Below, one piece after another: positions 1 to 64,000 of a DNA stretch of 64,000 nt. Position 1 is the stretch's first letter, and every line of letters begins with the position of its first letter. The DNA comes from Streptomyces sp. NBC_00448 (GTDB taxonomy: Bacteria > Actinomycetota > Actinomycetes > Streptomycetales > Streptomycetaceae). A program made the position numbers and the translations under genes. The notes beneath the pieces are model-generated. The model saw nothing but the letters and a program-made list of their open reading frames with translations, had not been told where the DNA came from and did no database searches. Where the stretch lies: assembly GCF_036014115.1 (NCBI RefSeq), contig NZ_CP107913.1:8735501-8799500 (forward strand), written 5' to 3'.

Positions 1-361
1 CGGCGAGTTCGGCGGCCATGTCGAAGTTGAGCACGTCGCCGGTGTAGTTCTTCACGATGAACAGCACGCCCGCGCCGCTGTCCACCGCCGCCGCGGCCCG
101 CACCATCTGGTCCGGCACCGGAGAGGTGAAGACCTCGCCCGGGCAGGCGGCCGTGAGCATGCCGCGCCCGACGAAACCGCCGTGCAGCGGTTCGTGCCCC
201 GACCCGCCGCCCGACACCAGCCCGACCTGCCCGTCGTAGGGCGCCCCGCGGCGGACGATCACCCGGCGCTCCACGTCGACGGTCAGATCGGTGTGCACCG
301 CCGCGAAGCCCCGCAGCGCGTCCGGGACCACGTTCTCCGGTACGTTGATCAGCATCTTCAC
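1..361 (-). CDS. dhaK: Dihydroxyacetone kinase subunit DhaK, N-terminal part (cut by window edge)
   Basis: DhaK binds dihydroxyacetone covalently in the cytoplasm and receives phosphate from DhaL, fed by the PTS through DhaM or by ATP. The 120 visible codons begin with the family-typical [12 protein letters not shown] and contain the substrate-pocket motif [10 protein letters not shown] and the NYTGDVLNF stretch. The covalent His lies beyond the window. I chose the GTG at 361-359, read as Met, because GAGGAG sits about 7 bases upstream and homologues start MKML; an ATG two codons in is the alternative. The C-terminal two thirds and any dhaL/dhaM partner lie to the left, outside the window. 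Confidence 0.93.
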
Positions 362-768
362 GGGAATCTCCTCGCCAGGCCGGCAGCCAGGGCAACCGCC
401 TGTGTCGTAGCAGGTCAGAGGCTGTGTCCAGAGTTCTCGACGGCGGCGGCCCGCGGTGCTGCGCGAGGGCGCGGCGCGGCGCTTTCGCCGACCGGGTGCC
501 GGCGGGCGGGACGCGCCCCCGGTACGCGGGAGCCCGGGGTCGAGGCCACTCGTCCGGGCGGGCAGTTCATACCCCCAGTATCCGCCGATGATCGAGAAAC
601 GTCACGGCGTGGTCGCTCCCCGCCCCCGCGCGGACCCTCCACCTGGACCTTCCACGTGGATCTCCACCCGGATCTCCACCCTGGGGTGGAGCGACGGAAC
701 GGCGGTGGTCCTTAGCGTGCCGGTATCAGCGGAATGCCGGCGGAAGCACGTGGTGGGAAAGGGGCGGG
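362..768. other. 407-base intergenic region with repeat/palindrome cluster
   Basis: No convincing coding region. It is the shared upstream region of dhaK (leftward) and the membrane protein at 769 (rightward). The right half holds a compact cluster of TCCAC-type elements: a perfect 10-base palindrome TCCACGTGGA at 651-660, a direct repeat GGATCTCCACC at 658-668 and 670-680, and a hairpin with CTCCACC (674-680) pairing to GGTGGAG (685-691). Such a cluster just before a gene suggests a regulator-binding region; no matching regulator is identifiable. Confidence 0.5.
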
Positions 769-1284
769 ATGAGTGCCCTGAACATCGTCCTCCTCGTGAG
801 CGGCGTCGGCTACGTCCTCGCCCGCCGGATCATCGGGGAGGCCCTGGAGACCGGGCCGGTGCTGGCGGCGCCGGTGGTGCTCGGCGTGCTGGGGCTGTTC
901 ACGGTCCGCGACGCCCGGCCGGCGGGCGGGGCGACGGTCGCCCTGATCGCGGCGAGCTGCCTGCTGGGCGTGGCCGTCGGGCTGGCCCGCGGCCTGACCG
1001 TACGCCTGGGGACACGGGACGGCGCGCGATCGATGCGGTACGGGGCCGGGTCGCTGCTGCTGTGGCTGCTGGGGGCGGCGTTGCAGGTGGCGCTGTCGTC
1101 GGCCGGTCGTGCGATGGCGGCCGCGTCCGCGCGCGCCGCCGACCAGGGTGTGCTGCTCGCGGTCGGCCTCGGCGTGCTGGCCGAGTCGCTGGTGGTGCTG
1201 TCCCGGGCGACACGCGCCCGGCCCGCGGGGGCGGAGGACCAGGGCGGGCACGGCCCGGCCCACCGGGAGTCGCGGGATCGCTAG
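769..1284 (+). CDS. Small multi-pass membrane protein, DUF1453/CcdC-like
   Basis: A 171-residue membrane protein with about five hydrophobic segments and a charged, hydrophilic C-terminal tail (about residues 145-171). The order of segments, with a short loop before the last two helices, resembles the DUF1453/CcdC-like group of uncharacterised membrane proteins, but no catalytic motif is visible. The ATG at 769 follows a purine-rich GGAAAGGGGCGGG stretch. It lies 97 bases before a sensor kinase gene on the same strand, so co-transcription is possible. Function unknown; the family call rests on overall pattern only. Confidence 0.72.
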   Translation: MSALNIVLLVSGVGYVLARRIIGEALETGPVLAAPVVLGVLGLFTVRDARPAGGATVALIAASCLLGVAVGLARGLTVRLGTRDGARSMRYGAGSLLLWLLGAALQVALSSAGRAMAAASARAADQGVLLAVGLGVLAESLVVLSRATRARPAGAEDQGGHGPAHRESRDR

Positions 1285-1381
1285 GCGGGGCGCCTCCGGT
1301 TGTCGCGGTGGGCGGGGGCGCTGGTAGTTTTCGCCCCGAACCGTTACCGGCTGACCGGCCGACCACGGGAAAAGAGCTCCA

Positions 1382-2545
1382 GTGCATCGACTTCGAGCCG
1401 TGATCCGCTGGTTCACGGAGGACAACAACCTCTTCCAGTTCTTCACCACCGCCACCGGTATCGCGGTGTGCGCGGTGCTGGTGAACCCGATCGGGACGTC
1501 CGGCACCGGACTCGCGGTCCTGTGCCTGCTCGTCGTGAACTCGGTGCTGCTGTGCACCCGGTTGATCCCCGTGGGAGTGCTGCCGCCCGGTCCGCAGACG
1601 GCGGTGCTGGGCGCCGCGGCGGTCAGCGCGGCCGCCCTGATGAGCCAGGACCACTCCGGAGCGGCGTCGCTGTTCGCGTTCTACGCGGCCGGCCACGCCG
1701 GGTTCCGCCTCGCGCAGCAGCGGGCGCTGACCTTCGCGGTGCTCACCAGCGTGCTGTGCGCGAGCGTGCTGCTCTTCCCGATCGGCAGCGCCTACGGCCA
1801 TGTGTCGTGGTACTTGGGCGCGTTGACCGGCATCAGCGTGCTGGTCGGCATCTCCAACCGTTCGCAGGCCGACGCGCTCAGCTCGGCGCGGGCCGCCGCC
1901 GAGCAGGCGGAGCTGGCCTCGCGCTCCGAGGCCCGCGCCGAGGCGCTGGCCGAGCGCGCCCGTATCGCCCGCGACGTGCACGACGTGCTCGCCCACTCGC
2001 TGGCCGGCGTCAACATGCAACTGGAGGTCACCGACGCGCTGTTGGAGGCCGGCGCGGTGGACGAGGCCCGGCAGGCCGCCCAGCGGGCGCAGAGCCTGGT
2101 CCGCGCCGGACTGACCGAGGTCCAGCGCACGGTCCGCGACCTGCGGGAGGACGCGCTGCCGCTGCTGGAGACGCTGCGCTCCATGCTCGGCTCCAGCCCG
2201 GGCACCGGTACGCTGACCCTCGACGGATCGCCGCACGAACTGCCCGTCCGGCCCGCCCAGGTGATCGTGCGCTGCGCCCAGGAGGCGCTGACCAACGCGC
2301 ACAAGTACGCACCTGGCGCGCCGGTCCGGCTGCGCCTGGGGTACGGCACGGAGGAGACCACCTTCGAGGTGGTGAACTCCGCGCCCCCGGACGGCTCCCG
2401 GCCGCTGGCCGGTGCCGGGAGCGGCATGGGACTCGTCGGGATGCGCGAGCGCGTCGAACTGGTGGGAGGCACGGTGACGGCCGGCCCGATCGTGGACGGC
2501 GACGACGCGGGAGGATGGCGGGTGCGCGTGGTGATACCGGCGTGA
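1382..2545 (+). CDS. Two-component sensor histidine kinase, NarL/DesK type (HisKA_3)
   Basis: Membrane sensor kinase of 387 residues that phosphorylates the adjacent response regulator. About five or six transmembrane helices fill residues 20-160. A coiled segment with EQAELASRSEARAEAL leads to the HisKA_3 dimerisation box RIARDVHDVLAHSLAG, where the His of DVHD is the phospho-acceptor. An HATPase domain follows with the N-box EALTNAHKYA and the G-box GSGMGLVGMRERV. The GTG start at 1382 is preceded by GGAAAAGAG. The 3' end overlaps the response-regulator start as GTGA, so the pair is translationally coupled. The ligand is unknown. Confidence 0.93.
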   Translation: MHRLRAVIRWFTEDNNLFQFFTTATGIAVCAVLVNPIGTSGTGLAVLCLLVVNSVLLCTRLIPVGVLPPGPQTAVLGAAAVSAAALMSQDHSGAASLFAFYAAGHAGFRLAQQRALTFAVLTSVLCASVLLFPIGSAYGHVSWYLGALTGISVLVGISNRSQADALSSARAAAEQAELASRSEARAEALAERARIARDVHDVLAHSLAGVNMQLEVTDALLEAGAVDEARQAAQRAQSLVRAGLTEVQRTVRDLREDALPLLETLRSMLGSSPGTGTLTLDGSPHELPVRPAQVIVRCAQEALTNAHKYAPGAPVRLRLGYGTEETTFEVVNSAPPDGSRPLAGAGSGMGLVGMRERVELVGGTVTAGPIVDGDDAGGWRVRVVIPA

Positions 2546-3306
2546 GCGAGCGCGAGGCGGACGGGCACACCGGGAACGGGCACGACGTGGACCGGCGGGA
2601 CGCGAGGGGGTACGGGGTGGAGGCTCTCGGGGCCGACGGCGAGCGCACGGTGCGGGTGGTCGTCGCCGACGACCAGACCGCGATCCGCGAGGCGCTCGCG
2701 GTGGTGCTCGACCTGCAGCCGGGCCTGGAGGTCGTGGCCACGGCGCGGGACGGCGCGGAGGCCGTGGCGGCCGCGGACGAGCACGCCCCCGACGTGATCC
2801 TCATGGACCTCAACATGCCGCGGATGGACGGCGTCGAGGCCACCCGGCTGGTCACCGAGCGCTTTCCCGACGTCGCGGTGGTGGTGCTCACCACGCTGGC
2901 CGACGAGCAGTACATCCTCGCCGCGCTCGGTGCCGGGGCCCGCGGCTATCTGACCAAGGAGTCCGGCCGCCAGGACATCGCCCGCGCGGTGCGGGCCGCC
3001 GCGGCCGGGCAGGCCGTCCTCGACCCGGCGGTCCAGGAGCGGTTGCTCGCGGCCGCCGTCAAGAGCGCGGCCCCGGCCGAGGTGCCGATCGCCGGCCTCG
3101 CACCGGACCTCACGCCCAGGGAGGTCGAGGTGCTCACCCTCATCGGCGAGGGCCTGACCAACCGCGGTATCGCCGAACGCCTGGTGGTCAGCGAGGCCAC
3201 GGTGAAGACCCATATCAACAACCTCTTCGCGAAGGCGCATCTGCGCGACCGGGCGCACGCCGTGCAGTACGCGTTCATCCACGGGCTGGTGAAGGCCCGT
3301 GGATGA
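2542..3306 (+). CDS. NarL/LuxR-family response regulator
   Basis: DNA-binding partner of the preceding kinase, 254 residues from the GTG at 2542, which overlaps the kinase stop (GTGA). An unconserved charged N-terminal extension of roughly 30 residues precedes the receiver domain, so an internal GTG near 2617 is an alternative start. The receiver has the acidic pair in VVVADDQ, the phospho-acceptor Asp in VILMDLNMPRMDG, the Thr of LTT and the Lys of LTKES. The C-terminal LuxR HTH reads LTPREVEVLTLIGEG followed by NRGIAERLVVSEATVKTHI. Targets are not identifiable. Confidence 0.93.
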   Translation: MSEREADGHTGNGHDVDRRDARGYGVEALGADGERTVRVVVADDQTAIREALAVVLDLQPGLEVVATARDGAEAVAAADEHAPDVILMDLNMPRMDGVEATRLVTERFPDVAVVVLTTLADEQYILAALGAGARGYLTKESGRQDIARAVRAAAAGQAVLDPAVQERLLAAAVKSAAPAEVPIAGLAPDLTPREVEVLTLIGEGLTNRGIAERLVVSEATVKTHINNLFAKAHLRDRAHAVQYAFIHGLVKARG

Positions 3307-3445
3307 GGTGCGGGATCGCGGCTGACGGCTTCCCTGTCGCCCTTTGCCCGGCTGACCGGCCGCTGACCTGCCGCTGAGTGGCTGCCGACCGGGCGCTGTC
3401 GGACAGGTTGCCGGTTGCCGGTTGCTGGTGGCCGGCGGCCGGGTG

Positions 3446-4009
3446 TCAGCCGACGCGCGGGGCCGCCGCGGGGCGGCCGTCCCCCGCGGGAGCGGTGCCC
3501 TGGGCCGGCGGCAGCGTCCGCACCCGGGCCAGCACCAGCAGCACCCGGCTGAGCACCATGGCCAGCGCCATCAGGACGAAGAACGGCGCGATGGCGTCCT
3601 CGACGATGCGGTGGTCCGTCATGAACGTGACCAGGTGGCCGCGGTACCAGTCGTTGTGCTCGCTGAGGTAGATGAACGCCACCCGCAGCGCCACCACCAC
3701 GGACCAGATGGCGACGAACCCGGCGCCGCACCGCGTGTACACCTGGCCCGAGCCCCGGTCCCGCTCCACCCCCGTGGTGAGCGTCGCGATGCCACCGCAC
3801 ACCACCCCGACCGCGGCACCCACCAGATAGACCACCAGGTCGACGGTGTGGGTGGGCGCGCCCCTGAGGTAGAAGTAGCCGATCACCGAGACCGACACCA
3901 GAGGCATCAGGACCTTGTGCCGGTCGTACTTCCTGCGGCCGTACTGCGTCAGCAGCATCAGCCCGAAGATGCCCCCGCTGATCGCCAGCGCCTGCTCCAT
4001 GTCGGTCAT
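3446..4009 (-). CDS. Uncharacterised membrane protein, CcdC-like
   Basis: A 187-residue integral membrane protein with about five predicted helices and a Pro/Ala/Gly-rich cytoplasmic tail from about residue 168. The segment with VYTRCGAGFVAIWS followed by a long helix resembles the region conserved in CcdC/DUF1453 proteins, like the gene at 769. The ATG at 4009 has AAGGAG about nine bases upstream; a second ATG lies three codons in. It converges on the response regulator across 139 bases and is separated from the transporter operon by a strong terminator, so it appears monocistronic. Function unknown. Confidence 0.75.
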   Translation of the reverse strand: MTDMEQALAISGGIFGLMLLTQYGRRKYDRHKVLMPLVSVSVIGYFYLRGAPTHTVDLVVYLVGAAVGVVCGGIATLTTGVERDRGSGQVYTRCGAGFVAIWSVVVALRVAFIYLSEHNDWYRGHLVTFMTDHRIVEDAIAPFFVLMALAMVLSRVLLVLARVRTLPPAQGTAPAGDGRPAAAPRVG

Positions 4010-4123
4010 GACCTCGCACTCCTTCGCTTCGACGGTGTTCCCGTGGTGCCGAGAGCGACTCTCCCGCCGTGGCGGGCGAAGTACCTGGTCCCGTGGGTGG
4101 AGGTTCGGGTGGAGAGGGCGACA

Positions 4124-4164
4124 CGAAGGGCCGGGGACACGGTCTCCGTGTCCCCGGCCCTTCG
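4124..4164 (-). terminator. Very strong terminator hairpin of the osmoprotectant operon
   Basis: A perfect 19-base-pair inverted repeat (arms 4124-4142 and 4146-4164) with a three-base TCT loop, about 53 bases past the stop of the transporter permease gene. Stem strength and position indicate transcription termination, and it insulates the gene at 3446-4009. Confidence 0.85.
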
Positions 4165-4216
4165 CTTCCCGCGGGTTCGGCAGCCGCGGGTCAGTTCCCG
4201 CGTGCGGGTGGTGGCG

Positions 4217-6841
4217 TCAGCTCGCGCTCACCGGTGCCATCGTGTCGACGACGTCCGGGTTGTCGGCCATCCACTTCTTCACTCCCGCCGTGGTCTGCCC
4301 CTGGCCCGCCGACTGGATGTCGGCCTCCAGGGAGGCGAGTTGCGGCTCGGTCATGTGGAAGTCCTTCATCCACGTGGTGACCTGCGGGAGCTTCTTCGCG
4401 CTGTTTTTGTTGGCGACGCTGTGGATCGAGTCGCCCTTGCCCCACAGGCCCTTGGGGTCGCCGAGCTTGGTCAGGTCGTACTTGCTGTAGGCCCAGTGCG
4501 GGGACCACAGGACGACGGCGACGGGCTTCTTCTGGTCGTAGTCGCGTTGGAGTTCGGCGAGCATGCCCGCGGTGGAGCTGGCGACGAGCTTGTACTCCTT
4601 GTCGAGCCCGTAGCCGGGGAGGACCTTGGAGCTGAGGATCTTCATCTCGCCGGCGCCCGGCTCGATGCCGATGATCTTGCCGCCGAACTCGGCCGACTTG
4701 CCCTTGAGGTCCGCCATCGTCTTGACGCCCTTGACGTACGAGGGCACGGAGACTTCGAGCGAGGTCTTGTCGTACCACGGGCCCAGGTCGTCCAGATGGC
4801 TGCCGTACTGCTTCATGTACGAGGCGTGCGTGGTCGGTAGCCAGGTGTCGGTCATGTAGTCGATGTTGCCGCTGGCGAGTCCGGTGTACGCGGCGCCCGG
4901 GTCGTAGGTGTTGACCGACGCCTTGTAGCCGCGCTCGTCGAGGACTTCCTTCCACAGGTTCGCCGAGGCGATCGACTCGTCCCAGTTGAAGTCGCCGATC
5001 TTCACCGACTGGCCCTTGCCGACGTTCGTGGCGGTGGCTCCGGCCACCGGTGCCATCTTGTCGACCACGCCGGGGTTGGCCTTCATCCACTTCTTGACGC
5101 CGTCGGCGGTCTTGCCCTGCCCGGCGGCCTGGATGTCGGCCTCCAGCGAGCTCAGCTGCTCCTCGGTCATGTGGAAGTTCTTCATCCACGTGCTGACCTG
5201 CGGGAGCTTCTTCGCGCTGTTCTTGTTCGCGATGTTGTGGATGGAGTCGCTCGCGCCCCACAGGCCCTTGGGGTCGCTGAGCTTGGTCAGGTCGTACTTG
5301 CTGTAGGCCCAGTGCGGGGACCACAGGACGACGGCGACGGGCTTCTTCTGGTCGTAGTCGCGTTGGAGTTCGGCGAGCATGCCGGCGGTGGAGCTGGCGA
5401 CGAGCTTGTACTCCTTGTCGAGCCCGTAGCCGGGGAGGACCTTGGAGCTGAGCAGTTTCATCTCGCCGGCACCGGGTTCGATGCCGATGATCTTGCCGCC
5501 GAACTCGGCCGACTTGCCCTTGAGGTCGGCCATGGTCTTGACGCCCTTGACGTAGGACGGGACCGAGACCTCGAGGGAGGTCTGGTCGTACCACTTGCCG
5601 AGGTCGGTGTAGCTGCTGCCGTACTGCTTCATGTACGAGGCGTGCGTGGTGGGCAGCCAGGCGTCGGTGAGGTAGTCGAAGTTGCCGCTGGCCAGTCCGG
5701 TGAAGGCGGCGCCGGGGTCGTAGGTGTTGACCTGGGCCTTGTAGCCGCGCTCGTCGAGGACTTCCTTCCAGAGGTTCGCCGAGGCGATCGACTCGTCCCA
5801 GTTGAAGGAGCCGATCTTCACCGACTGGCCCTTGCCGACGTTCGTGGACGCGGTCGGCGACGAGCTGCCGCCGTTGTCCGAGAACACCCCGATGCCGCCC
5901 GCGACCAGCGCGAGGATGACCACCGCGGACAGGCCGACGGCCGGGCGCGGCCGGTAGCGCAGCACCGAGAAGCCCTGCGTGGCGCTGCGGGCGCGCGCCA
6001 GGGCGCGGCGGCCCAGCGGCGACACCTGGTCGCCCAGGGCTCCGGTGATCCGGTCCAGGTAGATGGCGAGCACCACCACGGATATGCCGCCCTCGAAGCC
6101 GAGGCCGATGTTCACCTGGCTGATCGCGCCGAAGACGGTCGAGCCGAGGCCGTCCGCGCCGACCATGCCGCCGATGACGACCATGGACAGCGCCAGCATG
6201 ATGACCTGGTTGACGCCGGCCATGATGGTCGGCAGTGCCAGCGGCAACTGCACCCGCAGCAGGGTGCGGGACGGCGGTGTGCCGAACGCCTCCGCGGCCT
6301 CGACCAGTTCCGGGTCGACCTGCCGGATGCCCAGCTCGGTCATGCGCACGCCGACCGGCATCGCGAAGACGATGGTGGCGATGACGGCGGGCACCGTACC
6401 GAGGCTGAAGAAGATGATCGCCGGGATCAGGTAGACGAACGCCGGCAGCGTCTGCATGACGTCCAGCACCGGCCGGATCAGCACGCTCGCCGTGCGGCGC
6501 CGGGCGGCCCAGATGCCCAGCGGCACCGCGAGCGCCAGCGCGACCACCGCCGAGACGACCACCAGGGACAGCGACTCCATCGCCTCGTCCCACTGCGCGA
6601 CGGAGTCGATGAGCGCGAAGCCGACGAAGGCCAGGACGCCCGCGGTCAGCCCGCGCATCCACAGTGCGAGCACCGCGAGGATCGCGGCCATCAGCAGCGG
6701 CGACGGGCCGCCGAGCGCCCACTCCACGCCGTTGTACATGCCGTTGACGACATGGCTGATGAAGTTGAAGAGCCAGGACAGGTGGTGGGTGAGCCAGTGG
6801 ACGACGTCCTCGGCCCAGTCGCCGAAGTGGAGCCTAGGCAC
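4217..6841 (-). CDS. Osmoprotectant ABC permease fused to two tandem substrate-binding domains (OpuAB/ProW + 2 x OpuAC)
   Basis: Membrane and binding component of a glycine betaine/choline-type importer, 874 residues from a GTG at 6841 that overlaps the ATPase stop by eight bases. Residues 1-290 are the BPD_transp_1 permease with the EAA-like loop around EAAEAFGTPPSRTLL. A further helix at about 300-320 leads to two OpuAC-type domains at about 330-600 and 602-874. Each has a ligand-cage aromatic set (FNWDES, WLPTTHASY, WSPHWAY). The domains repeat with a period of exactly 816 bases and differ at only a few residues (for example GSFNW/GDFNW and SSYTDLGKW/SHLDDLGPW), implying recent duplication or gene conversion. 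Fusions to one domain are common in this family; two near-identical copies are unusual. Confidence 0.95.
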   Translation of the reverse strand: MPRLHFGDWAEDVVHWLTHHLSWLFNFISHVVNGMYNGVEWALGGPSPLLMAAILAVLALWMRGLTAGVLAFVGFALIDSVAQWDEAMESLSLVVVSAVVALALAVPLGIWAARRRTASVLIRPVLDVMQTLPAFVYLIPAIIFFSLGTVPAVIATIVFAMPVGVRMTELGIRQVDPELVEAAEAFGTPPSRTLLRVQLPLALPTIMAGVNQVIMLALSMVVIGGMVGADGLGSTVFGAISQVNIGLGFEGGISVVVLAIYLDRITGALGDQVSPLGRRALARARSATQGFSVLRYRPRPAVGLSAVVILALVAGGIGVFSDNGGSSSPTASTNVGKGQSVKIGSFNWDESIASANLWKEVLDERGYKAQVNTYDPGAAFTGLASGNFDYLTDAWLPTTHASYMKQYGSSYTDLGKWYDQTSLEVSVPSYVKGVKTMADLKGKSAEFGGKIIGIEPGAGEMKLLSSKVLPGYGLDKEYKLVASSTAGMLAELQRDYDQKKPVAVVLWSPHWAYSKYDLTKLSDPKGLWGASDSIHNIANKNSAKKLPQVSTWMKNFHMTEEQLSSLEADIQAAGQGKTADGVKKWMKANPGVVDKMAPVAGATATNVGKGQSVKIGDFNWDESIASANLWKEVLDERGYKASVNTYDPGAAYTGLASGNIDYMTDTWLPTTHASYMKQYGSHLDDLGPWYDKTSLEVSVPSYVKGVKTMADLKGKSAEFGGKIIGIEPGAGEMKILSSKVLPGYGLDKEYKLVASSTAGMLAELQRDYDQKKPVAVVLWSPHWAYSKYDLTKLGDPKGLWGKGDSIHSVANKNSAKKLPQVTTWMKDFHMTEPQLASLEADIQSAGQGQTTAGVKKWMADNPDVVDTMAPVSAS

Positions 6842-8195
6842 GGGTCGCCTCCTTGCCCTCGGCGTCGCCGCCGTCACCGTTGCCGCCGCCGTCAGGACCG
6901 CCCAGGCCGTCAGAGCCGCCCGGACCGCCCGGTCCACCGGGTCCGCCTGGATCGCCGCCGCTCGGGACGGCGTCGTCCAGCGTGGGGAAGTCGGGCAGGC
7001 GGTGGCTGCCGGTGTCCTCCAGGCCCTCGCCGAGCGCGGCGAGCAGCGTCACCCGGGGGATGACGCCGGTCAGCCGGCCGTTGTCGTCGAGCACCGCGAG
7101 CGGCAGTTTCGACTGCGAGGCGGGGGTGAGCAGTTCGGACAGCGGCGCGTCCGCGTGCGTGGTGACGCAGTCGGTGTCCATCAGGTCGCGCATGGTGCCC
7201 TCGGCCTTGCGCAGCGCCTCGGTGACACGCACCTCGGTGACGGTGCCGACCAGCTTGCGGCCGCGTTCGACGACGAAGGCGGCGGACGCCTGGTCGGTGC
7301 GCAGCGCGCGCATGGCGGCGCGCGGGCCGTCGTTGGGGCTCACCATCACCCGCGGCTCCTCCATGATCGAGGCCGCGGTCAGCACCCGGGAGCGGTCGAC
7401 GTCCTGCACGAAGCTGGCCACGTAGTCGTTGGCCGGGTCGGTGAGGATGTCCTCCGCGGTGCCGATCTGGACGATCCGGCCGTCGCGCATCACCGCGATC
7501 CGGTCGCCGAGCCGCATCGCCTCGTTGAGGTCGTGGGTGATGAAGACGATCGTCTTGCGCAGCCGCTGCTGGAGCTCCAGCAGCTGGTCCTGCATGTCGC
7601 GGCGGATCAGCGGGTCCAGCGCGGAGAAGGACTCGTCCATCAGCAGCAGGTCGGCGTCGGTGGCGAGCGCGCGGGCCAGGCCGACCCGCTGCTGCATGCC
7701 GCCGGACAGCTCGTCCGGCCAGGACTTCTCCCAGCCGTCCAGGCCGACCATCGACAGCGCCTCGGCCGCCTTCTCCTCGCGCTCCTTGGCCGGCCGGCCC
7801 TGGACCTCCAGGCCGTAGGCGGCGTTCTCCAGGACGCTGCGGTGCGGGAAGAGCGCGAAGTGCTGGAAGACCATGCTGATCTTGCGGGAGCGCAGGTCGC
7901 GCAGGGCCTTCGCGGACAGGCCCGTGAGGTCCTGGCCGTCGAACAGCACCCTGCCCGAGGTGGGCTCCAGCAGACCGTTCAGCATGCGCAGCAGCGTGGA
8001 CTTGCCCGAGCCGGACAGACCCATGACGACGAAGATCTCGCCCTGCTCCACATCGAAGGAGGCGTCGATCACCGCCGCGGTCGTCCCCTCCTCTCTCAGT
8101 TCCGCACGGTCGGCCCCCTCCTGAAGCCGACGAATGCCTTCCTTCGGCTTGCGGCCGAAGACCTTGAATACGTGCTCGATGACGAGCTGTGACAC
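6834..8195 (-). CDS. Osmoprotectant ABC transporter ATPase with CBS domains (ProV/OpuAA type)
   Basis: ATPase of the importer, 453 residues. Walker [11 protein letters not shown]-loop [11 protein letters not shown], signature LSGGMQQR, Walker [13 protein letters not shown] and switch His in FITHDLNEA are all present, so it should be active. A tandem CBS pair follows (about residues 270-400). In relatives such as OpuA that pair senses ionic strength or c-di-AMP. The C-terminus ends in a Gly/Pro/Asp-rich tail (from about residue 410). The GTG start at 8195 has GAAAGG six bases upstream. It is the first gene of a two-gene operon, preceded by a roughly 300-base structured leader. Confidence 0.96.
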
Positions 8196-8280
8196 GTTTG
8201 CCTTTCGGGGGCAGGGGACAGGACGGAACCGGAGGCCGTCGCCTACCGGCCAATGAGTTCACATCGAAGCTATCCGGCAG

Positions 8281-8341
8281 CGACCCGAGTGTCCTGGCAG
8301 CGGCAACCGCCGCCAGGAGACGGACCTCCGGGTTCGGGTCG
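8281..8341 (-). promoter_or_regulatory. Folded 5' leader of the osmoprotectant operon
   Basis: The 307 bases before the transporter (8196-8502) hold no gene but contain nested inverted repeats. An outer 8-base-pair stem joins 8281-8288 to 8334-8341 and encloses a hairpin at 8293-8317 of 11 pairs including one G-T, with a three-base loop. An AT-rich stretch at about 8400-8460, unusual in this genome, is the likely promoter area. The fold suggests RNA-level control of an osmotic-stress operon. I could not fit a known riboswitch core. Confidence 0.45.
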
Positions 8342-8502
8342 CCGCCTACCCCGTGCCCTACGCAGCGCAAACAAGATCGTCGAAGACCGTCCCGTTTGTC
8401 TGATTGTGTACGTATATAAGTGGCCGTTTATCGTGACCGGATCGTGCCTCTTATGACATCGATCCGCAGGGTGGGAACTGTTGACCCGATCTTGACTCAG
8501 TG

Positions 8503-9405
8503 TTAACGATCCTGTGGGGTCGCTGTGATCCGCTTCTCGAACCAGTGGTGGGCGTAGGGCTCGTCGTTGAACGCGGGCACCTCCTGGAAGCCGCAGGAGT
8601 GGTAGAGCCTGATCGCCGCGTCGAGGGTCCTGTTGGTGTCCAGCCGCAGCGCGGTGCGGCCGTCGGCGGCGGCCCGGGCCTCCAGTTCGGCGAGGAACCT
8701 GCGGCCGAGGCCGAGTCGGCGGGCGTCCGGCGCGACCCACATGCGCTTGATCTCGGCGGGGGCGCCGGCCGGCAGCTTCAGGCCGGCGCAGCCGACCGGC
8801 TCGCCGTACAGCCGGGCGATCAGGAAGACGCCGCGCGGCGGGCGCAGGTCGCCCGCGTCGGGCAGCAGGCTCGCCGCGGGGTCGAAGCCGCCCTCGAAGC
8901 GCTCGTCCATCTCGGCGAAGTACGCCCGCAGGCAGTGCTCGGCGTCGGGGTGCCCCGGCTCGACGGGCTCCAGGGTGACGGTCGCGGCGGTCAGCAGCCG
9001 CTCGACGTCGGCCATCGCCGCGGTCAGCCGGGCCCGCTGCGCGGGGTTGAGCGGCGCCAGGAGGGAGCCGGCCAGCTCGTCGCTGCGGTCGTCGAGCGCG
9101 GCCCGCTCGGCCCGGCCCGCGTCGGTGAGCCGTACGGTCCGCACCCGCCGGTCGCCGGGCGCCGGCTCCACGGTCACCAGGCCGTCGGCCTCCAGGGCGC
9201 GCAGCAGCCTGCTGACGTACCCGGAGTCGAGCCCGAGCCGGTCCCGCAGCCGGCGTACGTCCTGGCCCTGCTCGCCGATCTGCCACAGCAGCCGGGCCTC
9301 GCCCACGGGCCGGTCGCGGCCGAGGTAGCGGTCGTGGAGCACGCCCACGCGTTCGGTGACGGTGCGGTTGAACCGTCGCACCTGGTCGATCTGCGCCGTA
9401 TCCAT
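8503..9405 (-). CDS. MarR-family regulator fused to a GNAT acetyltransferase
   Basis: A 300-residue bifunctional-type protein. Residues 1-140 form a MarR winged helix (VRRLRDRLGLDSGYVSRLLRALE, wing EPAPGDRRVR). Residues 150-300 form a GNAT domain with the acetyl-CoA loop DARRLGLGRRFL and a typical C-terminal RLYHSCGFQEV. This fusion is a recurrent bacterial family, but its substrate is rarely known. The ATG at 9405 lies inside a perfect operator palindrome, which implies autoregulation and a leaderless or near-leaderless mRNA. Transcribed alone toward the transporter operon; a regulatory link to it is possible but not shown. Confidence 0.92.
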   Translation of the reverse strand: MDTAQIDQVRRFNRTVTERVGVLHDRYLGRDRPVGEARLLWQIGEQGQDVRRLRDRLGLDSGYVSRLLRALEADGLVTVEPAPGDRRVRTVRLTDAGRAERAALDDRSDELAGSLLAPLNPAQRARLTAAMADVERLLTAATVTLEPVEPGHPDAEHCLRAYFAEMDERFEGGFDPAASLLPDAGDLRPPRGVFLIARLYGEPVGCAGLKLPAGAPAEIKRMWVAPDARRLGLGRRFLAELEARAAADGRTALRLDTNRTLDAAIRLYHSCGFQEVPAFNDEPYAHHWFEKRITATPQDR

Positions 9406-9427
9406 TCTCTGACTCTAGTCAGAGAAT
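9404..9427. promoter_or_regulatory. Perfect 24-base palindromic operator overlapping the MarR-GNAT start codon
   Basis: Two 11-base arms (9404-9414 and 9417-9427, ATTCTCTGACT and its complement) separated by CT form a perfect inverted repeat. The start codon of the regulator occupies 9403-9405, so bound protein would cover the start and probably the -10 region. Length and symmetry fit a MarR dimer site. Confidence 0.8.
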
Positions 9428-9649
9428 CGGGTGGGGGGCAGGGGCGGACGGGGCGGGTGCGGGTGGAGATCGGGCGCGGGGTGCGGCGCCGGGTCGGGCT
9501 CGGTGGCGGGATCGGATCGGGATCGGGCGCAGGGTCGGGCTCGGGATCGGGCGCCCGGCGGGGTGGCGGGCGGTCGGGCGTAGGCTGCGGGAAAGGTGAA
9601 CGTTCAGCCATTGCATGGGCATGGACGCGGGAGGACGGGGAGGCGGCCG

Positions 9650-10147
9650 ATGGCGGGCAGCATGGGGAGGCCGCGGCGGGCGCTGTGGATCACGGCCGCG
9701 GCCGGGCTCGCGGTGGACCAGGTGACGAAGGCCGTCGCCGCGGTGGCCGTGGAGGGCAAGCAGCCGGTGCACGCGCTGGGCGGCGGCGTGACCTTCACCG
9801 CCTTCCGCAACTCCGGCGCGGCCGGGTCCTTCGCCCCGCACGCCACCCTCGTCTTCACGGTGCTGGCCGTCGGCGTGCTCTCCTTCATCACCTGGGCGTC
9901 CTCGTCCGTGCGCTCGGTCGGCTGGGCGGTCGGGCTCGGGCTGCTCTTCGCCGGCGCCGGCGGCAACCTCGCCGACCGGCTCTTCCGCCACCCCGGGTTC
10001 GGCCGCGGTGCCGTGCTGGACTTCATCCAGATCGGCCACTCCGGGATCTTCAACCTCGCCGACCAGTGCGTGACCTTCGGCGCGCTGACGATCCTGGTGC
10101 AGACCTTCCGCGGGGTCCCGATGCGGGCGCCCGGCCCGGCGCACTGA
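9650..10147 (+). CDS. lspA: Lipoprotein signal peptidase (signal peptidase II)
   Basis: Membrane aspartyl protease that removes the signal peptide of prolipoproteins after lipid modification. The 165-residue protein has four helices, and the two catalytic Asp motifs are visible as GNLADRLF and FNLADQ. The conserved NSGAAGSF loop is also present. The ATG at 9650 has GGGGAGG six bases upstream; an in-frame ATG 54 bases earlier lacks a good site. It stands alone here, without the rluD or ileS neighbours common elsewhere, and may be a second LspA paralogue. Confidence 0.93.
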   Translation: MAGSMGRPRRALWITAAAGLAVDQVTKAVAAVAVEGKQPVHALGGGVTFTAFRNSGAAGSFAPHATLVFTVLAVGVLSFITWASSSVRSVGWAVGLGLLFAGAGGNLADRLFRHPGFGRGAVLDFIQIGHSGIFNLADQCVTFGALTILVQTFRGVPMRAPGPAH

Positions 10148-10158
10148 CCCTCGTCCCG

Positions 10159-10189
10159 CCGAACCGGCCCTGGACGGGGGCCGGTTCGG
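10159..10189. terminator. Bidirectional terminator between lspA and the methyltransferase
   Basis: A perfect 12-base-pair stem (10159-10170 with 10178-10189) and a 7-base loop lie in the 48-base gap between two convergent genes. Confidence 0.8.
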
Positions 10190-10195
10190 GCCCGA

Positions 10196-10831
10196 TCACC
10201 CGCCGGCCGCTCCCCGGCGCAGGCCCAGGTGACTCCACGACACCCCGGGGCGGCCGTGCGGGTCCGGCCGCTCGCTGCGGTGGACCTGGCGCAGACCGTG
10301 GTCGCGGCCGAGCCGGACCGTCTCGTCCGCCGAGACGTCGAACATGCGCCGGCCCGCCGGGACCGGGCCGTGCCGCAGCGACAGCACGACCTGCCCCTCG
10401 GCGGCGAGCAGGTCGGTGAGCGCTCCCATCGCCGCCGTCCGCTGGCCCGCGTCGAGATGCATCCACACCGCGGTCAGCAGGATCAGCTCGAAGCGCCGCT
10501 CGGGTCCGTCGCCGCGCCCGCGCAGCACCGGGAGGCCGGGCAGCGCGTCGTCGACCCACTCGATGTCCTGGTCGGCATGGATCTTCCGGCCCAGGGCGCG
10601 CAGTTCCGCGGTCGGTTCGACGGCGACGACCCGGTGCCCCAGCGCGGCCAGCGCGGCGGCGTCGCGTCCGCTGCCCGCGCCGATGTCCAGGACCGCGGCC
10701 GGCCGGGTCGGGAGCAGGTGCAGCGTGTCGCGATGGACGTCGGCGAAGGACACGCTCTCGTACTGCCCGGCGAGCGTCTCGGCGGCTTCGGCGTAGCCCG
10801 CGGTGGTCGGCATCTGCCGCGCATCGATCAT
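10196..10831 (-). CDS. Class I SAM-dependent methyltransferase
   Basis: A 211-residue protein with the Rossmann SAM-binding motif VLDIGAGSGRDAAALAALGH, the acidic strand-2 end VVAVEPT and the motif-IV region FELILLTAVWMHL. It belongs to the broad Methyltransf_11/25 group, so the acceptor cannot be predicted. I used the ATG at 10831 (MIDARQMPTTAGY); the ATG at 10813 is equally possible, and no ribosome-binding site decides between them. It converges on lspA and is followed upstream by an unrelated small gene, so it probably has its own promoter. Confidence 0.85.
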   Translation of the reverse strand: MIDARQMPTTAGYAEAAETLAGQYESVSFADVHRDTLHLLPTRPAAVLDIGAGSGRDAAALAALGHRVVAVEPTAELRALGRKIHADQDIEWVDDALPGLPVLRGRGDGPERRFELILLTAVWMHLDAGQRTAAMGALTDLLAAEGQVVLSLRHGPVPAGRRMFDVSADETVRLGRDHGLRQVHRSERPDPHGRPGVSWSHLGLRRGAAGG

Positions 10832-10909
10832 CGGCACAGCGTAGGTCGCGCGGCGGGGGCCGGAAAAAGCGCTCGGCGCGGGTCGTTCCACCAGGGGATC
10901 GGGGAGCCG

Positions 10910-11146
10910 TCAGCCGTTCGGGGCGTCGTCCGGGGCGGTCCAGACGTCCGGGCCGCCGCCGTGCCACACGAACAGTTCGGGGTCGTCGAGGCTGACCGCG
11001 TCCGGGTCGAGGCCCGCGCGGCGAAGGAACTCCAGCAGGTCACCGGGGCTGCGGGCGAGTCCGAGCGTCTCGCGGCCGACCCGTATCCGGCGGCCGGCGG
11101 GGGCCGGCGGTTCCACGATGACCTGAGTTCCGCGTTCCTCGTCCAT
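10910..11146 (-). CDS. Small uncharacterised actinobacterial protein
   Basis: A 78-residue acidic protein that begins MDEERGTQVIVEPPAP, continues with GRRIRVGRETLGLA and ends in a hydrophilic tail rich in Asp, Pro and Gly. There is no signal peptide or membrane segment. Third-position GC bias and proper start and stop spacing support coding. I recognise no characterised relative. It sits between the methyltransferase and the GlxA-type regulator on the same strand, with about 80-base gaps on both sides, so operon membership is uncertain. Confidence 0.6.
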   Translation of the reverse strand: MDEERGTQVIVEPPAPAGRRIRVGRETLGLARSPGDLLEFLRRAGLDPDAVSLDDPELFVWHGGGPDVWTAPDDAPNG

Positions 11147-11226
11147 GCCCCCAGCCTGCCCATGCGGCGCCACGTGTGCATGTCGACCCGGTAACGACCC
11201 GGGGCCGACCGCGTGCGCGCCGGTGG

Positions 11227-12174
11227 TCAGGACAGCGGGCCGAAGGCGCGGCGGTACGCCTGGGGGCTGACGCCGGTCGTGCGCTTGAAGCGGTCGCGGA
11301 AGGCGGTGGGCGACCCGAACCCGACCTGGGCGCCGATGCGTTCGACGGAGTGCGCGGTGGTCTCCAGCAGGTGCTGGGCCTGCCGGACCCGGGCCCGGTG
11401 GAGCCACTGGAGCGGGGTGACGCCGGTCTGGTCGCGGAACCGCCGGATCAGGGTGCGGGTGCTCAGGCCGGCCCGCGCGGCGATGTCGGCGAGGGTCAGC
11501 TCGCGCCCCAGGTCCTCCTGGAGCCAGCCGAGCAGCGGTTCGAGCGCGGAGCCCTGCGGCGTGGGCGTGTGCGGGTGCACGATGAACTGCGCCTGGCCGC
11601 CCTCGCGTTCGAGCGGCACCACGGACAGCCGCGCGGCGTCGGCGGCGACGGCGGAACCGTAGTCGGAGCGGATCATGTGCAGGCACAGGTCCAGGCCGGC
11701 GGCCGCGCCCGCCGAGGTGAGGATCTGCCCGTTGTCGACGTAGAGGACGTCGGGGTCCACCTCGATCTCCGGGTGGGTGGCGGCCAGCAGATCGGCGGCG
11801 ACCCAGTGCGTGGTCGCGCGCAGGCCGTCCAGCAGGCCGGTCGCGGCGAGCGGGAAGGCGCCGGTGCAGAGGGAGGCGATCCGGGTGCCGTCCTTCGCGG
11901 CGGCGCGCAGTGCGTCGCGGACGGCGGGGCTGATCGGCGCCGCGGGGTCGGCGGTGCCGGGCACGATGATCGTGTCGGCGGCGGCCAGCGCGTCCAGGGC
12001 CCAGGGCGCGGTCAGGGTGAAGGTGCCCGCGTCGACCTGGGGCCGCTCGGCGCAGACGCGTACCTGGTAGGCCGTACGCCCGTCGGGCAGCCGGGTACGG
12101 GCGAACACCTCCAGCGGCGTGGACAGGTCGAAGGGGATCACCTGGTCCAGCGCGAGTACGGCGACGGTGTGCAT
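11227..12174 (-). CDS. GlxA-family transcriptional regulator (DJ-1/PfpI domain + AraC HTH)
   Basis: A 315-residue regulator. Residues 1-190 form a DJ-1/PfpI amidotransferase-like sensor domain, with the nucleophile-elbow equivalent reading IASLCTGAFPLAATG. Residues about 215-315 carry two AraC helix-turn-helices (ELTLADIAARAGLSTRTLIRRF and ERIGAQVGFGSPTAFRDRF). Members often control amine or carnitine metabolism or respond to small metabolites. The ATG at 12174 lies downstream of GGGGAGG. It is divergent from the membrane-gene operon at 12406-13255, which is its most likely target. Confidence 0.93.
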   Translation of the reverse strand: MHTVAVLALDQVIPFDLSTPLEVFARTRLPDGRTAYQVRVCAERPQVDAGTFTLTAPWALDALAAADTIIVPGTADPAAPISPAVRDALRAAAKDGTRIASLCTGAFPLAATGLLDGLRATTHWVAADLLAATHPEIEVDPDVLYVDNGQILTSAGAAAGLDLCLHMIRSDYGSAVAADAARLSVVPLEREGGQAQFIVHPHTPTPQGSALEPLLGWLQEDLGRELTLADIAARAGLSTRTLIRRFRDQTGVTPLQWLHRARVRQAQHLLETTAHSVERIGAQVGFGSPTAFRDRFKRTTGVSPQAYRRAFGPLS

Positions 12175-12405
12175 GTCCAGAAGGTACCTCCCCGCCGGGC
12201 GGCTCGATCGGGGACCCGGCTCTCGGAGCGGGCCCGGAGCGCAGTTCAGCCGCTCTTCCCGCCCCTTGTAGGGCCGTTGGCGATTTTCCGTTGAAACGTG
12301 TCGTTCGTGCCACTGGGGCGGCGGCCGGGCGGCCCCTAGCGTCGGAGGCGAGCCGGCGCAGGCCGGCCACTTGATCCCGAAGCACCTGCTCCTGAAGGAA
12401 GTTCC

Positions 12406-12534
12406 ATGCACGTCCAGATCGACCTGCCGCACCCCGCGGGCTCCCTCGCCCTGACCGACGGCTCAGCCGCCGGATGCCATCGCGCGGCCACGGCCACGAC
12501 CTCGGCCGTCGGGAGCATGGGGCGCCGGCCGTGA
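12406..12534 (+). CDS. 42-codon ORF translationally coupled to the next gene
   Basis: An ATG at 12406, with AAGGAAG six bases upstream, opens a 42-residue ORF whose TGA overlaps the GTG of the following membrane protein (GTGA). Residues 1-18 (MHVQIDLPHPAGSLALTD) look protein-like, while the rest is Ala/Thr-rich. A candidate -10 TAGCGT lies at 12337-12342. It may be a leader peptide that drives coupled translation, or the stump of a gene deleted in this lineage. Sequence alone cannot decide. Confidence 0.45.
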   Translation: MHVQIDLPHPAGSLALTDGSAAGCHRAATATTSAVGSMGRRP

Positions 12535-12998
12535 CGAAGGTCTTCCTCTCCCTGCACGTCCTGGCGGCGCTGCTGTGCATCGGGCCGGTCACCGTCGCCG
12601 CGAGCATGTTCCCCCGCGCGCTGCGCGCCGCCCACGGCGAACCGCGCGACGACCAGGCCGTGACGACCCTGCGGATGCTGCACCGTATCTGCCGCGTCTA
12701 CGCCGCGATCGGCGTCGCCGTCCCCGTCCTCGGCTTCGCCACCGCCGGCAGCCTGGGCGTCCTGGGGACCGGATGGCTGATCGCGTCGATCCTGCTGACG
12801 GCGGCGGCCGCCGCGATCCTGGCGCTGCTGATCCTGCCCGCCCAGGACCGCGCGCTCGACGCCGCCCAGGCCGCCGAACCGGGCCCGGTCACCCGGATCG
12901 CCGGCCGACTCGCCTCGCTCACCGGCGTGTTCAACCTGCTGTGGGCCACGGTCACCGTGCTGATGATCGTCCGCCCCGGCTCCACGACGGGGGCATGA
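12531..12998 (+). CDS. DUF2269-like integral membrane protein
   Basis: A 155-residue protein from the GTG at 12531 (VTKVFLSLHVLAALL) with four predicted helices. An N-terminal helix carrying a His (SLHVL) and a conserved HRICRVYAAIGVAVPVLGF segment recall the DUF2269 family of predicted membrane proteins. It is coupled at both ends: its start overlaps the 42-codon ORF, and its stop overlaps the next start as ATGA. Divergence from the GlxA-type regulator suggests control by it. Function unknown. Confidence 0.78.
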   Translation: MTKVFLSLHVLAALLCIGPVTVAASMFPRALRAAHGEPRDDQAVTTLRMLHRICRVYAAIGVAVPVLGFATAGSLGVLGTGWLIASILLTAAAAAILALLILPAQDRALDAAQAAEPGPVTRIAGRLASLTGVFNLLWATVTVLMIVRPGSTTGA

Positions 12999-13255
12999 GG
13001 ATGCGTCCACGGTCCCTGCGCATCGCCGCGCACGTCGAACTGGTCTCGCTGGCGGTCCTGTTGGCGAACCTCGCCACCGCCCACCTCCAGCCGGTCTCCT
13101 CGCTGGTCGGTCCCACCCACGGCTGCGCGTACCTGTTCGTGGTGGTCACGACCTGGCGCCTGCGGGCGGCCGGCAGCACGACCAGGGCCGTCGCGTTCGT
13201 GCCCGGTTTCGGCGGCCTGCTCGCACTGCGGCGGCTCGCGCACGCCACGGGGTGA
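12995..13255 (+). CDS. Small DUF3817-like membrane protein
   Basis: An 86-residue protein with an N-terminal helix (ELVSLAVLLANLATAHL), a GPTHGCAYLFVVV segment and a C-terminal amphipathic part. The GPxHG motif inside a helix-helix pair is typical of the DUF3817/YdzA membrane family. The ATG at 12995 overlaps the previous stop. It ends seven bases before the convergent GNAT gene with no clear terminator between. Function unknown. Confidence 0.75.
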   Translation: MRMRPRSLRIAAHVELVSLAVLLANLATAHLQPVSSLVGPTHGCAYLFVVVTTWRLRAAGSTTRAVAFVPGFGGLLALRRLAHATG

Positions 13256-13262
13256 CGCGGCG

Positions 13263-14249
13263 TCAGCCGGGTTCGAGGGCCTTGGCGTAGACCGAGGAAC
13301 TGCGGCGCACGCTCATGCCGAGGTGCTCGTAGAGGGTCAGCGCGCCGGTCGCGGAGTGGGTCCACAGGGTGCAGCCGCGCCGGCCGCGCCGGTGGAAGGC
13401 GCGGAAGGTCTCCCGCAGCAGCACCCCGGCGATGCCGCGGCCGCGGTGGTCGGCGCGCACCGCGAGCCGGTCGACGTAGCCCTCGGCCGAGCCCGGCACG
13501 TCGAGGGCCACCAGCGCGCCGACCATCTCGCCGCCGGCGAACGCCACGGGTGACATCGCGGGTGCGAACGCGGCCTGCTCGACGGTGAGTCGGGCCCACT
13601 CGTCGTACGGCAGGCGGCGCTTCTGCCACTGGCCGAAGGCGTCCTCGACGAGTTGGTGCGCCGCGCGCTCGTCGCCCGGGCGGAACGGCCGTACGGTGAC
13701 GCCCGCGGGCGGATCGGGCACCTCGGGCTCGTCGGGCACCGCGATGCCCAGCAGCCACTGCGTCACGAACGGCGCGTACCCGCGCGAGAGCAGCAGCGCG
13801 ACGGCCGCCGCGTCGCAGTCCTCGGCCGGCTGCGCGAGCCGCACCCCGCCCATCAGCCGGGCCCGCGCCTCGGCCCAGTCGAGCAGCAGACCGCCCAACC
13901 CCCGCCCGCGGTGGGCGGGATGGACGTCCACCTCGCTGCGGCGGCCGCCGTGCACCCACACCCGGCCGACGAGTTCCGGCTCGGCGCCGGGCCGCGGTCC
14001 CGGTCCCGGGGCGTGCACGAGCAGCGTGTCGAGCGCCGGGTCCAGGTCGGGCAGCGTCAGGCGCGCGGTGACGGCGTCGGCGCCGGTCTCCACGCTGCCG
14101 AGCAGGTCGTGCTCGCAGGCGGCGACGAGCCGGTGGATCGCGCCGGCGTCGGCGAGCGTGGCCGGTCGGGCGCGGTACGGCGCGGGAAGCGGCGGGGACG
14201 GCGGAACCGGTGGGGACGAGGCGGGGTGGGCGTCGGGGGTCTCAGGCAT
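13263..14249 (-). CDS. Double-GNAT-domain N-acetyltransferase
   Basis: A 328-residue protein with two GNAT domains in tandem, the layout of mycothiol synthase (MshD) and related acyltransferases. Each has an acetyl-CoA loop: VHPAHRGRGLGGLLL (about residues 112-126) and VRADHRGRGIAGVLL in the second domain. Residues 9-26 are Pro/Ser-rich. True MshD lies in a different context and length class, so I call only the domain architecture. Its start overlaps the end of the XRE-cupin gene by eight bases, so the two form an operon and the acetyltransferase is probably controlled by that regulator. Confidence 0.88.
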   Translation of the reverse strand: MPETPDAHPASSPPVPPSPPLPAPYRARPATLADAGAIHRLVAACEHDLLGSVETGADAVTARLTLPDLDPALDTLLVHAPGPGPRPGAEPELVGRVWVHGGRRSEVDVHPAHRGRGLGGLLLDWAEARARLMGGVRLAQPAEDCDAAAVALLLSRGYAPFVTQWLLGIAVPDEPEVPDPPAGVTVRPFRPGDERAAHQLVEDAFGQWQKRRLPYDEWARLTVEQAAFAPAMSPVAFAGGEMVGALVALDVPGSAEGYVDRLAVRADHRGRGIAGVLLRETFRAFHRRGRRGCTLWTHSATGALTLYEHLGMSVRRSSSVYAKALEPG

Positions 14250-14880
14250 GGGCGCTTCCGCCTCCGTCGTGCGGGGCCGGGGGATCGGCCGGAGGCTGAT
14301 CGGCCGGCGGATGATCGGTGGGGGCGGCCGAGGTGCCGGCGAGCGCGTAGCGGACGAAGAGCACCGCTTCGACGTCGCCGTGCGGCGCGCTGTAGAGGTG
14401 CGCGCGGTCGGCCCGCCAGTGCGCGTACCCGCCGGGGCCGGCGGTGACGGGTGCGGCGGGCTCGCCCACGACGGCGGTGCCGCTGAGCACGTAGAGATGC
14501 TCCTGGGTGCCCGGCAGATGGGGGTCCGAGCGCTGGACCGCGCCGGCGCGTATGTGGATACGGAACACGTCGGTGATGTTGGCCGGGCTCTCGTGCCGCT
14601 CGGTGAGCAGCGCGGTGACGGCCTCGCCGCTGGCGTGGGCGCGGGCCCCGCCGGGGGGCAGCAGGGAGCTGAGCGGATCGGCGAGCACCGAACTGAGCGG
14701 TGTGCCGAGCGCGGTGGTCAGCGCGTACAGCGTCTCCAGGGTGGGGTTGCGCCGGCCGCCCTCCAGTTCGGACAGCGTCGCCTTGCCGACGCCCGAGCGC
14801 CGGGCGAGTTCGGACAGCGACAGCCGCCGCTCCTCGCGCAGGGCCCGCAAACGCCGCCCCACCTGCTCGTTCAGCTCCAT
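14242..14880 (-). CDS. XRE-family regulator with cupin sensor domain
   Basis: A 212-residue regulator. Residues 5-60 are an XRE HTH (VGRRLRALREERRLSLSELARRSGVGKATLSELE). Residues about 100-185 are a cupin with PHLPGTQEHLYVLSG and a GGYAHWRADRAHLYSA second box. The tail is Pro/Ala-rich. Such proteins sense small ligands, often controlling amino-acid or aromatic-acid uptake and catabolism. The ATG at 14880 has GGGAAGG close upstream. It is divergent from the BenE-type transporter, and a tandem palindromic operator sits between them, so both units are probably under its control. Confidence 0.93.
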   Translation of the reverse strand: MELNEQVGRRLRALREERRLSLSELARRSGVGKATLSELEGGRRNPTLETLYALTTALGTPLSSVLADPLSSLLPPGGARAHASGEAVTALLTERHESPANITDVFRIHIRAGAVQRSDPHLPGTQEHLYVLSGTAVVGEPAAPVTAGPGGYAHWRADRAHLYSAPHGDVEAVLFVRYALAGTSAAPTDHPPADQPPADPPAPHDGGGSAHA

Positions 14881-14938
14881 CGACCTTCCCGGGGACGCCG
14901 GCCCGCGGCCGCAGACGATTGACGGGCGCGCTCCGCCA

Positions 14939-14978
14939 ACTCTAGCGTTCCACATACGGAACGTTCCATACGTGGAAC
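14939..14978. promoter_or_regulatory. Tandem GTTCC-N6-GGAAC operator between XRE-cupin and benE-type genes
   Basis: Two adjacent 16-base palindromes, each GTTCC-N6-GGAAC (14947-14962 and 14963-14978), together make a near-perfect 32-base palindrome. A candidate -10 for the leftward regulator gene (TAGAGT on the minus strand, 14939-14944) abuts the array, so binding would block that promoter. The pattern fits two dimers of the divergent XRE-cupin regulator. Confidence 0.75.
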
Positions 14979-15056
14979 GAGTCCGCCCCGCCCCGCCCCG
15001 CCCCGCCCCGCGCCCGAGCCCCGTGCGTTCCGTCCGACCTCCCCGGGAAGTAGCCG

Positions 15057-16286
15057 ATGACCACCTCAGCGCCCCGCCGTACCGCCGCGGCCCACATACG
15101 CGCGGCCGCGCCCCCGTCCGCGGTCACGGCCGGCCTGGTCACGGTGCTGGTCGGCACCACCAGCTCGGCCGCGATCGTGCTCGCCGCGGCCCGGGCAGCG
15201 GGCGCCGACTCGGCCGAACTCGCTTCCTGGATGCTCGCGTTGGGGGTCGGCCTCGGCGCCACCTGCATCGGCCTCTCGCTGCGCTACCGGGCGCCGGTGG
15301 TCACCGCCTGGTCGACGCCGGGCGCGGCGCTGCTGGCCACCGGGCTCGCCGGCGCGTCGATGGGCCAGGCGGTCGGCGCGTTCCTGCTCTCGTCCGTGCT
15401 CATCCTGGTCAGCGGGGTGACCGGCTGGTTCGCCCGGGCGATGGCGTCGATCCCGGTGTCGCTCGCGTCGGCGCTGCTGGCCGGGGTGCTGCTGGAGTTC
15501 GGCACCGGGCTCTTCCGCAGCATGCACGGCAACTTCGGCATCACCTTCCCGATGTTCGCGGCATACCTGCTCGTCCGGCGCATACGTCCGCGGTACGCCG
15601 TGCTCGCCGCCCTCCTCGTCGGCATCGTGGCGACCACCGTGGCCGGTGACTGGGGCGGCGCGGCCGGCCACATCCGGCTCACCCCCGCGGTGCCCGTCTT
15701 CACCGCCCCCCAGTTCGACTGGCACACCCTGATCGGCGCGGGCCTGCCGCTGTACGTGGTGACCATGGCCTCGCAGAACCTGCCCGGCGTCGCGGTCCTG
15801 CGGGGCGACGGATACGACGTCCCGGTCTCCCCGCTGATCGGCTGGACCGGCGCGGCGGGTGTGGTCCTCGCCCCCTTCGGTGCCTTCGCGCTCAACCTGG
15901 CGGCGATCTCCGCGGCCATCTGCACCGGCCCCGACGCCCACCCCGACCGGGACCGGCGCTTCCTCGCCGCGGTCTGGGCGGGCGTGTTCTACCTGTGCGT
16001 CGCGCTGTTCGGCGGGACCATCGGGACGCTGCTGACCGCGATGCCGCAGGCGCTGGTGCTCGGCACCGCGGGGGTGGGGCTGCTCGGCACCATCGGGAGT
16101 TCCCTGCACGGTGCGCTGACCGCTGAGGGTGATCGTGAAGCCGCGGTCGTCACTTTCCTCGCGACCGCTTCCGGGGTCACCCTGCTCGGTATCGGCTCCG
16201 CCTTCTGGGGGTTGCTCGCCGGGGTCTTCACGATGCTCGTCGCCCGGGTGAGCGGACCCTCCCGGCTGCCCCGTTCCGCCGGTTGA
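15057..16286 (+). CDS. Benzoate/H+ symporter family transporter (BenE type)
   Basis: A 409-residue inner-membrane protein with about 12 helices matching the BenE family: the early helix motif ELASWMLALGVGLG, RYRAPVVTAWSTPGAALL, the central VVTMASQNLPGVAVLR and FALNLAAISAAICTGPDAHPD. BenE proteins import benzoate or other aromatic acids with protons. The ATG at 15057 has GGGAAG upstream. No benzoate catabolic gene is nearby, so the substrate is open. The divergent XRE-cupin regulator and shared operator imply ligand-dependent control. A CCCCG five-base tandem repeat lies in its leader (about 14985-15008). Confidence 0.92.
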   Translation: MTTSAPRRTAAAHIRAAAPPSAVTAGLVTVLVGTTSSAAIVLAAARAAGADSAELASWMLALGVGLGATCIGLSLRYRAPVVTAWSTPGAALLATGLAGASMGQAVGAFLLSSVLILVSGVTGWFARAMASIPVSLASALLAGVLLEFGTGLFRSMHGNFGITFPMFAAYLLVRRIRPRYAVLAALLVGIVATTVAGDWGGAAGHIRLTPAVPVFTAPQFDWHTLIGAGLPLYVVTMASQNLPGVAVLRGDGYDVPVSPLIGWTGAAGVVLAPFGAFALNLAAISAAICTGPDAHPDRDRRFLAAVWAGVFYLCVALFGGTIGTLLTAMPQALVLGTAGVGLLGTIGSSLHGALTAEGDREAAVVTFLATASGVTLLGIGSAFWGLLAGVFTMLVARVSGPSRLPRSAG

Positions 16287-16289
16287 GGG

Positions 16290-16305
16290 ACCACCTCCCG
16301 GTGGT
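16290..16305 (+). terminator. Short hairpin after the BenE-type gene
   Basis: ACCACC (16290-16295) pairs with GGTGGT (16300-16305) across a four-base loop, starting four bases after the stop codon. It is modest in strength but well placed for termination. Confidence 0.5.
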
Positions 16306-16311
16306 GGCTGG

Positions 16312-16367
16312 ATGGGGGTACCTCCCAGGCGAAGCGCTGTGAGCGTAGTTCCCCGCGCCCCTTGGTA
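16312..16367. repeat. Dispersed Streptomyces-type intergenic repeat fragment
   Basis: On the minus strand the region contains CCAAGGGGCGCGGGGAACTA, and on the plus strand GGGGGTACCTCCCAGGCGAA. Both resemble the short repeated intergenic elements (GGGGCGCGGGGAAC and GGTACCTCCC types) that occur many times in Streptomyces genomes. There is no coding potential. Confidence 0.55.
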
Positions 16368-16403
16368 AGTGCGGCTCCTGCCGGAGGGACCGTTAGAATG
16401 GCG

Positions 16404-16559
16404 GTGCGGCACCCCGTGGGGGGCCGCACGGCGGTGGGGCCCGCCGTACCCGAACCGCGGTGAGGATGCCGCCAACGGTCCCTGCTTGCGACGCGCACAC
16501 CCGCATCGCGCCGAGAGGCGCGGGCATGTGCGCCGTACCGATGCGAGTAGGAGACTCAC
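16404..16559 (+). promoter_or_regulatory. Structured 5' leader of the crcB pair, candidate fluoride riboswitch
   Basis: A -10-like TAGAAT at 16394-16399 would start a leader of about 155 bases. It holds a hairpin at 16404-16429 (7 pairs plus a CCCC/GGGG inner stem). From about 16459, a GGTGAGGATGCCGCC core-like stretch and an AAC are followed by a long imperfect hairpin with 7 outer pairs (GCGCACA/TGTGCGC). Then comes CCGATGCGAGTAGG before the ribosome-binding site. The order loosely resembles fluoride (crcB) riboswitches, which are known upstream of such genes, but the conserved core is not a clean match. Confidence 0.4.
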
Positions 16560-17057
16560 GTGGCAGACCCGCGCCCGCCCCTCTTCGAGGAGCCGGTCGA
16601 CTCCGACATCGACCTGCATGTCCCGGACCAGCGCACCGAACTGAGCAGGCATCCGGCGGTGGTCATCGCCGTGATCGCGGCCGGCGGTGCGATCGGCGCG
16701 TGCGCCCGCTACGGCGCCGCGCGGCTGTGGCCGACCGCGACCGACGCCTTCCCGTGGACGACGCTCGGCGTCAACGTCGTGGGCTGCGCGATCATCGGCG
16801 TGTTCATGGTGCTGATCACCGACGTGTGGACCGCCCACCACCTGGTCCGGCCGTTCTTCGGCACCGGAGTGCTGGGCGGCTTCACCACCTTCTCCACCTA
16901 CGCGACCGACGTACGCGGCCTGGTCGACCACGGCCATCCGCGCCCCGCGCTGGGGTACTTGGCGCTGACCGTGGCGGCCGCGCTGGTCGCGGTGTGGGCG
17001 GGCGCGCAGGCGACCCGGCGGGTCGTGGCGGCGGCGACGGGCCGGGAGGTCCGGTGA
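16560..17057 (+). CDS. crcB: Fluoride ion channel subunit CrcB/Fluc, first copy
   Basis: One half of a two-gene Fluc channel that exports F- passively across the membrane; the pore is a dual-topology dimer. The 165-residue protein has a hydrophilic N-terminal extension of about 35 residues, then four helices. Family motifs are [26 protein letters not shown] with the pore Asn, and [15 protein letters not shown] with the TTFST Na+/F- region. The GTG at 16560 has GGAG seven bases upstream. It overlaps crcB2 as GTGA, the usual arrangement for a heterodimeric channel. Confidence 0.95.
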
Positions 17058-17428
17058 ACTGGCTGCTCGTCGTCCTCGGCGCCATGGTGGGCGCCCCGTT
17101 GCGCTACCTCACCGACCGCGCCGTGCAGGCCAAGCACGACACCGCCTTCCCGTGGGGCACCTTCGCGGTGAACGTCAGCGGCTGCGCGGTGCTCGGCCTG
17201 GTCGGCGGGGCCGCGGCCGAGGGCGCCGCCTCCCCGCATCTGCAACTCCTGCTCGGCACCGGGTTCTGCGGCGCCCTCACCACCTACTCGACCTTCTCCT
17301 ACGAGACGTTGCGGCTGGTCGAGAACCGGGCCCGTTTCTACGCGGCCGCGAACGTCGTCGGCAGCCTCACCGCGGGACTGGGCGCCGCGTTCACCGGCAC
17401 CGCGCTCGCCCAGGCGTTCTGGGGCTGA
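17054..17428 (+). CDS. crcB: Fluoride ion channel subunit CrcB/Fluc, second copy
   Basis: Second Fluc subunit of 124 residues, coupled to the first by a GTGA overlap. Motifs are [28 protein letters not shown] with the pore Asn, and [16 protein letters not shown]. Paired genes of this kind give heterodimers in which each subunit takes a fixed, opposite orientation. The gene ends 31 bases before the convergent LCP gene, with no strong hairpin between. Confidence 0.95.
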
Positions 17429-17459
17429 CCGCACCGGCGGGTACGCGGCCGCGGCGGGG

Positions 17460-18770
17460 TCAGCGCGCCGACACCGGGATGTGCGGGGTGGCGGCGTAGG
17501 CCGCGGTGGGGTTCATCGCGGTGCCGTGCACGGAGACCGTGGCGGCGGTGGCGACCTTCACGCAGGCCGGGCCGGAGGACCGTTTCGCCCGGGCCGACCG
17601 GCCGGCGGCAGGCGTGGCGGAGCCGTCGGGTCCGTCGAAGGACTCGTCGACGCGGGACGACCCCTGGGCCCTGGCCTTGCGCGGCGGCGTGTCGTCGGTG
17701 ATCGCGGCGAAGACGCCCCGGGCGGCGGCCGCAGGGACCACGTGGGCGCCGTCGTCCGGGTCGGGAACCGTCGGCATCGTGGCGTAGTCGACCCGGGCGG
17801 AGGGGACCTTGCGCACGTCGTCCGCGAGCCCGATCAGCTTGGGGACCGCGGCCAGACCGGGGTCGACGGTGAGGGACTTGGTGGCCGTGTCGGCCAGCGA
17901 CAGCATCCCGGCCGGGTCGGTGAGCGAGCCGCTGCGCCGCAGCCGCGTGCCCAGCGCGTTCAGGAAGAGGTGCTGCGCGGACGTACGCCCCAGGTCGCTG
18001 CCGTCGCCGAACGCGTGCCGGGTGCGCAGGAACTCCAGCGCGGCCTGGCCGCGCAACCCGTGCCGGCCGCGGGCCAGCTTCAGATGCGAGTAGGGGTCGT
18101 ACATGTTGCGGTCCACGCAGACCGGCACCCCGCCGACCGCGTCGGACATCCGCACCACGCCCGCGAAGTCGGCCATCACGAAGTGGTCGATGGGGATGCC
18201 GGTCAGGGCGTGCACGGCCGCGACGGTGCAGCCGGGACCGTACTGGAGCGAGGAGTTGACCGGGCCGCGGTGCGCGGCGGCGGTCCCGCCCTTCGGGGCG
18301 CGGCAGGCCGGCAGGTCGGTGACGGTGTCGCGGGGGATGCTCAGCACCGTGGCGTGGGAGCGGTCGGCGGACAGGTGCAGCACCATCGCCACGTCCGCGT
18401 TGCGGCCCGGGCCGCAGTCGCCGCCGAGCTTGCAGTCCGCCGGGTCCGCGCGGGTGTCGGAGCCGATCACCAGGACGTTCACCGGCGTACGGCCGAAGGC
18501 GTCCGGGCGCTCGTGGCCCGCGTCCCCGCCGATGCCGCCGAACAGCGGCATGTCCCGGATGTTGCCGTTCAGCCGCAGGTAGACCAGCGTGCCCGCGCCC
18601 GCCGCCACCAGCACCGCCAGCGACAGGCCGAAGGTCAGTCCGCGCAGCAGCCAGTAGCGGCGCCGGACCGCGGCCGGGAGGGGCGGGCGCGCCGGCCATA
18701 CGGTCTCGCCGCGCGCCGGCCGCCGCCACGGACCGCCGGACGTCCCGCGCTGCTGCTGCCCCTCGGCCAT
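17460..18770 (-). CDS. LytR-CpsA-Psr (LCP) family cell-wall glycopolymer transferase
   Basis: A 436-residue membrane-anchored protein. The cytoplasmic N-terminus is Arg/Pro-rich, a single helix spans about residues 43-65, and the extracellular LCP domain covers about residues 95-300. Conserved pieces are NVLVIGSDTR, ADVAMVLHLSADRSHATVLSIPRDT with the catalytic Arg region, NSSLQYGPGCTVAAVHALTGIPIDHF and LEFLRTRHAFGDGSDLGR. LCP enzymes attach teichoic acid or polysaccharide from polyprenyl phosphate to peptidoglycan. The C-terminal 100 residues are low in conservation with two Cys (one at PACVKVATAA). It appears monocistronic. Confidence 0.93.
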   Translation of the reverse strand: MAEGQQQRGTSGGPWRRPARGETVWPARPPLPAAVRRRYWLLRGLTFGLSLAVLVAAGAGTLVYLRLNGNIRDMPLFGGIGGDAGHERPDAFGRTPVNVLVIGSDTRADPADCKLGGDCGPGRNADVAMVLHLSADRSHATVLSIPRDTVTDLPACRAPKGGTAAAHRGPVNSSLQYGPGCTVAAVHALTGIPIDHFVMADFAGVVRMSDAVGGVPVCVDRNMYDPYSHLKLARGRHGLRGQAALEFLRTRHAFGDGSDLGRTSAQHLFLNALGTRLRRSGSLTDPAGMLSLADTATKSLTVDPGLAAVPKLIGLADDVRKVPSARVDYATMPTVPDPDDGAHVVPAAAARGVFAAITDDTPPRKARAQGSSRVDESFDGPDGSATPAAGRSARAKRSSGPACVKVATAATVSVHGTAMNPTAAYAATPHIPVSAR

Positions 18771-18976
18771 GGTTGTGCACGTCCTCGCGTCCGTCGCCCG
18801 CGCACCGGTCGGCCCGCCGCCACCAGCGCAGTTGCAGTATCACCCACGGTGCACGGGAAACCGCGCTCCGTACCGGCGGGGGTGTCGCGCCCGCCCCACG
18901 CGCCCTACGCCCGCACGCCCGGGCCGATTACGGTGGACGGCACGGGACGAGACGGCGAGACGGTACGGAGGCGGCC

Positions 18977-20002
18977 ATGCGCGACGCGGACCCGGGCCCG
19001 GACGCGGCCCTGAGCGCTGTCCCGCCGGCGCGTTCCGCCGGGGACACGGGCGTTGACCCGGACCCGGACCCCGCGCCCGACAGCCCCGCGCCCGGCACCA
19101 CGGTCCCCGACCCCGCCGGCGCGGTCCCCGGCCCCGATCCCGACCAGGACCCCGGCCTGTTCGGCCCCGACTCCGTGACCTGGCAGTTGCACGGCGACCC
19201 GATCATGTGGATCGCCGGCATCCGCGCGCTGTACCTCCAGGCGCTGCACCCGCGCGCGGTGCGCGGTGTCGCGCAGAACTCCGACTTCCGGCGCGACGCG
19301 TGGGGCCGCCTGCTGCGCACCGCGTCCTTCGTCGGCCGGATCACCTACGGGACCACGCCCGCCGCGGAGCAGGCCGGGGCCCGTATCCGCGGCATCCACC
19401 GCAGGCTGACGGCGATCGACCCCGGCACGGGCGAGCGGTTCGGCGTCGACGACCCCGAACTGCTGCTGTGGGTGCACTGCGCCGAGATCGACTCGTATCT
19501 GAACGTCGCGCGCCGCTCGGGGTTCCCGCTCACCGACGCCCACGCGGACGCCTACGTCGACGAGCAGCGCGAGGCCGCCCGCCTGGTGGGCCTCGATCCG
19601 GCCGGCGTGCCCGCCGACACCGCGCAGCTCGCCCGCTACTTCACTGAGATCCGCCCCGAACTGGCCGTCACCCCCGAGGCGTTCGACGTGGTCCGGTTCC
19701 TGAAGGCGCCGCCGGTGCACGCCGCCCTGCGGCCGGTGCGGTTCGCGGTGTGGCCGGCCGTCTCGGGCACCGCCTTCGCCGCCCTGCCTCCGTACGCCCA
19801 CGCGTTGTACGGGCGGACCGCGCCGTCGCGGGCCGCCGCGGACCGCAGGTTGCGGGTCGCCGGGCGGGCGCTGCGGGCGATCCCGGCCACCGTGCGCTGG
19901 CAGTTGCCGCCCGGTCACATCCTCAAGGCGGTCGCCCGGCTGGGCCCCGGCACCCGCCCTTCGGCTCGGCGCCTTCCCCCGAATGAGCCCGAAGTGCCCT
20001 GA
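18977..20002 (+). CDS. MpaB-type oxygenase (DUF2236) family protein
   Basis: A 341-residue cytoplasmic protein. Residues 1-60 are a Pro/Asp-rich disordered tail of PDPDP-like units. The conserved domain starts near LFGPDSVTWQLHGDPIMW and contains LYLQALHPRAVRGVAQNSDF, SFVGRITYGTT, LLLWVHCAEIDSYL and a C-terminal RALRAIPATVRWQLPPGH. DUF2236 contains the latex-clearing and ER-bound oxygenase (MpaB) relatives, which use a heme or metal ligated by conserved His; the substrate here is unknown. The ATG at 18977 has GGAGG five bases upstream; a larger upstream frame has no ribosome-binding site. Confidence 0.9.
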   Translation: MRDADPGPDAALSAVPPARSAGDTGVDPDPDPAPDSPAPGTTVPDPAGAVPGPDPDQDPGLFGPDSVTWQLHGDPIMWIAGIRALYLQALHPRAVRGVAQNSDFRRDAWGRLLRTASFVGRITYGTTPAAEQAGARIRGIHRRLTAIDPGTGERFGVDDPELLLWVHCAEIDSYLNVARRSGFPLTDAHADAYVDEQREAARLVGLDPAGVPADTAQLARYFTEIRPELAVTPEAFDVVRFLKAPPVHAALRPVRFAVWPAVSGTAFAALPPYAHALYGRTAPSRAAADRRLRVAGRALRAIPATVRWQLPPGHILKAVARLGPGTRPSARRLPPNEPEVP

Positions 20003-20092
20003 TGCGCTGTCCCCCTATGTCGCCCCGCCCGGCCATACTGGGTGCGGGGAAGCACCGACACGAGCACCGATGAGCACGGGGGCACGGCGCTG

Positions 20093-22357
20093 ATGGAGGC
20101 TGGACACCACGACGGACCGTACGGACCCGGCGGCGCGGCACCGACCGCCGGCGCGGGCGCGGGCGGCGCCACCACCGCCGACCCGGGAAGCAGCGCGGGC
20201 GCCCGCGCCGACAGCATGCTGATCCAGGGCCGCTACCGGCTGCACGAACTGATCGGCCGCGGCGGCATGGGTGAGGTGTGGCGCGCGTTGGACGAGTCGC
20301 TGGGCCGCCGGGTGGCGGTCAAGTGCCTCAAACCGATGGGGCATTCTGGCGACGCGGGCTTCACCCGGGTGCTCCAGGAGCGGTTCCGGCGCGAGGCGCG
20401 GGTGGCGGCGGCGCTCCAGCACCGCGGCATCACCGTCGTGCACGACTTCGGCGAGCACGACGGCGTGCTGTTCCTGGTGATGGAACTGCTCGACGGCCGC
20501 AACCTGCTCCAGGTGCTCGATGACGCCCGCCGGCACCCGCTGCCGGTCCCCGACATCACCGACATCGCCGAACAGGTCGCCGCGGCCCTCGCCTACACGC
20601 ACGCTCAGGGCGTCGTGCACCGGGACCTGAAACCGGCCAACATCATGCGGCTCACCGACGGCGCCGTGAAGATCTGCGACTTCGGCATCGCCCGGCTCGG
20701 CCACGACATCGGCTTCACCTCCCGCCTCACCGGCACCGGTGTCGCCATGGGCACCCCGCACTACATGTCCCCCGAGCAGATCGGCAACTCCGCCGTCGAC
20801 CACCGCAGCGACCTGTACTCGCTCGGCTGCGTGCTGTACGAACTCGCCACCGGGCACCCGCCGTTCGACCTCGGCGATGCCTGGTCGATCCTGGTCGGGC
20901 ACCGCGACAACATCCCCGAGCCGCCGCGCGCCGAGCGCCCCGAACTGCCGGTGGAGCTGGAACTCCTCATCCTCGACCTGCTCGCCAAGGACCCCGAGGA
21001 CCGCCCGCAGGACGCTGCCGACGTCGGCGGGCGGCTCAAGGCGATGCGCGCGGGGGACAAGGTGGCGACCGCGACCGGCGCCGTGCCGGACTGGGCGCGG
21101 ACGCTGACCACCGGACCGCAGGCCCGTTCCACCCGGGCCCGCCCGCCCGCCGCGACCGCCCGCCACGAACTGACCGGTGCCTGGTCCACCCGCACCGTCA
21201 CCGCGTCCGCCGATCCGGCCGCACTCGCCGAACTCGCCGCCCGCCAGGCCGAGGCCGACGACCTCGGCCGGATCGGCAACTGGCGGGAGTCGTACGAACT
21301 GCACACCGCCGTCGCCACCGCCCGAGACCGCGCCCAGGGCACCGAGCACCCCGACACCCTGGCCAGCCGGCACGAAGCGGCCTACTGCCTGACCCGACTC
21401 GGCCGGGCCGAGGAGGCGTTGCGGCTGTACGCCTATGTCGCGGAGGTGCGGCGCCGGGTGCTCGGGCCCGACGACGCCGACACGCTCGCCGCGCGGCACG
21501 AAGCGGCGTACGCGCTCGGCGCGCTCGGCCGGCACCTGGAGGCCCACCAGGAGTTCTCCGCGGTGCTCGACGCCCGCGAGCGCACCGTCGGCCCCGACCA
21601 CCCCGACACGCTGCGGTGCAAGCACAACCTCGCCTACAACCTGGCCGAGTTGGGCCGTACGCAGGAGGCGTACACCACTGCCGTCCAGGTCGCCGACGCC
21701 CGGTCGCGGGTGCTGGGCGCCGAGCACCCCGAGACGCTCGGCACCCGTTTCGAGGTCGGGTTCACGCTCGGCCGGGCGGGCCGCTGGGCGGATGCGCTGG
21801 AGGTCTACCGGGAGGTCGGCGAGGTCCGCGCCCGCGTGCTGGGCACCGAGCACTCCGCCACGCTCGCCGTCCGCTACGAGACCGGCATCTGCCTGACCCG
21901 GCTCGGCCGCACCTCCGACGCCCTCGTGCTCTACGAGGACCTGGTCGCCGCCCTCACCCGCACCGCCGGCTCCAGCGACGAGGAGACGCTGCGGGCCCGT
22001 CAGGCGCTCGGCGTCAGCCTCGGCCGGCTCGGCCAGTGGGACCGCGCGCTGGCCGAGGCCCGCGACGTGGCCGCCGTCCGGGAGCGCGTGCTGGGCGCCG
22101 ACCACGCCGACACCCTCGTCAGCAAGCGGGAGATCGCGGTGTGCCTGGGCTGGCTCGGGCGCTGGGGTGACGCCCTGGGCGTCTACCACGAGGTCGCCGA
22201 CGCGCGCGAGGCGCTGCTCGGGCCCGACCACCCCGACACCCTCACCAGCCGCAACGACGAGGCCCGTTGCCTGGAGCACCTCGGCCGCAGCGACGAGGCC
22301 CAGGCGCTGTACCGGCGCGTCGCCACCCACCGGGAGGACGGCCCGGAACGCCTCTAG
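20093..22357 (+). CDS. Serine/threonine protein kinase with C-terminal TPR array
   Basis: A 754-residue cytoplasmic kinase without a transmembrane helix. After a Gly/Ala-rich N-terminus, the Hanks-type kinase covers about residues 42-310: P-loop IGRGGMGEVWRA, the VAVKCLK Lys, catalytic HRDLKPANIM, DFGIARL and GTPHYMSPEQ. A linker of about 70 residues leads to eight or so TPR units of about 42 residues, each with LGxxHPDTLxxR and a gap-free helix pair. TPR arrays probably mediate substrate or partner binding. An alternative GTG start lies 51 bases upstream (20042). Confidence 0.93.
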   Translation: MEAGHHDGPYGPGGAAPTAGAGAGGATTADPGSSAGARADSMLIQGRYRLHELIGRGGMGEVWRALDESLGRRVAVKCLKPMGHSGDAGFTRVLQERFRREARVAAALQHRGITVVHDFGEHDGVLFLVMELLDGRNLLQVLDDARRHPLPVPDITDIAEQVAAALAYTHAQGVVHRDLKPANIMRLTDGAVKICDFGIARLGHDIGFTSRLTGTGVAMGTPHYMSPEQIGNSAVDHRSDLYSLGCVLYELATGHPPFDLGDAWSILVGHRDNIPEPPRAERPELPVELELLILDLLAKDPEDRPQDAADVGGRLKAMRAGDKVATATGAVPDWARTLTTGPQARSTRARPPAATARHELTGAWSTRTVTASADPAALAELAARQAEADDLGRIGNWRESYELHTAVATARDRAQGTEHPDTLASRHEAAYCLTRLGRAEEALRLYAYVAEVRRRVLGPDDADTLAARHEAAYALGALGRHLEAHQEFSAVLDARERTVGPDHPDTLRCKHNLAYNLAELGRTQEAYTTAVQVADARSRVLGAEHPETLGTRFEVGFTLGRAGRWADALEVYREVGEVRARVLGTEHSATLAVRYETGICLTRLGRTSDALVLYEDLVAALTRTAGSSDEETLRARQALGVSLGRLGQWDRALAEARDVAAVRERVLGADHADTLVSKREIAVCLGWLGRWGDALGVYHEVADAREALLGPDHPDTLTSRNDEARCLEHLGRSDEAQALYRRVATHREDGPERL

Positions 22358-22453
22358 CGGGTCCTGGCGGGTCCGTGGCCCGGTGAACTCCACCCGCCCG
22401 GCGGGCTGTCTTCGTCCGGGCGCTTCGATCTCCCGGCGGGCTCCCCTCCCCGG

Positions 22454-23269
22454 TCAGGCGGCGATCGGTGCCAGGACCTCGGCGGTGGCGGCGTGCACGC
22501 CGGGGGCCGCGGCCAGGAAGTCGCGGCTGGTCAGGCTCCAGGGCGCGCCGTCGATGTCGGTGACGGTGCCGCCCGCCTCGGCGACCAGCAGCGCACCGGC
22601 CACCAGGCCGGAGCGGACGTCGGAGAACTGCCAGAAGGCGTCCATCCGCCCGGCCGCGACATGGATGAGCTGCAAGGTGGCCGGTACCGACACCCGCACC
22701 ACGAGCCCCGCGACCAGCATCGCGGTGACCGACGCGCCGATCCTGCGGAAGGTGCGCTCGTCCTCGCCCGGCTTCGCCTGGCCGGTGCCGGTCAGGGCGG
22801 CGGCCAGGTCGTTCTTGGCGGACACCCGCAGCGGCCTGCCGTCGAGCCGGGCGCCGAGGCCGGCGACGGCCGTGTACGTCTCCCCGGTCAGCGGCAGGTG
22901 GACGGCGGTCAGGACCGGCCGGTTGTCGCGCACCAGCGTGGCGGTGACCGCCCAGTCCGGCATGCCGTGCACGTGGTTGATGTTCCCCTCGGCCGGGTCG
23001 ACCACCCACCACTCGCCAGGCGGCAGCGCCCCACCGGCCAACTCGTCCTCGGCCCACCGCGATCCGGGCCGGTCCGTGAGCAGCGGGGGCATGAGCACGT
23101 CCAGGACGGCGGCGTCGTTGGCGTGGATCTCGCCGACGATCTCGTCGAGGCCGCTGCCGCGGGCGTCCGCGGTGAAGCGCTCGCGCAAGGTGGCCCCCGC
23201 GGCCCTGACGGCGGCGGTCACGGTGTCCAGAAGCGCGCGGTCGAGGTCGGAGGACGGGGCAACGGACAT
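22454..23269 (-). CDS. Inositol-monophosphatase-family protein with divergent metal site
   Basis: A 271-residue member of the IMPase/FIG fold. The scaffold is recognisable (EIHANDAAV, WWVVDPAEGNINHVHG, SDVRSGLVAGALLVAEAGGTVTDIDG). However, the first metal motif DPxDGTxNF is DPAEGNINH, and the second motif WDxAAG is SDVRSG. The Mg-binding set is therefore changed and phosphatase activity is uncertain. The ATG at 23269 has AGGAG upstream; longer frames add nothing conserved. It is divergent from the MerR gene across 245 bases, so it is a possible target of that regulator. Confidence 0.85.
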   Translation of the reverse strand: MSVAPSSDLDRALLDTVTAAVRAAGATLRERFTADARGSGLDEIVGEIHANDAAVLDVLMPPLLTDRPGSRWAEDELAGGALPPGEWWVVDPAEGNINHVHGMPDWAVTATLVRDNRPVLTAVHLPLTGETYTAVAGLGARLDGRPLRVSAKNDLAAALTGTGQAKPGEDERTFRRIGASVTAMLVAGLVVRVSVPATLQLIHVAAGRMDAFWQFSDVRSGLVAGALLVAEAGGTVTDIDGAPWSLTSRDFLAAAPGVHAATAEVLAPIAA

Positions 23270-23476
23270 GGGGTTCTCCTGGGGTGGCATCCGGTCGGAG
23301 CGGGGAATCGGTTCCCTCGCCGCCTGCTCTTCGACGGTAGGCAGCACGGCTCTTGACGGCAAATGCATCGTTGGCAGTGGTGGAGTTACCTGTGTGCACT
23401 ACGTGTTCCGTGCATGAAGATGGCCGCGGAATGCACGGAGATTGCTGTGGTATCGGGCCGTCGCGCGGGTGCGGGC

Positions 23477-23507
23477 TTGAGTCTCCCGCCGGGGGAGACC
23501 CGAGGAT
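23477..23507 (+). promoter_or_regulatory. MerR-type promoter with 19-base spacer and operator palindrome
   Basis: A -35 TTGAGT (23477-23482) and a -10 GAGGAT (23502-23507) are 19 bases apart, the stretched spacing typical of MerR-activated promoters. The spacer holds the inverted repeat GTCTCCC/GGGAGAC (23481-23487 and 23493-23499). The predicted start of transcription coincides with the ATG at 23515, making the message leaderless. Confidence 0.75.
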
Positions 23508-23514
23508 GGGGCAC

Positions 23515-24516
23515 ATGAACGGCCCCACGCTCTACTCGATCGGCGAGTTGGCCCGGCGCACCGGGACCACGGTGAAGACCGTCCGGTACTACTCCGACCG
23601 CGGCCTGCTGCCGCTCGCGGACCGCAGCCCGGCCGGCTACCGCCGCTACGCCCACGACGCCGTCGCCCGCCTGGACCTGGTACGCACCCTGCGCGAGCTG
23701 GGGCTGGACCTCGCGGCCGTCCGGAAGGTGGTGGACCGGGAACTCGCGCTGCCGGAGGTCGCCGCGGTGCACGCCGACGCCCTGGACGTCCAGATCCGGG
23801 TGCTGCGGCTGCGGCGCGCGGTGCTGGCCGCCGTGGCGGAGCGCGGCGCGACCCCTGAGGAGACCCGTCTGATGTACCGGCTGGCCATGCTCTCCGAGAC
23901 CGAACGCCGGCGGCTGGTCGGCGACTTCCTTGGTGCCGCCTTCGCCGACGTGGCAGGCGACCCGAGGTTCGCCGGCATCATGCGCTCGATGACCCCCGAA
24001 CTGCCCGATCACCCCGACGCGGAACAGGTCCGGGCGTGGGTGGAACTGGCCGAGCTCGCGCAGGACCCCCGCTTCCGGGCCCATCTGCGGCAGCTGGTCG
24101 AGGAGCAGGCGGCCGGGCACCCTCCGGGCGAACCGCCCATGCTGCACGGCAGTTTGGCCGCGATCGTCCGTGACCAGGTCGCTCCGGCCGTGGCGGCGGG
24201 CGCCGATCCGGCTTCTCCGCGGGCCGATCCGATCGTCGCGGTCCTCCTGACCCGCTGCGCCCATCTCCTCGACCGCGGCGACGGGGACGGGGACGGGGAC
24301 GGGGACGGCGACGGTGAGGGCGACGGCGACAGTGGCGACGGTGCCGGGCCCGATCCGCGGCGGCGACTGGCGGCCCGGCTGGAGCGCATGAACGACCCGC
24401 GCCGGGAGCGGTACTTCGCGCTGCTCGCGGTGATCAACGGCTGGCCCGAGCCGGAGAGCCTGCGTCCGGTGCTCGACTGGGCAGCCCGCGCCCTGCACGC
24501 CCGGGCACCGCGATGA
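23515..24516 (+). CDS. MerR-family transcriptional regulator with large effector domain
   Basis: A 333-residue regulator. Residues 6-75 are the MerR winged HTH (YSIGELARRTGTTVKTVRYYSDRGLL, AGYRRYAHDAVARL). A helical dimerisation segment and a long C-terminal effector domain follow. A Gly-Asp repeat at about residues 255-280, encoded by GACGGG hexamers, splits that domain and looks like a replication-slippage linker. I chose the ATG at 23515 from the promoter geometry; an ATG three codons upstream is the alternative. The gene is autoregulated on the evidence of its operator. The ligand is unknown. Confidence 0.92.
   Translation: MNGPTLYSIGELARRTGTTVKTVRYYSDRGLLPLADRSPAGYRRYAHDAVARLDLVRTLRELGLDLAAVRKVVDRELALPEVAAVHADALDVQIRVLRLRRAVLAAVAERGATPEETRLMYRLAMLSETERRRLVGDFLGAAFADVAGDPRFAGIMRSMTPELPDHPDAEQVRAWVELAELAQDPRFRAHLRQLVEEQAAGHPPGEPPMLHGSLAAIVRDQVAPAVAAGADPASPRADPIVAVLLTRCAHLLDRGDGDGDGDGDGDGEGDGDSGDGAGPDPRRRLAARLERMNDPRRERYFALLAVINGWPEPESLRPVLDWAARALHARAPR
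24277..24345 (+). repeat. GACGGG-type hexanucleotide repeat inside the MerR gene
   Basis: Tandem GACGGG/GACGGC/GGCGAC units encode an uninterrupted Gly-Asp run. Their purity in the first half suggests recent length change by slippage. The repeat stays in frame. Confidence 0.8.
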
Positions 24517-24590
24517 CGTGGTGGCCGCGGCGCGGTCCCGGAACGGCGGACGCCGCGTCACGTCGAGGCGCCCGCGGATACGATCCTGCG

Positions 24591-25157
24591 ATGAACGCGA
24601 CCGTCGTCCTCGCGGCCCCCGCCACACCGACCGCGCCGGCGCTCGTGCTGCGCCCCTGGTGCGAGGGGGACGCCGCCGCGCTGGTCGAGGCGTACCGGGA
24701 CCCGGGGATGCGGCGGTGGACGAGCCGCTGTCCGGACAGCGAGCACGACGCGGTGCGGTGGGTGCGGGCCGAGGAACGGGGCTGGGCGCAGGGCGACCGG
24801 TTCGGCTTCGCCGTCCTCGAAACGGCCCCGGACGGTGCGCCGCCGGGGTTGGTGGGCAATATGGTGCTCAAGGACGTCGCGTCCGGCGTGCCCCGCGCCG
24901 AGGTCGGCTACTGGACGGTGGCCAGGGCGCGCGGCCGTGGCGTCGCCCCGCGCGCCCTGGAAGCGCTCACCGCGTGGTCCTTCGACGTCTTCGGGGCCGC
25001 CGGTCTGGAACGCCTCGAACTCCTCCACCAGCTCGACAACGCGGCGTCCTGCCGTGTCGCGGAGAAGGGCGGTTACCGCTTCGACCGGCTCCTGCCGGCC
25101 GCTCCGCCGGCCTACCCGCTCGACGGCCATCTGCACGTACGGCACGCGGCCGCCTGA
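24591..25157 (+). CDS. GNAT-family N-acetyltransferase (RimJ-like)
   Basis: A 188-residue acetyltransferase of the RimJ/Acetyltransf_3 type. Motifs are LVLRPWCEGDAAALVEAYRDP, the acetyl-CoA-binding region VGYWTVARARGRGVAPRALEALTAWSF and the C-terminal DNAASCRVAEKGGYRFDRLL. These usually acetylate N-terminal or small-molecule amines. I chose the ATG at 24591 because a -10 TACGAT lies at 24579-24584, which gives a leaderless start. An in-frame ATG at 24513 would overlap the MerR stop but adds only unconserved residues. Confidence 0.9.
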   Translation: MNATVVLAAPATPTAPALVLRPWCEGDAAALVEAYRDPGMRRWTSRCPDSEHDAVRWVRAEERGWAQGDRFGFAVLETAPDGAPPGLVGNMVLKDVASGVPRAEVGYWTVARARGRGVAPRALEALTAWSFDVFGAAGLERLELLHQLDNAASCRVAEKGGYRFDRLLPAAPPAYPLDGHLHVRHAAA

Positions 25158-25221
25158 CCCGGTCCCGGTCCCGTACGCGGGCCGCGCGCGCCTTACGCCA
25201 GGCGTCAGCCCGCTTACGGTG

Positions 25222-26157
25222 TCAGCGCGGGTCCGGGGCCGGGTCGCCGGCCGGGGCGTCCGCGATGATGACGCCGAGGGCGTCGACGAGTTGGGCGCGC
25301 AGCCAGGCGTGGGCCGGATCGGTGTCGTGGCGGTGGTGCCAGGCGACGACGACCGGGACGGGCGGCAGGTCGAAGGGGAGGGTGCGGGCGCACAGCCCCA
25401 GGCCGGTGAGGACGGGGCGGCACACCTTCTCGGCGACCACGGTCACGGCCCCGATCCGGGCGGCGAGGCCGAGGGCGGCACTCGCGGTGGGCAGCGCGGC
25501 GCACACGTGCCGGCGCAGGCCGAGCCCGGCGAGCGCGTCGTCGACGGGGCCGGACAGGTGGCCCCGGCGCGAGACGGTGACGTGCTCGGCCTCGGCGAAG
25601 CGCGCCGGGGTGATCTCGCCCTCGGCCAGCGGGTGGTCGGGTCGCATGACGGCGACCATCCGGTCCGACCCGACCTCCTCCGCGGCGATCTCCGGCCGGT
25701 CGGGCGCGGCGGCCCCGACCTCGACGTCGGTGTGTCCGCGGCTCAGGTCGGCGACGTCGGCGGAGGGTTCGGCGAGGAACCTGATCGAGACCAGCGGCGC
25801 CTGCCGGGCGACGGCCGTGATCAGGAGCGGGGCCAACGCGGTCACCAGGGCGTCGTGGCAGCGCAGGGTGAAGGTGCGGTCGAGGCGGGCCGGGTCGAGC
25901 GTGGTGACCGGGGTCAGGACCGCGCCGGCGCGACGCACCAACTCCCGTGTATCCTGGCGCAGTTCCAGGGCGCGCGGGGTCGGGGTCATGGTGCGCCCGG
26001 TGCGGACCAGGATGTCGTCCCCGGTCGCCTTGCGGATACGGGCGAGGGTACGGCTCATCGCCGGCGGGCTCAGGTGCAGGCGCTCGGCGGCCGCGGCGAC
26101 GCTGTTCTCTTCGAGCAGGGCGTCGAGCGCGACGAGCAGATTCAGGTCCACATGCAC
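25222..26157 (-). CDS. LysR-family transcriptional regulator
   Basis: A 311-residue regulator. The N-terminal winged HTH is clear (LVALDALLEENSVAAAAERLHLSPPAMSRTLARIRKATGD), followed by a type-2 periplasmic-binding-like effector domain. The GTG at 26157 or a GTG two codons later starts it; no strong ribosome-binding site decides. The longer open frame on this strand runs through unrelated genes and is an artefact. It is divergent from the NAD(P)-binding protein at 26398, the classical LysR arrangement, so that gene is the probable target. Confidence 0.92.
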   Translation of the reverse strand: MHVDLNLLVALDALLEENSVAAAAERLHLSPPAMSRTLARIRKATGDDILVRTGRTMTPTPRALELRQDTRELVRRAGAVLTPVTTLDPARLDRTFTLRCHDALVTALAPLLITAVARQAPLVSIRFLAEPSADVADLSRGHTDVEVGAAAPDRPEIAAEEVGSDRMVAVMRPDHPLAEGEITPARFAEAEHVTVSRRGHLSGPVDDALAGLGLRRHVCAALPTASAALGLAARIGAVTVVAEKVCRPVLTGLGLCARTLPFDLPPVPVVVAWHHRHDTDPAHAWLRAQLVDALGVIIADAPAGDPAPDPR

Positions 26158-26240
26158 CAGGGTAACTTCTGGGCTTACAAGAGTGCACTGGCAATCATCT
26201 GTCCGGGCGCCTAGCGTCGAAGGTGCAAGCCGAAGCGGTC

Positions 26241-26278
26241 GATGCCGAAGTCGATGCTGAGGCCGATGCCGAAGTCGA
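26241..26278 (+). repeat. Short direct repeat in the LysR divergent region
   Basis: GATGCCGAAGTCGA occurs at 26241-26254 and again at 26265-26278, with a 24-base period and a degenerate copy between. It lies in the 240-base region between LysR and its probable target. A candidate -10 TAGCGT lies near 26212-26217. Confidence 0.6.
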
Positions 26279-26397
26279 GACCATGTCGTAGGGGCGCGGG
26301 CCGGGTGCCCCGGTCCACCGGCACGGCCACCGGGGCACCCGGGTCGGCTCCCCGCCCCACCGCAGCCGCCATCCCCACCACTCACCAGGAACCCGCC

Positions 26398-27015
26398 GTG
26401 CACCTGACCATCCTCGCCGCCTCCGGCGCCACGGGCCTCGCGCTGACCCGCCAGGCGCTCGACCGCGGGCACACCGTCACCGCCGTCGCCCGTACCCCCG
26501 CGCGGATCACGGTCCCCGACGACCCGCGCCTGACCCGCGTCGCCGCCGACGTACGCGACCCCGCCTCCATCGCCGAAGCGCTGCGCGGGAGTCAGGTGGT
26601 GCTGTCCGGCCTCGGCGTGGCCAAGGGCGACCGGCCCGGCGCCCTGACGTCCGGCGCCCGCGCGGTGGTCGCCGCCGGACCCGAGCGGATCGTGTGGCTG
26701 GGCGCCTACGGCACCGGTCCCTCCGCCCGGTCGGCCGGTCCCGTCACCCGCACGCTCCTCAAAGCGCTCGGCGCCCAACTGCCCGACAAGGTCGCCGCGG
26801 ACGCCACCGTCCTCCAGGCCGGCGGCACGGTCTTCCACGCGGGGCCGCTCTCCAACGGCCCGCTCGGCCCGCGCCGGCGCACCACGGGCCTCGACGGCGC
26901 GCCCAGACGCCTTCTCCCCGCCCGGGTGAGCCGGGAGACGGTGGCCGCGGCCATGCTCGACGAGGCGGAGGACCCGCGCCACGCGGGCCGGATCGCCCTG
27001 CCGTTGAGCCGTTGA
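26398..27015 (+). CDS. NAD(P)-binding (NmrA/atypical SDR-like) protein
   Basis: A 205-residue Rossmann protein. The N-terminal fingerprint LTILAASGATGLALTRQALDRGHTVTAVAR is the dinucleotide site. A further strand, VVLSGLGVAKGDRPGA, and the C-terminal PARVSRETVAAAMLDEAEDP are typical of NmrA-like epimerase/reductase relatives. There is no YxxxK catalytic pair, so it may be a sensor or an atypical quinone reductase. The GTG at 26398 has AGGA about eight bases upstream. Its position next to a divergent LysR gene suggests induction by a redox or small-molecule signal. Confidence 0.88.
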   Translation: MHLTILAASGATGLALTRQALDRGHTVTAVARTPARITVPDDPRLTRVAADVRDPASIAEALRGSQVVLSGLGVAKGDRPGALTSGARAVVAAGPERIVWLGAYGTGPSARSAGPVTRTLLKALGAQLPDKVAADATVLQAGGTVFHAGPLSNGPLGPRRRTTGLDGAPRRLLPARVSRETVAAAMLDEAEDPRHAGRIALPLSR

Positions 27016-27153
27016 GAGCCACCGGGCCGCCGAACTGCCTTGCCGCAGAAGGCCGCTGACCGCCCCCGCCTCCCGTCCGGCAAGGGCGCGTCGGCGGTCA
27101 CGCCACCGGCGAACACGGCGGCCCGGGCCGTTCGGCGCGGCTAGCGTGGCGGC

Positions 27154-27882
27154 ATGAGCGACGTGGTGACGTACGAGGTCAACGGGGTGCGGCTGGTCGG
27201 CGACGCGGAGGGGCCGGCCGACGGGGCGGCGGTGCTGCTCCTGCACGGGCTGGGCGAGGACCGCGGCTCGTGGCGGGCCGTGTCGGCGGCGCTGGCGGCG
27301 GACGGCCTGCGGACCCTGGCCGTCGACATGCGTGGGCACGGCGAGAGCGACCACCCGGGGGAGTACGCGTACGAGGCCATGCGCGACGACGTCCTCGGCC
27401 TGATCGACGCGCTCGGGCAGGAGCAGGTGGTGATCGTCGCCCACTCGATGGGGACCGTGCCCGCCTCGCTGGTGGCGATGGACCGCCCGGCGGCCGTGGC
27501 GCGGCTGGTGCTGGAGGAGGGCCCGCTGCCCTTCCCCGCCGAGCCCCGCCGCCCGGTCCCCGAGGGCCCCGACGGCCCCACGCCGTACGACTGGCGGGTG
27601 GTGCGGGATGTCGCGGTGCAGCGCAACGCGCCGGCCGTCCGGCACTGGGACGGCCTCGCCGAGATCAGCGCGCCCACCCTGGTGATCGCCGGCGGCCCGG
27701 GCAGCCACCTGCCGCAGGACCAGCTCGCGCGGACCGCCGCGCGCATCCCGGACTCCCGCCTGGTGACGATCGACGCGGGACACATGGTGCACGACGAGCG
27801 CCCGGCGGAGTTCATCGAGACGGTGCGCGCGTTTCTCGGAAGCGCCCCCGGACCGCGGCGGACCGGGCCGGAAACCGCCTGA
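27154..27882 (+). CDS. Alpha/beta-fold hydrolase
   Basis: A 242-residue hydrolase with oxyanion motif LLLHGLGEDRGSW, nucleophile elbow VIVAHSMGTVPAS (Ser), acid near LVIAGGPGSHLPQDQ and catalytic His in IDAGHMVHDERP. The family covers esterases, haloperoxidase-like enzymes and lactonases, so the substrate is open. The ATG at 27154 follows TAGCGT at 27142-27147, which fits a leaderless promoter. Its 3' end is 13 bases from the convergent CPT-like gene. Confidence 0.92.
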   Translation: MSDVVTYEVNGVRLVGDAEGPADGAAVLLLHGLGEDRGSWRAVSAALAADGLRTLAVDMRGHGESDHPGEYAYEAMRDDVLGLIDALGQEQVVIVAHSMGTVPASLVAMDRPAAVARLVLEEGPLPFPAEPRRPVPEGPDGPTPYDWRVVRDVAVQRNAPAVRHWDGLAEISAPTLVIAGGPGSHLPQDQLARTAARIPDSRLVTIDAGHMVHDERPAEFIETVRAFLGSAPGPRRTGPETA

Positions 27883-27895
27883 TGCGCGCGCCGGT

Positions 27896-28465
27896 TCAGC
27901 CGCTGACGTGCACCGCGATCGTCCGGGCGCAGGCCATCGGGTCGGCGCGGCTGGAGTCGACCTCCAGGTCGTAGCTGACTCCGGTGTGGACCAGCGTCGC
28001 CTGCCGCGCCGCCATGCCCGGGACCCGGTCGCCGCGCGCGGCCTCCCGGGCGGCGGCCACCGACGGGTCGCAGCGCACCCCCACCCACAGCACACCGAGC
28101 CCGGCCGTCGCGTCGCGCCAGCGGGCCTGGGAAGCGGCGCCGCCGAGGAAGACCTCGTCGATGACGAGGTGCGCGCCCGCGCGGGCGGTCGCGGCCATGC
28201 CCAGCGCCCACGCGTCGTCGAGCCGGCGGAACTCGGCGCCCGGCACCACCTCCCCGTCGGGCCCGAACGCGATGCCTTCACCGCCGTCCGGCCCCGGGCC
28301 GGACTCCGCGTCCTCCTCGCGCATGCGGGCCGGGAGCGCCTCGACCAGGGTGTCGGTGCCGAACGTCAGCCACGGCGGGCCGGGCAGCACGTCCTGCAGA
28401 GCGCGCGCGATACTGCTCTTCCCCGAACTGGAGCCGCCGTTCAGAATGATCACCTGGGTGGGCAT
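27896..28465 (-). CDS. Chloramphenicol phosphotransferase-like P-loop kinase
   Basis: A 189-residue protein of the CPT family. P-loop is [17 protein letters not shown], the [10 protein letters not shown] Asp corresponds to the proposed catalytic base, and a lid region follows [11 protein letters not shown]. Characterised CPT phosphorylates chloramphenicol in the producer S. venezuelae, but most relatives have unknown substrates, so resistance should not be assumed. The ATG at 28465 is preceded by TACGGT six bases upstream, suggesting a leaderless mRNA. Only 35 bases separate it from the divergent EEP hydrolase. Confidence 0.87.
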
Positions 28466-28500
28466 GTCGCCACCGTAGGCAGGACGAACGGGGAGGTCCA

Positions 28501-29451
28501 GTGGATTCCGGCAGCGCGGACGGCACGACGGACGGCACGACGGGTGACGGGCGGGGCGAGCGGCGGGGCGACGGGCCGGACGCGCTGCGCGTGATGACCT
28601 GGAACCTGTGGTGGCGCTTCGGCGGCTGGCAGGAGCGGCGCGAGGCGATCCTGCGCACCCTCGAAGCCGAACGGCCGGACGTCCTGGGCCTTCAGGAGGT
28701 GTGGGCGAGCGGCGGTCCCGACGGGGCGGGCGGGGAGAACCTGGCGGAGTGGCTCGCCGAGCGCCTCGGCATGCACTGGGCCTGGTCGCGCGCGGCGGCG
28801 CAGGACCGCTGGCACGCCCGCAACGGCGGCGACACCAGCGTCGACGTCGGCGTGGCCGTACTGAGCCGGCACCCGATCCTGGCGACGGCCGAGCGCCGTC
28901 TGCCCACGCTGCCCGGCCACCGCGACGACGGCAAGACCGCGCTGCACGCCCTCCTCGACGTGCCCGGCGGGCCGCTGCCCTTCTTCACCACCCACCTCAA
29001 CTCCGGTGTCGCCGACTCCGCGGTGCGCTGCGCGCAGGTCCGCGAGCTGGCCGCGTTCGTCGCCGAGCACGCCCACGGGCCCTACCCGCCGGTCGTCACC
29101 GGCGACTTCAACGCCGAGCCCGACTTCGACGAGGTGCGGCTGATCTGCGGCTACAAGACCGCGCCCGCCGTCCCCGGGCTGGTGCTCCTCGACGCCTGGC
29201 GGTTCGCCGATCCCGCGCTGCCGCAGGGCACCTGGGACATCAGCAACGAGTACGCGGTGAACTTCGGGGATCGCCCGAGCTGTATCGACTACATCCTCGT
29301 CGGCCTGCCGGGCCCGGACAGCCGCGGCTGGGTCCGTACCGCCCGCCGCGCCGGCGACCGGCAGGTGGCCGGGGTGTGGCCCTCCGACCACGCCGCCGTG
29401 ATCGCGGAACTCGCCCTGCCGGAGCCGTCGTTGAAGCTGAGCGGCGCCTGA
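28501..29451 (+). CDS. Endonuclease/exonuclease/phosphatase family hydrolase
   Basis: A 316-residue metal-dependent hydrolase. EEP-fold motifs in order are MTWNLWW (Asn), GLQEVW (Glu), the central [15 protein letters not shown] (Asp, Asn) and C-terminal SDHAAV (Asp-His). Residues 1-28 are a Gly/Asp-rich extension without a signal peptide. Possible substrates include nucleic acids, phospholipids and inositol phosphates. The GTG at 28501 has GGGAGG four bases upstream. Confidence 0.92.
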
Positions 29452-29466
29452 TCCCGGGCGTCCGGG

Positions 29467-30405
29467 TCAGCGCCACTCGACGGCGAACGCGCGGGCCGGG
29501 TTCGCCACGAAGATCGCCTCGGCGGCGTCCTCGCCCAGGGCGGCGGTGACCCGGGGCCGCAGCACCCGCAGCAGGTAGGGGATGCCGGGGGAGCCGCCGG
29601 TCGAAGCGCGGGCGGAGGCGAGGACGTTGTCGCCGCCGAGCAGGATCTGGCCGGTGTGCCCTGCCGCGGCGAGTTCCGTGAGGCAGTCCAACAGCCGCCA
29701 GTCGGTGCCGTGATGGGCGCGGGAGGGCCCGTCGAAGGCGAGGAACGCGCCGGAGGCGGCCAGTTCGCGGTGGATGCCGGAGTCGGGGAACCGGTTGAGG
29801 TGGCCGAGCAGGATGCTGGTCACCGGGACGCCCAACTCGCCGTGCAGCAGCGCGAGTACATCGACCGCGGCGGTGCCCATCTCGTGGTGGACGCCGATCG
29901 GCGCGCCCGTGGCGTGGTGCGCCCGCGCCGCCGCCGTCATCACCTCGCGGGTGTGCCCGTCCAGGCCGTGGAACATCCCGGCCACCTTGATCATGCCCGC
30001 CTTCGCGTCGCCGCGCGGCCCGTCCGGATCGTCGCCGGCGAGCATGCCCTCGGCCAACTCGGCGGTGAAGAAGGCCGCGAGGCCGTCCGACCGCAGCCGG
30101 TCCAGCAGCGCGGGAGCGTAGTGCGTGACCTGGTGCAGGCCGGTCGCCGCCACCACATGCACCCCGGCCGCCCTCGACAGCGCGGGCAGTCCGGCGGCCG
30201 TGCGGCCCAGCCCGAACGGTGTCCACTGCGCCACCGCCGCGCCGCCCACTGCCCGGAACGCCGCCAACTCCGCCTCCGCGGCGGCCGGATCGTCCAGTTC
30301 CTGCCCGGCGAACGCGGGCGCGGCGAAGAACAGGTGGTCGTGCGCGTCGGTCACCCCGAGCCGCTCGGGCGCGATGTCGCCGAGCACCGTGCGTACGGTC
30401 TTCAC
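29467..30405 (-). CDS. Phosphotriesterase-family metal hydrolase
   Basis: A 312-residue TIM-barrel amidohydrolase. The first metal motif is TDAHDHLFF, the bridging Lys candidate is in AGMIKVAG, His ligands are in GVHHEMG and LLGHLNR, and the last Asp is in LLGGDNVLA. The wider family includes lactonases and phosphotriesterases; sequence does not tell which. The GTG start at 30405 overlaps the stop of the preceding CMD gene (GTGA), making it the last gene of a coupled three-gene operon below a TetR regulator. Confidence 0.92.
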   Translation of the reverse strand: MKTVRTVLGDIAPERLGVTDAHDHLFFAAPAFAGQELDDPAAAEAELAAFRAVGGAAVAQWTPFGLGRTAAGLPALSRAAGVHVVAATGLHQVTHYAPALLDRLRSDGLAAFFTAELAEGMLAGDDPDGPRGDAKAGMIKVAGMFHGLDGHTREVMTAAARAHHATGAPIGVHHEMGTAAVDVLALLHGELGVPVTSILLGHLNRFPDSGIHRELAASGAFLAFDGPSRAHHGTDWRLLDCLTELAAAGHTGQILLGGDNVLASARASTGGSPGIPYLLRVLRPRVTAALGEDAAEAIFVANPARAFAVEWR

Positions 30406-30875
30406 CCGGCACCGCCGTCCGCGCCGCTGCCGCTGCCGCTGCCGACGCCGATGGCCGTGCCGGTGTCGTTCGCCGAGCCGCCCTCCGGGGTCACCCCGAG
30501 GTCGGCAAAGGCCGCCGCGGCGACCCGCAGCCCCGCCAGCGCCTTGGGCACGCCGACGTACGGCGCGAGGTGCACCATCACCTCGACGATCTCCGCGGGG
30601 GCGATGCCGGTCCGCAGCGAGTTGCGGACGTGGTCGTCGAGTTGGGGCTCCACGCCGCCGAGCGCGGTGAGCGCGGCGAGGTTCGCGACGAGGCGGTCCC
30701 GCAGGGCGAGGCCGTCGCGCTGGTAGGTGCCGCCGAACAGCGCGGTGACGATCCAGTCGGCGAACCCCGGCGCCAGGGTGTCCAGCGGGGACAAGGTGCC
30801 CTCGACGGTGCCCGGTCCGGCGAGTTCGCCGAGCAGCCGGTAGCCCGCCTCGCGATCGATCTTCGCCTGCTTCAC
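30402..30875 (-). CDS. Carboxymuconolactone decarboxylase (CMD) family protein
   Basis: A 157-residue all-helical protein of the gamma-CMD type, with REAGYRLLGEL, RDRLVANLAALTALG and HVRNSLRTGIAPAEIVEVMVHLAPYVGVPKAL carrying the conserved His region. No AhpD-like CxxC is present, so it is not a peroxidase of that type. The tail is Gly/Ser-rich. Start GTG at 30875 overlaps the DUF4865 stop (GTGA) and has GGAGG five bases upstream. Its stop overlaps the phosphotriesterase start. Confidence 0.9.
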   Translation of the reverse strand: MKQAKIDREAGYRLLGELAGPGTVEGTLSPLDTLAPGFADWIVTALFGGTYQRDGLALRDRLVANLAALTALGGVEPQLDDHVRNSLRTGIAPAEIVEVMVHLAPYVGVPKALAGLRVAAAAFADLGVTPEGGSANDTGTAIGVGSGSGSGADGGAG

Positions 30876-31459
30876 CACTGCCTCCCGGTGTCGATGGCGT
30901 CCAGTTCGGGCCGCGACAGGTGCAGCACCTGGAAGCGCTCGGCCCCGGGCTCCTCGGGCGCGGCGTCCCGCCACAGCGTGAAACGCAGCAACTCCCAGTG
31001 CCGCGGGTCGACCAGCAGGGCGGCGGAGTGCGCGCCGGGCCGTGCGGCCACCTCCCGCAGCTCCGCCAACTCGCGTGCGACGGCCTCCGCGAGCGGTTCG
31101 CCGGCGGCCACTTGCCGGGCCGCTCGGGTGGCGGCGGCCGGCGGCTGCGCCACCTCCGGACCGCGTTCGAAGCCGAGCCCGGTCCAGTGCTCGACCGTCG
31201 GGCGGCCGAAGTCGTCCACCAGGGAACGGAATCCGGGTCCCCACAGGAAGCTGTTCATGCCCTGGGCGGTGTTCCACAGGTAGAAGGGCGCGTACTCGTT
31301 CACCGGCGAGCCGTCGGTGCCGCGCTCCCGGATCAGGTACGCCTTCTGCCCCAACCCCGGGAAGGCGTCGAGCAGATGGCCACGAGTCGCGACCCGCTGT
31401 CTGATGATGCCCATGTCGTAGTCGGCGGGCAGGGCGATGCGGTAGTTCATGCCGTGCAC
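30872..31459 (-). CDS. DUF4865 family protein
   Basis: A 195-residue protein matching DUF4865 by its opening MNYRIALPADYDMGIIRQRV and the following GHLLDAFPGLGQKAYLIRERG. The fold may be ferredoxin-like, as in monooxygenase-type dimeric barrels, but the function is unknown. I used the GTG at 31459, with GGGAG nine bases upstream; the ATG at 31450 is the alternative. It is first in the DUF4865-CMD-phosphotriesterase chain, each linked by GTGA, so the three products are probably made together and act in one pathway. Confidence 0.87.
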   Translation of the reverse strand: MHGMNYRIALPADYDMGIIRQRVATRGHLLDAFPGLGQKAYLIRERGTDGSPVNEYAPFYLWNTAQGMNSFLWGPGFRSLVDDFGRPTVEHWTGLGFERGPEVAQPPAAATRAARQVAAGEPLAEAVARELAELREVAARPGAHSAALLVDPRHWELLRFTLWRDAAPEEPGAERFQVLHLSRPELDAIDTGRQW

Positions 31460-31534
31460 GGGTGGATGCTCCCTCGTCCGGTACGAGCCGTCGCGCGGGT
31501 GCGCGCGGGTGCGTACGCGTCCTCGTGTCGTGGT

Positions 31535-31555
31535 GCCCGCACGTCTCGTGCGGGC
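31535..31555. terminator. Strong hairpin between tetR and the DUF4865 operon
   Basis: A perfect 8-base-pair GC stem (31535-31542 with 31548-31555) and a 5-base loop lie in the 223-base gap. It may end the tetR transcript or fold in the leader of the downstream operon. Confidence 0.55.
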
Positions 31556-31682
31556 CAAGTGCCTTGACGGGCACAGCGGTTCGGGCCCTCGGCCGGTGTA
31601 CGGCGACGGACGGCCGTACGGTCGCGGGCCGGTGCCGCGTTGATCAGGCGGCCGGGTGAAGCGGCAGGATGAAGCAGCCGGG

Positions 31683-32258
31683 TCAGGCGGCCGGGTCGGT
31701 CGCGGCGGCTCGGAGCAGGCCGAGCGCACCGCGCACCGCCTGGTCGAACGGTTCGCGGTCGCCGGCCGCGCGGGCGAGTACGTAACCGCCCTGGACGACC
31801 GCGGCCAGCGCCGCTGCCGTGTCGCCCGCGTCGATCTCCGGGCGCAGCTCCCCGGCCGCGATGCCGTCGGCGACGATCCCGGCGAGCCGTCCGCGCAGCC
31901 ACGCGAACGTGTCGCGGACGGGCTCCCTCAGCTCGTCGCTGGCGATCACCTCCGGGTCCATCGCCATCCGGCCGACCCGGCAGCCGCGCAGCGGCTCCCG
32001 CTCGCGCATCAGATACGCGCCGACCCGCGCCACCGCGGTGTCGCCCTCGGCGAGCTGCGCGTCGGCCTGCGCCCGCAACTGCGCCGCGCTGCGCCGCATC
32101 GCCGCGGCCGCGAGGTCGGGCTTGCCCTTGAAGTGGTGGTACATGCTGCCCTGCCCGGCACCGGCCCGCTCCTGGATGGCCTTCGGGCTGGTGCCGACGT
32201 ACCCGCGCTCCCAGAGCAGTTCCTGCGCGCTTGCGACGAGGCGTTCCGCGGTGTCCAT
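31683..32258 (-). CDS. TetR-family transcriptional regulator
   Basis: A 191-residue repressor. The N-terminal HTH includes ERGYVGTSPKAIQERAGAGQGSMYHHFKGKPDL. The C-terminal ligand domain has the TetR_C-type segment DTFAWLRGRLAGIVADGIAAGELRPEI. The ATG at 32258 is chosen over the ATG at 32273 because a well-formed promoter places transcription start at about that codon. It lies directly upstream of the DUF4865-CMD-phosphotriesterase operon on the same strand and probably controls it. Confidence 0.92.
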   Translation of the reverse strand: MDTAERLVASAQELLWERGYVGTSPKAIQERAGAGQGSMYHHFKGKPDLAAAAMRRSAAQLRAQADAQLAEGDTAVARVGAYLMREREPLRGCRVGRMAMDPEVIASDELREPVRDTFAWLRGRLAGIVADGIAAGELRPEIDAGDTAAALAAVVQGGYVLARAAGDREPFDQAVRGALGLLRAAATDPAA

Positions 32259-32264
32259 GACCTC

Positions 32265-32293
32265 ATCGTACATACTAGTAGGTACAGAACCAA
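32265..32293 (-). promoter_or_regulatory. tetR promoter with operator in the spacer
   Basis: On the minus strand, -35 TTGGTT (32288-32293) and -10 TACGAT (32265-32270) are 17 bases apart. An 18-base near-perfect palindrome, GTAC-N10-GTAC with core TACTAGTA, covers 32268-32285, filling the spacer and touching the -10. Bound TetR would exclude RNA polymerase. Confidence 0.8.
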
Positions 32294-32379
32294 GCCCGAA
32301 GAACGGCGGCGGGTGGACCCCGCCGCCGACCGGACCCGGAAGTGGACCCGGAAATGGGCCCGGAATGTGGTCGGGTGCG

Positions 32380-32949
32380 TCAGGCGAAGTACACGTCGGA
32401 CCCGGCGACCACCGTGCCGAAGCGGGGGAAGTTCAGCGCCACCGCCGCCTCGTGCTCGGCCGCCGTCAGCCCCGACATCGCGTCGTGCGCGAACACCAGT
32501 CGGTAGCCGAGGTCGGCGGCGGCCCGCGCGGTGGACTCCACGCCCATGTTCGTGGCGATCCCGGCGAGCACCAGGGTGTCGATGCCGCGCTCCCGCAGGC
32601 GCGCGTCCAACTCGGTGCCCTGGAAAGCCCCGACCGTGCGCTTGACCAGCAGCGCGTCCGCGACCGCGGCGACCTGCGGCACCAGATCGCTGCCGGGTGG
32701 CTGCTCGGCCGCGCCCGACCGGCGCGCCCGCACCGCCACCACCGGCGCGCCCGCCGCGCGGAAGGCCGCCGCCAGCCGCACCGCCGCGGCGACCACCTCC
32801 GACCCCGGGTGCGGGGCCAGCGGCAGCGCGACGATCCGGTCCATCAGGTCGACGAGCACGAGGGCGGTACGGGCGGGGTCGAGGCCCGGCGCGAGCGGGG
32901 ACTCGCGGGTGTCGCCGGCCGCGCGGTAGTCGTGATCATGTGCGGTCAT
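32380..32949 (-). CDS. Isochorismatase-like hydrolase without the catalytic Cys
   Basis: A 189-residue member of the isochorismatase/nicotinamidase fold. The Asp (ALVLVDLMDRI) and Lys (LLVKRTVGAF) are present, but the position of the nucleophilic Cys is Gly in GIATNMGVESTARAA. True isochorismatases such as PhzD and EntB also lack the Cys, so a vinyl-ether hydrolase role or a structural role is possible; an amidase role is unlikely. It lies upstream of tetR on the same strand with a 121-base gap containing the tetR promoter. Confidence 0.88.
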   Translation of the reverse strand: MTAHDHDYRAAGDTRESPLAPGLDPARTALVLVDLMDRIVALPLAPHPGSEVVAAAVRLAAAFRAAGAPVVAVRARRSGAAEQPPGSDLVPQVAAVADALLVKRTVGAFQGTELDARLRERGIDTLVLAGIATNMGVESTARAAADLGYRLVFAHDAMSGLTAAEHEAAVALNFPRFGTVVAGSDVYFA

Positions 32950-33177
32950 GATCGGACCCTACCGGCCGGGCCCGCTTCGCGCGTACGGATCGAACGGGGT
33001 GGTGTGGTAGGGCAGTTGGGGCGGGTGAGGATCGCATCCGGCACCGCGCGGACCCGGTGCCGGACCGGCCGCCATAGCGCATCCGGGCGCCCCCGCGTGC
33101 GGCTTCCGCCTTCTTCTGCCGGGTGGGTCCAACACCGATAGGCTGGAAGCGGACGACGATGTGGGAGGAGTCAGGAC

Positions 33178-33417
33178 GTGGCTGAGAGCACCATCGGACA
33201 GCCGTTGGCCAACGGGAAGAAGCCCCAGGTGGATCTGACCGGGGCCGAGTGGCTGTCCAGCAGCCAGGGCACCGGGGATGTGCAGATCGCTTTCGTGGAG
33301 GGGTACATCGCGATGCGTGACGGCCGCAACCCCGAGGGGCCCGCGCTGATCTTCACCCCCGCGGAATGGCGTGCCTTCGTGCTGGGCGCCCGCGACGGCG
33401 AGTTCGATCTGACCTGA
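33178..33417 (+). CDS. DUF397 domain protein (orphan)
   Basis: A 79-residue actinobacterial DUF397 protein with the core GAEWLSSS, IAFVEGYIAMRDGRNPEGPALIFTPAEWRAFVLGARDGEFD. DUF397 genes usually sit beside an XRE regulator of the BldD-like or WhiJ group and modulate it, but no such partner is adjacent here. The GTG at 33178 has GGGAGGAG seven bases upstream, and a -10-like TAGGCT lies at 33139-33144. It ends at a strong terminator. Confidence 0.92.
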   Translation: MAESTIGQPLANGKKPQVDLTGAEWLSSSQGTGDVQIAFVEGYIAMRDGRNPEGPALIFTPAEWRAFVLGARDGEFDLT

Positions 33418-33428
33418 CCCCTCGGGGC

Positions 33429-33456
33429 GGTGGGTTCCGCGGTCGCGGGACCCACC
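33429..33456. terminator. Bidirectional terminator after the DUF397 gene
   Basis: A 12-base-pair stem with one G-T pair (33429-33440 with 33445-33456) and a four-base loop lie between convergent genes. Confidence 0.75.
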
Positions 33457-33500
33457 TGCCGACGACGCGCTGCCGCGCGGTTCCCGCTTCGGCCGCGCGC

Positions 33501-34196
33501 CTACGGCCAGTTGCCCAGCGGCGGCAGCGGACCGCCGCGCAGCGGCTCTTCGGGGTGCCGCCCGGCCAGCCACGCGGCGAGGTCGGTGAGGCGGCCCTCG
33601 ACGGACAGCGGTGACCCGGAGCCGTGCGACCAGCGGAAGTCCGCGTCCGTGGCGGTGAGCGACACCCGGTATCCGTCCGGCACGCGGGGCGCGAGGAAGC
33701 CGATGAGGTGGGTGCACAGCGGTGTCGACCACGCGTGGGTGTGGTAGCCGAGGTCCGCGTCGGCCGTGTGGATCTCCAACTCCCGCCACCAGGCGAGCCC
33801 GGCGTCGCGCAGGGTGCCGTCGCGGTAGCGGACCGGCCGCTCCCAGTCGTCCGGCCCGACCAGGGACCAGGACGCCTCGACCTCGTCCAGCGCGTCCGCG
33901 AGCGCGGGCGCGAGCTGCTGCACCGGGCGCCGGTGCCCGGCCTCGATGGCGGCGTCACGGGTGGGGCGCCCCCCGTCGTAGACGTCGATGAGCTTGCCGC
34001 GCAGGGCGTAACGGGCCTGCCGGGCAAGGGCGAGGCCGACCCCCTCGATGTGGGTGAGCACATGGCCGCGGCTCCAGCCGGGCAGCGGGCTCGGCCCGCG
34101 CAGTACCTCGTCGGTGAGAGCCGGCAGCAGGGCGCGCAGCCGCGACTGCCCCTCGGCGAGCGCCGCCTGGAGATCGGCGGGTGCGGTTCCGGTCAC
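33501..34196 (-). CDS. Mycothiol-dependent maleylpyruvate isomerase family protein (DinB/MDMPI fold)
   Basis: A 231-residue four-helix-bundle protein of the MDMPI_N family. The Zn-site helix reads GWSRGHVLTHIEGVGLALARQ, and further conserved residues are in WWRELEIHTADADLGY. A C-terminal MDMPI_C-like domain covers about residues 150-231. Such enzymes use mycothiol as cofactor. The GTG at 34196 overlaps the stop of the upstream PNPOx gene (GTGA). The operon points to a detoxification or cofactor-linked role, but the substrate is unknown. Confidence 0.88.
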   Translation of the reverse strand: MTGTAPADLQAALAEGQSRLRALLPALTDEVLRGPSPLPGWSRGHVLTHIEGVGLALARQARYALRGKLIDVYDGGRPTRDAAIEAGHRRPVQQLAPALADALDEVEASWSLVGPDDWERPVRYRDGTLRDAGLAWWRELEIHTADADLGYHTHAWSTPLCTHLIGFLAPRVPDGYRVSLTATDADFRWSHGSGSPLSVEGRLTDLAAWLAGRHPEEPLRGGPLPPLGNWP

Positions 34197-34846
34197 GGCC
34201 ACAGCAGTCCACGCTCCCAACCGGCTTCCGTGCGGCGGTAGTCGACGCGGGTGTGCCGGCGTTCCCGGTCGCCCTGCCAGAACTCCACCTGCTCGGCGTG
34301 CAGCGTGTACAGCGTCCAGCCGGGCGCCACCAGCCCAGGCTCTGCCGCGATCCGCTCGGCGGCGGTGCGCACGTCGGCGTCGCGGGCGGCGAGGTCGGAC
34401 AGCGGGGTGCTCTGCCGGCCGAGCAGCGCCTCGGCCCGGGCGCCGGGGGAGCGGGCGAGGAAGTCGGCGGCGGACTCCTCGGGGTTGCCGGGGCGCACGG
34501 TTCCGCGCACCCGCACCTGGCGGGCGAGCGGGGACCAGTAGAAGGTGAGCGCCGCGGCGGTGTGGCCGGACAGCTCGCGGCCCTTGCGGCCGCCGGCGTC
34601 GGCGGCGAACTGCCAGCCGTCAGCGGTGACGTTCTTGCAGATCAGCACCCGTGCCGACGGGGTGCCGTCGAGGCCGGTGGTGGACACGGTCATCGCGTGC
34701 GGTTCGCGCACCCCTTGCCGGATGGCCGTCAGCAGCCACTCGGTGAACAATTCGTGCGGGTCGGCGGGAAGTCGAGAGACGTCGAAGTCCGGCAACTCCC
34801 CCTCGAACACCTCGATCTCGCGCAGTACCTCGCGCAGGTCGGACAC
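34193..34846 (-). CDS. Pyridoxamine 5'-phosphate oxidase-family flavoprotein (PdxH/PhzG-like)
   Basis: A 217-residue FMN-binding split-barrel protein. Family pieces are EPHAMTVSTTGLDGTPSARVLICKNV, GRELSGHTAAALTFYWSPLARQVRVRG, the SPGARAEALLGRQSTPL loop and a C-terminal VEFWQGDRERRHTRVDYRR close to the PdxH signature. It oxidises pyridoxamine/pyridoxine phosphate or a related substrate with O2. Homology is close to PdxH, but the C-terminal motif differs enough that a PhzG-like role cannot be excluded. The GTG at 34846 has GGGGG six bases upstream. It is divergent from the CGNR regulator. Confidence 0.88.
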   Translation of the reverse strand: MSDLREVLREIEVFEGELPDFDVSRLPADPHELFTEWLLTAIRQGVREPHAMTVSTTGLDGTPSARVLICKNVTADGWQFAADAGGRKGRELSGHTAAALTFYWSPLARQVRVRGTVRPGNPEESAADFLARSPGARAEALLGRQSTPLSDLAARDADVRTAAERIAAEPGLVAPGWTLYTLHAEQVEFWQGDRERRHTRVDYRRTEAGWERGLLWP

Positions 34847-34863
34847 GAATACCCCCTCTGCGT

Positions 34864-34890
34864 TAATGGTGTACGGCGACGATACCATTA
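34864..34890. promoter_or_regulatory. Operator palindrome between the PNPOx and CGNR genes
   Basis: TAATGGT (34864-34870) and ACCATTA (34884-34890) form an inverted repeat with a 13-base spacer in the 48-base divergent gap. The right arm overlaps a -10-like TACCAT (34883-34888) placed for a leaderless start at 34895. It probably binds the CGNR regulator. Confidence 0.7.
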
Positions 34891-34894
34891 GGTC

Positions 34895-35548
34895 ATGCCG
34901 GTTGATCATCTCGCTCTCGCTCTCGCCCTCGCGGTCACCGTGCGCCATGACGGCCACGGCGGAGTCGCGGACGACCTCGCCGCCCCCGAGGGCCTGACCG
35001 CCTGGGTGCGGCAGCACGAGCGGGCGCTGGCGGAGTACGGCTTCGTGACGGCGGACGAGGGCGCGGACTCCGCCGACCCCGCCGACCCCGCCGACCCCGC
35101 CATGCTCGCCGCCGCCGTCGGCGTACGGACCGCGCTGCGGGCGCTGTTCGCGCGGGCGGTGCTGCCCGGTGCCCCCAGCAAGGCCGACGCCGGGCGGCTG
35201 CCCGACGCGGCGGCGGCCCTGGAGCGGCTGAACGCGGCCGCGGCGCGGGTGCCGGTCACCCACCGGCTCGCCTGGCCCGCCGACGGCCCGCCTGCCGCCG
35301 GCTACGCGGTGGCCGGCCGCCACACCCCGGCCGACCTGCTCGCCGCCGCGCTCGCCCGGGCCGGCATGGCCTTCCTGGCCGGCCCGGACCGCGCCCGGTT
35401 GCGGGCCTGCCCGGCGCCGCGCTGCGTGCGCTACTTCGTCCAGGCGCACGCCCGCCAGGAGTGGTGCAAGCCCTCCTGCGGCAACCGCGCCCGCGTCGCC
35501 CGCCACCATGCCCGCCAGCGGGCCCGCACCGCCGACGACCCGAACTGA
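34895..35548 (+). CDS. ABATE-domain regulator with C-terminal CGNR zinc finger
   Basis: A 217-residue protein. The N-terminal helical ABATE-like ligand domain ends near residue 165. It is followed by a zinc finger with Cys pairs in LRACPAPRCVRYF and EWCKPSCGNRARVARH, the diagnostic CGNR motif. Related proteins act as stress-responsive transcription regulators. The ATG at 34895 is consistent with a leaderless message. It is divergent from the PNPOx-MPI operon with a palindrome between, so it probably controls that operon and itself. A short PADPADPAD repeat lies at about residues 62-70. Confidence 0.9.
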   Translation: MPVDHLALALALAVTVRHDGHGGVADDLAAPEGLTAWVRQHERALAEYGFVTADEGADSADPADPADPAMLAAAVGVRTALRALFARAVLPGAPSKADAGRLPDAAAALERLNAAAARVPVTHRLAWPADGPPAAGYAVAGRHTPADLLAAALARAGMAFLAGPDRARLRACPAPRCVRYFVQAHARQEWCKPSCGNRARVARHHARQRARTADDPN

Positions 35549-36000
35549 CGCTCCAAGCAGGCTGGTTGGGCCGGGCGCATCGGGGCCGATCGCCGCCGCC
35601 GGAGCCGCGCCGGCCGCGCCGGTCCGCCCGGACGACCCGCACCGCCCGCATGCCCGACCCTCCCGCACCGCCCGCACCCGACTCCCCATCCCTTTCATCC
35701 GCCCTCTTCGGTTACGCGCGGTAACGGGGGCGCACGCGGGGCGCATGGGAGCTTTGGCGGGGAGTGGGGCCCGAGTGGAGTGGTGGCGGCCGGGAGGCCC
35801 GTGGGACAGTCGCGGCGGGCCGACCGGGAAGCGTCCGCCTCCCTGCGGAGTCATGGGCTCCACCCTGCCGGTACGCCTCCTGCCAGTGGCGTACCGGCAC
35901 GGTCGTTCCCCCTTACCGAGCGCAGCCGACGGCGTACCCTGTGGACCCATCGGACCGAGTGCGCCGGGCGCGCGCCCCGCCGGTCGGCAAGGGGGAGAGC
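35549..36000. other. 452-base intergenic region with a 12-base-pair palindrome
   Basis: No coding region is convincing here. A perfect inverted repeat joins 35866-35877 to 35888-35899 (TGCCGGTACGCC and complement, 10-base spacer) about 100 bases before the LAL-like gene. A -10-like TACCCT lies at 35935-35940. The rest is GC-rich with no further structure that I can see. Confidence 0.6.
35866..35899. promoter_or_regulatory. Perfect 12-base-pair inverted repeat upstream of the LAL-like gene
   Basis: Arms 35866-35877 and 35888-35899 are perfect complements with a 10-base spacer. At DNA level this suits a dimeric regulator site; at RNA level it would be a stable hairpin. It lies upstream of the likely -10, so a DNA-binding role is favoured. 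Confidence 0.6.
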
Positions 36001-38769
36001 ATGGCTGGAGGGCCCGCCGGCGTCGCCCGCACGCTGCTCGAGCGTGACGTCGAACTCGCCGCCGTCGACGACGCGTTGACCGCCGTCACCGGAGTGGCGC
36101 CCGGCGCCGTACCGGAGCCGGCCGACGGTCAGGTACGGCGGCGGGGCGGGCTGCTGGCGTTCGCCGGGCCCGCCGGGCTGGGCAAGACGACCCTGCTCGC
36201 CGAGGTACGGGCCCGGGCCGCGGACCGCGGCTGCACCGTGCTGTCCGCGCGCGGCGGCGACCAGGAGCAGCAGGTCGCCTTCCACGTCGCGCGGCAACTC
36301 CTGCAACCGCTGCTGGCCGGCTCCACCGAGGCGGATCTGCGGGCGGCGCTGGGCAGTTGGTACGGCATCGTGGGCCCGGCGCTGGGGCTGTGCACCGCGC
36401 AGGGCGCCGCCCCCGACCCCCAGGGACTGCGCGACGGACTGGACTGGGTGCTCACCCATGTGGTGGTCCGGCACGCCCCGGTGGTGCTGGTGCTCGACGA
36501 CGCGCACTGGGCCGACCCGCAGTCACTGAACTGGCTGGCCGCGTTCGCACCCCGCACCGACGACCTCGCGCTGCTCGTCGTGGTGGCCTACCGCCCGGAC
36601 GAACTGCCGCCGTCCGCCGAGGCGTTCCGCGGCCTGCCCGGCCGCGCCGGGCACCGTCCGCTCGGCCTGGAACCGCTGACCTCCGACGCGATCGGCCTGC
36701 TGGTGCGCGACCGGGTCGGCGCGCACGCCGACGAGGAGTTCTGCCGGGAGTGCTGGGCGGTCACCGCGGGAAACCCGTTCGAGGCGGTCGAGTTGGCCGC
36801 GAAGGTCCGTGACCGGGGACTGCAACCCGACGGTGGCAGCGTCCACCTGCTGCGCGACCTGGTCGCCGCGGTGAAGGGCAGCGGCCTGGTCGCCCGGCTG
36901 GAGCGGCTCGGCCCCTCCACGGTCCGCCTCGCCTGGGCCGCCGCCGTGCTCGGCACCGAGATCCGGCCCGCGCTGGCCGCCGCCGTGGCCGGCCTCGGCA
37001 CCCAGGAGGCCGCCGACTGCGCGGACCGGCTGCGGGCCGCGCGCGTCCTCACCGGCAGCCGCACCCTGGAGTTCGTCCACCCGCTGATCGCCACCGCCGT
37101 CTACCGGGCGATACCCGACGCGGTGCGGGTCGCCCTGCACGGCAAGGCCGCGTGGGCCGTGGTCGACGCCGGTCTCGGCCCCACCGCGGCCGCCCGCCAC
37201 CTGCTGGAGACCCACCCCGAGGAGGACCCGTGGGTGGTGCACCAACTGCGCGCCGCCGCCCGGGAGATCCTGCGGGCCGGCGCCCCCGAGGCGGCCCGCA
37301 GCTGCCTGGCCCGGGCGCTGCGCGAGCCCCCGCCGCCCGGCGAGCGGGCCGGCGTGCTCTACGAACTCGGCTGCGCCACACAGCTCCTGGAGCCCCCGAC
37401 CACCGTCAACCACCTGCGGGCCGCCCTCGAAGAGCCGATCGACGACCCCGAACTGCGCGACGGCATCCTCTTCCTGCTCTCCCAGTCCCTCGCGCACAGC
37501 GACCGGCTCAGCGAGGCAGCCGACGTCGTCGGCCGGGCCGCCCGCACCACCACCGGGGCACGCACCCGACTGCGCATGCAGGCCGAGCAGTTCATGTGGG
37601 ACGCCTTCCGCTCCGACGAACCCGACTCGCCCGGCAGGTCCCGCCGGCTGGCCCGGCTCGCCGACCGCCTCACCGGCCGCGACCTCACCGAGCGGTACAT
37701 CATCGGCCTGCGCGCCTGGGACGCCACCTTGCGCGGCGAACCCACCGGCACCGTCCTGCGCCACGCCGCCCGCGCCCTGCGCGGCGGCCTGCCCTGGGTG
37801 GACGAGGGCCGCGGCTTCGAGGTGCCGGCGCTGGTCGCGATGACCTACATGTACGCCGACCGGCCCGAGCGCGCCGAGGAGCTGTTCGCCGAGGGCATCG
37901 CCGACTTCGAACGCCACGGCTGGCGCGGCGCCCACCTCTCCTTCGGGTATGTCCTGCTCGGCTACGTCCGCCACCGCTGCGGGCGGCTCGCCGAGGCGGA
38001 GGAACTGGCCCGCGACGGTTTGCGGCTGGCCGACCGGGTCGGCCGCGGCACCCCCGTGCAGTGGTACGCCGTCGGCGTGCTCGCCGGGGTGCTGATCGCC
38101 CGCGGCCGCCCCGAGGAGGCGGCCGCGCTCGCCGCCGACTACGACTTCGCCGCGCCCTTCCCGGCCGCCGTGACCTTTCCCGACGCCCAGGCCGTGCACG
38201 GCGAGATCCTGCTCGCGCTGGGCCGGTACCAGGAGGCCGCCGCGGAACTCGCCGCCGTCGGGCGGCGGCTCGACCGGCGCGGCATGCGCAACCCGGGCTG
38301 GTGCCCGTGGCAGCTCCACCTGGCCCTCGCCGAGGCGCACGACGCTCCCGACCGTGCGGCCCGCACCGCGCTCGACGCGGTCGCCCGGGCCCGGCAGTTC
38401 GGTGCGCCGTCCGCGGTCGGGGGCGCGCTGCGGGTCGCCGCCGAGGTGATCGGCGGGGCGCGCGGCCTCGACCTGCTCGCCGAGGCCGTCGCCCGCCTGG
38501 AGGTGTCGCCCGCCGCCCATGAGCTCGCGGCGGCGCGGGTCGCCCAGGGCGCCGCCCTGCGCGCGGCGGGGCGCCGGGGAGCGGCCGCCGACGCGTTGCG
38601 GCTGGGGCTGGAGGGTGCGGTGGGCTGCGGCGCGGACGGCCTGGCGGGCACCGCGCGGGCCGAACTGGCCCGGCTGCCCGCACCGCTGTCCGTGCCCCTG
38701 CCCGCGGCGCCGTCCGTCCCGCCCGCCGCACCGCAGGCCCCGCCCGCCGCGGCACCGCGCGAGACGTGA
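36001..38769 (+). CDS. LAL-type AAA ATPase lacking the LuxR DNA-binding domain
   Basis: A 922-residue protein with the architecture of large ATP-binding LuxR (LAL/MalT-like) regulators. The AAA domain is at about residues 10-300 with Walker A GPAGLGKTTLL (56-66) and Walker B VVLVLDDAHWAD. A TPR-like helical region covers about 450-880. Full members end in a LuxR HTH; this one ends after RAELARLPAPL in a Pro/Ala-rich tail, and no HTH is found in any frame before the next gene at 38815. It is therefore a truncated LAL, or a signalling ATPase acting through partners. The ATG at 36001 has GGGGGAG just upstream. Confidence 0.88.
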   Translation: MAGGPAGVARTLLERDVELAAVDDALTAVTGVAPGAVPEPADGQVRRRGGLLAFAGPAGLGKTTLLAEVRARAADRGCTVLSARGGDQEQQVAFHVARQLLQPLLAGSTEADLRAALGSWYGIVGPALGLCTAQGAAPDPQGLRDGLDWVLTHVVVRHAPVVLVLDDAHWADPQSLNWLAAFAPRTDDLALLVVVAYRPDELPPSAEAFRGLPGRAGHRPLGLEPLTSDAIGLLVRDRVGAHADEEFCRECWAVTAGNPFEAVELAAKVRDRGLQPDGGSVHLLRDLVAAVKGSGLVARLERLGPSTVRLAWAAAVLGTEIRPALAAAVAGLGTQEAADCADRLRAARVLTGSRTLEFVHPLIATAVYRAIPDAVRVALHGKAAWAVVDAGLGPTAAARHLLETHPEEDPWVVHQLRAAAREILRAGAPEAARSCLARALREPPPPGERAGVLYELGCATQLLEPPTTVNHLRAALEEPIDDPELRDGILFLLSQSLAHSDRLSEAADVVGRAARTTTGARTRLRMQAEQFMWDAFRSDEPDSPGRSRRLARLADRLTGRDLTERYIIGLRAWDATLRGEPTGTVLRHAARALRGGLPWVDEGRGFEVPALVAMTYMYADRPERAEELFAEGIADFERHGWRGAHLSFGYVLLGYVRHRCGRLAEAEELARDGLRLADRVGRGTPVQWYAVGVLAGVLIARGRPEEAAALAADYDFAAPFPAAVTFPDAQAVHGEILLALGRYQEAAAELAAVGRRLDRRGMRNPGWCPWQLHLALAEAHDAPDRAARTALDAVARARQFGAPSAVGGALRVAAEVIGGARGLDLLAEAVARLEVSPAAHELAAARVAQGAALRAAGRRGAAADALRLGLEGAVGCGADGLAGTARAELARLPAPLSVPLPAAPSVPPAAPQAPPAAAPRET

Positions 38770-38814
38770 AAGACGGGCTCCCGCCCCGGCCGTGCCACCC
38801 CGTACGATGGCCGT

Positions 38815-39315
38815 ATGTCCTTCCTCCGCCGCCGTAGCGCAGCCACGCCCACCGGGCCGGACTTCGACGTCCTCGCGATGGACCCGGGGGACTGGCCCGG
38901 CGACCTGGGCGCGGGGCTGCTGCCCGGTGCCGACGGGAGCTGCCAGGGCATCTACCTGCGGTACGACCTCTTCGGCGGCCGCGGCCCCGCGATGCTGATC
39001 GGGAACCTCCCCGAGGGCTCCCCGGCCCGCGAACTGGAGGAGGGCCAGGTGCCCTTCGAGGTGGCCCAGCTGCTGGCCGCGCTCGGCAACGACGAACCGG
39101 CCGAGGTCGTCGACGTCGAGGGCACCCCGGTGATGCTGGGCGACGGACCGCTGATCGTCCGCCGGATCAAGATCTCCGAGTCGCGGGTCGCCTGCGCGCA
39201 GTTCGACCGCAGCGACGGCGTGCAGGTCACCATCGCCACCTGGGACCGTCCGATCACCGACGACCTCTACCAGCTGCTCAAGCCGCTGCCCGCGGAGATG
39301 TTCCAGGCCGAGTGA
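38815..39315 (+). CDS. Conserved actinobacterial hypothetical protein
   Basis: A 166-residue soluble acidic protein. It begins with an Arg-rich MSFLRRRS and has no signal peptide. A globular domain spans about residues 25-160, including IYLRYDLFGG and LIVRRIKISESRVACAQF. I recognise no characterised family. A -10 TACGAT at 38803-38808 places transcription start at the ATG, so it is probably leaderless and independent of the LAL-like gene 45 bases upstream. It is followed by a strong terminator. Confidence 0.8.
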   Translation: MSFLRRRSAATPTGPDFDVLAMDPGDWPGDLGAGLLPGADGSCQGIYLRYDLFGGRGPAMLIGNLPEGSPARELEEGQVPFEVAQLLAALGNDEPAEVVDVEGTPVMLGDGPLIVRRIKISESRVACAQFDRSDGVQVTIATWDRPITDDLYQLLKPLPAEMFQAE

Positions 39316-39378
39316 ACGCCCGGGCCGCGAGCCGGCCGAGCTGAACGAGCCGCATCCAGCCGCACCAAGCCGCACGAC

Positions 39379-39412
39379 GTAAGGGGCGCCATCCCAGAAT
39401 GGCGCCCCTTAC
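39379..39412. terminator. 14-base-pair bidirectional terminator
   Basis: A perfect stem (39379-39392 with 39399-39412) with a six-base loop, between two convergent genes. One of the strongest hairpins in the window. Confidence 0.88.
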
Positions 39413-39486
39413 CTGTGTCACCTGACCTGCGTCACCTGCTCACCTGCTCACCGGTGTCACCCGTCGCCGCGGCCTTCCGGCCCGGG

Positions 39487-41478
39487 CTACGGCAGCGCCG
39501 AGGGCACCAGCGCCACATCGGACGCCAGGACGTACTCCACGCGGTGCCCGAGCTGGATCTCGTAGTAGACGTTCTTGCCCCGCACCACCTGGTGGCTCGC
39601 CGGATCGAAGGTCACCGAGTAGTAGTACTCGCCGTGCACCGCGCCGCCGACCACGTACCGCTGGCCGGCCGGGATGGAGTACGGCATCGGGGTGAGCGCC
39701 TGGACCGGCACGCCGGCCGGGAACGCGCTCGCCTCGGGGTAGGCGCGGCCGTAGACCGGGATGCTCGCCAGACCCTTCTTCGGGGTCACCACCAGACCCG
39801 TCGCGTCCACGGCCGTCGGGTTCGCCTTCGGGTTGTGGAACCACGCCTTCTGGCCGAGGTACCAGATCGCGGTCCAGTCGCCCTGCCGTCCGGCGACCGC
39901 GTACTGCTGGCCGGTGGACGCCCGCGCGCCCACGTCGTTGACGTCGGTGGTGCTGGCGCCCGTCGCACCGTGCAGACCCACGTCGTGCACCAGCGGAGCG
40001 TCCTCGCTCGGCGCCGTGTACAGCCGCACCGCGTCGGAGCCGTGCGCCGGGCAGGTCGCGCCCGCCGTGGTACAGCCGGTGTAGACCGGCTGGTTCGTCG
40101 CGTAGTCCGGGTCGATCGTCACCTCACCGCCCCACGCCCCCGCCGTCGGGTGGATCGGCGCGCCGAGCAGCGCCATGTAGTGGGCCCAGTCCCAGTACGG
40201 TCCGGGGTCGGTGTGCATGCCGGGAACGTAGGAACCCGTCGGCCCCGGCACGTTGTCGTGGCCGAGGATGTGCTGCCGGTTCAGCGGCACGTCGTACTTC
40301 TGCGCCAGGTAGCGCACCAGCCGCGCCGACGAGCGGTACATCGCCTCCGTGTACCAGGCGTCCGGGTCGGTGAGGAAGCCCTCGTGCTCGACCCCGATCG
40401 ACTTGGCGTTGGTGTACCAGTTGCCCGCCTGCCAGCCGACGTCCTGCGTCTTCACATGCTGCGCGATGTGCCCGTCGGAGGAGCGCACCGTGTAGTGCCA
40501 AGACAGGTACGTCGGGTCCTGCACCAGCTTCAGCGAGGTGGCCCAGGAGCCCTCGGTGTCGTGGATGACGATCGTGTCGATCTTCTCGTCGTTCGGCCGG
40601 TCGGCGAGGTCGTAGTTGCCGTAGTCCCCGCCGCCGATCTCCTGGTAGGGCGCCGGCACCCACTCGCAGCCCAGCCCCGGCGGGCACTCGGTGCCCGCGT
40701 CGTTGTCCGCGCGCAGCCCCACCTTCGCGGCCTGGCCGGTCGCGGGCGCCAGACCGGGCACCGCCGCGAGCGCCACCCGCTGGCCGCTGTCCGTGGTGCG
40801 CGCCTGGCCCTGCCGGATCACGTCGAACACGTCGTCGGCGAAGGAGTCCGCGGTGTCCCGGTCGTCCGCGCCGGAGTAGCGCGCCACGGCGGCGTACCAG
40901 TCGGCCGGATCGGCGCTCGGCGGTTCGCCCAGCTCGCGCTGCTCCGCGGCCAGCAGAGCGGCGCCGCCGGCCACGTTCGCCGCCGGCGCGTCGCGCAGCT
41001 CGGCGGACGGCAGCCCGGTGAGGGTCGCCGCGCGCCGCACCGTGGTCAGGTTCGCCGGGAAGGCCGCGGTGGCCGGCGCCGCCGCCTGCGCGGGCGTGAT
41101 CAGCGGGCGCGAGTCGTCGCCGCGCCCGTCGTCGCCCCCGTCGCCGACCTGCTTGACCGGGAAGTCGGTCAGCGCGGTCCGCGCGTCGGTCAGGTGCATC
41201 GGCCCGTAGCCGCCGGTGACGCTCGGCATGCCCTGGTGGCCGTCCCACCGGGACTCCATGTACGACACGCCCAGCAGCACGCTGCTCGGCACTCCGTACT
41301 TCCCGGCGGCGTCGGTGAACGCCTGCTGGAGCGAACCCGGCGCGGCGGCCGCGTGCGCGGTCCCCGCGCCGAACAGCGGCAGCAGGACGGCCGCCGCGGC
41401 GACCGCGACCGCGCTTCGGGCGCGGCGCCCGAGCGGCACGGATCTTCCAGGTGGGGACGGGGGAGCGGAACGCGGCAC
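39487..41478 (-). CDS. Secreted N-acetylmuramoyl-L-alanine amidase (Amidase_2/PGRP type)
   Basis: A 663-residue exported peptidoglycan hydrolase. The signal peptide covers residues 1-44 (RRARSAV, hydrophobic core, GTAHAAAA). Residues about 50-110 resemble a lytic-transglycosylase-like start (YGVPSSVLLGVSYMESRWDG). The amidase domain at about 295-460 has Zn/His motifs IDTIVIHDTEGS, IGVEHEG and HILGHDNVPGP. The C-terminal 190 residues contain SH3-like binding units (DAVRLYTAPSED, QYAVAGRQGDWTAIWYLGQKAWF). It cleaves the amide between muramic acid and the stem peptide. It appears monocistronic. Confidence 0.94.
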   Translation of the reverse strand: MPRSAPPSPPGRSVPLGRRARSAVAVAAAAVLLPLFGAGTAHAAAAPGSLQQAFTDAAGKYGVPSSVLLGVSYMESRWDGHQGMPSVTGGYGPMHLTDARTALTDFPVKQVGDGGDDGRGDDSRPLITPAQAAAPATAAFPANLTTVRRAATLTGLPSAELRDAPAANVAGGAALLAAEQRELGEPPSADPADWYAAVARYSGADDRDTADSFADDVFDVIRQGQARTTDSGQRVALAAVPGLAPATGQAAKVGLRADNDAGTECPPGLGCEWVPAPYQEIGGGDYGNYDLADRPNDEKIDTIVIHDTEGSWATSLKLVQDPTYLSWHYTVRSSDGHIAQHVKTQDVGWQAGNWYTNAKSIGVEHEGFLTDPDAWYTEAMYRSSARLVRYLAQKYDVPLNRQHILGHDNVPGPTGSYVPGMHTDPGPYWDWAHYMALLGAPIHPTAGAWGGEVTIDPDYATNQPVYTGCTTAGATCPAHGSDAVRLYTAPSEDAPLVHDVGLHGATGASTTDVNDVGARASTGQQYAVAGRQGDWTAIWYLGQKAWFHNPKANPTAVDATGLVVTPKKGLASIPVYGRAYPEASAFPAGVPVQALTPMPYSIPAGQRYVVGGAVHGEYYYSVTFDPASHQVVRGKNVYYEIQLGHRVEYVLASDVALVPSALP

Positions 41479-41776
41479 GAGGGCCTCCTCCGGATGGGGG
41501 GTTGCCGAGTTGATCGGTTCCCCACAGGTACCGGCCCGCCCGACGCCCCGTCAACCACCCGTATACGGCGCGTCTTCCGCACGTCAGGGCCCCGCACCCC
41601 GGGTTTCCGCGCCGCGCGGCCGCCCACCTGCCGACCGCCAGAGGCGTACACCTGTGCACCCGCTGTGCTCCGTTTCAGCGGCCTGTCGACAATTCCCGCC
41701 GGGGGGTGGAGGTATGGGCCGGTGCGCCGCGCCCAACCCGTTGGCCAAAGAGGCGGCCGGCGTCGAGAATCCCACC

Positions 41777-42298
41777 ATGACCGACGGCAGCGACGACCCG
41801 GACCGCATCTTCGTTCGCAGCAGGTGGGGCGACAGGCGCTACGTCTACAACCCGTACAACCCCATCGGCCGCGCGCTCATCGCCGGGACCGTGCTGGTCG
41901 CGGTCGTCGCCCTGTTCCTGCTGCACCGCTCGTCCGTCCGTGGCGCTTCGGGCGACTGGAGCGAGAAGGAGTTGCGGAAGGCCGTGACGGCGGCGACGGC
42001 CGAGCTGGCGAGCGACGCCGAGTTCGGGCCCGGAAGCGTGGGCTACGAGGAGATCCTCCAGAGCGGGATAGCGGAAGCGGCCCACCGCACCGAGCGCGGG
42101 CTCACCGTCGCCCTCGCCTCGGCGCCCCCGACGTCGGCCCTGGTCGAGGGCGGTCCGGAACAGGCCGACTACACCGTCAGCGCCGACGGCACGGACACGG
42201 AGCTGTGCCTCGACGTCCACGCGCTGAAGCGCAAGATGGCCATGGACTACGACTCCGTGACCATCTCCGTCGGCGAGGGGGCGTGCCCCGCCTCCTGA
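41777..42298 (+). CDS. Uncharacterised single-pass membrane protein
   Basis: A 173-residue protein with a cytoplasmic N-terminus (MTDGSDDPDRIFVRSRWGDRRYVYNPYNPIG), one helix at about 36-55 and an extracytoplasmic domain with one Cys pair near the end (ELCLDVHA and GACPAS) that may form a disulphide. The N-terminal NPYNP segment is distinctive, but I do not recognise the family. I chose the ATG at 41777, six bases after a -10-like GAGAAT; an ATG at 41714 would add 21 residues. It ends at a hairpin overlapping its stop. Confidence 0.75.
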   Translation: MTDGSDDPDRIFVRSRWGDRRYVYNPYNPIGRALIAGTVLVAVVALFLLHRSSVRGASGDWSEKELRKAVTAATAELASDAEFGPGSVGYEEILQSGIAEAAHRTERGLTVALASAPPTSALVEGGPEQADYTVSADGTDTELCLDVHALKRKMAMDYDSVTISVGEGACPAS

Positions 42299-42326
42299 CA
42301 GCCGCCCGCCCGGCTCGGCGGCTGTC
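42297..42326. terminator. 10-base-pair bidirectional terminator
   Basis: Perfect arms 42297-42306 and 42317-42326 with a 10-base loop, beginning within the stop codon region of the plus-strand gene and facing the convergent phosphotransferase. Confidence 0.75.
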
Positions 42327-42344
42327 CCGTCCGGCCGGCAGCCG

Positions 42345-43424
42345 CTACTGCGTGCCGACCGCCGCCCGCACCGCGCGCCGCGCCATCCCGCAGTCGTCGT
42401 GCAGCCGCCGCAGCAGCAGCCGCTGCTCCTCGCCCGCCTCGGCGGAACCCGGCGGGACCGGCCCGGTGGCCCGCATCGTCCGCTGCACGGCGGTCTCGTA
42501 GGTACGGATCTCCCGGGTCAGCACCAGCATCAGGTTGACCAGGAACCCGTCACGGGCCTCCGCGCCCTGGGCCTGCGCCTGCTGACTGATCTGGCGCCGC
42601 GCGGCGGGATCGTCCCCGAGCACCGACCACAGCACCGCCAGGTCGTACCCGGGCAGGTACCAGCCCGCGTGCTCCCAGTCGACCAGCGACGGTCCGGCCG
42701 GCGACAGCAGCACGTTCGACAGGAGGGCGTCGCCATGGCAGAACTGGCCCGGCGCGTGCGCCAGTCCACGTAGCAGCTTCTGCAGATCGCCCAGATCCCG
42801 GTCGGTGAGCAGGCCCAGTTCGTGGTAGCGCCCGATCCGCGCCGGGTAGTCGATCGGCGCGTCGAACGAACCGGGGGCCGGCCGCCACGCGTTGATCCGC
42901 GAGTACGCCGACAGCGCGGCGCGCAGATCCGCCCGGGTGGGCGTCTGCACGGGGTGCCGCTGCGGCGTGACCACCCGTCCGGGCATCCGCTCCATCACCA
43001 GCACGCAGCTGTCCGGGTCGGCGGCGATCAGCCGCGGCACCCGCACCGGCGGGCGCTGCCGGACGAACGTGCGGTAGGCCGCTATCTCATGGCGGAAACG
43101 TTCCGCCCAGGCGGGGGAGTGGTCCAGCAGACACTTGGCGACCGCCGGCGCCCGGCCGGAGGTGCCGATCAGCAGCGCGGTACGACCGCCGCGCCGCAGC
43201 AACTGCACGGGGGCGAACTCGGGGCAGATCCGCTGCACGGCGGCCACGGCGGTGCGCAGCTGAGCCCCCTGCGGGCCGGTCAAGTCGATTCTCCCGCTGA
43301 GCGGATGGGCGCCGCCGGCCATGTTCCGCCGCAAGGCGGCCGGGCGCGGGCGCAGCACCGGCTCGGTGACGGAGGGGTGCGAGGGCCGGGGCGGGGCGGA
43401 CACGGAGGACGATGCCGAATACAT
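42345..43424 (-). CDS. Aminoglycoside-phosphotransferase-like (APH) kinase
   Basis: A 359-residue protein-kinase-like phosphotransferase. Motifs are the Lys strand [10 protein letters not shown], hinge region [12 protein letters not shown], catalytic loop [15 protein letters not shown] and metal-binding [19 protein letters not shown]. This family phosphorylates diverse small molecules (choline, homoserine, sugars, antibiotics), so resistance cannot be inferred. Residues 1-40 are an unconserved Pro/Ser-rich stretch, so a later start is possible. It is divergent from the NsdA-like gene across 226 bases. Confidence 0.87.
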
Positions 43425-43650
43425 GAGTGGAAGCAGATCCCTTCGCGTGCCAAGGAGTTCCAGGGGCGCCGTCCCGGTCCGGTACCGCACCCTGGGGAAT
43501 GCGGAACCGGGCCGGGGTGGCGCGTTCCTACCTGACACCCTGGCGCGGGTGGCAGACCATCTGGCGGACCCTGGCGAACCCTGGCGAATAGTCGCGAGGC
43601 GAATGTCACCGGGATTAGTGTCAACGTGCCGAGGAACCTGGGGGCTTGAC

Positions 43651-45162
43651 GTGGGCAACGAAGCCAACACCCGACTCGCGGACCTGTTCGGCCTCACCGG
43701 CTGGTCCAAGGGCGAACTCGCACGGCTGGTCAACCGGCATGCGGCGGCCATGGGCCATCCGCAGCTGGCGACCGACACCTCGCGGGTGCGCCGCTGGATC
43801 GACACCGGTGAGTCGCCGCGCGAACCCGTGCCGAGAGTGCTGGCCGCGCTGTTCACCGAGCGCCTCGGACGTGTCGTGACCATCGAGGATCTCGGGTTCG
43901 ACCGGCGCCGGCAGGCGGGGAAGAAACAGACCGGCGACGGCCTGCCGTGGCCGCCGGAGCGAACCGCCGCGGTCCTCACCGAATTCACGGGAATGGACCT
44001 CATGCTCAACCGACGCGGACTGGTGGGCGCGGGCGCCGCGCTCACCGCCGGCACCGTACTCAGCACGGCCATGTACGAGTGGCTGCACACCGATCCCGCC
44101 CTGGCGGCCGACGCACCCGTCCTCGACGACCCGCTCGCCGTCGATCCGGTCGCGCACGACGTCTACGAGGCGGCCCCGATCGGCTCCCAGGAGATCGAGT
44201 CGCTGGAGCACTCGGTCGAGGTGTTCCGCGCCTGGGACGCCTCACGCGGCGGCGGGCTCCAGCGCAAGGCGGTGGTCGGCCAGCTCAACGAGGTCGGCGG
44301 CATGCTCTCCTACCGCCACCCCCCGCATCTGCAACGCCGGTTGTGGGGGGTGGCGGCCAACCTCGCGGTGCTCGCCGGCTGGATGTCGCACGACGTCGGC
44401 CTGGAGCCGACCGCGCAGAAGTACTTCGTGATCGCCGCGCACGCGGCACGCGAGGGCGGCGACCGGCCGCGGGCCGGTGAGGCGCTGTCCAGGGCGGCCC
44501 GCCAGATGGTGCACCTGGACCGGCCCGACGACGCGATCGACCTGATGAAGCTCGCCACGTCCGGTTCCGGCGAGCAGACCCTGCCGCGTATCCAGGCGAT
44601 GCTGCGCACCGTCGAGGCGTGGGCGCAGGCGTCGATGGGGCGCGGCCAGGAGATGCGGCGCACCCTGGGCGAGGCCGAGGAGCTCTTCGCGTCCGACGCG
44701 GACGAGGGGCCGCCGCCGAGCTGGATGCAGAACTTCGACGAGGCCGACCTGCACGGCATGCAGGCGCTCGCGTACCGCACGCTGGCCGAGCACGACCCGT
44801 CGGCCGCCGTCCAGGCCCAACTGCACGCCAAGCGGGCGATCGACCTGCGCGGCGGCGGCCACGAGCGGTCGATGATCTTCGACTACCTCTCGCTCGCTTC
44901 GGCCTGCTTCATCGCCAACGACCCCGAACAGGCGGACCGCTACGCCCGGATCGCGCTGTCGACCATCGGGCAGACCTCCTCGCACCGCACCTGGGACCGG
45001 CTGCGCCAGATGTACCGGCTCACCGCGCGGTACTCCGGGCAGGTCGAGATCCAGGAACTGCGCCGGGAGATCGAGACGGTGCTGCCGAAGCAGAAGGCGC
45101 CCCGGGAGGGAAAGGGGGCGAAGGAGGCCAAGGGGAAGAACTCCCAGACCCGTTCGGTGTGA
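43651..45162 (+). CDS. NsdA/NsdB-like regulator with TPR region
   Basis: A 503-residue protein resembling NsdA, a negative regulator of sporulation and antibiotic production in Streptomyces coelicolor. The N-terminal domain reads [17 protein letters not shown] followed by [10 protein letters not shown] and [19 protein letters not shown], the HTH-like region shared with NsdA. The rest is TPR-like, with the family segment [19 protein letters not shown] and [19 protein letters not shown]. The C-terminus is Lys-rich. The GTG at 43651 has GGGGG six bases upstream; a longer in-frame start is not supported by conservation. Confidence 0.88.
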
Positions 45163-45342
45163 CGCCGCCGTCACGTCACACCGTTGTCGGGCAGCGGGAG
45201 AAACCCCGGTCGGTCATGTGCCCGCGCTCCACGGCCAGTTGGTCATGAAGCCGTCTCGTCGTACGGTCCGTCGTGCGGTCCGGTGACCTCGCGGTCGGAT
45301 GACCTCACGCTCGGACATTCGCTCGGGTGATCGCTCGGGCGG

Positions 45343-46815
45343 TCAGGAGATCCTCGCGATCAGTACGCACGCGTCGTCCGCCCGGTCGGGGATGTCGAAC
45401 TCCTCGGCCACCATGCGCAGGCAGTCCTGCGCGGACCGGGCGCCGTCGAACAGCGGTCCCATGGCGAGCAGGCGTTCGGCGCTGCCGCCGGCGGTCGCGT
45501 TGTGCGGGGAGCGGCTCGGCACCAGGCCGTCGGTGTGCAGCAACAGCAGGTCGCCGGGGAGGAGTTGTTCCCGCGCCTGGGCGTACCGGGCACCGGAGGT
45601 GGCGCCGAGCAGCATGCCGTCGGGCGAGTCGAGGACGCGCCCCGTCCCGTTGCGGAACAGCAGCGGGGCGGGGTGCCCGGCCTGCGCCCAGCGCAGGACC
45701 CGCTCGCCGGGTTCGTACCGGCAGCACAGGGCGCTGCCGAGGGCGGGCTGCGCGGAGGTGTCGAGGAGTTCGTTGAGCGAGGCCATCAGCGCGCCGGGCT
45801 CCAACCCGGCGACGGCCATGCCGCGCAGCGCGCCGAGCAGCATCGCCATGCCCGAAGTCGCGACCACACCATGCCCGGTGAGGTCGCCGACCGACAGTAA
45901 CGAGGAACCGTCGGGCAGTTGCATCGCGTCGTACCAGTCGCCGCCGATCAGGCCGCTGGTCGCCGAGGGGAGGTAGCGCGCGGCTAGGTCCATCGCGGCG
46001 GGACCGCCCTCCTGCGGGAAGCGCAGGCCGCCGCGCCACGGTGGGAGCACGGCCTCCTGCAGTTCCACCGCGAGCCGGCGCTCGGTCTGCGCGATCTGCC
46101 GCTGCCGCTCCAGGGAGTCGCGGGTCTCCCTGAGGGTGCGCTGGCTGCGCCGCAGGTCGCTGACGTCGCGGATCACCGCCCACATCGCGATGGTGCCGCC
46201 GTCGGCGTCGAAGACCGGTTCGCCGACCATGTGCACGGTACGCACGGAGCCTTCGGCCCGCACGATCCTGAACTCGCCGTCGATCGGCCGCCCGTCGACC
46301 AGGCAGCCGGTCACCATCTCGGTGAGCAGTTGCTGGTCCTCCGAGAAGAGCCATGACGGCAACTCGTCCAGGGTCAACGGTCCGTCCTTCTGGGCGCGGC
46401 CGAAGATGCGGTACAACTCGTCTGACCACTGCACCACATCGGTGAGCAGGTCCCACTGGGCGCTTCCGGCCCGCCCGAGCGCACCGACCGCGACCGGGTC
46501 GGGCAGCGCGGACGCGCCGATCGCCGCGTCGAGCGGCGACCCGGGCTCCCGCGCCGGCGCCTCGACCGGCACCTCCAGCTCGAAGCCCTCCCGCAACTGC
46601 CCCAGGTGGGTGCCCAGATCATCGAGCTGGTGCACCGCGAGGTCGCACAGCGCACGCTGCCACCGCAGCCGCGGGTCCTCAGCCGCCGACACGCTCTCGC
46701 CGAGCACTTCGTCGACCCGGCTGCGCAACTGGCGCGCCTGGCTGATCAGAGCATCCACAGCCCCGGGACCCGGTGGCTGTGCTGCGGGGGAATCCGCGTG
46801 CGCGGGGGACGGCAT
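45343..46815 (-). CDS. PAS-domain PP2C serine phosphatase (RsbU/SpoIIE type)
   Basis: A 490-residue cytoplasmic signalling phosphatase. A helical N-terminal region (about 15-110) is followed by a PAS domain at about 135-240, with WSDELYRIFG and GEFRIVRAEGSVRTVHMVGEPVFD. A coiled linker (LRETRDSLERQRQIAQTERRLAVELQ) leads to the PP2C domain with metal-binding GGDWYDA, VGDLTGHGV, LLLLHTDGLVPSR and RADDACVL. Such proteins dephosphorylate anti-anti-sigma factors in partner-switching pathways. No anti-sigma partner is adjacent. The ATG at 46815 has CGGAG about eight bases upstream. Confidence 0.93.
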   Translation of the reverse strand: MPSPAHADSPAAQPPGPGAVDALISQARQLRSRVDEVLGESVSAAEDPRLRWQRALCDLAVHQLDDLGTHLGQLREGFELEVPVEAPAREPGSPLDAAIGASALPDPVAVGALGRAGSAQWDLLTDVVQWSDELYRIFGRAQKDGPLTLDELPSWLFSEDQQLLTEMVTGCLVDGRPIDGEFRIVRAEGSVRTVHMVGEPVFDADGGTIAMWAVIRDVSDLRRSQRTLRETRDSLERQRQIAQTERRLAVELQEAVLPPWRGGLRFPQEGGPAAMDLAARYLPSATSGLIGGDWYDAMQLPDGSSLLSVGDLTGHGVVATSGMAMLLGALRGMAVAGLEPGALMASLNELLDTSAQPALGSALCCRYEPGERVLRWAQAGHPAPLLFRNGTGRVLDSPDGMLLGATSGARYAQAREQLLPGDLLLLHTDGLVPSRSPHNATAGGSAERLLAMGPLFDGARSAQDCLRMVAEEFDIPDRADDACVLIARIS

Positions 46816-47520
46816 GACGCACTCCGAGGGATGTCTGCGGGCAGCCGCTGGTGCGGCCGTGGCGGACGGTGGGACAGATGGACCAGTAACGACTGTTGCA
46901 CAGCGAGCGATGGCCCGTAAGGGTTTCCGCGATACCCGTTCCGGTGGTGCTTCCGGCATATGCCAAAAGCCCACGCTTTCGTGTGTACCTCCTCCGGGCC
47001 GCCCGGCCGCGCGCGGAGCGCAACATCCGGGACCGCGGCGGCACTTGGCGGCGGGATGGAGGCGGGCAGGCGGCGACCTCACGGTGCGGCGGCACCGGAC
47101 CGCGCGCAGGACACGGTAAAGGGGTGCCCAGGCGGTACGCGGACGCCGGTCCGGCCGAGGAGACCGCCCGGCGCGCTGTCGCGGACGGCTCCTCGGAGTA
47201 CCGAGGCGGCGCCGGTACCGCACGCTGAGTCCCATCAGTGCCGACGGCCGACGGCCGACGGCCGACCGCCGCCGACCGTGTGAGCAAAGGGGACGTGGGT
47301 CGGCGGTGCGGGCGCTCGGCGCCATGCCGTACGCCCGGCCAGGCTTCTTGCCGCCCGGGAGCGGACCGGAAACGTCCGGAGGCGGAACGACGAGGGCGAG
47401 GCGCCGGGCGCGGCACGGCTTCCGGTGCGGGCGGGTCGGGGCGGACCGCTTCCGTGCGGGTGGGCCCGGCCGCGCGTGCGGGTGGGCCCGGGCGGCGCCG
47501 GCGCCCGGCGGGGCCTCGCG
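46816..47520. other. 705-base region without a supported gene
   Basis: No frame here shows convincing protein features; the short frames are Arg/Pro/Gly-rich. It contains a seven-base tandem repeat, three full GCCGACG units plus a partial one at 47240-47266. It probably holds the promoter of the PP2C gene near its left end, and downstream untranslated sequence of the HEAT-repeat gene at its right end. Confidence 0.6.
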
Positions 47521-48936
47521 TCAGCCGGCGCTCAACCGGCCCCGGACCGCCGTCTGGACGTCCACTTCCTCCGCGGGGTCCGCGGCCAGTCTGCGCAGTT
47601 GCGCCAGCACCCGGACGTCGCCGGACGCGGCCTTCCGCGCCGCGAGCTCCCGCGTGCTCTCCTCGCAGTCCCACAGGCACTCCACCGCGAACCCGGCAGC
47701 GAACCCGGGATCGGTGGCAGCCAGCGCGTGTGCGGCGATCCCGCGCAACTGCGACGACGACGTCTCCCGGTAGAGATGCCTGAGCACCGGCGCCGCGCGG
47801 CACGCGGCGAGCCGCCCCGCGCCTTCGACCAGCGCGTCGAGCCCGTCGGCGTCGGCCCCGCCGGCCTGTACGGCCCGCCGGAGCGCGGCCAGCACGAGGT
47901 CGGCGTCGCGCGGCCCGCCGTGTCTGGCCAGAATCCGGGCGGCGGCGTACCCGAGCGGGTCGGTGCGCTCCGCCCACTGGCGCGCGTGCGCGGTCGCGTC
48001 GTCGTCGGCACGCCGCTCGAACGACTCGACGGCGGCCCGTACCACCCGCTCGTCCGCGGCGGCCGCGGCAGCCTCCAGGAGGGCGAACGCCTTGGGGTCG
48101 CGGCGGTCGACGAGGTGGCGCAGCGCGGCCGCGCGGGCGGCCGACGGGCCGTGCAGGGCCGCGTCCAGCAGCGCGGGGCGGTCCTCGGGCCCGGCCACCG
48201 AGGCGAGGCAGCGGGCGGCGGGCTGGTCGCGGTCGAGCACGGGATACTGCGCGAGCCCCTGCTCGGCCCACTCCAGTACGGCCGCGACGCTCCACCCGGG
48301 GGTGGGTCCGGCGGACCGCATCTGCCGCTGCCAGCGGTCGAAGGACACCTGCTCGGTGGCCTTGCGGACCCGGGCGGCGGTGCCGGGCCGGGCGGCGTCC
48401 TCGGCCCACAGCTGCCAGGGCCGCGGTTCGTACGCCTCGCGGACGGCGCGCGCCAGCTCTGCGTCGCCCTCCTCGGTCTCCGGGAACCGGGCGACCACGG
48501 CGGGGCCGAGCGCGCGCAGGCCGGCTTCGTCGTCGCGCACGGCGAGCTCGTCCAGCGCCCAGGACCAGGAGCCGCCGGCCGCGGCGTAGCGGCGCAGCAG
48601 CCGCAGGGCGTCGCGGCGGCCGTACCCCGCCAGGTGCCCGAGCACGGACAGCGCCAGCCCGCAGCGGTGCTCGTCGGGGACGAGCAGGTCGTCGGGATGG
48701 AAGAGGTGCTGTTCGACCCCGTCGAGCGGGCCCTCGAGGTCGGAGTAGAGGCGGGCGTAGTACAGCGAGCGCGACTCGACCCGCCAGTCCAGGCGGGGAT
48801 CGCGCAGCACGCAGTGCTCCAGGGCGGCGAGGGCCTCCGCCCGCTCGGTCGCCAGGGCATGGAGGGGCCCGTCCCCGCGTCCTCGCTGGAGGAGGCCGAG
48901 AAGGGTGCCACTGGGCGCTATGTCTGGGTCGAACAT
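47521..48936 (-). CDS. HEAT-repeat protein
   Basis: A 471-residue soluble protein built of helical repeats of about 30-35 residues (for example GPSAARAAALRHLVDRRDP, DERVVRAAVESFERRADD and DAEGL-like units), typical of HEAT or PBS-lyase repeats used in protein binding. It has no enzymatic motif. The ATG at 48936 gives the widely seen start MFDPDIAPSGTLLGLLQRGRGDG; an ATG 30 bases upstream (48966) is the alternative. It is monocistronic, with a 240-base upstream region. Function unknown. Confidence 0.88.
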   Translation of the reverse strand: MFDPDIAPSGTLLGLLQRGRGDGPLHALATERAEALAALEHCVLRDPRLDWRVESRSLYYARLYSDLEGPLDGVEQHLFHPDDLLVPDEHRCGLALSVLGHLAGYGRRDALRLLRRYAAAGGSWSWALDELAVRDDEAGLRALGPAVVARFPETEEGDAELARAVREAYEPRPWQLWAEDAARPGTAARVRKATEQVSFDRWQRQMRSAGPTPGWSVAAVLEWAEQGLAQYPVLDRDQPAARCLASVAGPEDRPALLDAALHGPSAARAAALRHLVDRRDPKAFALLEAAAAAADERVVRAAVESFERRADDDATAHARQWAERTDPLGYAAARILARHGGPRDADLVLAALRRAVQAGGADADGLDALVEGAGRLAACRAAPVLRHLYRETSSSQLRGIAAHALAATDPGFAAGFAVECLWDCEESTRELAARKAASGDVRVLAQLRRLAADPAEEVDVQTAVRGRLSAG

Positions 48937-49176
48937 GAGGTCAGCATCCGGTGCGGGGGGTCTCATGGCAACGGGATTTCCGTGGCCAGGCGTGTAACGC
49001 CGTCCGGCATCCTTACCGGCCACCGGGCTTTTATGCCTGGCGATCGAGTGGACTCCCATGGGGACGGGCGCCGGAAGCCTACCGACTCGCCCCCGCCGCT
49101 GTCGCTCCGCCCACCGCCGTCCCACTCCGCAGGCCGCGTCCGCAGTGCCGCTTCCGCCCGCTGTCCTCGACCGATG

Positions 49177-49668
49177 TCAGCGGTTCGTCGAGCGGCGTAC
49201 GAGGGCCACGACCTCTTCCTCGGGAACCGAGGCCCGCGACACGTCGCCGAGCCACAGCGGTGCGCCGTCGCGATCCGGACCCAGCCACACCGCCAGCAGC
49301 CGCCGCCGGTCCTTGTCGACGCCGTGTATCCGGTAGTCCCGGACCTCGGACCAGGGGATGCGCCGCTCCCCGCGCCACTTCGGCGCCCGGATGCCCGCGG
49401 CGGAGAGCTCCGCCGGCCGGCCGAGCCACCGGCCGATCGCCAACAGCACGCACGAGAGCCCGACCACGGCCAGGCCTAGGGCGAGCAGGGTTCGGGTGAG
49501 CAGTTCGGTGAATCCGCCGTCGGCCTCGGGCAGGCTCGCGCCACCGGCCAGGGCGATCGCCATCCCGAAGCCGCAGGCAAGGAGGAGTAATCGGGACAGC
49601 GGGCGGGCGAACCCGCCGGAATGTCCCAGCCGGACGGAACCGTCGTCCGGAGCCTCGTTGCCGTCCAT
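49177..49668 (-). CDS. PH-domain-like membrane protein
   Basis: A 163-residue protein with two helices (about 25-45 and 60-82) followed by a bacterial PH-like domain (ELSAAGIRAPKWRGERRIPWSEVRDYRI, then RRLLAVWLGPDRDG). This is the common actinobacterial arrangement of DUF3093/bPH-type proteins that sit near the membrane. The ATG at 49668 has GAGGGGAG about nine bases upstream. It is divergent from the glycosyltransferase operon. No enzymatic motif. Confidence 0.85.
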   Translation of the reverse strand: MDGNEAPDDGSVRLGHSGGFARPLSRLLLLACGFGMAIALAGGASLPEADGGFTELLTRTLLALGLAVVGLSCVLLAIGRWLGRPAELSAAGIRAPKWRGERRIPWSEVRDYRIHGVDKDRRRLLAVWLGPDRDGAPLWLGDVSRASVPEEEVVALVRRSTNR

Positions 49669-49923
49669 GTCCGTGGACTCCCCTCCTCGGCCCCGTGCGG
49701 CACGGCCAGGATGCCCCTGGCAAGCGCTGGGACGGCTTCGGTCCCGGATGCCCTCCGGCCTCGGCCAAGACCCTGGCGGCCGGAGAGACGGCCGCGGCCC
49801 GCCTCCCATGAGGGTACCGGCGCACCGGCCCGAAAGGTTCGGAAGCCAGCTTCTCACGGGGCGTTCCCCTTCGGGAAAGATCCACGTGGCCCTGACAACT
49901 CCCGGTCCGGCGACAACCACGGT

Positions 49924-51045
49924 ATGAGAGTCGCCATCGTCACCGAGTCCTTCCCCCCGGACGTCAACGGAGTGGCCCACTGCGCCCTGCGCACGGCCGA
50001 GCACCTCGTCAGGCGCGGCCATGCCCCTCTGGTCGTCGCCCCCGCCGGCCCGCTCGCCCCCGAGCCCGGCCAGGACCCCTGTCCCGTCGTACGGGTGCCG
50101 TCGCTGCCGCTGCCCGGCTACCCGCAGGTGCGCGTCGCGCTGCCCGGCCGGCGTACCGCGGCCGCCGTGGCCGCGCACCGGGCCGACCTGGTTCACCTCG
50201 CCAGCCCCTTCGTCCTCGGCGTGCGCGGGATGGCCGCCGCCACCCGGCTCGGCGTGCCCGCGGTCGCGGTCTACCAGACCGACCTCGCCGGGTACGCCAA
50301 GACGTACCTGAGCACCGGCGAGGCCGCGGCGTGGCGCCGTATCCGCGCGGTGCACACCGCCGCCGCCCGCACCCTGGCCCCCTCCAGCGCCTCGGTGGAC
50401 GCGCTCGTCCGCCAAGGTGTGCCGCGCGTGCACCTGTGGGCCCGGGGCGTGGACTCCCGGCGCTTCCACCCGGACCACCGCGACGACGCGCTGCGCCGCG
50501 AACTCGCCCCGCACGGCGAGCTGATCGTCGGATACGTCGGCCGGCTCGCCCCCGAGAAGCACGTCGACCTGCTCGCCGAGACCTGCGCGCTGCCCGGTGT
50601 GCGGGTGGTCGTCGTCGGCGACGGGCCGAGCGCCGCGGGACTGCGCGCCGCCCTGCCCGGCGCGGTGTTCCTCGGCCGCAGAACCGGCGACGAACTGGCC
50701 CGCCTCTACGCCTCCTTCGACGTCTTCTGCCACACCGGACCCTTCGAGACGTTCTGCCAGACCGTCCAGGAGGCGATGGCCAGCGGCCTGCCCGCGGTCG
50801 CCCCCGCCGCCGGCGGCCCGCTCGACCTGGTCGACCACGGCGCGACCGGCCTGCTGGTGCCGCCCCTCGACGGCAGCGCCACCGCCGACGCCGTACGGCG
50901 GCTCCAGGCCGACCCCGCGTGCCGCGCCCGCTTCGGCGCGCAGGCCCGCCGCGCCGTCGCCGCCCGTACCTGGGAGGCGGTCGGCGACCAACTCCTCGAC
51001 CACTACGCCGATGTCCTCACCCGGCACGAGGCGGCGGCGGCATGA
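49924..51045 (+). CDS. GT4-family glycosyltransferase (first of two)
   Basis: A 373-residue GT-B glycosyltransferase. The N-terminal VTESFPPDVNGVAHCALRTAEHLVRRGH and HLASPFVLGVRGMAAA bind the acceptor. The C-terminal half has GYVGRLAPEKHVDLLAE and the ExxxxxxxE-type donor motif PFETFCQTVQEAMASGLPAVAP. It resembles PimB/MgtA-like enzymes that transfer mannose or glucuronate to lipid. It is the first gene of an operon in which each start overlaps the previous stop. The acceptor is not determinable. Confidence 0.92.
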   Translation: MRVAIVTESFPPDVNGVAHCALRTAEHLVRRGHAPLVVAPAGPLAPEPGQDPCPVVRVPSLPLPGYPQVRVALPGRRTAAAVAAHRADLVHLASPFVLGVRGMAAATRLGVPAVAVYQTDLAGYAKTYLSTGEAAAWRRIRAVHTAAARTLAPSSASVDALVRQGVPRVHLWARGVDSRRFHPDHRDDALRRELAPHGELIVGYVGRLAPEKHVDLLAETCALPGVRVVVVGDGPSAAGLRAALPGAVFLGRRTGDELARLYASFDVFCHTGPFETFCQTVQEAMASGLPAVAPAAGGPLDLVDHGATGLLVPPLDGSATADAVRRLQADPACRARFGAQARRAVAARTWEAVGDQLLDHYADVLTRHEAAAA

Positions 51046-52313
51046 GCGGCCACGACCAGGCCGACGCGACCGCGTACGGCGTGAACGGTACGAGCGCGTA
51101 CGGCGTGACCGGTGCCGGCGGTGTGGGCGGTGTGCGCGGGAACGGCGCGGACCGTACGGGCCCGCTGCGGATCGTGCGGGTGGCGAACTTCGTGACCCCC
51201 GTCTCCGGCGGCCTGCGCACCGCGCTGCGGCACCTCGGCGAGGGCTACGCGGCGGCCGGCCACGAACCCGTGCTGGTCGTGCCCGGCGCCGAGCGGTCCG
51301 ACGAACTCACCCCGCAGGGGCGGGTGATCACGGTGCCCGGCCCCGAGATCCCCGGCACCGGCGGCTACCGGGTGCTGGCCCGCCGCGCCCCGGTCGAGGT
51401 GCTGCTCGCGCGGCTGGCCCCCGACCGGTTGGAGGTCTCCGACCGCACCACGCTGCGCTGGACGGGGGAGTGGGCCAGGCGGCACCGGGTGCCGGCCGTG
51501 ATGGTCTCGCACGAGAGCGCCGACGGCGTGCTCGGCACCTGGGGCGTGCCCGGCCCGCTCGCCCGCAGGTTCGGCGACGCCCTCAACCGCCGCTCCGCGC
51601 ACGCCTACACGCGCATCGTGTGCACCACCGCGTGGGCGGCGGCGGAGTTCGAGCGGATCGGCGCCCGCAACGTCGTACGCGCCCCGCTCGGCGTGGACCT
51701 CGCCGCATGGCACCCCGGGCACCGCGACCCGCGGGTGCGGGCCCGGTACGCGCGGGACGGCGAGGTGCTGCTCGTGCTGTGCTCGCGGCTGTCCCCGGAG
51801 AAGCGGCCGGACGACGCCCTCGACGCGCTGGCCCACCTGCGCGGCCAGGGCGTGGCCGCGGCACTCGTGGTGGCCGGGGACGGGCCGCTGCGGGCCCGGC
51901 TGACCGAACGGGTGCGGGCGGCGCGGCTGCCGGTGACCTTCCTCGGCCATGTGGCGCGGCGCTCCGACCTCGCGGCGCTGCTGGCCACGGCGGACGTGGC
52001 GCTGGCGCCCGGGCCGGTCGAGACGTTCGGGCTCGCCGCGCTGGAGGCGCTGGCCTGCGGCACCCCCGTGGTGGCCAGCGCCCGCTCCGCGCTGCCGGCG
52101 CTCATCGGGCCGGCGGGCGCAGCGGCCACCACCCCGGCGCAGTACGCGGATGCCGTCCGGCGGCTGCTGGCCGTGCCCGGTCGGACCCGCCGCGCGACCG
52201 CCCGCGCCCGCGCCGAGCTCCACCCGTGGCCGGCGGCCGTCGCCGCGTTCCTCGTCGCCCACGACGCGTCCGTCCCGCACCCGGCCGGTACCGGATCGGA
52301 CGCCTGGACATGA
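51042..52313 (+). CDS. GT4-family glycosyltransferase (second of two)
   Basis: A 423-residue GT-B enzyme coupled to the first by ATGA. Residues 1-40 contain an AYGVNGTSAYGVTG internal repeat and are probably disordered. The catalytic part has RVANFVTPVSGGLRTALRHL, VMVSHESADGVLG, LCSRLSPEKRPDDALDAL and the donor motif PVETFGLAALEALACGTPVVAS. Two sequential glycosyltransferases point to assembly of a disaccharide head group on one carrier. Confidence 0.92.
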   Translation: MSGHDQADATAYGVNGTSAYGVTGAGGVGGVRGNGADRTGPLRIVRVANFVTPVSGGLRTALRHLGEGYAAAGHEPVLVVPGAERSDELTPQGRVITVPGPEIPGTGGYRVLARRAPVEVLLARLAPDRLEVSDRTTLRWTGEWARRHRVPAVMVSHESADGVLGTWGVPGPLARRFGDALNRRSAHAYTRIVCTTAWAAAEFERIGARNVVRAPLGVDLAAWHPGHRDPRVRARYARDGEVLLVLCSRLSPEKRPDDALDALAHLRGQGVAAALVVAGDGPLRARLTERVRAARLPVTFLGHVARRSDLAALLATADVALAPGPVETFGLAALEALACGTPVVASARSALPALIGPAGAAATTPAQYADAVRRLLAVPGRTRRATARARAELHPWPAAVAAFLVAHDASVPHPAGTGSDAWT

Positions 52314-53299
52314 GCACCGACCTGCCCATGTCGCGGCCCGGAGCGGCCACTTCGGGAGCGAATGCTTCCGGAGCGGAGACGTCCGGGGACGCTTCCGGGG
52401 ACGCCTGGGGATACGCGCGCGGTACGGCGGCGCGCCGGGAGCCGGCCATGCGGTTCGCGGTGCTGGGGGACTCGCTGAGCGAAGGGGTCGGCGACCCCGT
52501 GCCCGGGGGCGGCTGGCGCGGCTGGGGCGCGTTGCTCGCCGAGGGCATCGGCGCCGGGCCGGGCGCCGTCGCCGTGGTCAACGCCGCCCGCGGCGGCGCC
52601 CGTTCGGGGGACGTGGCCGGGCGGCAGCTCGCGGTGGCCCTGGCGTGCCGGCCACGCCTGGCGTCCGTGGTCGTCGGCGGCAACGACACGCTGCGCGGCG
52701 GATTCGCGATCGACCAGGTCACGGCCGACCTGCACACCGCGATCGGTGAGCTGCGCGCGGCCGGCGCCGACGTGCTCACCGCGTGCCTGCCCGACCCCGG
52801 CAGCGTGCTCGGCCTGCCCTGGCCGCTGGCCCGCCCGCTCGCCCGCCGTATGACGGCGCTCAACACCGCCGTGCACGCCCTGTCCGCGTACCACGGCGCC
52901 CTCCACCTGCACGCCGCGCACCGGCCCTGGTCCACCGCGCCCGGCACCCTCAGCGCGGACCGGCTGCACCCCAGCGAGAAGGGGCACCGGCTGCTCGCCC
53001 ACGACTTCCACGCGATCCTTGCTGCCCAAGGGCTCGCCGCCGGTCCGCCGCCCCGGCTCGACCCCGACCGCCCTCCGCCCGGGCGGCGTGCCTCCACCTG
53101 GTGGATGGCCACGCGCGGCACCCGCTGGGTCGCCGACCGCAGCCGTGACCTCCTGCCCGACCTGCTACGGCTCGCCGCCGAGGAGTACCGCCACGAAGTC
53201 CGCGGCACGGTGCCCCTCCTGGACCACGCGGCCCGCCGCGCCACCGAACACGCCCTCGGCGCGGTGCTGCCCTCCTCCCTTACGGCAGGGCGCCCTTGA
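52310..53299 (+). CDS. SGNH/GDSL-family esterase or acyltransferase
   Basis: A 329-residue protein coupled to the second glycosyltransferase by ATGA. After a low-complexity N-terminus (1-46), the SGNH blocks are FAVLGDSLSEGVGDP (Ser), AARGGARSGDV (Gly), VVVGGNDTL (Asn) and DRLHPSEKGH (Asp-His). There is no signal peptide, so it acts in the cytoplasm. The C-terminal 100 residues are unusual for the family, with a Trp-rich ASTWWMATRGTRWVAD. It may add or remove an acyl group on the glycan or lipid made by the two glycosyltransferases. Confidence 0.9.
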   Translation: MSTDLPMSRPGAATSGANASGAETSGDASGDAWGYARGTAARREPAMRFAVLGDSLSEGVGDPVPGGGWRGWGALLAEGIGAGPGAVAVVNAARGGARSGDVAGRQLAVALACRPRLASVVVGGNDTLRGGFAIDQVTADLHTAIGELRAAGADVLTACLPDPGSVLGLPWPLARPLARRMTALNTAVHALSAYHGALHLHAAHRPWSTAPGTLSADRLHPSEKGHRLLAHDFHAILAAQGLAAGPPPRLDPDRPPPGRRASTWWMATRGTRWVADRSRDLLPDLLRLAAEEYRHEVRGTVPLLDHAARRATEHALGAVLPSSLTAGRP

Positions 53300-53619
53300 G
53301 CTGGGATGCCGCTCCCGGCAGACTGCGGGGCATACCGTTCTTCGAAGCCGTCCTGTTCGACTGGGTCGCTACGCTCGTCGTGCCCAAGTGGGGTCCCGCC
53401 GAGGGACGTTCGCGGGGCGCCGGATGGATCGAGCATGCGTTGCGGCAGCTCGGACGCGACACGTCGGAGCCGCAGGTGCGGCGGGTCAGTCAGGCGCTGA
53501 CCGCGGCGGGCCGCCGTGCGGACGTCGAGCGGGGCTGGTTCCGCGCCGACGCGTCGGCCGAGTCCCACCGCCGGGGCTACGACCGCTGGCGGCTGTTCAG
53601 GGGCGCCGTGCGGGGGTGA
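53296..53619 (+). pseudogene. Truncated HAD-family hydrolase remnant
   Basis: A 107-residue frame that starts at a TTG overlapping the SGNH stop (TTGA), or at an internal codon. It has only the first part of a HAD hydrolase: FFEAVLFDWVATLVVPKWG corresponds to motif I (DxxxT), followed by cap helices. The core domain with motifs II-IV is absent, and the frame runs into the convergent pxpC. The usual length is above 200 residues. It is most likely a decayed gene, though a small cap-only protein cannot be excluded. Confidence 0.6.
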
Positions 53620-54481
53620 AGCGGACGGGGGTGCCCGGGCGGGCCTGGGCGGCGGCGGGGAGGGCCGCGGCCGGGACGACACCGATGACCGGGTAGCCCC
53701 CGGTGGTGGGGTGGTCGGCGAGGAAGACGACGGGCCGTCCGTCCGGAGGGACCTGGACGGCGCCCAACACCATTCCCTCGCTGGGGAGTTCGGCATCCCG
53801 GACCCGTTCCAGGGGCGGCCCGAGGGTACGCAGGCCGATCCGGTTGGACGCGGGGGAGACCTCGTAGCGGCCGCGGGCGAGCGCGCGCGGCGCGTCGGGC
53901 GCGAACCAGTCGTCGCGGGGGCCGGGCAGCAGCGGAAGCACCAGTTCGGTGCCGAGCCCGCCGTACGGCAGCACGTCGCACGCGCCGGTCGGGCCCGACC
54001 GGCGTGCTCCGAGGGGGAGTTCGGCGCCGTCGGCGAGCGGCGCGGGGCCGAGCCCCGACAGCAGGTCGGTCGCGCGGCTGCCCAGCACCTCGGGCATGTC
54101 CACGCCCCCCGCGAACGCCAGGTAGGCGCGTACGCCCCCGGTGGCCGCCCCCACGTCGAGCACCGCCCCCGCGGGCACCCGTACCGGCGCGCCCCAGGCC
54201 ACCGGGCGGCCGTCCACCCGGACCGGGCAGGCCGCGCCCGTCACCGCCGCGAGCATCGGGCGCGAGGCGCGCACCGCGCAGCCGTTCAGCGTCGTCTCCA
54301 GGCCGGCCGCGGCCGCGGGGTTGCCGACCAGGCGGTTCGCCAGCAGGTGCGCCGGCCGGTCGAGGGCGCCGGAGGCGGGCACGCCGAGGTGCGCGAACCC
54401 GGGCCGGCCGAGGTCCTGCACCGTGGTGAGGGCGCCGGCGCGGACGACGGTCAGCGCGGTCGGGCTCGCGGCGGCGGTCAT
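53597..54481 (-). CDS. pxpC: 5-oxoprolinase subunit PxpC (biotin-dependent carboxyltransferase-like)
   Basis: A 294-residue subunit of the ATP-dependent PxpABC 5-oxoprolinase, which opens damage-derived pyroglutamate to glutamate. Motifs typical of the KipA/PxpC family are LTTVQDLGRPGFAHLGVPASGALDRPA, LETTLNG and the C-terminal DHPTTGGYPVIGVV. The ATG at 54481 overlaps the pxpB stop (ATGA). It is the last gene of the operon and overlaps the HAD remnant by 23 bases. Confidence 0.94.
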   Translation of the reverse strand: MTAAASPTALTVVRAGALTTVQDLGRPGFAHLGVPASGALDRPAHLLANRLVGNPAAAAGLETTLNGCAVRASRPMLAAVTGAACPVRVDGRPVAWGAPVRVPAGAVLDVGAATGGVRAYLAFAGGVDMPEVLGSRATDLLSGLGPAPLADGAELPLGARRSGPTGACDVLPYGGLGTELVLPLLPGPRDDWFAPDAPRALARGRYEVSPASNRIGLRTLGPPLERVRDAELPSEGMVLGAVQVPPDGRPVVFLADHPTTGGYPVIGVVPAAALPAAAQARPGTPVRFTPARRP

Positions 54482-55176
54482 CGCGCGGCCGTGAAGCGTA
54501 CGCCGGTGCCGGGCGCGAGCAGGGCCGCCGGCTCGCGCGCCGGGTCCCACAGCTCCGCGTCCGTCGTGCCGATGATCTGCCAACCGCCCGGCGACGCCCG
54601 CGGATAGACCCCCGCGTACGGTCCGGCGAGGCCGACCGACCCCGGGGGAACGGCCGTTCGCGGGGTGGCCCGGCGTGGCACCGCCAACTCCGGCGGCAGA
54701 CCGGTCAGATAGCCGAACCCGGGGGCGAACCCGCAGAACGCCACCCGGAAGGCGGTGCCCGTGACGGTCGCCACGACCTCCTCCCGCGACATGTCCCACA
54801 TACCCGCGACCTCCGCCAGATCCGGCCCGTCGAACCGTACGGACAGCTCCACCGCCCCTGCCGCGGCGGTCGCCGGCGGGGGCACCTCCCAGCGCACCAC
54901 GTCCGCCGCGAACGCCCGCGGGTCGGCCAGTCCGGCGACCAGCACCGTACGGGCCGCCGGCACCACTTCCGTCACCGCGCCCAACTCGCCTGCCGCGCGC
55001 CGCCGTTCCACCTCCGCGTGCAGGGCCTGCGCCTGCTCGCCGTTCTCCACCTCGACCAGCACCGCGGACTCCCCGGCCGGCAGGGCCCGCGCCCTCATCC
55101 GGACGGGCCCGCCCGTATCCGAGCCCGTATCCGAGCCCTTATCCGTATGCGCGCCCGCGCCCGTGCTCCCGCTCAT
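54478..55176 (-). CDS. pxpB: 5-oxoprolinase subunit PxpB (KipI family)
   Basis: A 232-residue subunit that pairs with PxpC; in B. subtilis the homologue KipI also inhibits the KinA kinase. Conserved pieces are RALPAGESAVLVEV, FCGFAPGFGYLTGLP, VPRRATPRTAVPPGSVGLAG and PGGWQIIGTTD. The first 25 residues are unconserved, so an internal ATG (MRARALPAGE) may be the true start. The ATG at 55176 overlaps the pxpA stop and has GGAGG about seven bases upstream. Confidence 0.94.
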   Translation of the reverse strand: MSGSTGAGAHTDKGSDTGSDTGGPVRMRARALPAGESAVLVEVENGEQAQALHAEVERRRAAGELGAVTEVVPAARTVLVAGLADPRAFAADVVRWEVPPPATAAAGAVELSVRFDGPDLAEVAGMWDMSREEVVATVTGTAFRVAFCGFAPGFGYLTGLPPELAVPRRATPRTAVPPGSVGLAGPYAGVYPRASPGGWQIIGTTDAELWDPAREPAALLAPGTGVRFTAAR

Positions 55177-55949
55177 GCGAACGCCTCCACCCGCAGCCCC
55201 GCGTCCTCCAGCGCGCCGCGCACCCGCACCGCCAGCCGGGCCGCGCCGGGGGTGTCGCCGTGCACGCACAGGGACCGCGCCGCGACCGCGACCGTCTCCC
55301 CGGTCAGCGCCGCCACCCGGCCGTCGCGGGCCAGCCCGACCGAGCGGGCCACCACGGCGTCCGCGTCCTCCACCACCGCGCCCGGCTCGCGCCGCGACAC
55401 CAGGGTGCCGGCCGCGGTGTACGCGCGGTCCGCGAACGCCTCGGGCACCGCCGCCAACCCGGCCCGCTCCGCCGCCGCCAGCAGCCGGGAACCCGGCAGC
55501 CCCAGCACCGGCAGCGCCCCCGCCAGCCGTACGCCCGCCACCACCGCCTCGGCCTGCTCCGCGTCGTGCACCGCCCGGTTGTACAGCGCGCCGTGCGGCT
55601 TCACATACCCCACCACCGCGCCCGCCGCCCGCGCGAACACCTCCAACGCGCCGATCTGGTAGGCCACTTCCGCCGCCAGCTCGTCCGCCGGCACGTCCAT
55701 CGCGCGCCGCCCGAAGCCCGCCAGGTCGCGGTAGGAGACCTGCGCGCCGATCCGCACCCCGCGCTCGGCGGCCAGATCGCACACCCGCCGCATCGTCGCC
55801 GGGTCGCCCGCGTGGAAGCCGCACGCCACGTTCGCGCTCGTCACGACCGACAGCAGCGCCTCGTCGTCGGTCAGCCGCCAGCGGCCGAAGCCCTCGCCGA
55901 GGTCGGCGTTGAGGTCGATCGCCGCTCGCGCCACCGCGTCCTGCGCCAT
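55173..55949 (-). CDS. pxpA: 5-oxoprolinase subunit PxpA (LamB/YcsF family)
   Basis: A 258-residue LamB/YcsF-family subunit. Signature motifs are AIDLNADLGEGFGRW, SANVACGFHAGDPATM, YVKPHGALYNRAVHD and SLCVHGDTPGA. It hydrolyses the phosphorylated 5-oxoproline intermediate or supports it in the PxpABC complex. The ATG at 55949 is used; longer frames upstream lack conservation. First gene of the operon pxpA-pxpB-pxpC, all coupled by ATGA overlaps. It is divergent from the condensin-like operon across 152 bases. Confidence 0.95.
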   Translation of the reverse strand: MAQDAVARAAIDLNADLGEGFGRWRLTDDEALLSVVTSANVACGFHAGDPATMRRVCDLAAERGVRIGAQVSYRDLAGFGRRAMDVPADELAAEVAYQIGALEVFARAAGAVVGYVKPHGALYNRAVHDAEQAEAVVAGVRLAGALPVLGLPGSRLLAAAERAGLAAVPEAFADRAYTAAGTLVSRREPGAVVEDADAVVARSVGLARDGRVAALTGETVAVAARSLCVHGDTPGAARLAVRVRGALEDAGLRVEAFA

Positions 55950-56101
55950 GATGATCCGCCCGGGTCCGTCGCCTCGCATCGGCCCGCCGATGCCCGTGGC
56001 ACGATCATGGCAGCTCCCCGCCGCTTCCACCCGGCACCGCCCACCCCGTACGCATCCGTGCCGTTTCGTGCGTTGTCGGTGGCACCGCCTAATGTTGGGG
56101 C

Positions 56102-57631
56102 GTGACCACGACCGTCCCGCACCTTCCGCCGCAGCAGTCGCGGCAGCCGCCGCAGCCGCTGCCGGGTGCGCCGCGCCCCGCGCCGGGCCCGGCGGCCGAC
56201 GAAGGGCTGGCCCGCCGGCTGCGCGCGCTCGCCTGCACCGCGCCGCTGCACGACCTCGACACCCGCAAGGCGAACCTCGCCGGCGCGTACTCGGTCTACG
56301 CGATGGCCGAGGTGGCGCTGGCCGCGATCGACCTGGTCACCCTCAACATGGACTTCGACACCGGCGCGGACCACGACCAGATAGTGGCCAGACTGCTGCC
56401 CCGCGTCGCCGCCCAGGCCCCCACCCGCACCCTCGCCGAACACGAGCGGGTGGCCCGCTGGGTGCTGGAGAACCTCATCAACGTCGGCAGTGCCGACCGC
56501 GGATTCCGCGCCGTCTACGGCACGTTCGGCGCCGACGGCGCGTACATCCGGCGGGACTACGACTTCAAGCTGATCGAGGAGGTCGCCGGCCCCGGCGGCA
56601 GCGTGTACCTGCGCACCACCGACGAGGCGGTCAACGTCCTGGTCGGCGCCCTCGACACCGACGTCACCAGCGCCCAGATCGCCGCCGAGGTCAAGCTGGA
56701 GGTGCTGATCAGCCGCGGCCGCCTCGCCGACGCCCAACTCGCCGCCGAGCAGGCCCGCTACCGCACGGTGCAGTATGCGGAAACCCTCCGCCGCACCCTG
56801 GAGGCCACCCGGCGCGACGTCCGCGCGGTCGACTGGCTGCGCCAGGTGCCCGACATGATCGCCGAGGCCCTCGACCACGTCGCCGACCGCTACCGCCACG
56901 AGAACGCGATCCTCACCAACATCCGCAAGGCGCGCGACGAAGCGGAGGAGCCCGAGCACAAGCGGCGCGCCGCCGAACTGGTGGACATCGTCAAGGACTG
57001 CATCCGCCGCCACACCCAACTCCAGTCCCGGCTGCTGGAGGCCGGGCCGCTCTTCCGCGCCGAGCAGGACCGGCAGGCGTTCGCCGCGCCGCCCGCCCGC
57101 GCCGGACTCGACCTGTACGGCCAGCTCGTCGCGCCCCTGCTGCCGCTGCCCGTCGAGCAGGCGTCCCGCGTCACCGACGCGTTCTTCGCCCGCGGCACCG
57201 GCCTGCGCACCCCCGGCGCCGTCCGCGTCACCGACCTGGTCGACCTCCTGCTCACCCCGCCGGTCGAACGCGACCATCTGGGCGCGGAGATGCCCGAGCC
57301 CGACCTGGTCGCCACCCCCGACGACTCCCGGTTCAGCGACGAGCAACTGGAGTCCGCGCTCGCCCTCCTCGACCTGCCGCACGACGCCCCCCGCCGGCTG
57401 TCGGGGCTGCTCGCCGAGGCCCGCCGCCAGGACCCCGACCTGCCCTACCTCGTCGCGCTCCTCGCCATCCACGCCGCGTCCCCGCCGGTCGGCACCGCAC
57501 ACCGGCAGGGCGAGCCCCGCCTGCTCTTCGCCGTGGACGACGGCACCGTGCTCGACGACCCGGAGTTCGGCGGCGCGGACCTCATCCTCGGGACCGCCCT
57601 GCTGGCGGGAGGTGCCGACCGTGAAGGGTGA
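56102..57631 (+). CDS. Kleisin-like subunit of an MksBEF/Wadjet-type condensin (MukF/JetA-like)
   Basis: A 509-residue protein. After a Pro/Gln-rich N-terminus (1-35), helices from DTRKANLAGAYSVYAMAEVAL to YLRTTDEAVNVLVGALDTDV form a winged-helix-like region. The middle (about 195-330) is helical with AEVKLEVLISRGRLADAQLAAEQARYRTVQY, matching the layout of MukF/MksF kleisins, which bridge the SMC head domains. The GTG at 56102 follows TAATGT at 56090-56095, implying a leaderless operon promoter. The assignment rests on architecture and context, not on a strong motif. Confidence 0.72.
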   Translation: MTTTVPHLPPQQSRQPPQPLPGAPRPAPGPAADEGLARRLRALACTAPLHDLDTRKANLAGAYSVYAMAEVALAAIDLVTLNMDFDTGADHDQIVARLLPRVAAQAPTRTLAEHERVARWVLENLINVGSADRGFRAVYGTFGADGAYIRRDYDFKLIEEVAGPGGSVYLRTTDEAVNVLVGALDTDVTSAQIAAEVKLEVLISRGRLADAQLAAEQARYRTVQYAETLRRTLEATRRDVRAVDWLRQVPDMIAEALDHVADRYRHENAILTNIRKARDEAEEPEHKRRAAELVDIVKDCIRRHTQLQSRLLEAGPLFRAEQDRQAFAAPPARAGLDLYGQLVAPLLPLPVEQASRVTDAFFARGTGLRTPGAVRVTDLVDLLLTPPVERDHLGAEMPEPDLVATPDDSRFSDEQLESALALLDLPHDAPRRLSGLLAEARRQDPDLPYLVALLAIHAASPPVGTAHRQGEPRLLFAVDDGTVLDDPEFGGADLILGTALLAGGADREG

Positions 57632-57818
57632 ACGCCGCCTCGGTCCGACGGGCGGCGGCCCGCGCGTCCGCCGCCTGGCGGACGGCCCCGGCCCCCGCTC
57701 GGGCCCCGGCCCCGGTTTCCGCAACGGCTCCGGCCCCCACCTCGGCTCCGGGCGCCCGACCTGCCCCGCCCACCCGCACCCAGCCCACCCCCAGCTCCCA
57801 GAGGAACGCACGACGTGA
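57621..57818 (+). CDS. 65-codon Pro/Gly-rich ORF coupled inside the condensin operon
   Basis: A GTG at 57621 with GGGAGG seven bases upstream opens a 65-residue ORF that overlaps the end of the kleisin-like gene by 11 bases. Its TGA overlaps the next GTG start (GTGA). The peptide is rich in Gly, Pro, Arg and His (LGPTGGGPRVRRLADG, then PHPAHPQLPEERTT) and has no known domain. Its role may be to carry ribosomes to the next gene, or it may be a real small subunit. Confidence 0.5.
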   Translation: MKGERRLGPTGGGPRVRRLADGPGPRSGPGPGFRNGSGPHLGSGRPTCPAHPHPAHPQLPEERTT

Positions 57819-58702
57819 TCACGGATCGGCAGGACGACACACGGGAATCCGGCGAGGCGGCCACCCCGTCCCCCATCGTGCCCGGCGATGTCGCGGACGC
57901 CGCCCGCCTGGTCGGGTTCGGGTTGCAGCCCAAGCTGATCCCGGCCCGCGACGCGGAGTACGCGGAACTGATCCGCCGCCACCGCGAGGACCCGGCGTTC
58001 GCCCGGCTCGCCGACGCCGTGGCGGCCGGGCTCGGCCTGATCGTGCTGGAGGTGTCGCCCCGGGCGGGCATGGCCGTCGCCGCGGGCGAGGACTCGGTGT
58101 TCGCGGTCCGGATGGGCGACTACGCCCGCCGCGCCGCGTCCGACTCCGGCGACCGCTTCCTGCACGGCCTCGCCCACCTCGCCGCTGCCGCCCTCGCTTT
58201 CCCCCGCCCCGAGGACCTGGCCGACGACGGCTACATCGGTCGGATCACCGTGCACGGCGTGGACGCCTTCGTCCGGCAGGCGTGCCGCCGGCTGGAGGAG
58301 CGCGCCGACGAGAGCGGCGAGAACACCGACCCGGCCAGCGACGCGCCCGGCCTGGAGGCGGCCTGGCGGGTCTACACCCGGCGCAGCGCCACCGGCGCCA
58401 CCAAGGACGCCCGCCGGCTGGCGAGTTCGACCACCGGCATCATCGGGAAGGCCGTCGCGTTCCTGGTCGACTCCGGCTTCCTGCAGCGCACCGGCGACGA
58501 GTCGGGCGGCACCTACCGCACCACCGCCCGCTACCAGCTCCAGGTCCGCGACATGGCGGGCAGCGCCGCCATGGCCGAACTCCTCGACCTCGGAGTCGTA
58601 CCGGTGGGCGACGGCACCGCCACCCTCGTACCCGCCGCGGCCGACGGCGAGGCCGCGGACCTCGCCGCCGACGCCGGCCTGCCCTTCCACGCCGGCAGTT
58701 GA
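57815..58702 (+). CDS. MukE/JetB-like accessory subunit
   Basis: A 295-residue protein from the GTG at 57815. The N-terminal half is helical (ARLVGFGLQPKLIPARDAEY and RFLHGLAHLAAAALAF). The C-terminal half contains a winged helix (STTGIIGKAVAFLVDSGFLQRT and YRTTARYQLQVRDMAG), as in MukE/MksE, which binds the kleisin and modulates the SMC ATPase. The position between kleisin-like and SMC genes supports the role. GAGG lies about nine bases upstream of the start. Confidence 0.7.
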   Translation: MITDRQDDTRESGEAATPSPIVPGDVADAARLVGFGLQPKLIPARDAEYAELIRRHREDPAFARLADAVAAGLGLIVLEVSPRAGMAVAAGEDSVFAVRMGDYARRAASDSGDRFLHGLAHLAAAALAFPRPEDLADDGYIGRITVHGVDAFVRQACRRLEERADESGENTDPASDAPGLEAAWRVYTRRSATGATKDARRLASSTTGIIGKAVAFLVDSGFLQRTGDESGGTYRTTARYQLQVRDMAGSAAMAELLDLGVVPVGDGTATLVPAAADGEAADLAADAGLPFHAGS

Positions 58703-58910
58703 CCCGTGCCCCGGCCGGCCCCCACCGCCGCGCCACCTGAACCCCCGATCCGCGGCCCTGCCCCGTACTCCGACTCGTGGCCCTGACCTCGTAGCCCCGA
58801 CCGGCATCCACCCGCCGAACCCCCGACCCGTTCCCCGAACCCACGAACCACCCCCGACCTACCCCCGACCGCATCCACCCGCCGAAGCCCCGAGGACGAA
58901 AGCCCCCCGC
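58703..58910 (+). promoter_or_regulatory. 208-base C-rich spacer before the SMC gene
   Basis: Very C-rich and G-poor on the coding strand, with no ORF. A 16-base direct repeat GCATCCACCCGCCGAA occurs at 58804-58819 and 58871-58886, and many short CCCCGACC-like units are present. There is no good ribosome-binding site directly before the SMC ATG; the nearest, GAGGA, is about 15 bases away. It resembles a Rho-utilisation (rut) type sequence and may limit SMC expression. Confidence 0.45.
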
Positions 58911-61900
58911 ATGTACGAGCTCTCCCGACTGCGCCTCTACTCGATCGGGCCGGCCGGCGCGCGCTACGCCGACACGGTTCTCGACCTGCGCGGCGTCGGC
59001 GAGCCCGTGCCGCAGCCCGCACCCGCGCAGGGCGACTTCTTCGCCGACGAGTCGACCGGGCCGCCGCGCCGCCCCGCGCCGGCCGGCGTGCTCTTCCTGG
59101 AGAACGGCGGCGGCAAGTCCGTCCTGCTCAAGCTGATCTTCTCGGTGATGCTGCCCGGCCACCGCAACACCCTCGGCGGCGCCAGCTCCGGGGTGCTGCG
59201 CAAGTTCCTGCTCGCCGAGGACTGCGGCCACGTCGCCCTGGAGTGGCAGCACACCCTCACCGGTGAACTCGTCGTGGTCGGCAAGGTCAGCGAGTGGCGC
59301 GGCCGGCAGGTCTCCTCCGACCCGCGCCGGTTCGCCGAGGCGTGGTACTCCTTCCGCCCCGGCCCCGGCCTCGGCCTGGACTCGCTGCCGGTCGCCGAGT
59401 CGACGACGGTACGGCCCCCGGTCGAGGGCGCGTCCGGCGCGCGTGGCCGCCGCCGCACCATGAAGGGCTTCCGTGACGCCCTCACCGAGGCAGGCAAGGC
59501 GTACCCGCACCTGGAGGTGGTCTGGGAGGAGATCCACGACCGGTGGAACGAACACCTCGGTGACCTCGGCCTGGACCCCGAACTCTTCCGCTACCAGCGC
59601 GAGATGAACGCCGACGAGGGCGAGGCCGCCGGCCTGTTCGCGGTCAAGAAGGACTCCGACTTCACCGACCTGCTGCTGCGCGCGGTCACCGACACCCGCG
59701 ACACCGACGGCCTCGCCGACCTCGTGCACGGCTTCGCCGGGAAGCTCGGCCGCCGGTCGGAACTCACCGCCGAGCGCGACTTCACCGCCGGCTCGCTCGA
59801 CCTGCTGGACCGGATCGTCGAGGCCGCGGCCGTACGCGACCAGGCCCGCGGTGTGCACGCCCAGTCCGAGCGCCGCACCCGCGCGCTCACCCGGCGGCTG
59901 GCCGCCCGCGCCCGCCAGGAACGCGACCGGGCCGCCGACCTCGCCCACGACATGGCCGACGCCGCGCACACCGTCACCGACACCGAGCAGGCCCGGGCCG
60001 GCAGCGCCCGGATCGCCGCCGAACTCGCCTACCGGCACGCCTCGCTGGCGCTGGCCGGCGCCGAGAAGGGCGCCGCCGCGCTGCGCCGGGGGCTCACCGA
60101 CGCCCGTACCCTGCACTCCGCCTGGCAGACCGCGGAGACGGTGCTGCGGCACCGTGCCGCCGGCGACCGGCTGGCCAGGGTCACCGAGGCGATCCGCGCC
60201 GCCGAGCGCGACGCGGCGCCCGCGCTCGCCGCCCGTACGCAGGCCGCCGCCGAACTGGTGCGCGCCCTGCAGGGTGCCGCGGTCCGGGCCGAGCGCCAGG
60301 CCGACGACGAGGAGGAGCGCTCCGCCACGCTCCAGACCCTCGCCGAGGGCGCCCACCGCGACGCGACCGCGGCCGCCACCGAGGCGCAGCGCGCCCGCAG
60401 CGAGAGCGGGCACCTCGGCCAGCGGCTCGCCGAGGTCGAGCAGGAGACCGCCGAGGCGGTGCGCGCCGGGTGGCTCGACGACACCGCGCCCGACGCCGAT
60501 CCGGCCCGCGCCGCGCTCGCCGCCGCCGACGCCGAGCGCACCGCCGAGAAGCTGGCCCGCGCGGCCGCCGACACCGCCACCGCCGCCACCTCCCGCGCCC
60601 GCGAGGCCGCCGCCGCCGAGGCCCGCGCCGAACTCGCCGCGGCCCGCGCCACCGACGCGCTCACCGCGGCCACCACCGCCCACCGCGCCGCCCTCGACGC
60701 CACCACGGCACTCACCACCGACCCCCGCGCGGTCGCCCTGCTGAGCCTTGGCGACCCGGGCGCCGGGGCCGCCAACGCGTCACCCACCGGGTCACCCACC
60801 GCGTCAGCCATCGCGCCGGAGCCCGCGGGCGACGACACGTCCGGCACCGCCGGCACCAGCGGCCTGGTCGGCAGCGCGGCAGCCGGGGAAGCCAGGGGAG
60901 CCGGGGGCGCCAGGGGAGCTGTCCACCACGAAGGACCGCTGAGCGCCGCGGAGTTGGACCGCTTCGCCGAACCGCTGCGGGAAATGCTGGAGGACGGCGT
61001 CGCGGCGGCCGAACGCCAGATGTTCGAGCTGCGCACCGCCGCGGCCGACGACGCCCGTATTCTCGGCGCGCTCGGCGACGGCGGGCTACTGCCGCCCGGC
61101 CCTGACGTCCTGGCCACCGTGGAGTACCTCGCGGAGCACGGCGTCCCCGCGCTGCCCGGCTGGCGGTATCTCGCCCAGGCCGTCGCCCCGGCCGACCACG
61201 CCGCCGTGATGGCGGCCCGCCCGGAACTGGTCGACGGGGTCGTGGTGACCGACCCGGACTCGTACACGCGGGCCAGGGAAGCCCTGGCCCAGGCGGCGCT
61301 GCTGCCGCGGTCGACCGTCGCCGTGGGCACCGCCGCCGCGCTGCTGGCCCCGCCGCCCGCCGCCGGCCACGCCCCCGACGTGTTCCTGGTCCCGCCGAAC
61401 CCGGCGATGCACGACGAGATGGCCGCCGACGGCGAGCGCCGCGAGCTGCGCGGACGCGCCACCGCCCGCGAGGAGGAGATCCGTACCCTCGCCGCCCGGC
61501 TGGCGCACGACCGTACGCTCGCCGCGCGCCTCGCGTCCTGGCGGGCGTCCTGCCCGCCCGGGCGCCTGGCGGAACTCGGCGCGGAGGTCGCCGCCGCCCA
61601 GGACACCGCGGAGGAAGCCCGCGCCGAGCTGTCGGCCGCGCGGGCGGAGCGGGCCGAGGCCGACGCGGCCGCCGCCGAGGCCGGCGCGGACCACGACGCC
61701 CGCCGGGCCGCCGCCGAGCAGGCCCGCCGCCGCGCCGACAAGCTCGCCGGGCTCGCCCACCGGCTGCGCGAGCGCGCCAACTGGCAGCGCCGGGCCCGCG
61801 AACTGGCCGCCGACGCCGCCGAGGCCGAGGCCCGCGCGGAGACCTGTCTGGAGCGGGCCCGGGCCGCGGACGAGGACCGCAGGGCCGCCCAGCGCGCCTC

Positions 61901-63656
61901 CGACGACGCCCGCCGCACCGCACGGGTGCTGCGCGCCGAACGCGCGGAGATCGCCGGCGCCCCCGAGGACACCCCCGAGCCCGACGCCGACGAGCCGTCC
62001 GCCTCCTCGCTGCCCGCCCTGCGCGAGGCGTACCGTGCGGCCTCGCAGGTCTACGAACAGGTCGGCGTCGGCGCCGACCTGCGCGCCGAACAGGCCCGCG
62101 CGGAGAGCACCGAGAACTCCGCGCTCGCCGAACTCGAACGCCTCAGCAACAAGGTCCGCAGTCGCGCCGCCCAGCTCCTCGAAGGCCCCGACGGCTCCGA
62201 CGGGCCGTCCCGGCAGGCCGCCGCCGGCCGCGCGGAACAGCTCGTGCAGACCCTGGAGTCACGCCAGTCCACCGCCAGCGAGCAACTCGGCCGGCTGCGC
62301 GCCGAGGCCGAACGACTCGCCCCGGCCGACGGCGACACCCACGCGGCGCTGCCCGACGCCCTCACCCCGCGTGACGCCGAGCACGCCCAGCAGCTGCTGC
62401 GCGCCGCCAACGCCGAACTGGCCACCCACACCGAGGAGGTGGAGCAGGCCAGAACCGCGCACGCGGACATCGTCCGGTCCCACCGTGCCGCCGAGGACGC
62501 GGCGGGCGGCTTCGACGAGACCGCCGCCCTCCTGCGCGACCTGCTGCGCGACGGCCCGCAGACCGCGGCCGAGGAGGACGAACCGGAGCCGTACCCCGGC
62601 AGCCTGGAGGAGGCCCGGCACGCCGCGGCCGAGGCCCGGCGCGGTCTGCGCGGATGCGCCGCCGACCTGTCCACCGCCGACACCCAACTGCGCGACGCCT
62701 CCGACGTGTTGGTCCGGCACGCCAACGCGGTCCGCTACGAGCAGGTCCGCACCCCCGCCCGGCAGCAGATCCGGGAGCTGCCCGCGTCGTCGCTGCCCGA
62801 GCACGCCGCCGCCTGGGCCGCGGCGTTCGCCCCCCGGCTGCGCGTACTGACCGACGAACTGGGCCAGTTGGAGCGTAACCGGGACAGCATCGTGGACCGG
62901 CTGCGCGGCCTGGTCGAGTCCTCGCTCGCCACGCTCCGCTCCGCGCAGCGCCTGTCCCGGCTGCCGGAGGGGCTCGGCGAGTGGTCCGGGCAGGAGTTCC
63001 TGCGCATCCGCTTCGAGGACCCCGACCACGCCGTGCTCACCGACCGGCTCGGCGAGGTGATCGACGAGGCCACCCGCGCCGCCGTCCGGAAGAACTCCGA
63101 CCTGCGGCGCGACGGCATGACCCTGCTGCTGCGCGGGGTCGCCGCGGCCCTGGAGCCGCGCGGTGTCGCCGTGGAGATCCTCAAGCCCGACGCGGTGCTG
63201 CGCGCCGAGCGGGTGCCGGTCGGGCAGATGGGCGACGTGTTCTCCGGCGGCCAACTCCTCACCGCCGCCATCGCGTTGTACTGCACGATGGCCGCGCTGC
63301 GCAGCAACGACCGTGGCCGGGACCGCCAGCGGCACGCCGGCACCCTCTTCCTGGACAACCCCATCGGCCGCGCCAACGCCACCTACCTGCTGGAGCTCCA
63401 GCGGGCCGTCGCCGACGCGCTCGGCGTCCAACTGCTCTACACCACCGGCCTGTTCGACACGACCGCGCTCGCCGAGTTCCCGCTGGTGGTGCGGCTGCGC
63501 AATGACGCGGACCTGCGGGCGGGCCTGAAGTACATCAGCGTCGAGGAACACCTGCGGCCCGGGCTGCCGGTGCCCGACCCGCGCGGCGAGCAGGTGCACG
63601 GCGAGATCACCGCCACCCGCATGTTCCGCCGCCCCGCCGATGCCCAAACCCCTTAG
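58911..63656 (+). CDS. MukB/JetC-like SMC ATPase of 1581 residues
   Basis: Large SMC-type protein. Walker A at residues 64-71 is ENGGGKSV within GVLFLENGGGKSVLLKLIF. Long Ala/Arg/Glu-rich coiled coils cover about residues 270-610 and 860-1330. A Gly/Ser/Ala-rich linker (about 615-680) leads to a globular hinge-like segment (about 690-840, with GGLLPPGPDVLATVEYL and VPALPGWRYLAQAV). The C-terminal head has the ABC signature FSGGQ (1444-1448) and Walker B TLFLDNP (1478-1484). There the residue after the Asp is Asn, not the usual Glu. It would clamp or extrude DNA as a dimer with the two preceding gene products. Confidence 0.88.
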   Translation: MYELSRLRLYSIGPAGARYADTVLDLRGVGEPVPQPAPAQGDFFADESTGPPRRPAPAGVLFLENGGGKSVLLKLIFSVMLPGHRNTLGGASSGVLRKFLLAEDCGHVALEWQHTLTGELVVVGKVSEWRGRQVSSDPRRFAEAWYSFRPGPGLGLDSLPVAESTTVRPPVEGASGARGRRRTMKGFRDALTEAGKAYPHLEVVWEEIHDRWNEHLGDLGLDPELFRYQREMNADEGEAAGLFAVKKDSDFTDLLLRAVTDTRDTDGLADLVHGFAGKLGRRSELTAERDFTAGSLDLLDRIVEAAAVRDQARGVHAQSERRTRALTRRLAARARQERDRAADLAHDMADAAHTVTDTEQARAGSARIAAELAYRHASLALAGAEKGAAALRRGLTDARTLHSAWQTAETVLRHRAAGDRLARVTEAIRAAERDAAPALAARTQAAAELVRALQGAAVRAERQADDEEERSATLQTLAEGAHRDATAAATEAQRARSESGHLGQRLAEVEQETAEAVRAGWLDDTAPDADPARAALAAADAERTAEKLARAAADTATAATSRAREAAAAEARAELAAARATDALTAATTAHRAALDATTALTTDPRAVALLSLGDPGAGAANASPTGSPTASAIAPEPAGDDTSGTAGTSGLVGSAAAGEARGAGGARGAVHHEGPLSAAELDRFAEPLREMLEDGVAAAERQMFELRTAAADDARILGALGDGGLLPPGPDVLATVEYLAEHGVPALPGWRYLAQAVAPADHAAVMAARPELVDGVVVTDPDSYTRAREALAQAALLPRSTVAVGTAAALLAPPPAAGHAPDVFLVPPNPAMHDEMAADGERRELRGRATAREEEIRTLAARLAHDRTLAARLASWRASCPPGRLAELGAEVAAAQDTAEEARAELSAARAERAEADAAAAEAGADHDARRAAAEQARRRADKLAGLAHRLRERANWQRRARELAADAAEAEARAETCLERARAADEDRRAAQRASDDARRTARVLRAERAEIAGAPEDTPEPDADEPSASSLPALREAYRAASQVYEQVGVGADLRAEQARAESTENSALAELERLSNKVRSRAAQLLEGPDGSDGPSRQAAAGRAEQLVQTLESRQSTASEQLGRLRAEAERLAPADGDTHAALPDALTPRDAEHAQQLLRAANAELATHTEEVEQARTAHADIVRSHRAAEDAAGGFDETAALLRDLLRDGPQTAAEEDEPEPYPGSLEEARHAAAEARRGLRGCAADLSTADTQLRDASDVLVRHANAVRYEQVRTPARQQIRELPASSLPEHAAAWAAAFAPRLRVLTDELGQLERNRDSIVDRLRGLVESSLATLRSAQRLSRLPEGLGEWSGQEFLRIRFEDPDHAVLTDRLGEVIDEATRAAVRKNSDLRRDGMTLLLRGVAAALEPRGVAVEILKPDAVLRAERVPVGQMGDVFSGGQLLTAAIALYCTMAALRSNDRGRDRQRHAGTLFLDNPIGRANATYLLELQRAVADALGVQLLYTTGLFDTTALAEFPLVVRLRNDADLRAGLKYISVEEHLRPGLPVPDPRGEQVHGEITATRMFRRPADAQTP

Positions 63657-63660
63657 GCGT

Positions 63661-64000
63661 TCACGCTCCATGCGCTCTCGGCAGATGGCTCCGCCGCGGT
63701 CCGCCGCGTATATGCGTCCGATGGCCCGCACCGCGTCGCGCGGCGGCCCGCGCCGCCCGGCGTTCTCGGCGGCGCTCCCTGCGCAGGGCCCGCGCCGCGC
63801 TGCTCGGGCTGGACACCACTCCGTTGCGCTGGTTCCACACCTGGCGGGTGACCCAGACATCGAGCACCGCCCAGCTCGCGACGACACTGGTGAGCACCGA
63901 GGCCAGCGTCATCGGAGCGCTCAGCCAGGAGTCGCCGACGGCCAGCAGCACGGTCGTCACCGCCTCCGTGAGCGCGACCGCGGAGATCAGCACCGCACGC
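63661..64000 (-). CDS. Membrane protein, cut by window edge
   Basis: An open frame runs to the right edge and ends at 63661, four bases after the SMC stop on the other strand. The visible 112 residues have two hydrophobic segments (LISAVALTEAVTTVLLAV and PMTLASVLTSVVASWAVLDVWV) and a very basic C-terminal tail (ARALRRERRRERRAARAAARR). The start may lie outside the window; a GTG at 63993 is the only one inside. I recognise no family. It shows no nuclease motif, so it is not the missing MksG/JetD. Confidence 0.65.
   Translation of the reverse strand, partial: RAVLISAVALTEAVTTVLLAVGDSWLSAPMTLASVLTSVVASWAVLDVWVTRQVWNQRNGVVSSPSSAARALRRERRRERRAARAAARRGAGHRTHIRGGPRRSHLPRAHGA

Follow-up and report, generated by a model that had tools for sequence, protein, structure and literature searches.

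Homogenisation of one lobe between tandem substrate-binding domains in a subset of OpuA-type permeases

The window analysed here, a 64,000-nucleotide stretch of DNA from Streptomyces sp. NBC_00448, carries a transporter gene in which a substrate-binding domain (SBD) stands twice in tandem. The locus raises the question of whether the two copies are alike because they are young or because they have been kept homogeneous by gene conversion, and whether their relatives show the same behaviour. The gene encodes an OpuA-type permease of 874 aa with a GTG start, and a single open frame (4217-6841, minus strand) holds both SBD copies. Pfam analysis revealed BPD_transp_1 and two OpuAC stretches on this protein. 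The features to which we refer are the following:

4217-6841, minus strand: OpuA-type permease with two C-terminal SBDs (reading frame, Pfam and PDB fold matches)
6834-8195, minus strand: ABC ATPase of the ProV/OpuAA type with two CBS stretches, upstream of the permease (Pfam/NCBIfam)
5882-6841, minus strand: transmembrane domain (TMD) including the last helix before the SBDs, residues 1-320 (PF00528 at residues 105-269; model helices to residue 320)
5042-5848, minus strand: SBD1 (c1), residues 332-600 (PF04069, model)
5249-5578, minus strand: lobe II of SBD1, residues 422-531, between the mapped hinge points (hand-mapped hinges; model strands)
5021-5041, minus strand: SBD1-SBD2 linker, residues 601-607 (model, of low confidence there)
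4229-5032, minus strand: SBD2 (c2), residues 604-871 (PF04069, model)
4433-4762, minus strand: lobe II of SBD2, residues 694-803 (SBD1 mapping shifted by 272 residues)

Direct repeats spaced by 816 nt joined 4229-4528 to 5045-5344 (87%) and 4799-5031 to 5615-5847 (93%), and the 816-bp units 4217-5032 and 5033-5848 were 88.8% identical. The window lies within a one-contig assembly of 9,648,495 bases, in which both SBDs occur as separate PF04069 places. The repeat search, the single frame, Pfam and the assembly agree that the permease with tandem SBDs, as described in an earlier note on this DNA, is real. The same note spoke of few differences between the copies, located near LGKW/LGPW. This motif pair is indeed one of the differences and adjoins the lobe boundary, but "few" was an overstatement: 30 positions differ between c1 (residues 334-600) and c2 (residues 606-872), 26 in lobe I and 4 in lobe II.

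We then assigned the importer to a class. The ATPase frame (6834-8195, minus strand) overlaps the permease frame by 8 bases, and the two genes probably form one operon. The ATPase scored 438.6 bits against the NCBIfam proV subfamily TIGR01186, above the cut-off of 326.6, and fell short of the cut-off of the ProV equivalog PRK10070 (404.7 vs 444). The curated cut-offs of the choline ABC transporter were not reached either, for the permease family TIGR03416 (313 vs 363) or the binding-protein family TIGR03414 (220.2 vs 379.05 bits). The best PDB fold matches of the predicted permease structure were 7ahd and 7ahh, both OpuA. The model had a mean pLDDT of 80.2 and a pTM of 0.50, so its relative domain placement is not to be trusted; residues 289-332 of the model were of low confidence. 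PF00528 and PF04069 thus occur in one chain next to a ProV-type ATPase with CBS domains, and the OpuAC ligand residues, three Trp and the carboxylate-binding His, are in place. The window system is therefore predicted to be an OpuA-type (glycine betaine/compatible solute) ABC importer.

For the ligand site, PMC2861598 gives W484, G437 and V438 of OpuAC, and we derived the positions of W330 and W377 from the alignment. The carboxylate-binding His is printed there as H392, while the His of WLPNTH falls at 382 in the alignment with the same offset as W484, G437 and V438; we assume a numbering slip in the paper. The mapped residues W, W, H, G and W do not differ between the two window copies, which gives no indication that the domains bind different ligands. 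Lactococcus lactis OpuA (7ahc/7ahd/7ahh, 3l6g/3l6h) shares the permease-SBD fusion, the fold, the ProV-type CBS ATPase and the mapped ligand residues, but has one SBD per chain, whereas the window permease has two in tandem. Tandem SBDs on one permease chain likewise occur in GlnPQ (6h30), a weak fold match at rank 11, whose SBDs belong to another family than OpuAC. The window SBDs are OpuAC domains that share all mapped ligand residues, so the system falls outside the GlnPQ class of amino-acid-type tandem SBDs; the GlnPQ pair is described in PMC8025302 as unlike in both the specificity and the affinity of ligand binding. The OpuAC of Bacillus subtilis (2b4l) belongs to the same family as the window SBDs and matched 5048-5863 of the window in two pieces in swapped order, so that it appears circularly permuted; trimming of a tandem-SBD ancestor would be a natural way to arrive at this, offered as an idea only. 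Elsewhere in the window, 8503-9405 (minus strand) encodes a one-protein regulator with MarR and GNAT acetyltransferase domains, and, close to the transporter, 1382-2542 and 2650-3303 (plus strand) encode a histidine kinase paired with a response regulator of the LuxR type.

To assess how common the tandem is, we searched at genus and family level. Among 35 genomes of the genus-level search, 28 gave a match at E 1e-30, with a full-length tandem match in five, and 250 of 394 genomes matched at E 1e-100 in the family-level search. Reading frames were then examined at 154 loci (L006-L159): 129 encode a TMD with two SBDs, 20 have one SBD and 5 are odd. The odd loci were set aside as partial (L031, L033) or as having no SBD match (L032, L034, L035). 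The last three, with frames of 661-712 aa, are distant paralogous permeases in which two transmembrane domains are fused in one frame, and L031 (G027), a frame of 419 aa whose TMD match is short at the N-terminus and whose SBD is partly missing, may be a decayed copy. Each of the 129 tandem loci comes from a separate genome, and further tandem matches lie in G173, G124, G342, G252 and others. At least 129 of the 394 family genomes thus carry the tandem, a lower bound because not all matches were taken. Most tandem loci lie within genus code g9, probably Streptomyces. In a separate set of 80 named loci, 39 were tandem, 27 were single and 14 had no SBD match at the threshold used.

On the lobe-I tree, 26 of the 29 c2s placed there formed one clade with one single SBD (27 rows, support 100/99), apart from their own c1s. 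Judged from this tree, the tandem layout is old in these 26 loci. Both SBDs of the window (genome G000) instead fell with G012 and G043 in a 17-row clade (100/99) that includes 11 rows of single SBDs. Since the window copies lie outside the old c2 clade, their duplication is either separate and younger, or old and completely re-homogenised. It is common to G012, with the same 272-residue spacing, and on the whole-SBD tree the c2 branch is longer than the c1 branch in both the window (0.11 vs 0.0085) and G012 (0.056 vs 0.0068). The earlier note had set a common, ancient second domain against its own reading; the tandem is indeed common and old in the subfamily, but the c2 of the window is not part of the old c2 clade.

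We next compared the two copies within each tandem, taking lobe II as homogenised when c1 and c2 were at least 90% identical in protein. This was the case in 16 of the 129 tandems and not in 113. A windowed comparison of 29 loci revealed some with a central block near 100% protein identity and much lower flanks, and third-position identity was high in this block too; in L076, c1 and c2 ran for 371 nt without a mismatch. A tract scan found tracts in 48 of the 129 loci. Every tract lay inside codons 85-218 in 46 of these 48, and only the window gene and G012 had tracts reaching outside. All 129 c1s have His at the carboxylate-binding position, while c2 has Gln in 108 (Gln-type, the others being His-type). 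Tracts occurred in 28 of 108 Gln-type loci, as against 126 of 3000 c1/c2 draws from different Gln-type genomes, and tracts of at least 200 nt in 16 of 21 His-type loci, as against 39 of 420 different-genome pairs. Interspecies controls had tracts in 108 of 3000 pairs, also only in codons 81-220, so that the confinement is partly due to higher conservation there. Codons of about 147-177 were often near-identical between copies in tandems without long tracts and, less often, in interspecies controls. In the named set, only L180 (Streptomyces sp. SA15) had a tract longer than 200 nt.

To follow the two lobes separately, we built segment trees of 78 SBDs. The whole-SBD protein tree proved misleading for homogenised loci because the two lobes have different histories, and was replaced. 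On the lobe-II tree, c1 pairs with the c2 of its own genome in many loci that are split on the lobe-I tree. Same-genome cherries were counted in 37 of the 129 tandem loci (21 His-type and 16 chosen others) together with 20 singles. Lobe II gave 13 such cherries, 9 of them with bootstrap of at least 95 and SH-aLRT of at least 80; the lesser ones were L077 (95/75), L068 (94/39), L043 (66/3) and L076, which has no value as its rows are identical. Lobe I gave only two, L006 (87/25) and L007 (100/94). Lobe II rejected a grouping of the 18 His-type c2s outside the window's type (p-AU 8.9e-5), and lobe I did not reject it (p 0.115). When only the c2s of 12 of the 16 homogenised loci, apparently one lineage, were held together, lobe I rejected this as well (p-AU 1.8e-8), probably because other His-type c2s lie among them.

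Site patterns pointed the same way. Between L041 and L045, orthologue-type and species-type sites numbered 30/0 and 30/0 in the N-terminal part of lobe I, 0/8 and 0/9 in lobe II, and 23/1 and 36/0 towards the C end. Over 66 genome pairs from a set of 12 loci selected as homogenised, the pattern switched at codons 88-91 and 205-210. These comparisons indicate that, in a subset of tandems, lobe II has been repeatedly homogenised within single lineages, silent sites included, and that lobe I has stayed copy-specific. Most of the 16 loci bear the marks of gene conversion, namely within-genome copies closer than orthologues, an effect on silent sites and sharp borders, and the window gene bears them in part. 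We also asked whether the single SBDs could be lobe chimaeras that arose when a deletion joined identical lobe-II segments, and none of the 20 fitted this. Eighteen of the 20 were nearer c1 than c2 in both lobe-I parts and L020_S was nearly even; L028_S (G010) was c2-like in both lobe-I parts and probably reflects a loss of c1.

The borders of the homogenised segment were then set against the hinges of the domain. The hinge centres of L. lactis OpuAC are given as Lys404 and Ser508 in PMC2861598. Transferred manually through the 3l6g alignment, these centres fall at codons 97 and 206, or residues 422 and 531 of SBD1, and the window model has long strands at the hinge regions (411-428 and 532-539). 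A two-break fit to the 16 homogenised loci gave median borders at codons 92 and 209. As a descriptive count, 13 of 16 starts lay no more than 12 codons from the hinge at 97, and all 16 ends no more than 12 codons from that at 206. Twelve of these loci appear to be one lineage, not 12 independent border choices, on the basis of six of the 12 on the lobe-I tree and of the clade of 18 His-type c2s not being rejected. In 8 of the 12, lobe-II c1 and c2 pair by genome, which points to exchange continuing after the 12 had split.

Homogenisation also went with the residue at the carboxylate-binding position. Lobe II was homogenised in 15 of 21 His-type loci vs 1 of 108 Gln-type loci, the exception being G039 (L038). 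Fisher's test gave p 5.5e-14, a value that ignores relatedness and is not readable as a probability; the association is strong and comes from few lineages. In the named set, 34 of 39 c2s had Gln and 5 had His, and among these 5 only L180 had a tract longer than 100 nt.

One interpretation, which we put forward tentatively, is a concerted evolution of half-domains, in which selection would keep one lobe interchangeable while the other specialises, the hinges would serve as recombination borders, and the change of His to Gln in c2 would end homogenisation. A conversion process with a neutral divergence barrier may well give the same picture, though we stop short of calling it probable: lobe I would have become too different to recombine, and the hinge would have no functional meaning. 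Lobe I is merely 53-61% identical in protein in 14 of the 16 homogenised loci, and the youngest tandems, G000 and G012, have tracts beyond lobe II, as a barrier would predict. It sits less easily with the similar near-hinge borders of G043, G039 and the 12-locus group, which are placed as three separate lineages, and with the loss of high lobe-II identity in 107 of 108 Gln-type tandems.

The window pair itself was less clean. In codons 7-96, its c2 groups with the c2 of G012 (89/97, not starred), whereas codons 100-240 reject this grouping (p-AU 5.8e-8); 9 of the 20 single rows (L022-L030) were left out of this test. The first result suggests that the duplication probably predates the split of the two genomes, and the second that exchange followed it. 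Orthologue-type (O) and species-type (P) sites numbered O1/P7 and O0/P14 in lobe II and O7/P4 and O7/P3 in the N part. The best-fit homogenised segment of the window covers only codons 139-196, a second tract lies in lobe I (codons 7-43), and the tract of G012 extends over codons 21-264. The window c1 and c2 form no cherry in lobe II and a weak one in lobe I. Because its tracts and trees are less clean, limitation to one lobe is a trait of the older pairs and unproven for the window, which looks like an early stage of homogenisation. G033 (L008) groups in codons 100-240 with G012 (100/99) and not with G000, although by TMD G000 is closer to G012 (94.0%) than to G033 (89.6%). This grouping against the TMD makes exchange between species possible.

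A simple recent duplication would hold that the window SBDs are alike merely from youth, with no gene conversion. Its c1 and c2 lie on the whole-SBD tree in a 17-row clade with 11 single SBDs, and the lobe-II third-position identity of the window, matched by 6.75% of comparable interspecies pairs, is not exceptional for the overall divergence of the copies. We nevertheless regard this explanation as unlikely, for the c2 grouping of G000 and G012, the AU rejection and the site patterns need exchange after the split, and the old tandems would be left unexplained. The earlier note offered two options, a young duplication and one kept alike by gene conversion, and by the segment trees and AU test both seem to apply.

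Strong purifying selection could in principle keep lobe II identical without conversion, and lobe II is generally somewhat more conserved: interspecies medians for lobe II were 0.66-0.69 at 0.53-0.61, the lobe-I identities of the 14 older homogenised pairs. As a control for conservation we drew on 38374 interspecies pairs, matched by their lobe-I identity. Against this control, lobe-II third-position identity was reached by less than 1% of interspecies pairs in 21 of 129 loci, including 15 of the 16 homogenised ones. Silent and replacement changes were counted within 12 loci, 10 of them homogenised. Lobe II of these 10 proteins had 0-11 silent and 0-4 replacement changes (10 and 14 in L038), and lobe I of the 8 older homogenised proteins about 86-106 replacements. 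Codon permutation within pairs gave p 0.0003-0.002 in 9 homogenised loci, 0.44 in L049 and 0.18 in L009; L047, not homogenised, still gave 0.006. Purifying selection alone is thus very improbable, given that third positions are homogenised too, that changes specific to one genome are common to its c1 and c2, lobe II having almost no orthologue-type sites, and that c1/c2 silent divergence is lower in lobe II than in lobe I in the 8 older loci. In lobe I, dN/dS was higher for c1 than for c2 in 7 of 9 genome pairs and the reverse in the window pair and L077/L078; we make no claim of positive selection, since third positions have probably come close to saturation where old copies are compared. An assembly artefact is scarcely credible: draft assemblies hold several homogenised loci, but so do the one-contig genomes G000, G187, G336 and G339 and the genomes of two or three contigs G012, G039, G246 and G292.

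We therefore consider recurrent intragenic gene conversion, largely of one lobe and in the window pair also of lobe I, the likely explanation. This judgement includes the variant with a neutral barrier, and the likelihoods given for the several readings do not exclude one another. Homologous recombination between in-frame copies about 816 bp apart would do the copying. Tracts spilling into lobe I either could not form once lobe I had diverged or would be selected against, the latter since lobe I may have copy-specific roles, as the change of His to Gln at the carboxylate-binding position of c2 in most relatives suggests. Lobe II would then be a shared, exchangeable module for as long as the two domains have their ligand chemistry in common. 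A docking argument alone does not favour lobe II. In the window importer, the two SBDs probably bind the same betaine-like ligand and feed one translocation path, which would increase capture; a homodimer like OpuA would have four substrate-binding domains per importer.

That a transporter may have two or four binding sites is already a familiar idea, and we know of no lobe-limited conversion in earlier work on them. The open-licence literature, so far as its accessible text goes, yielded no paper on gene conversion between tandem SBDs. The architecture itself is common; what merits further study is the pattern of lobe-II homogenisation seen in some of the relatives. This pattern is a caution that a tree built from whole SBDs may blend two histories. 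It also amounts to a natural experiment on the freedom of each lobe of a substrate-binding domain to vary: should the hinge truly border the exchange, the genomes would show which half must stay common to both domains of one importer and which carries copy-specific function.
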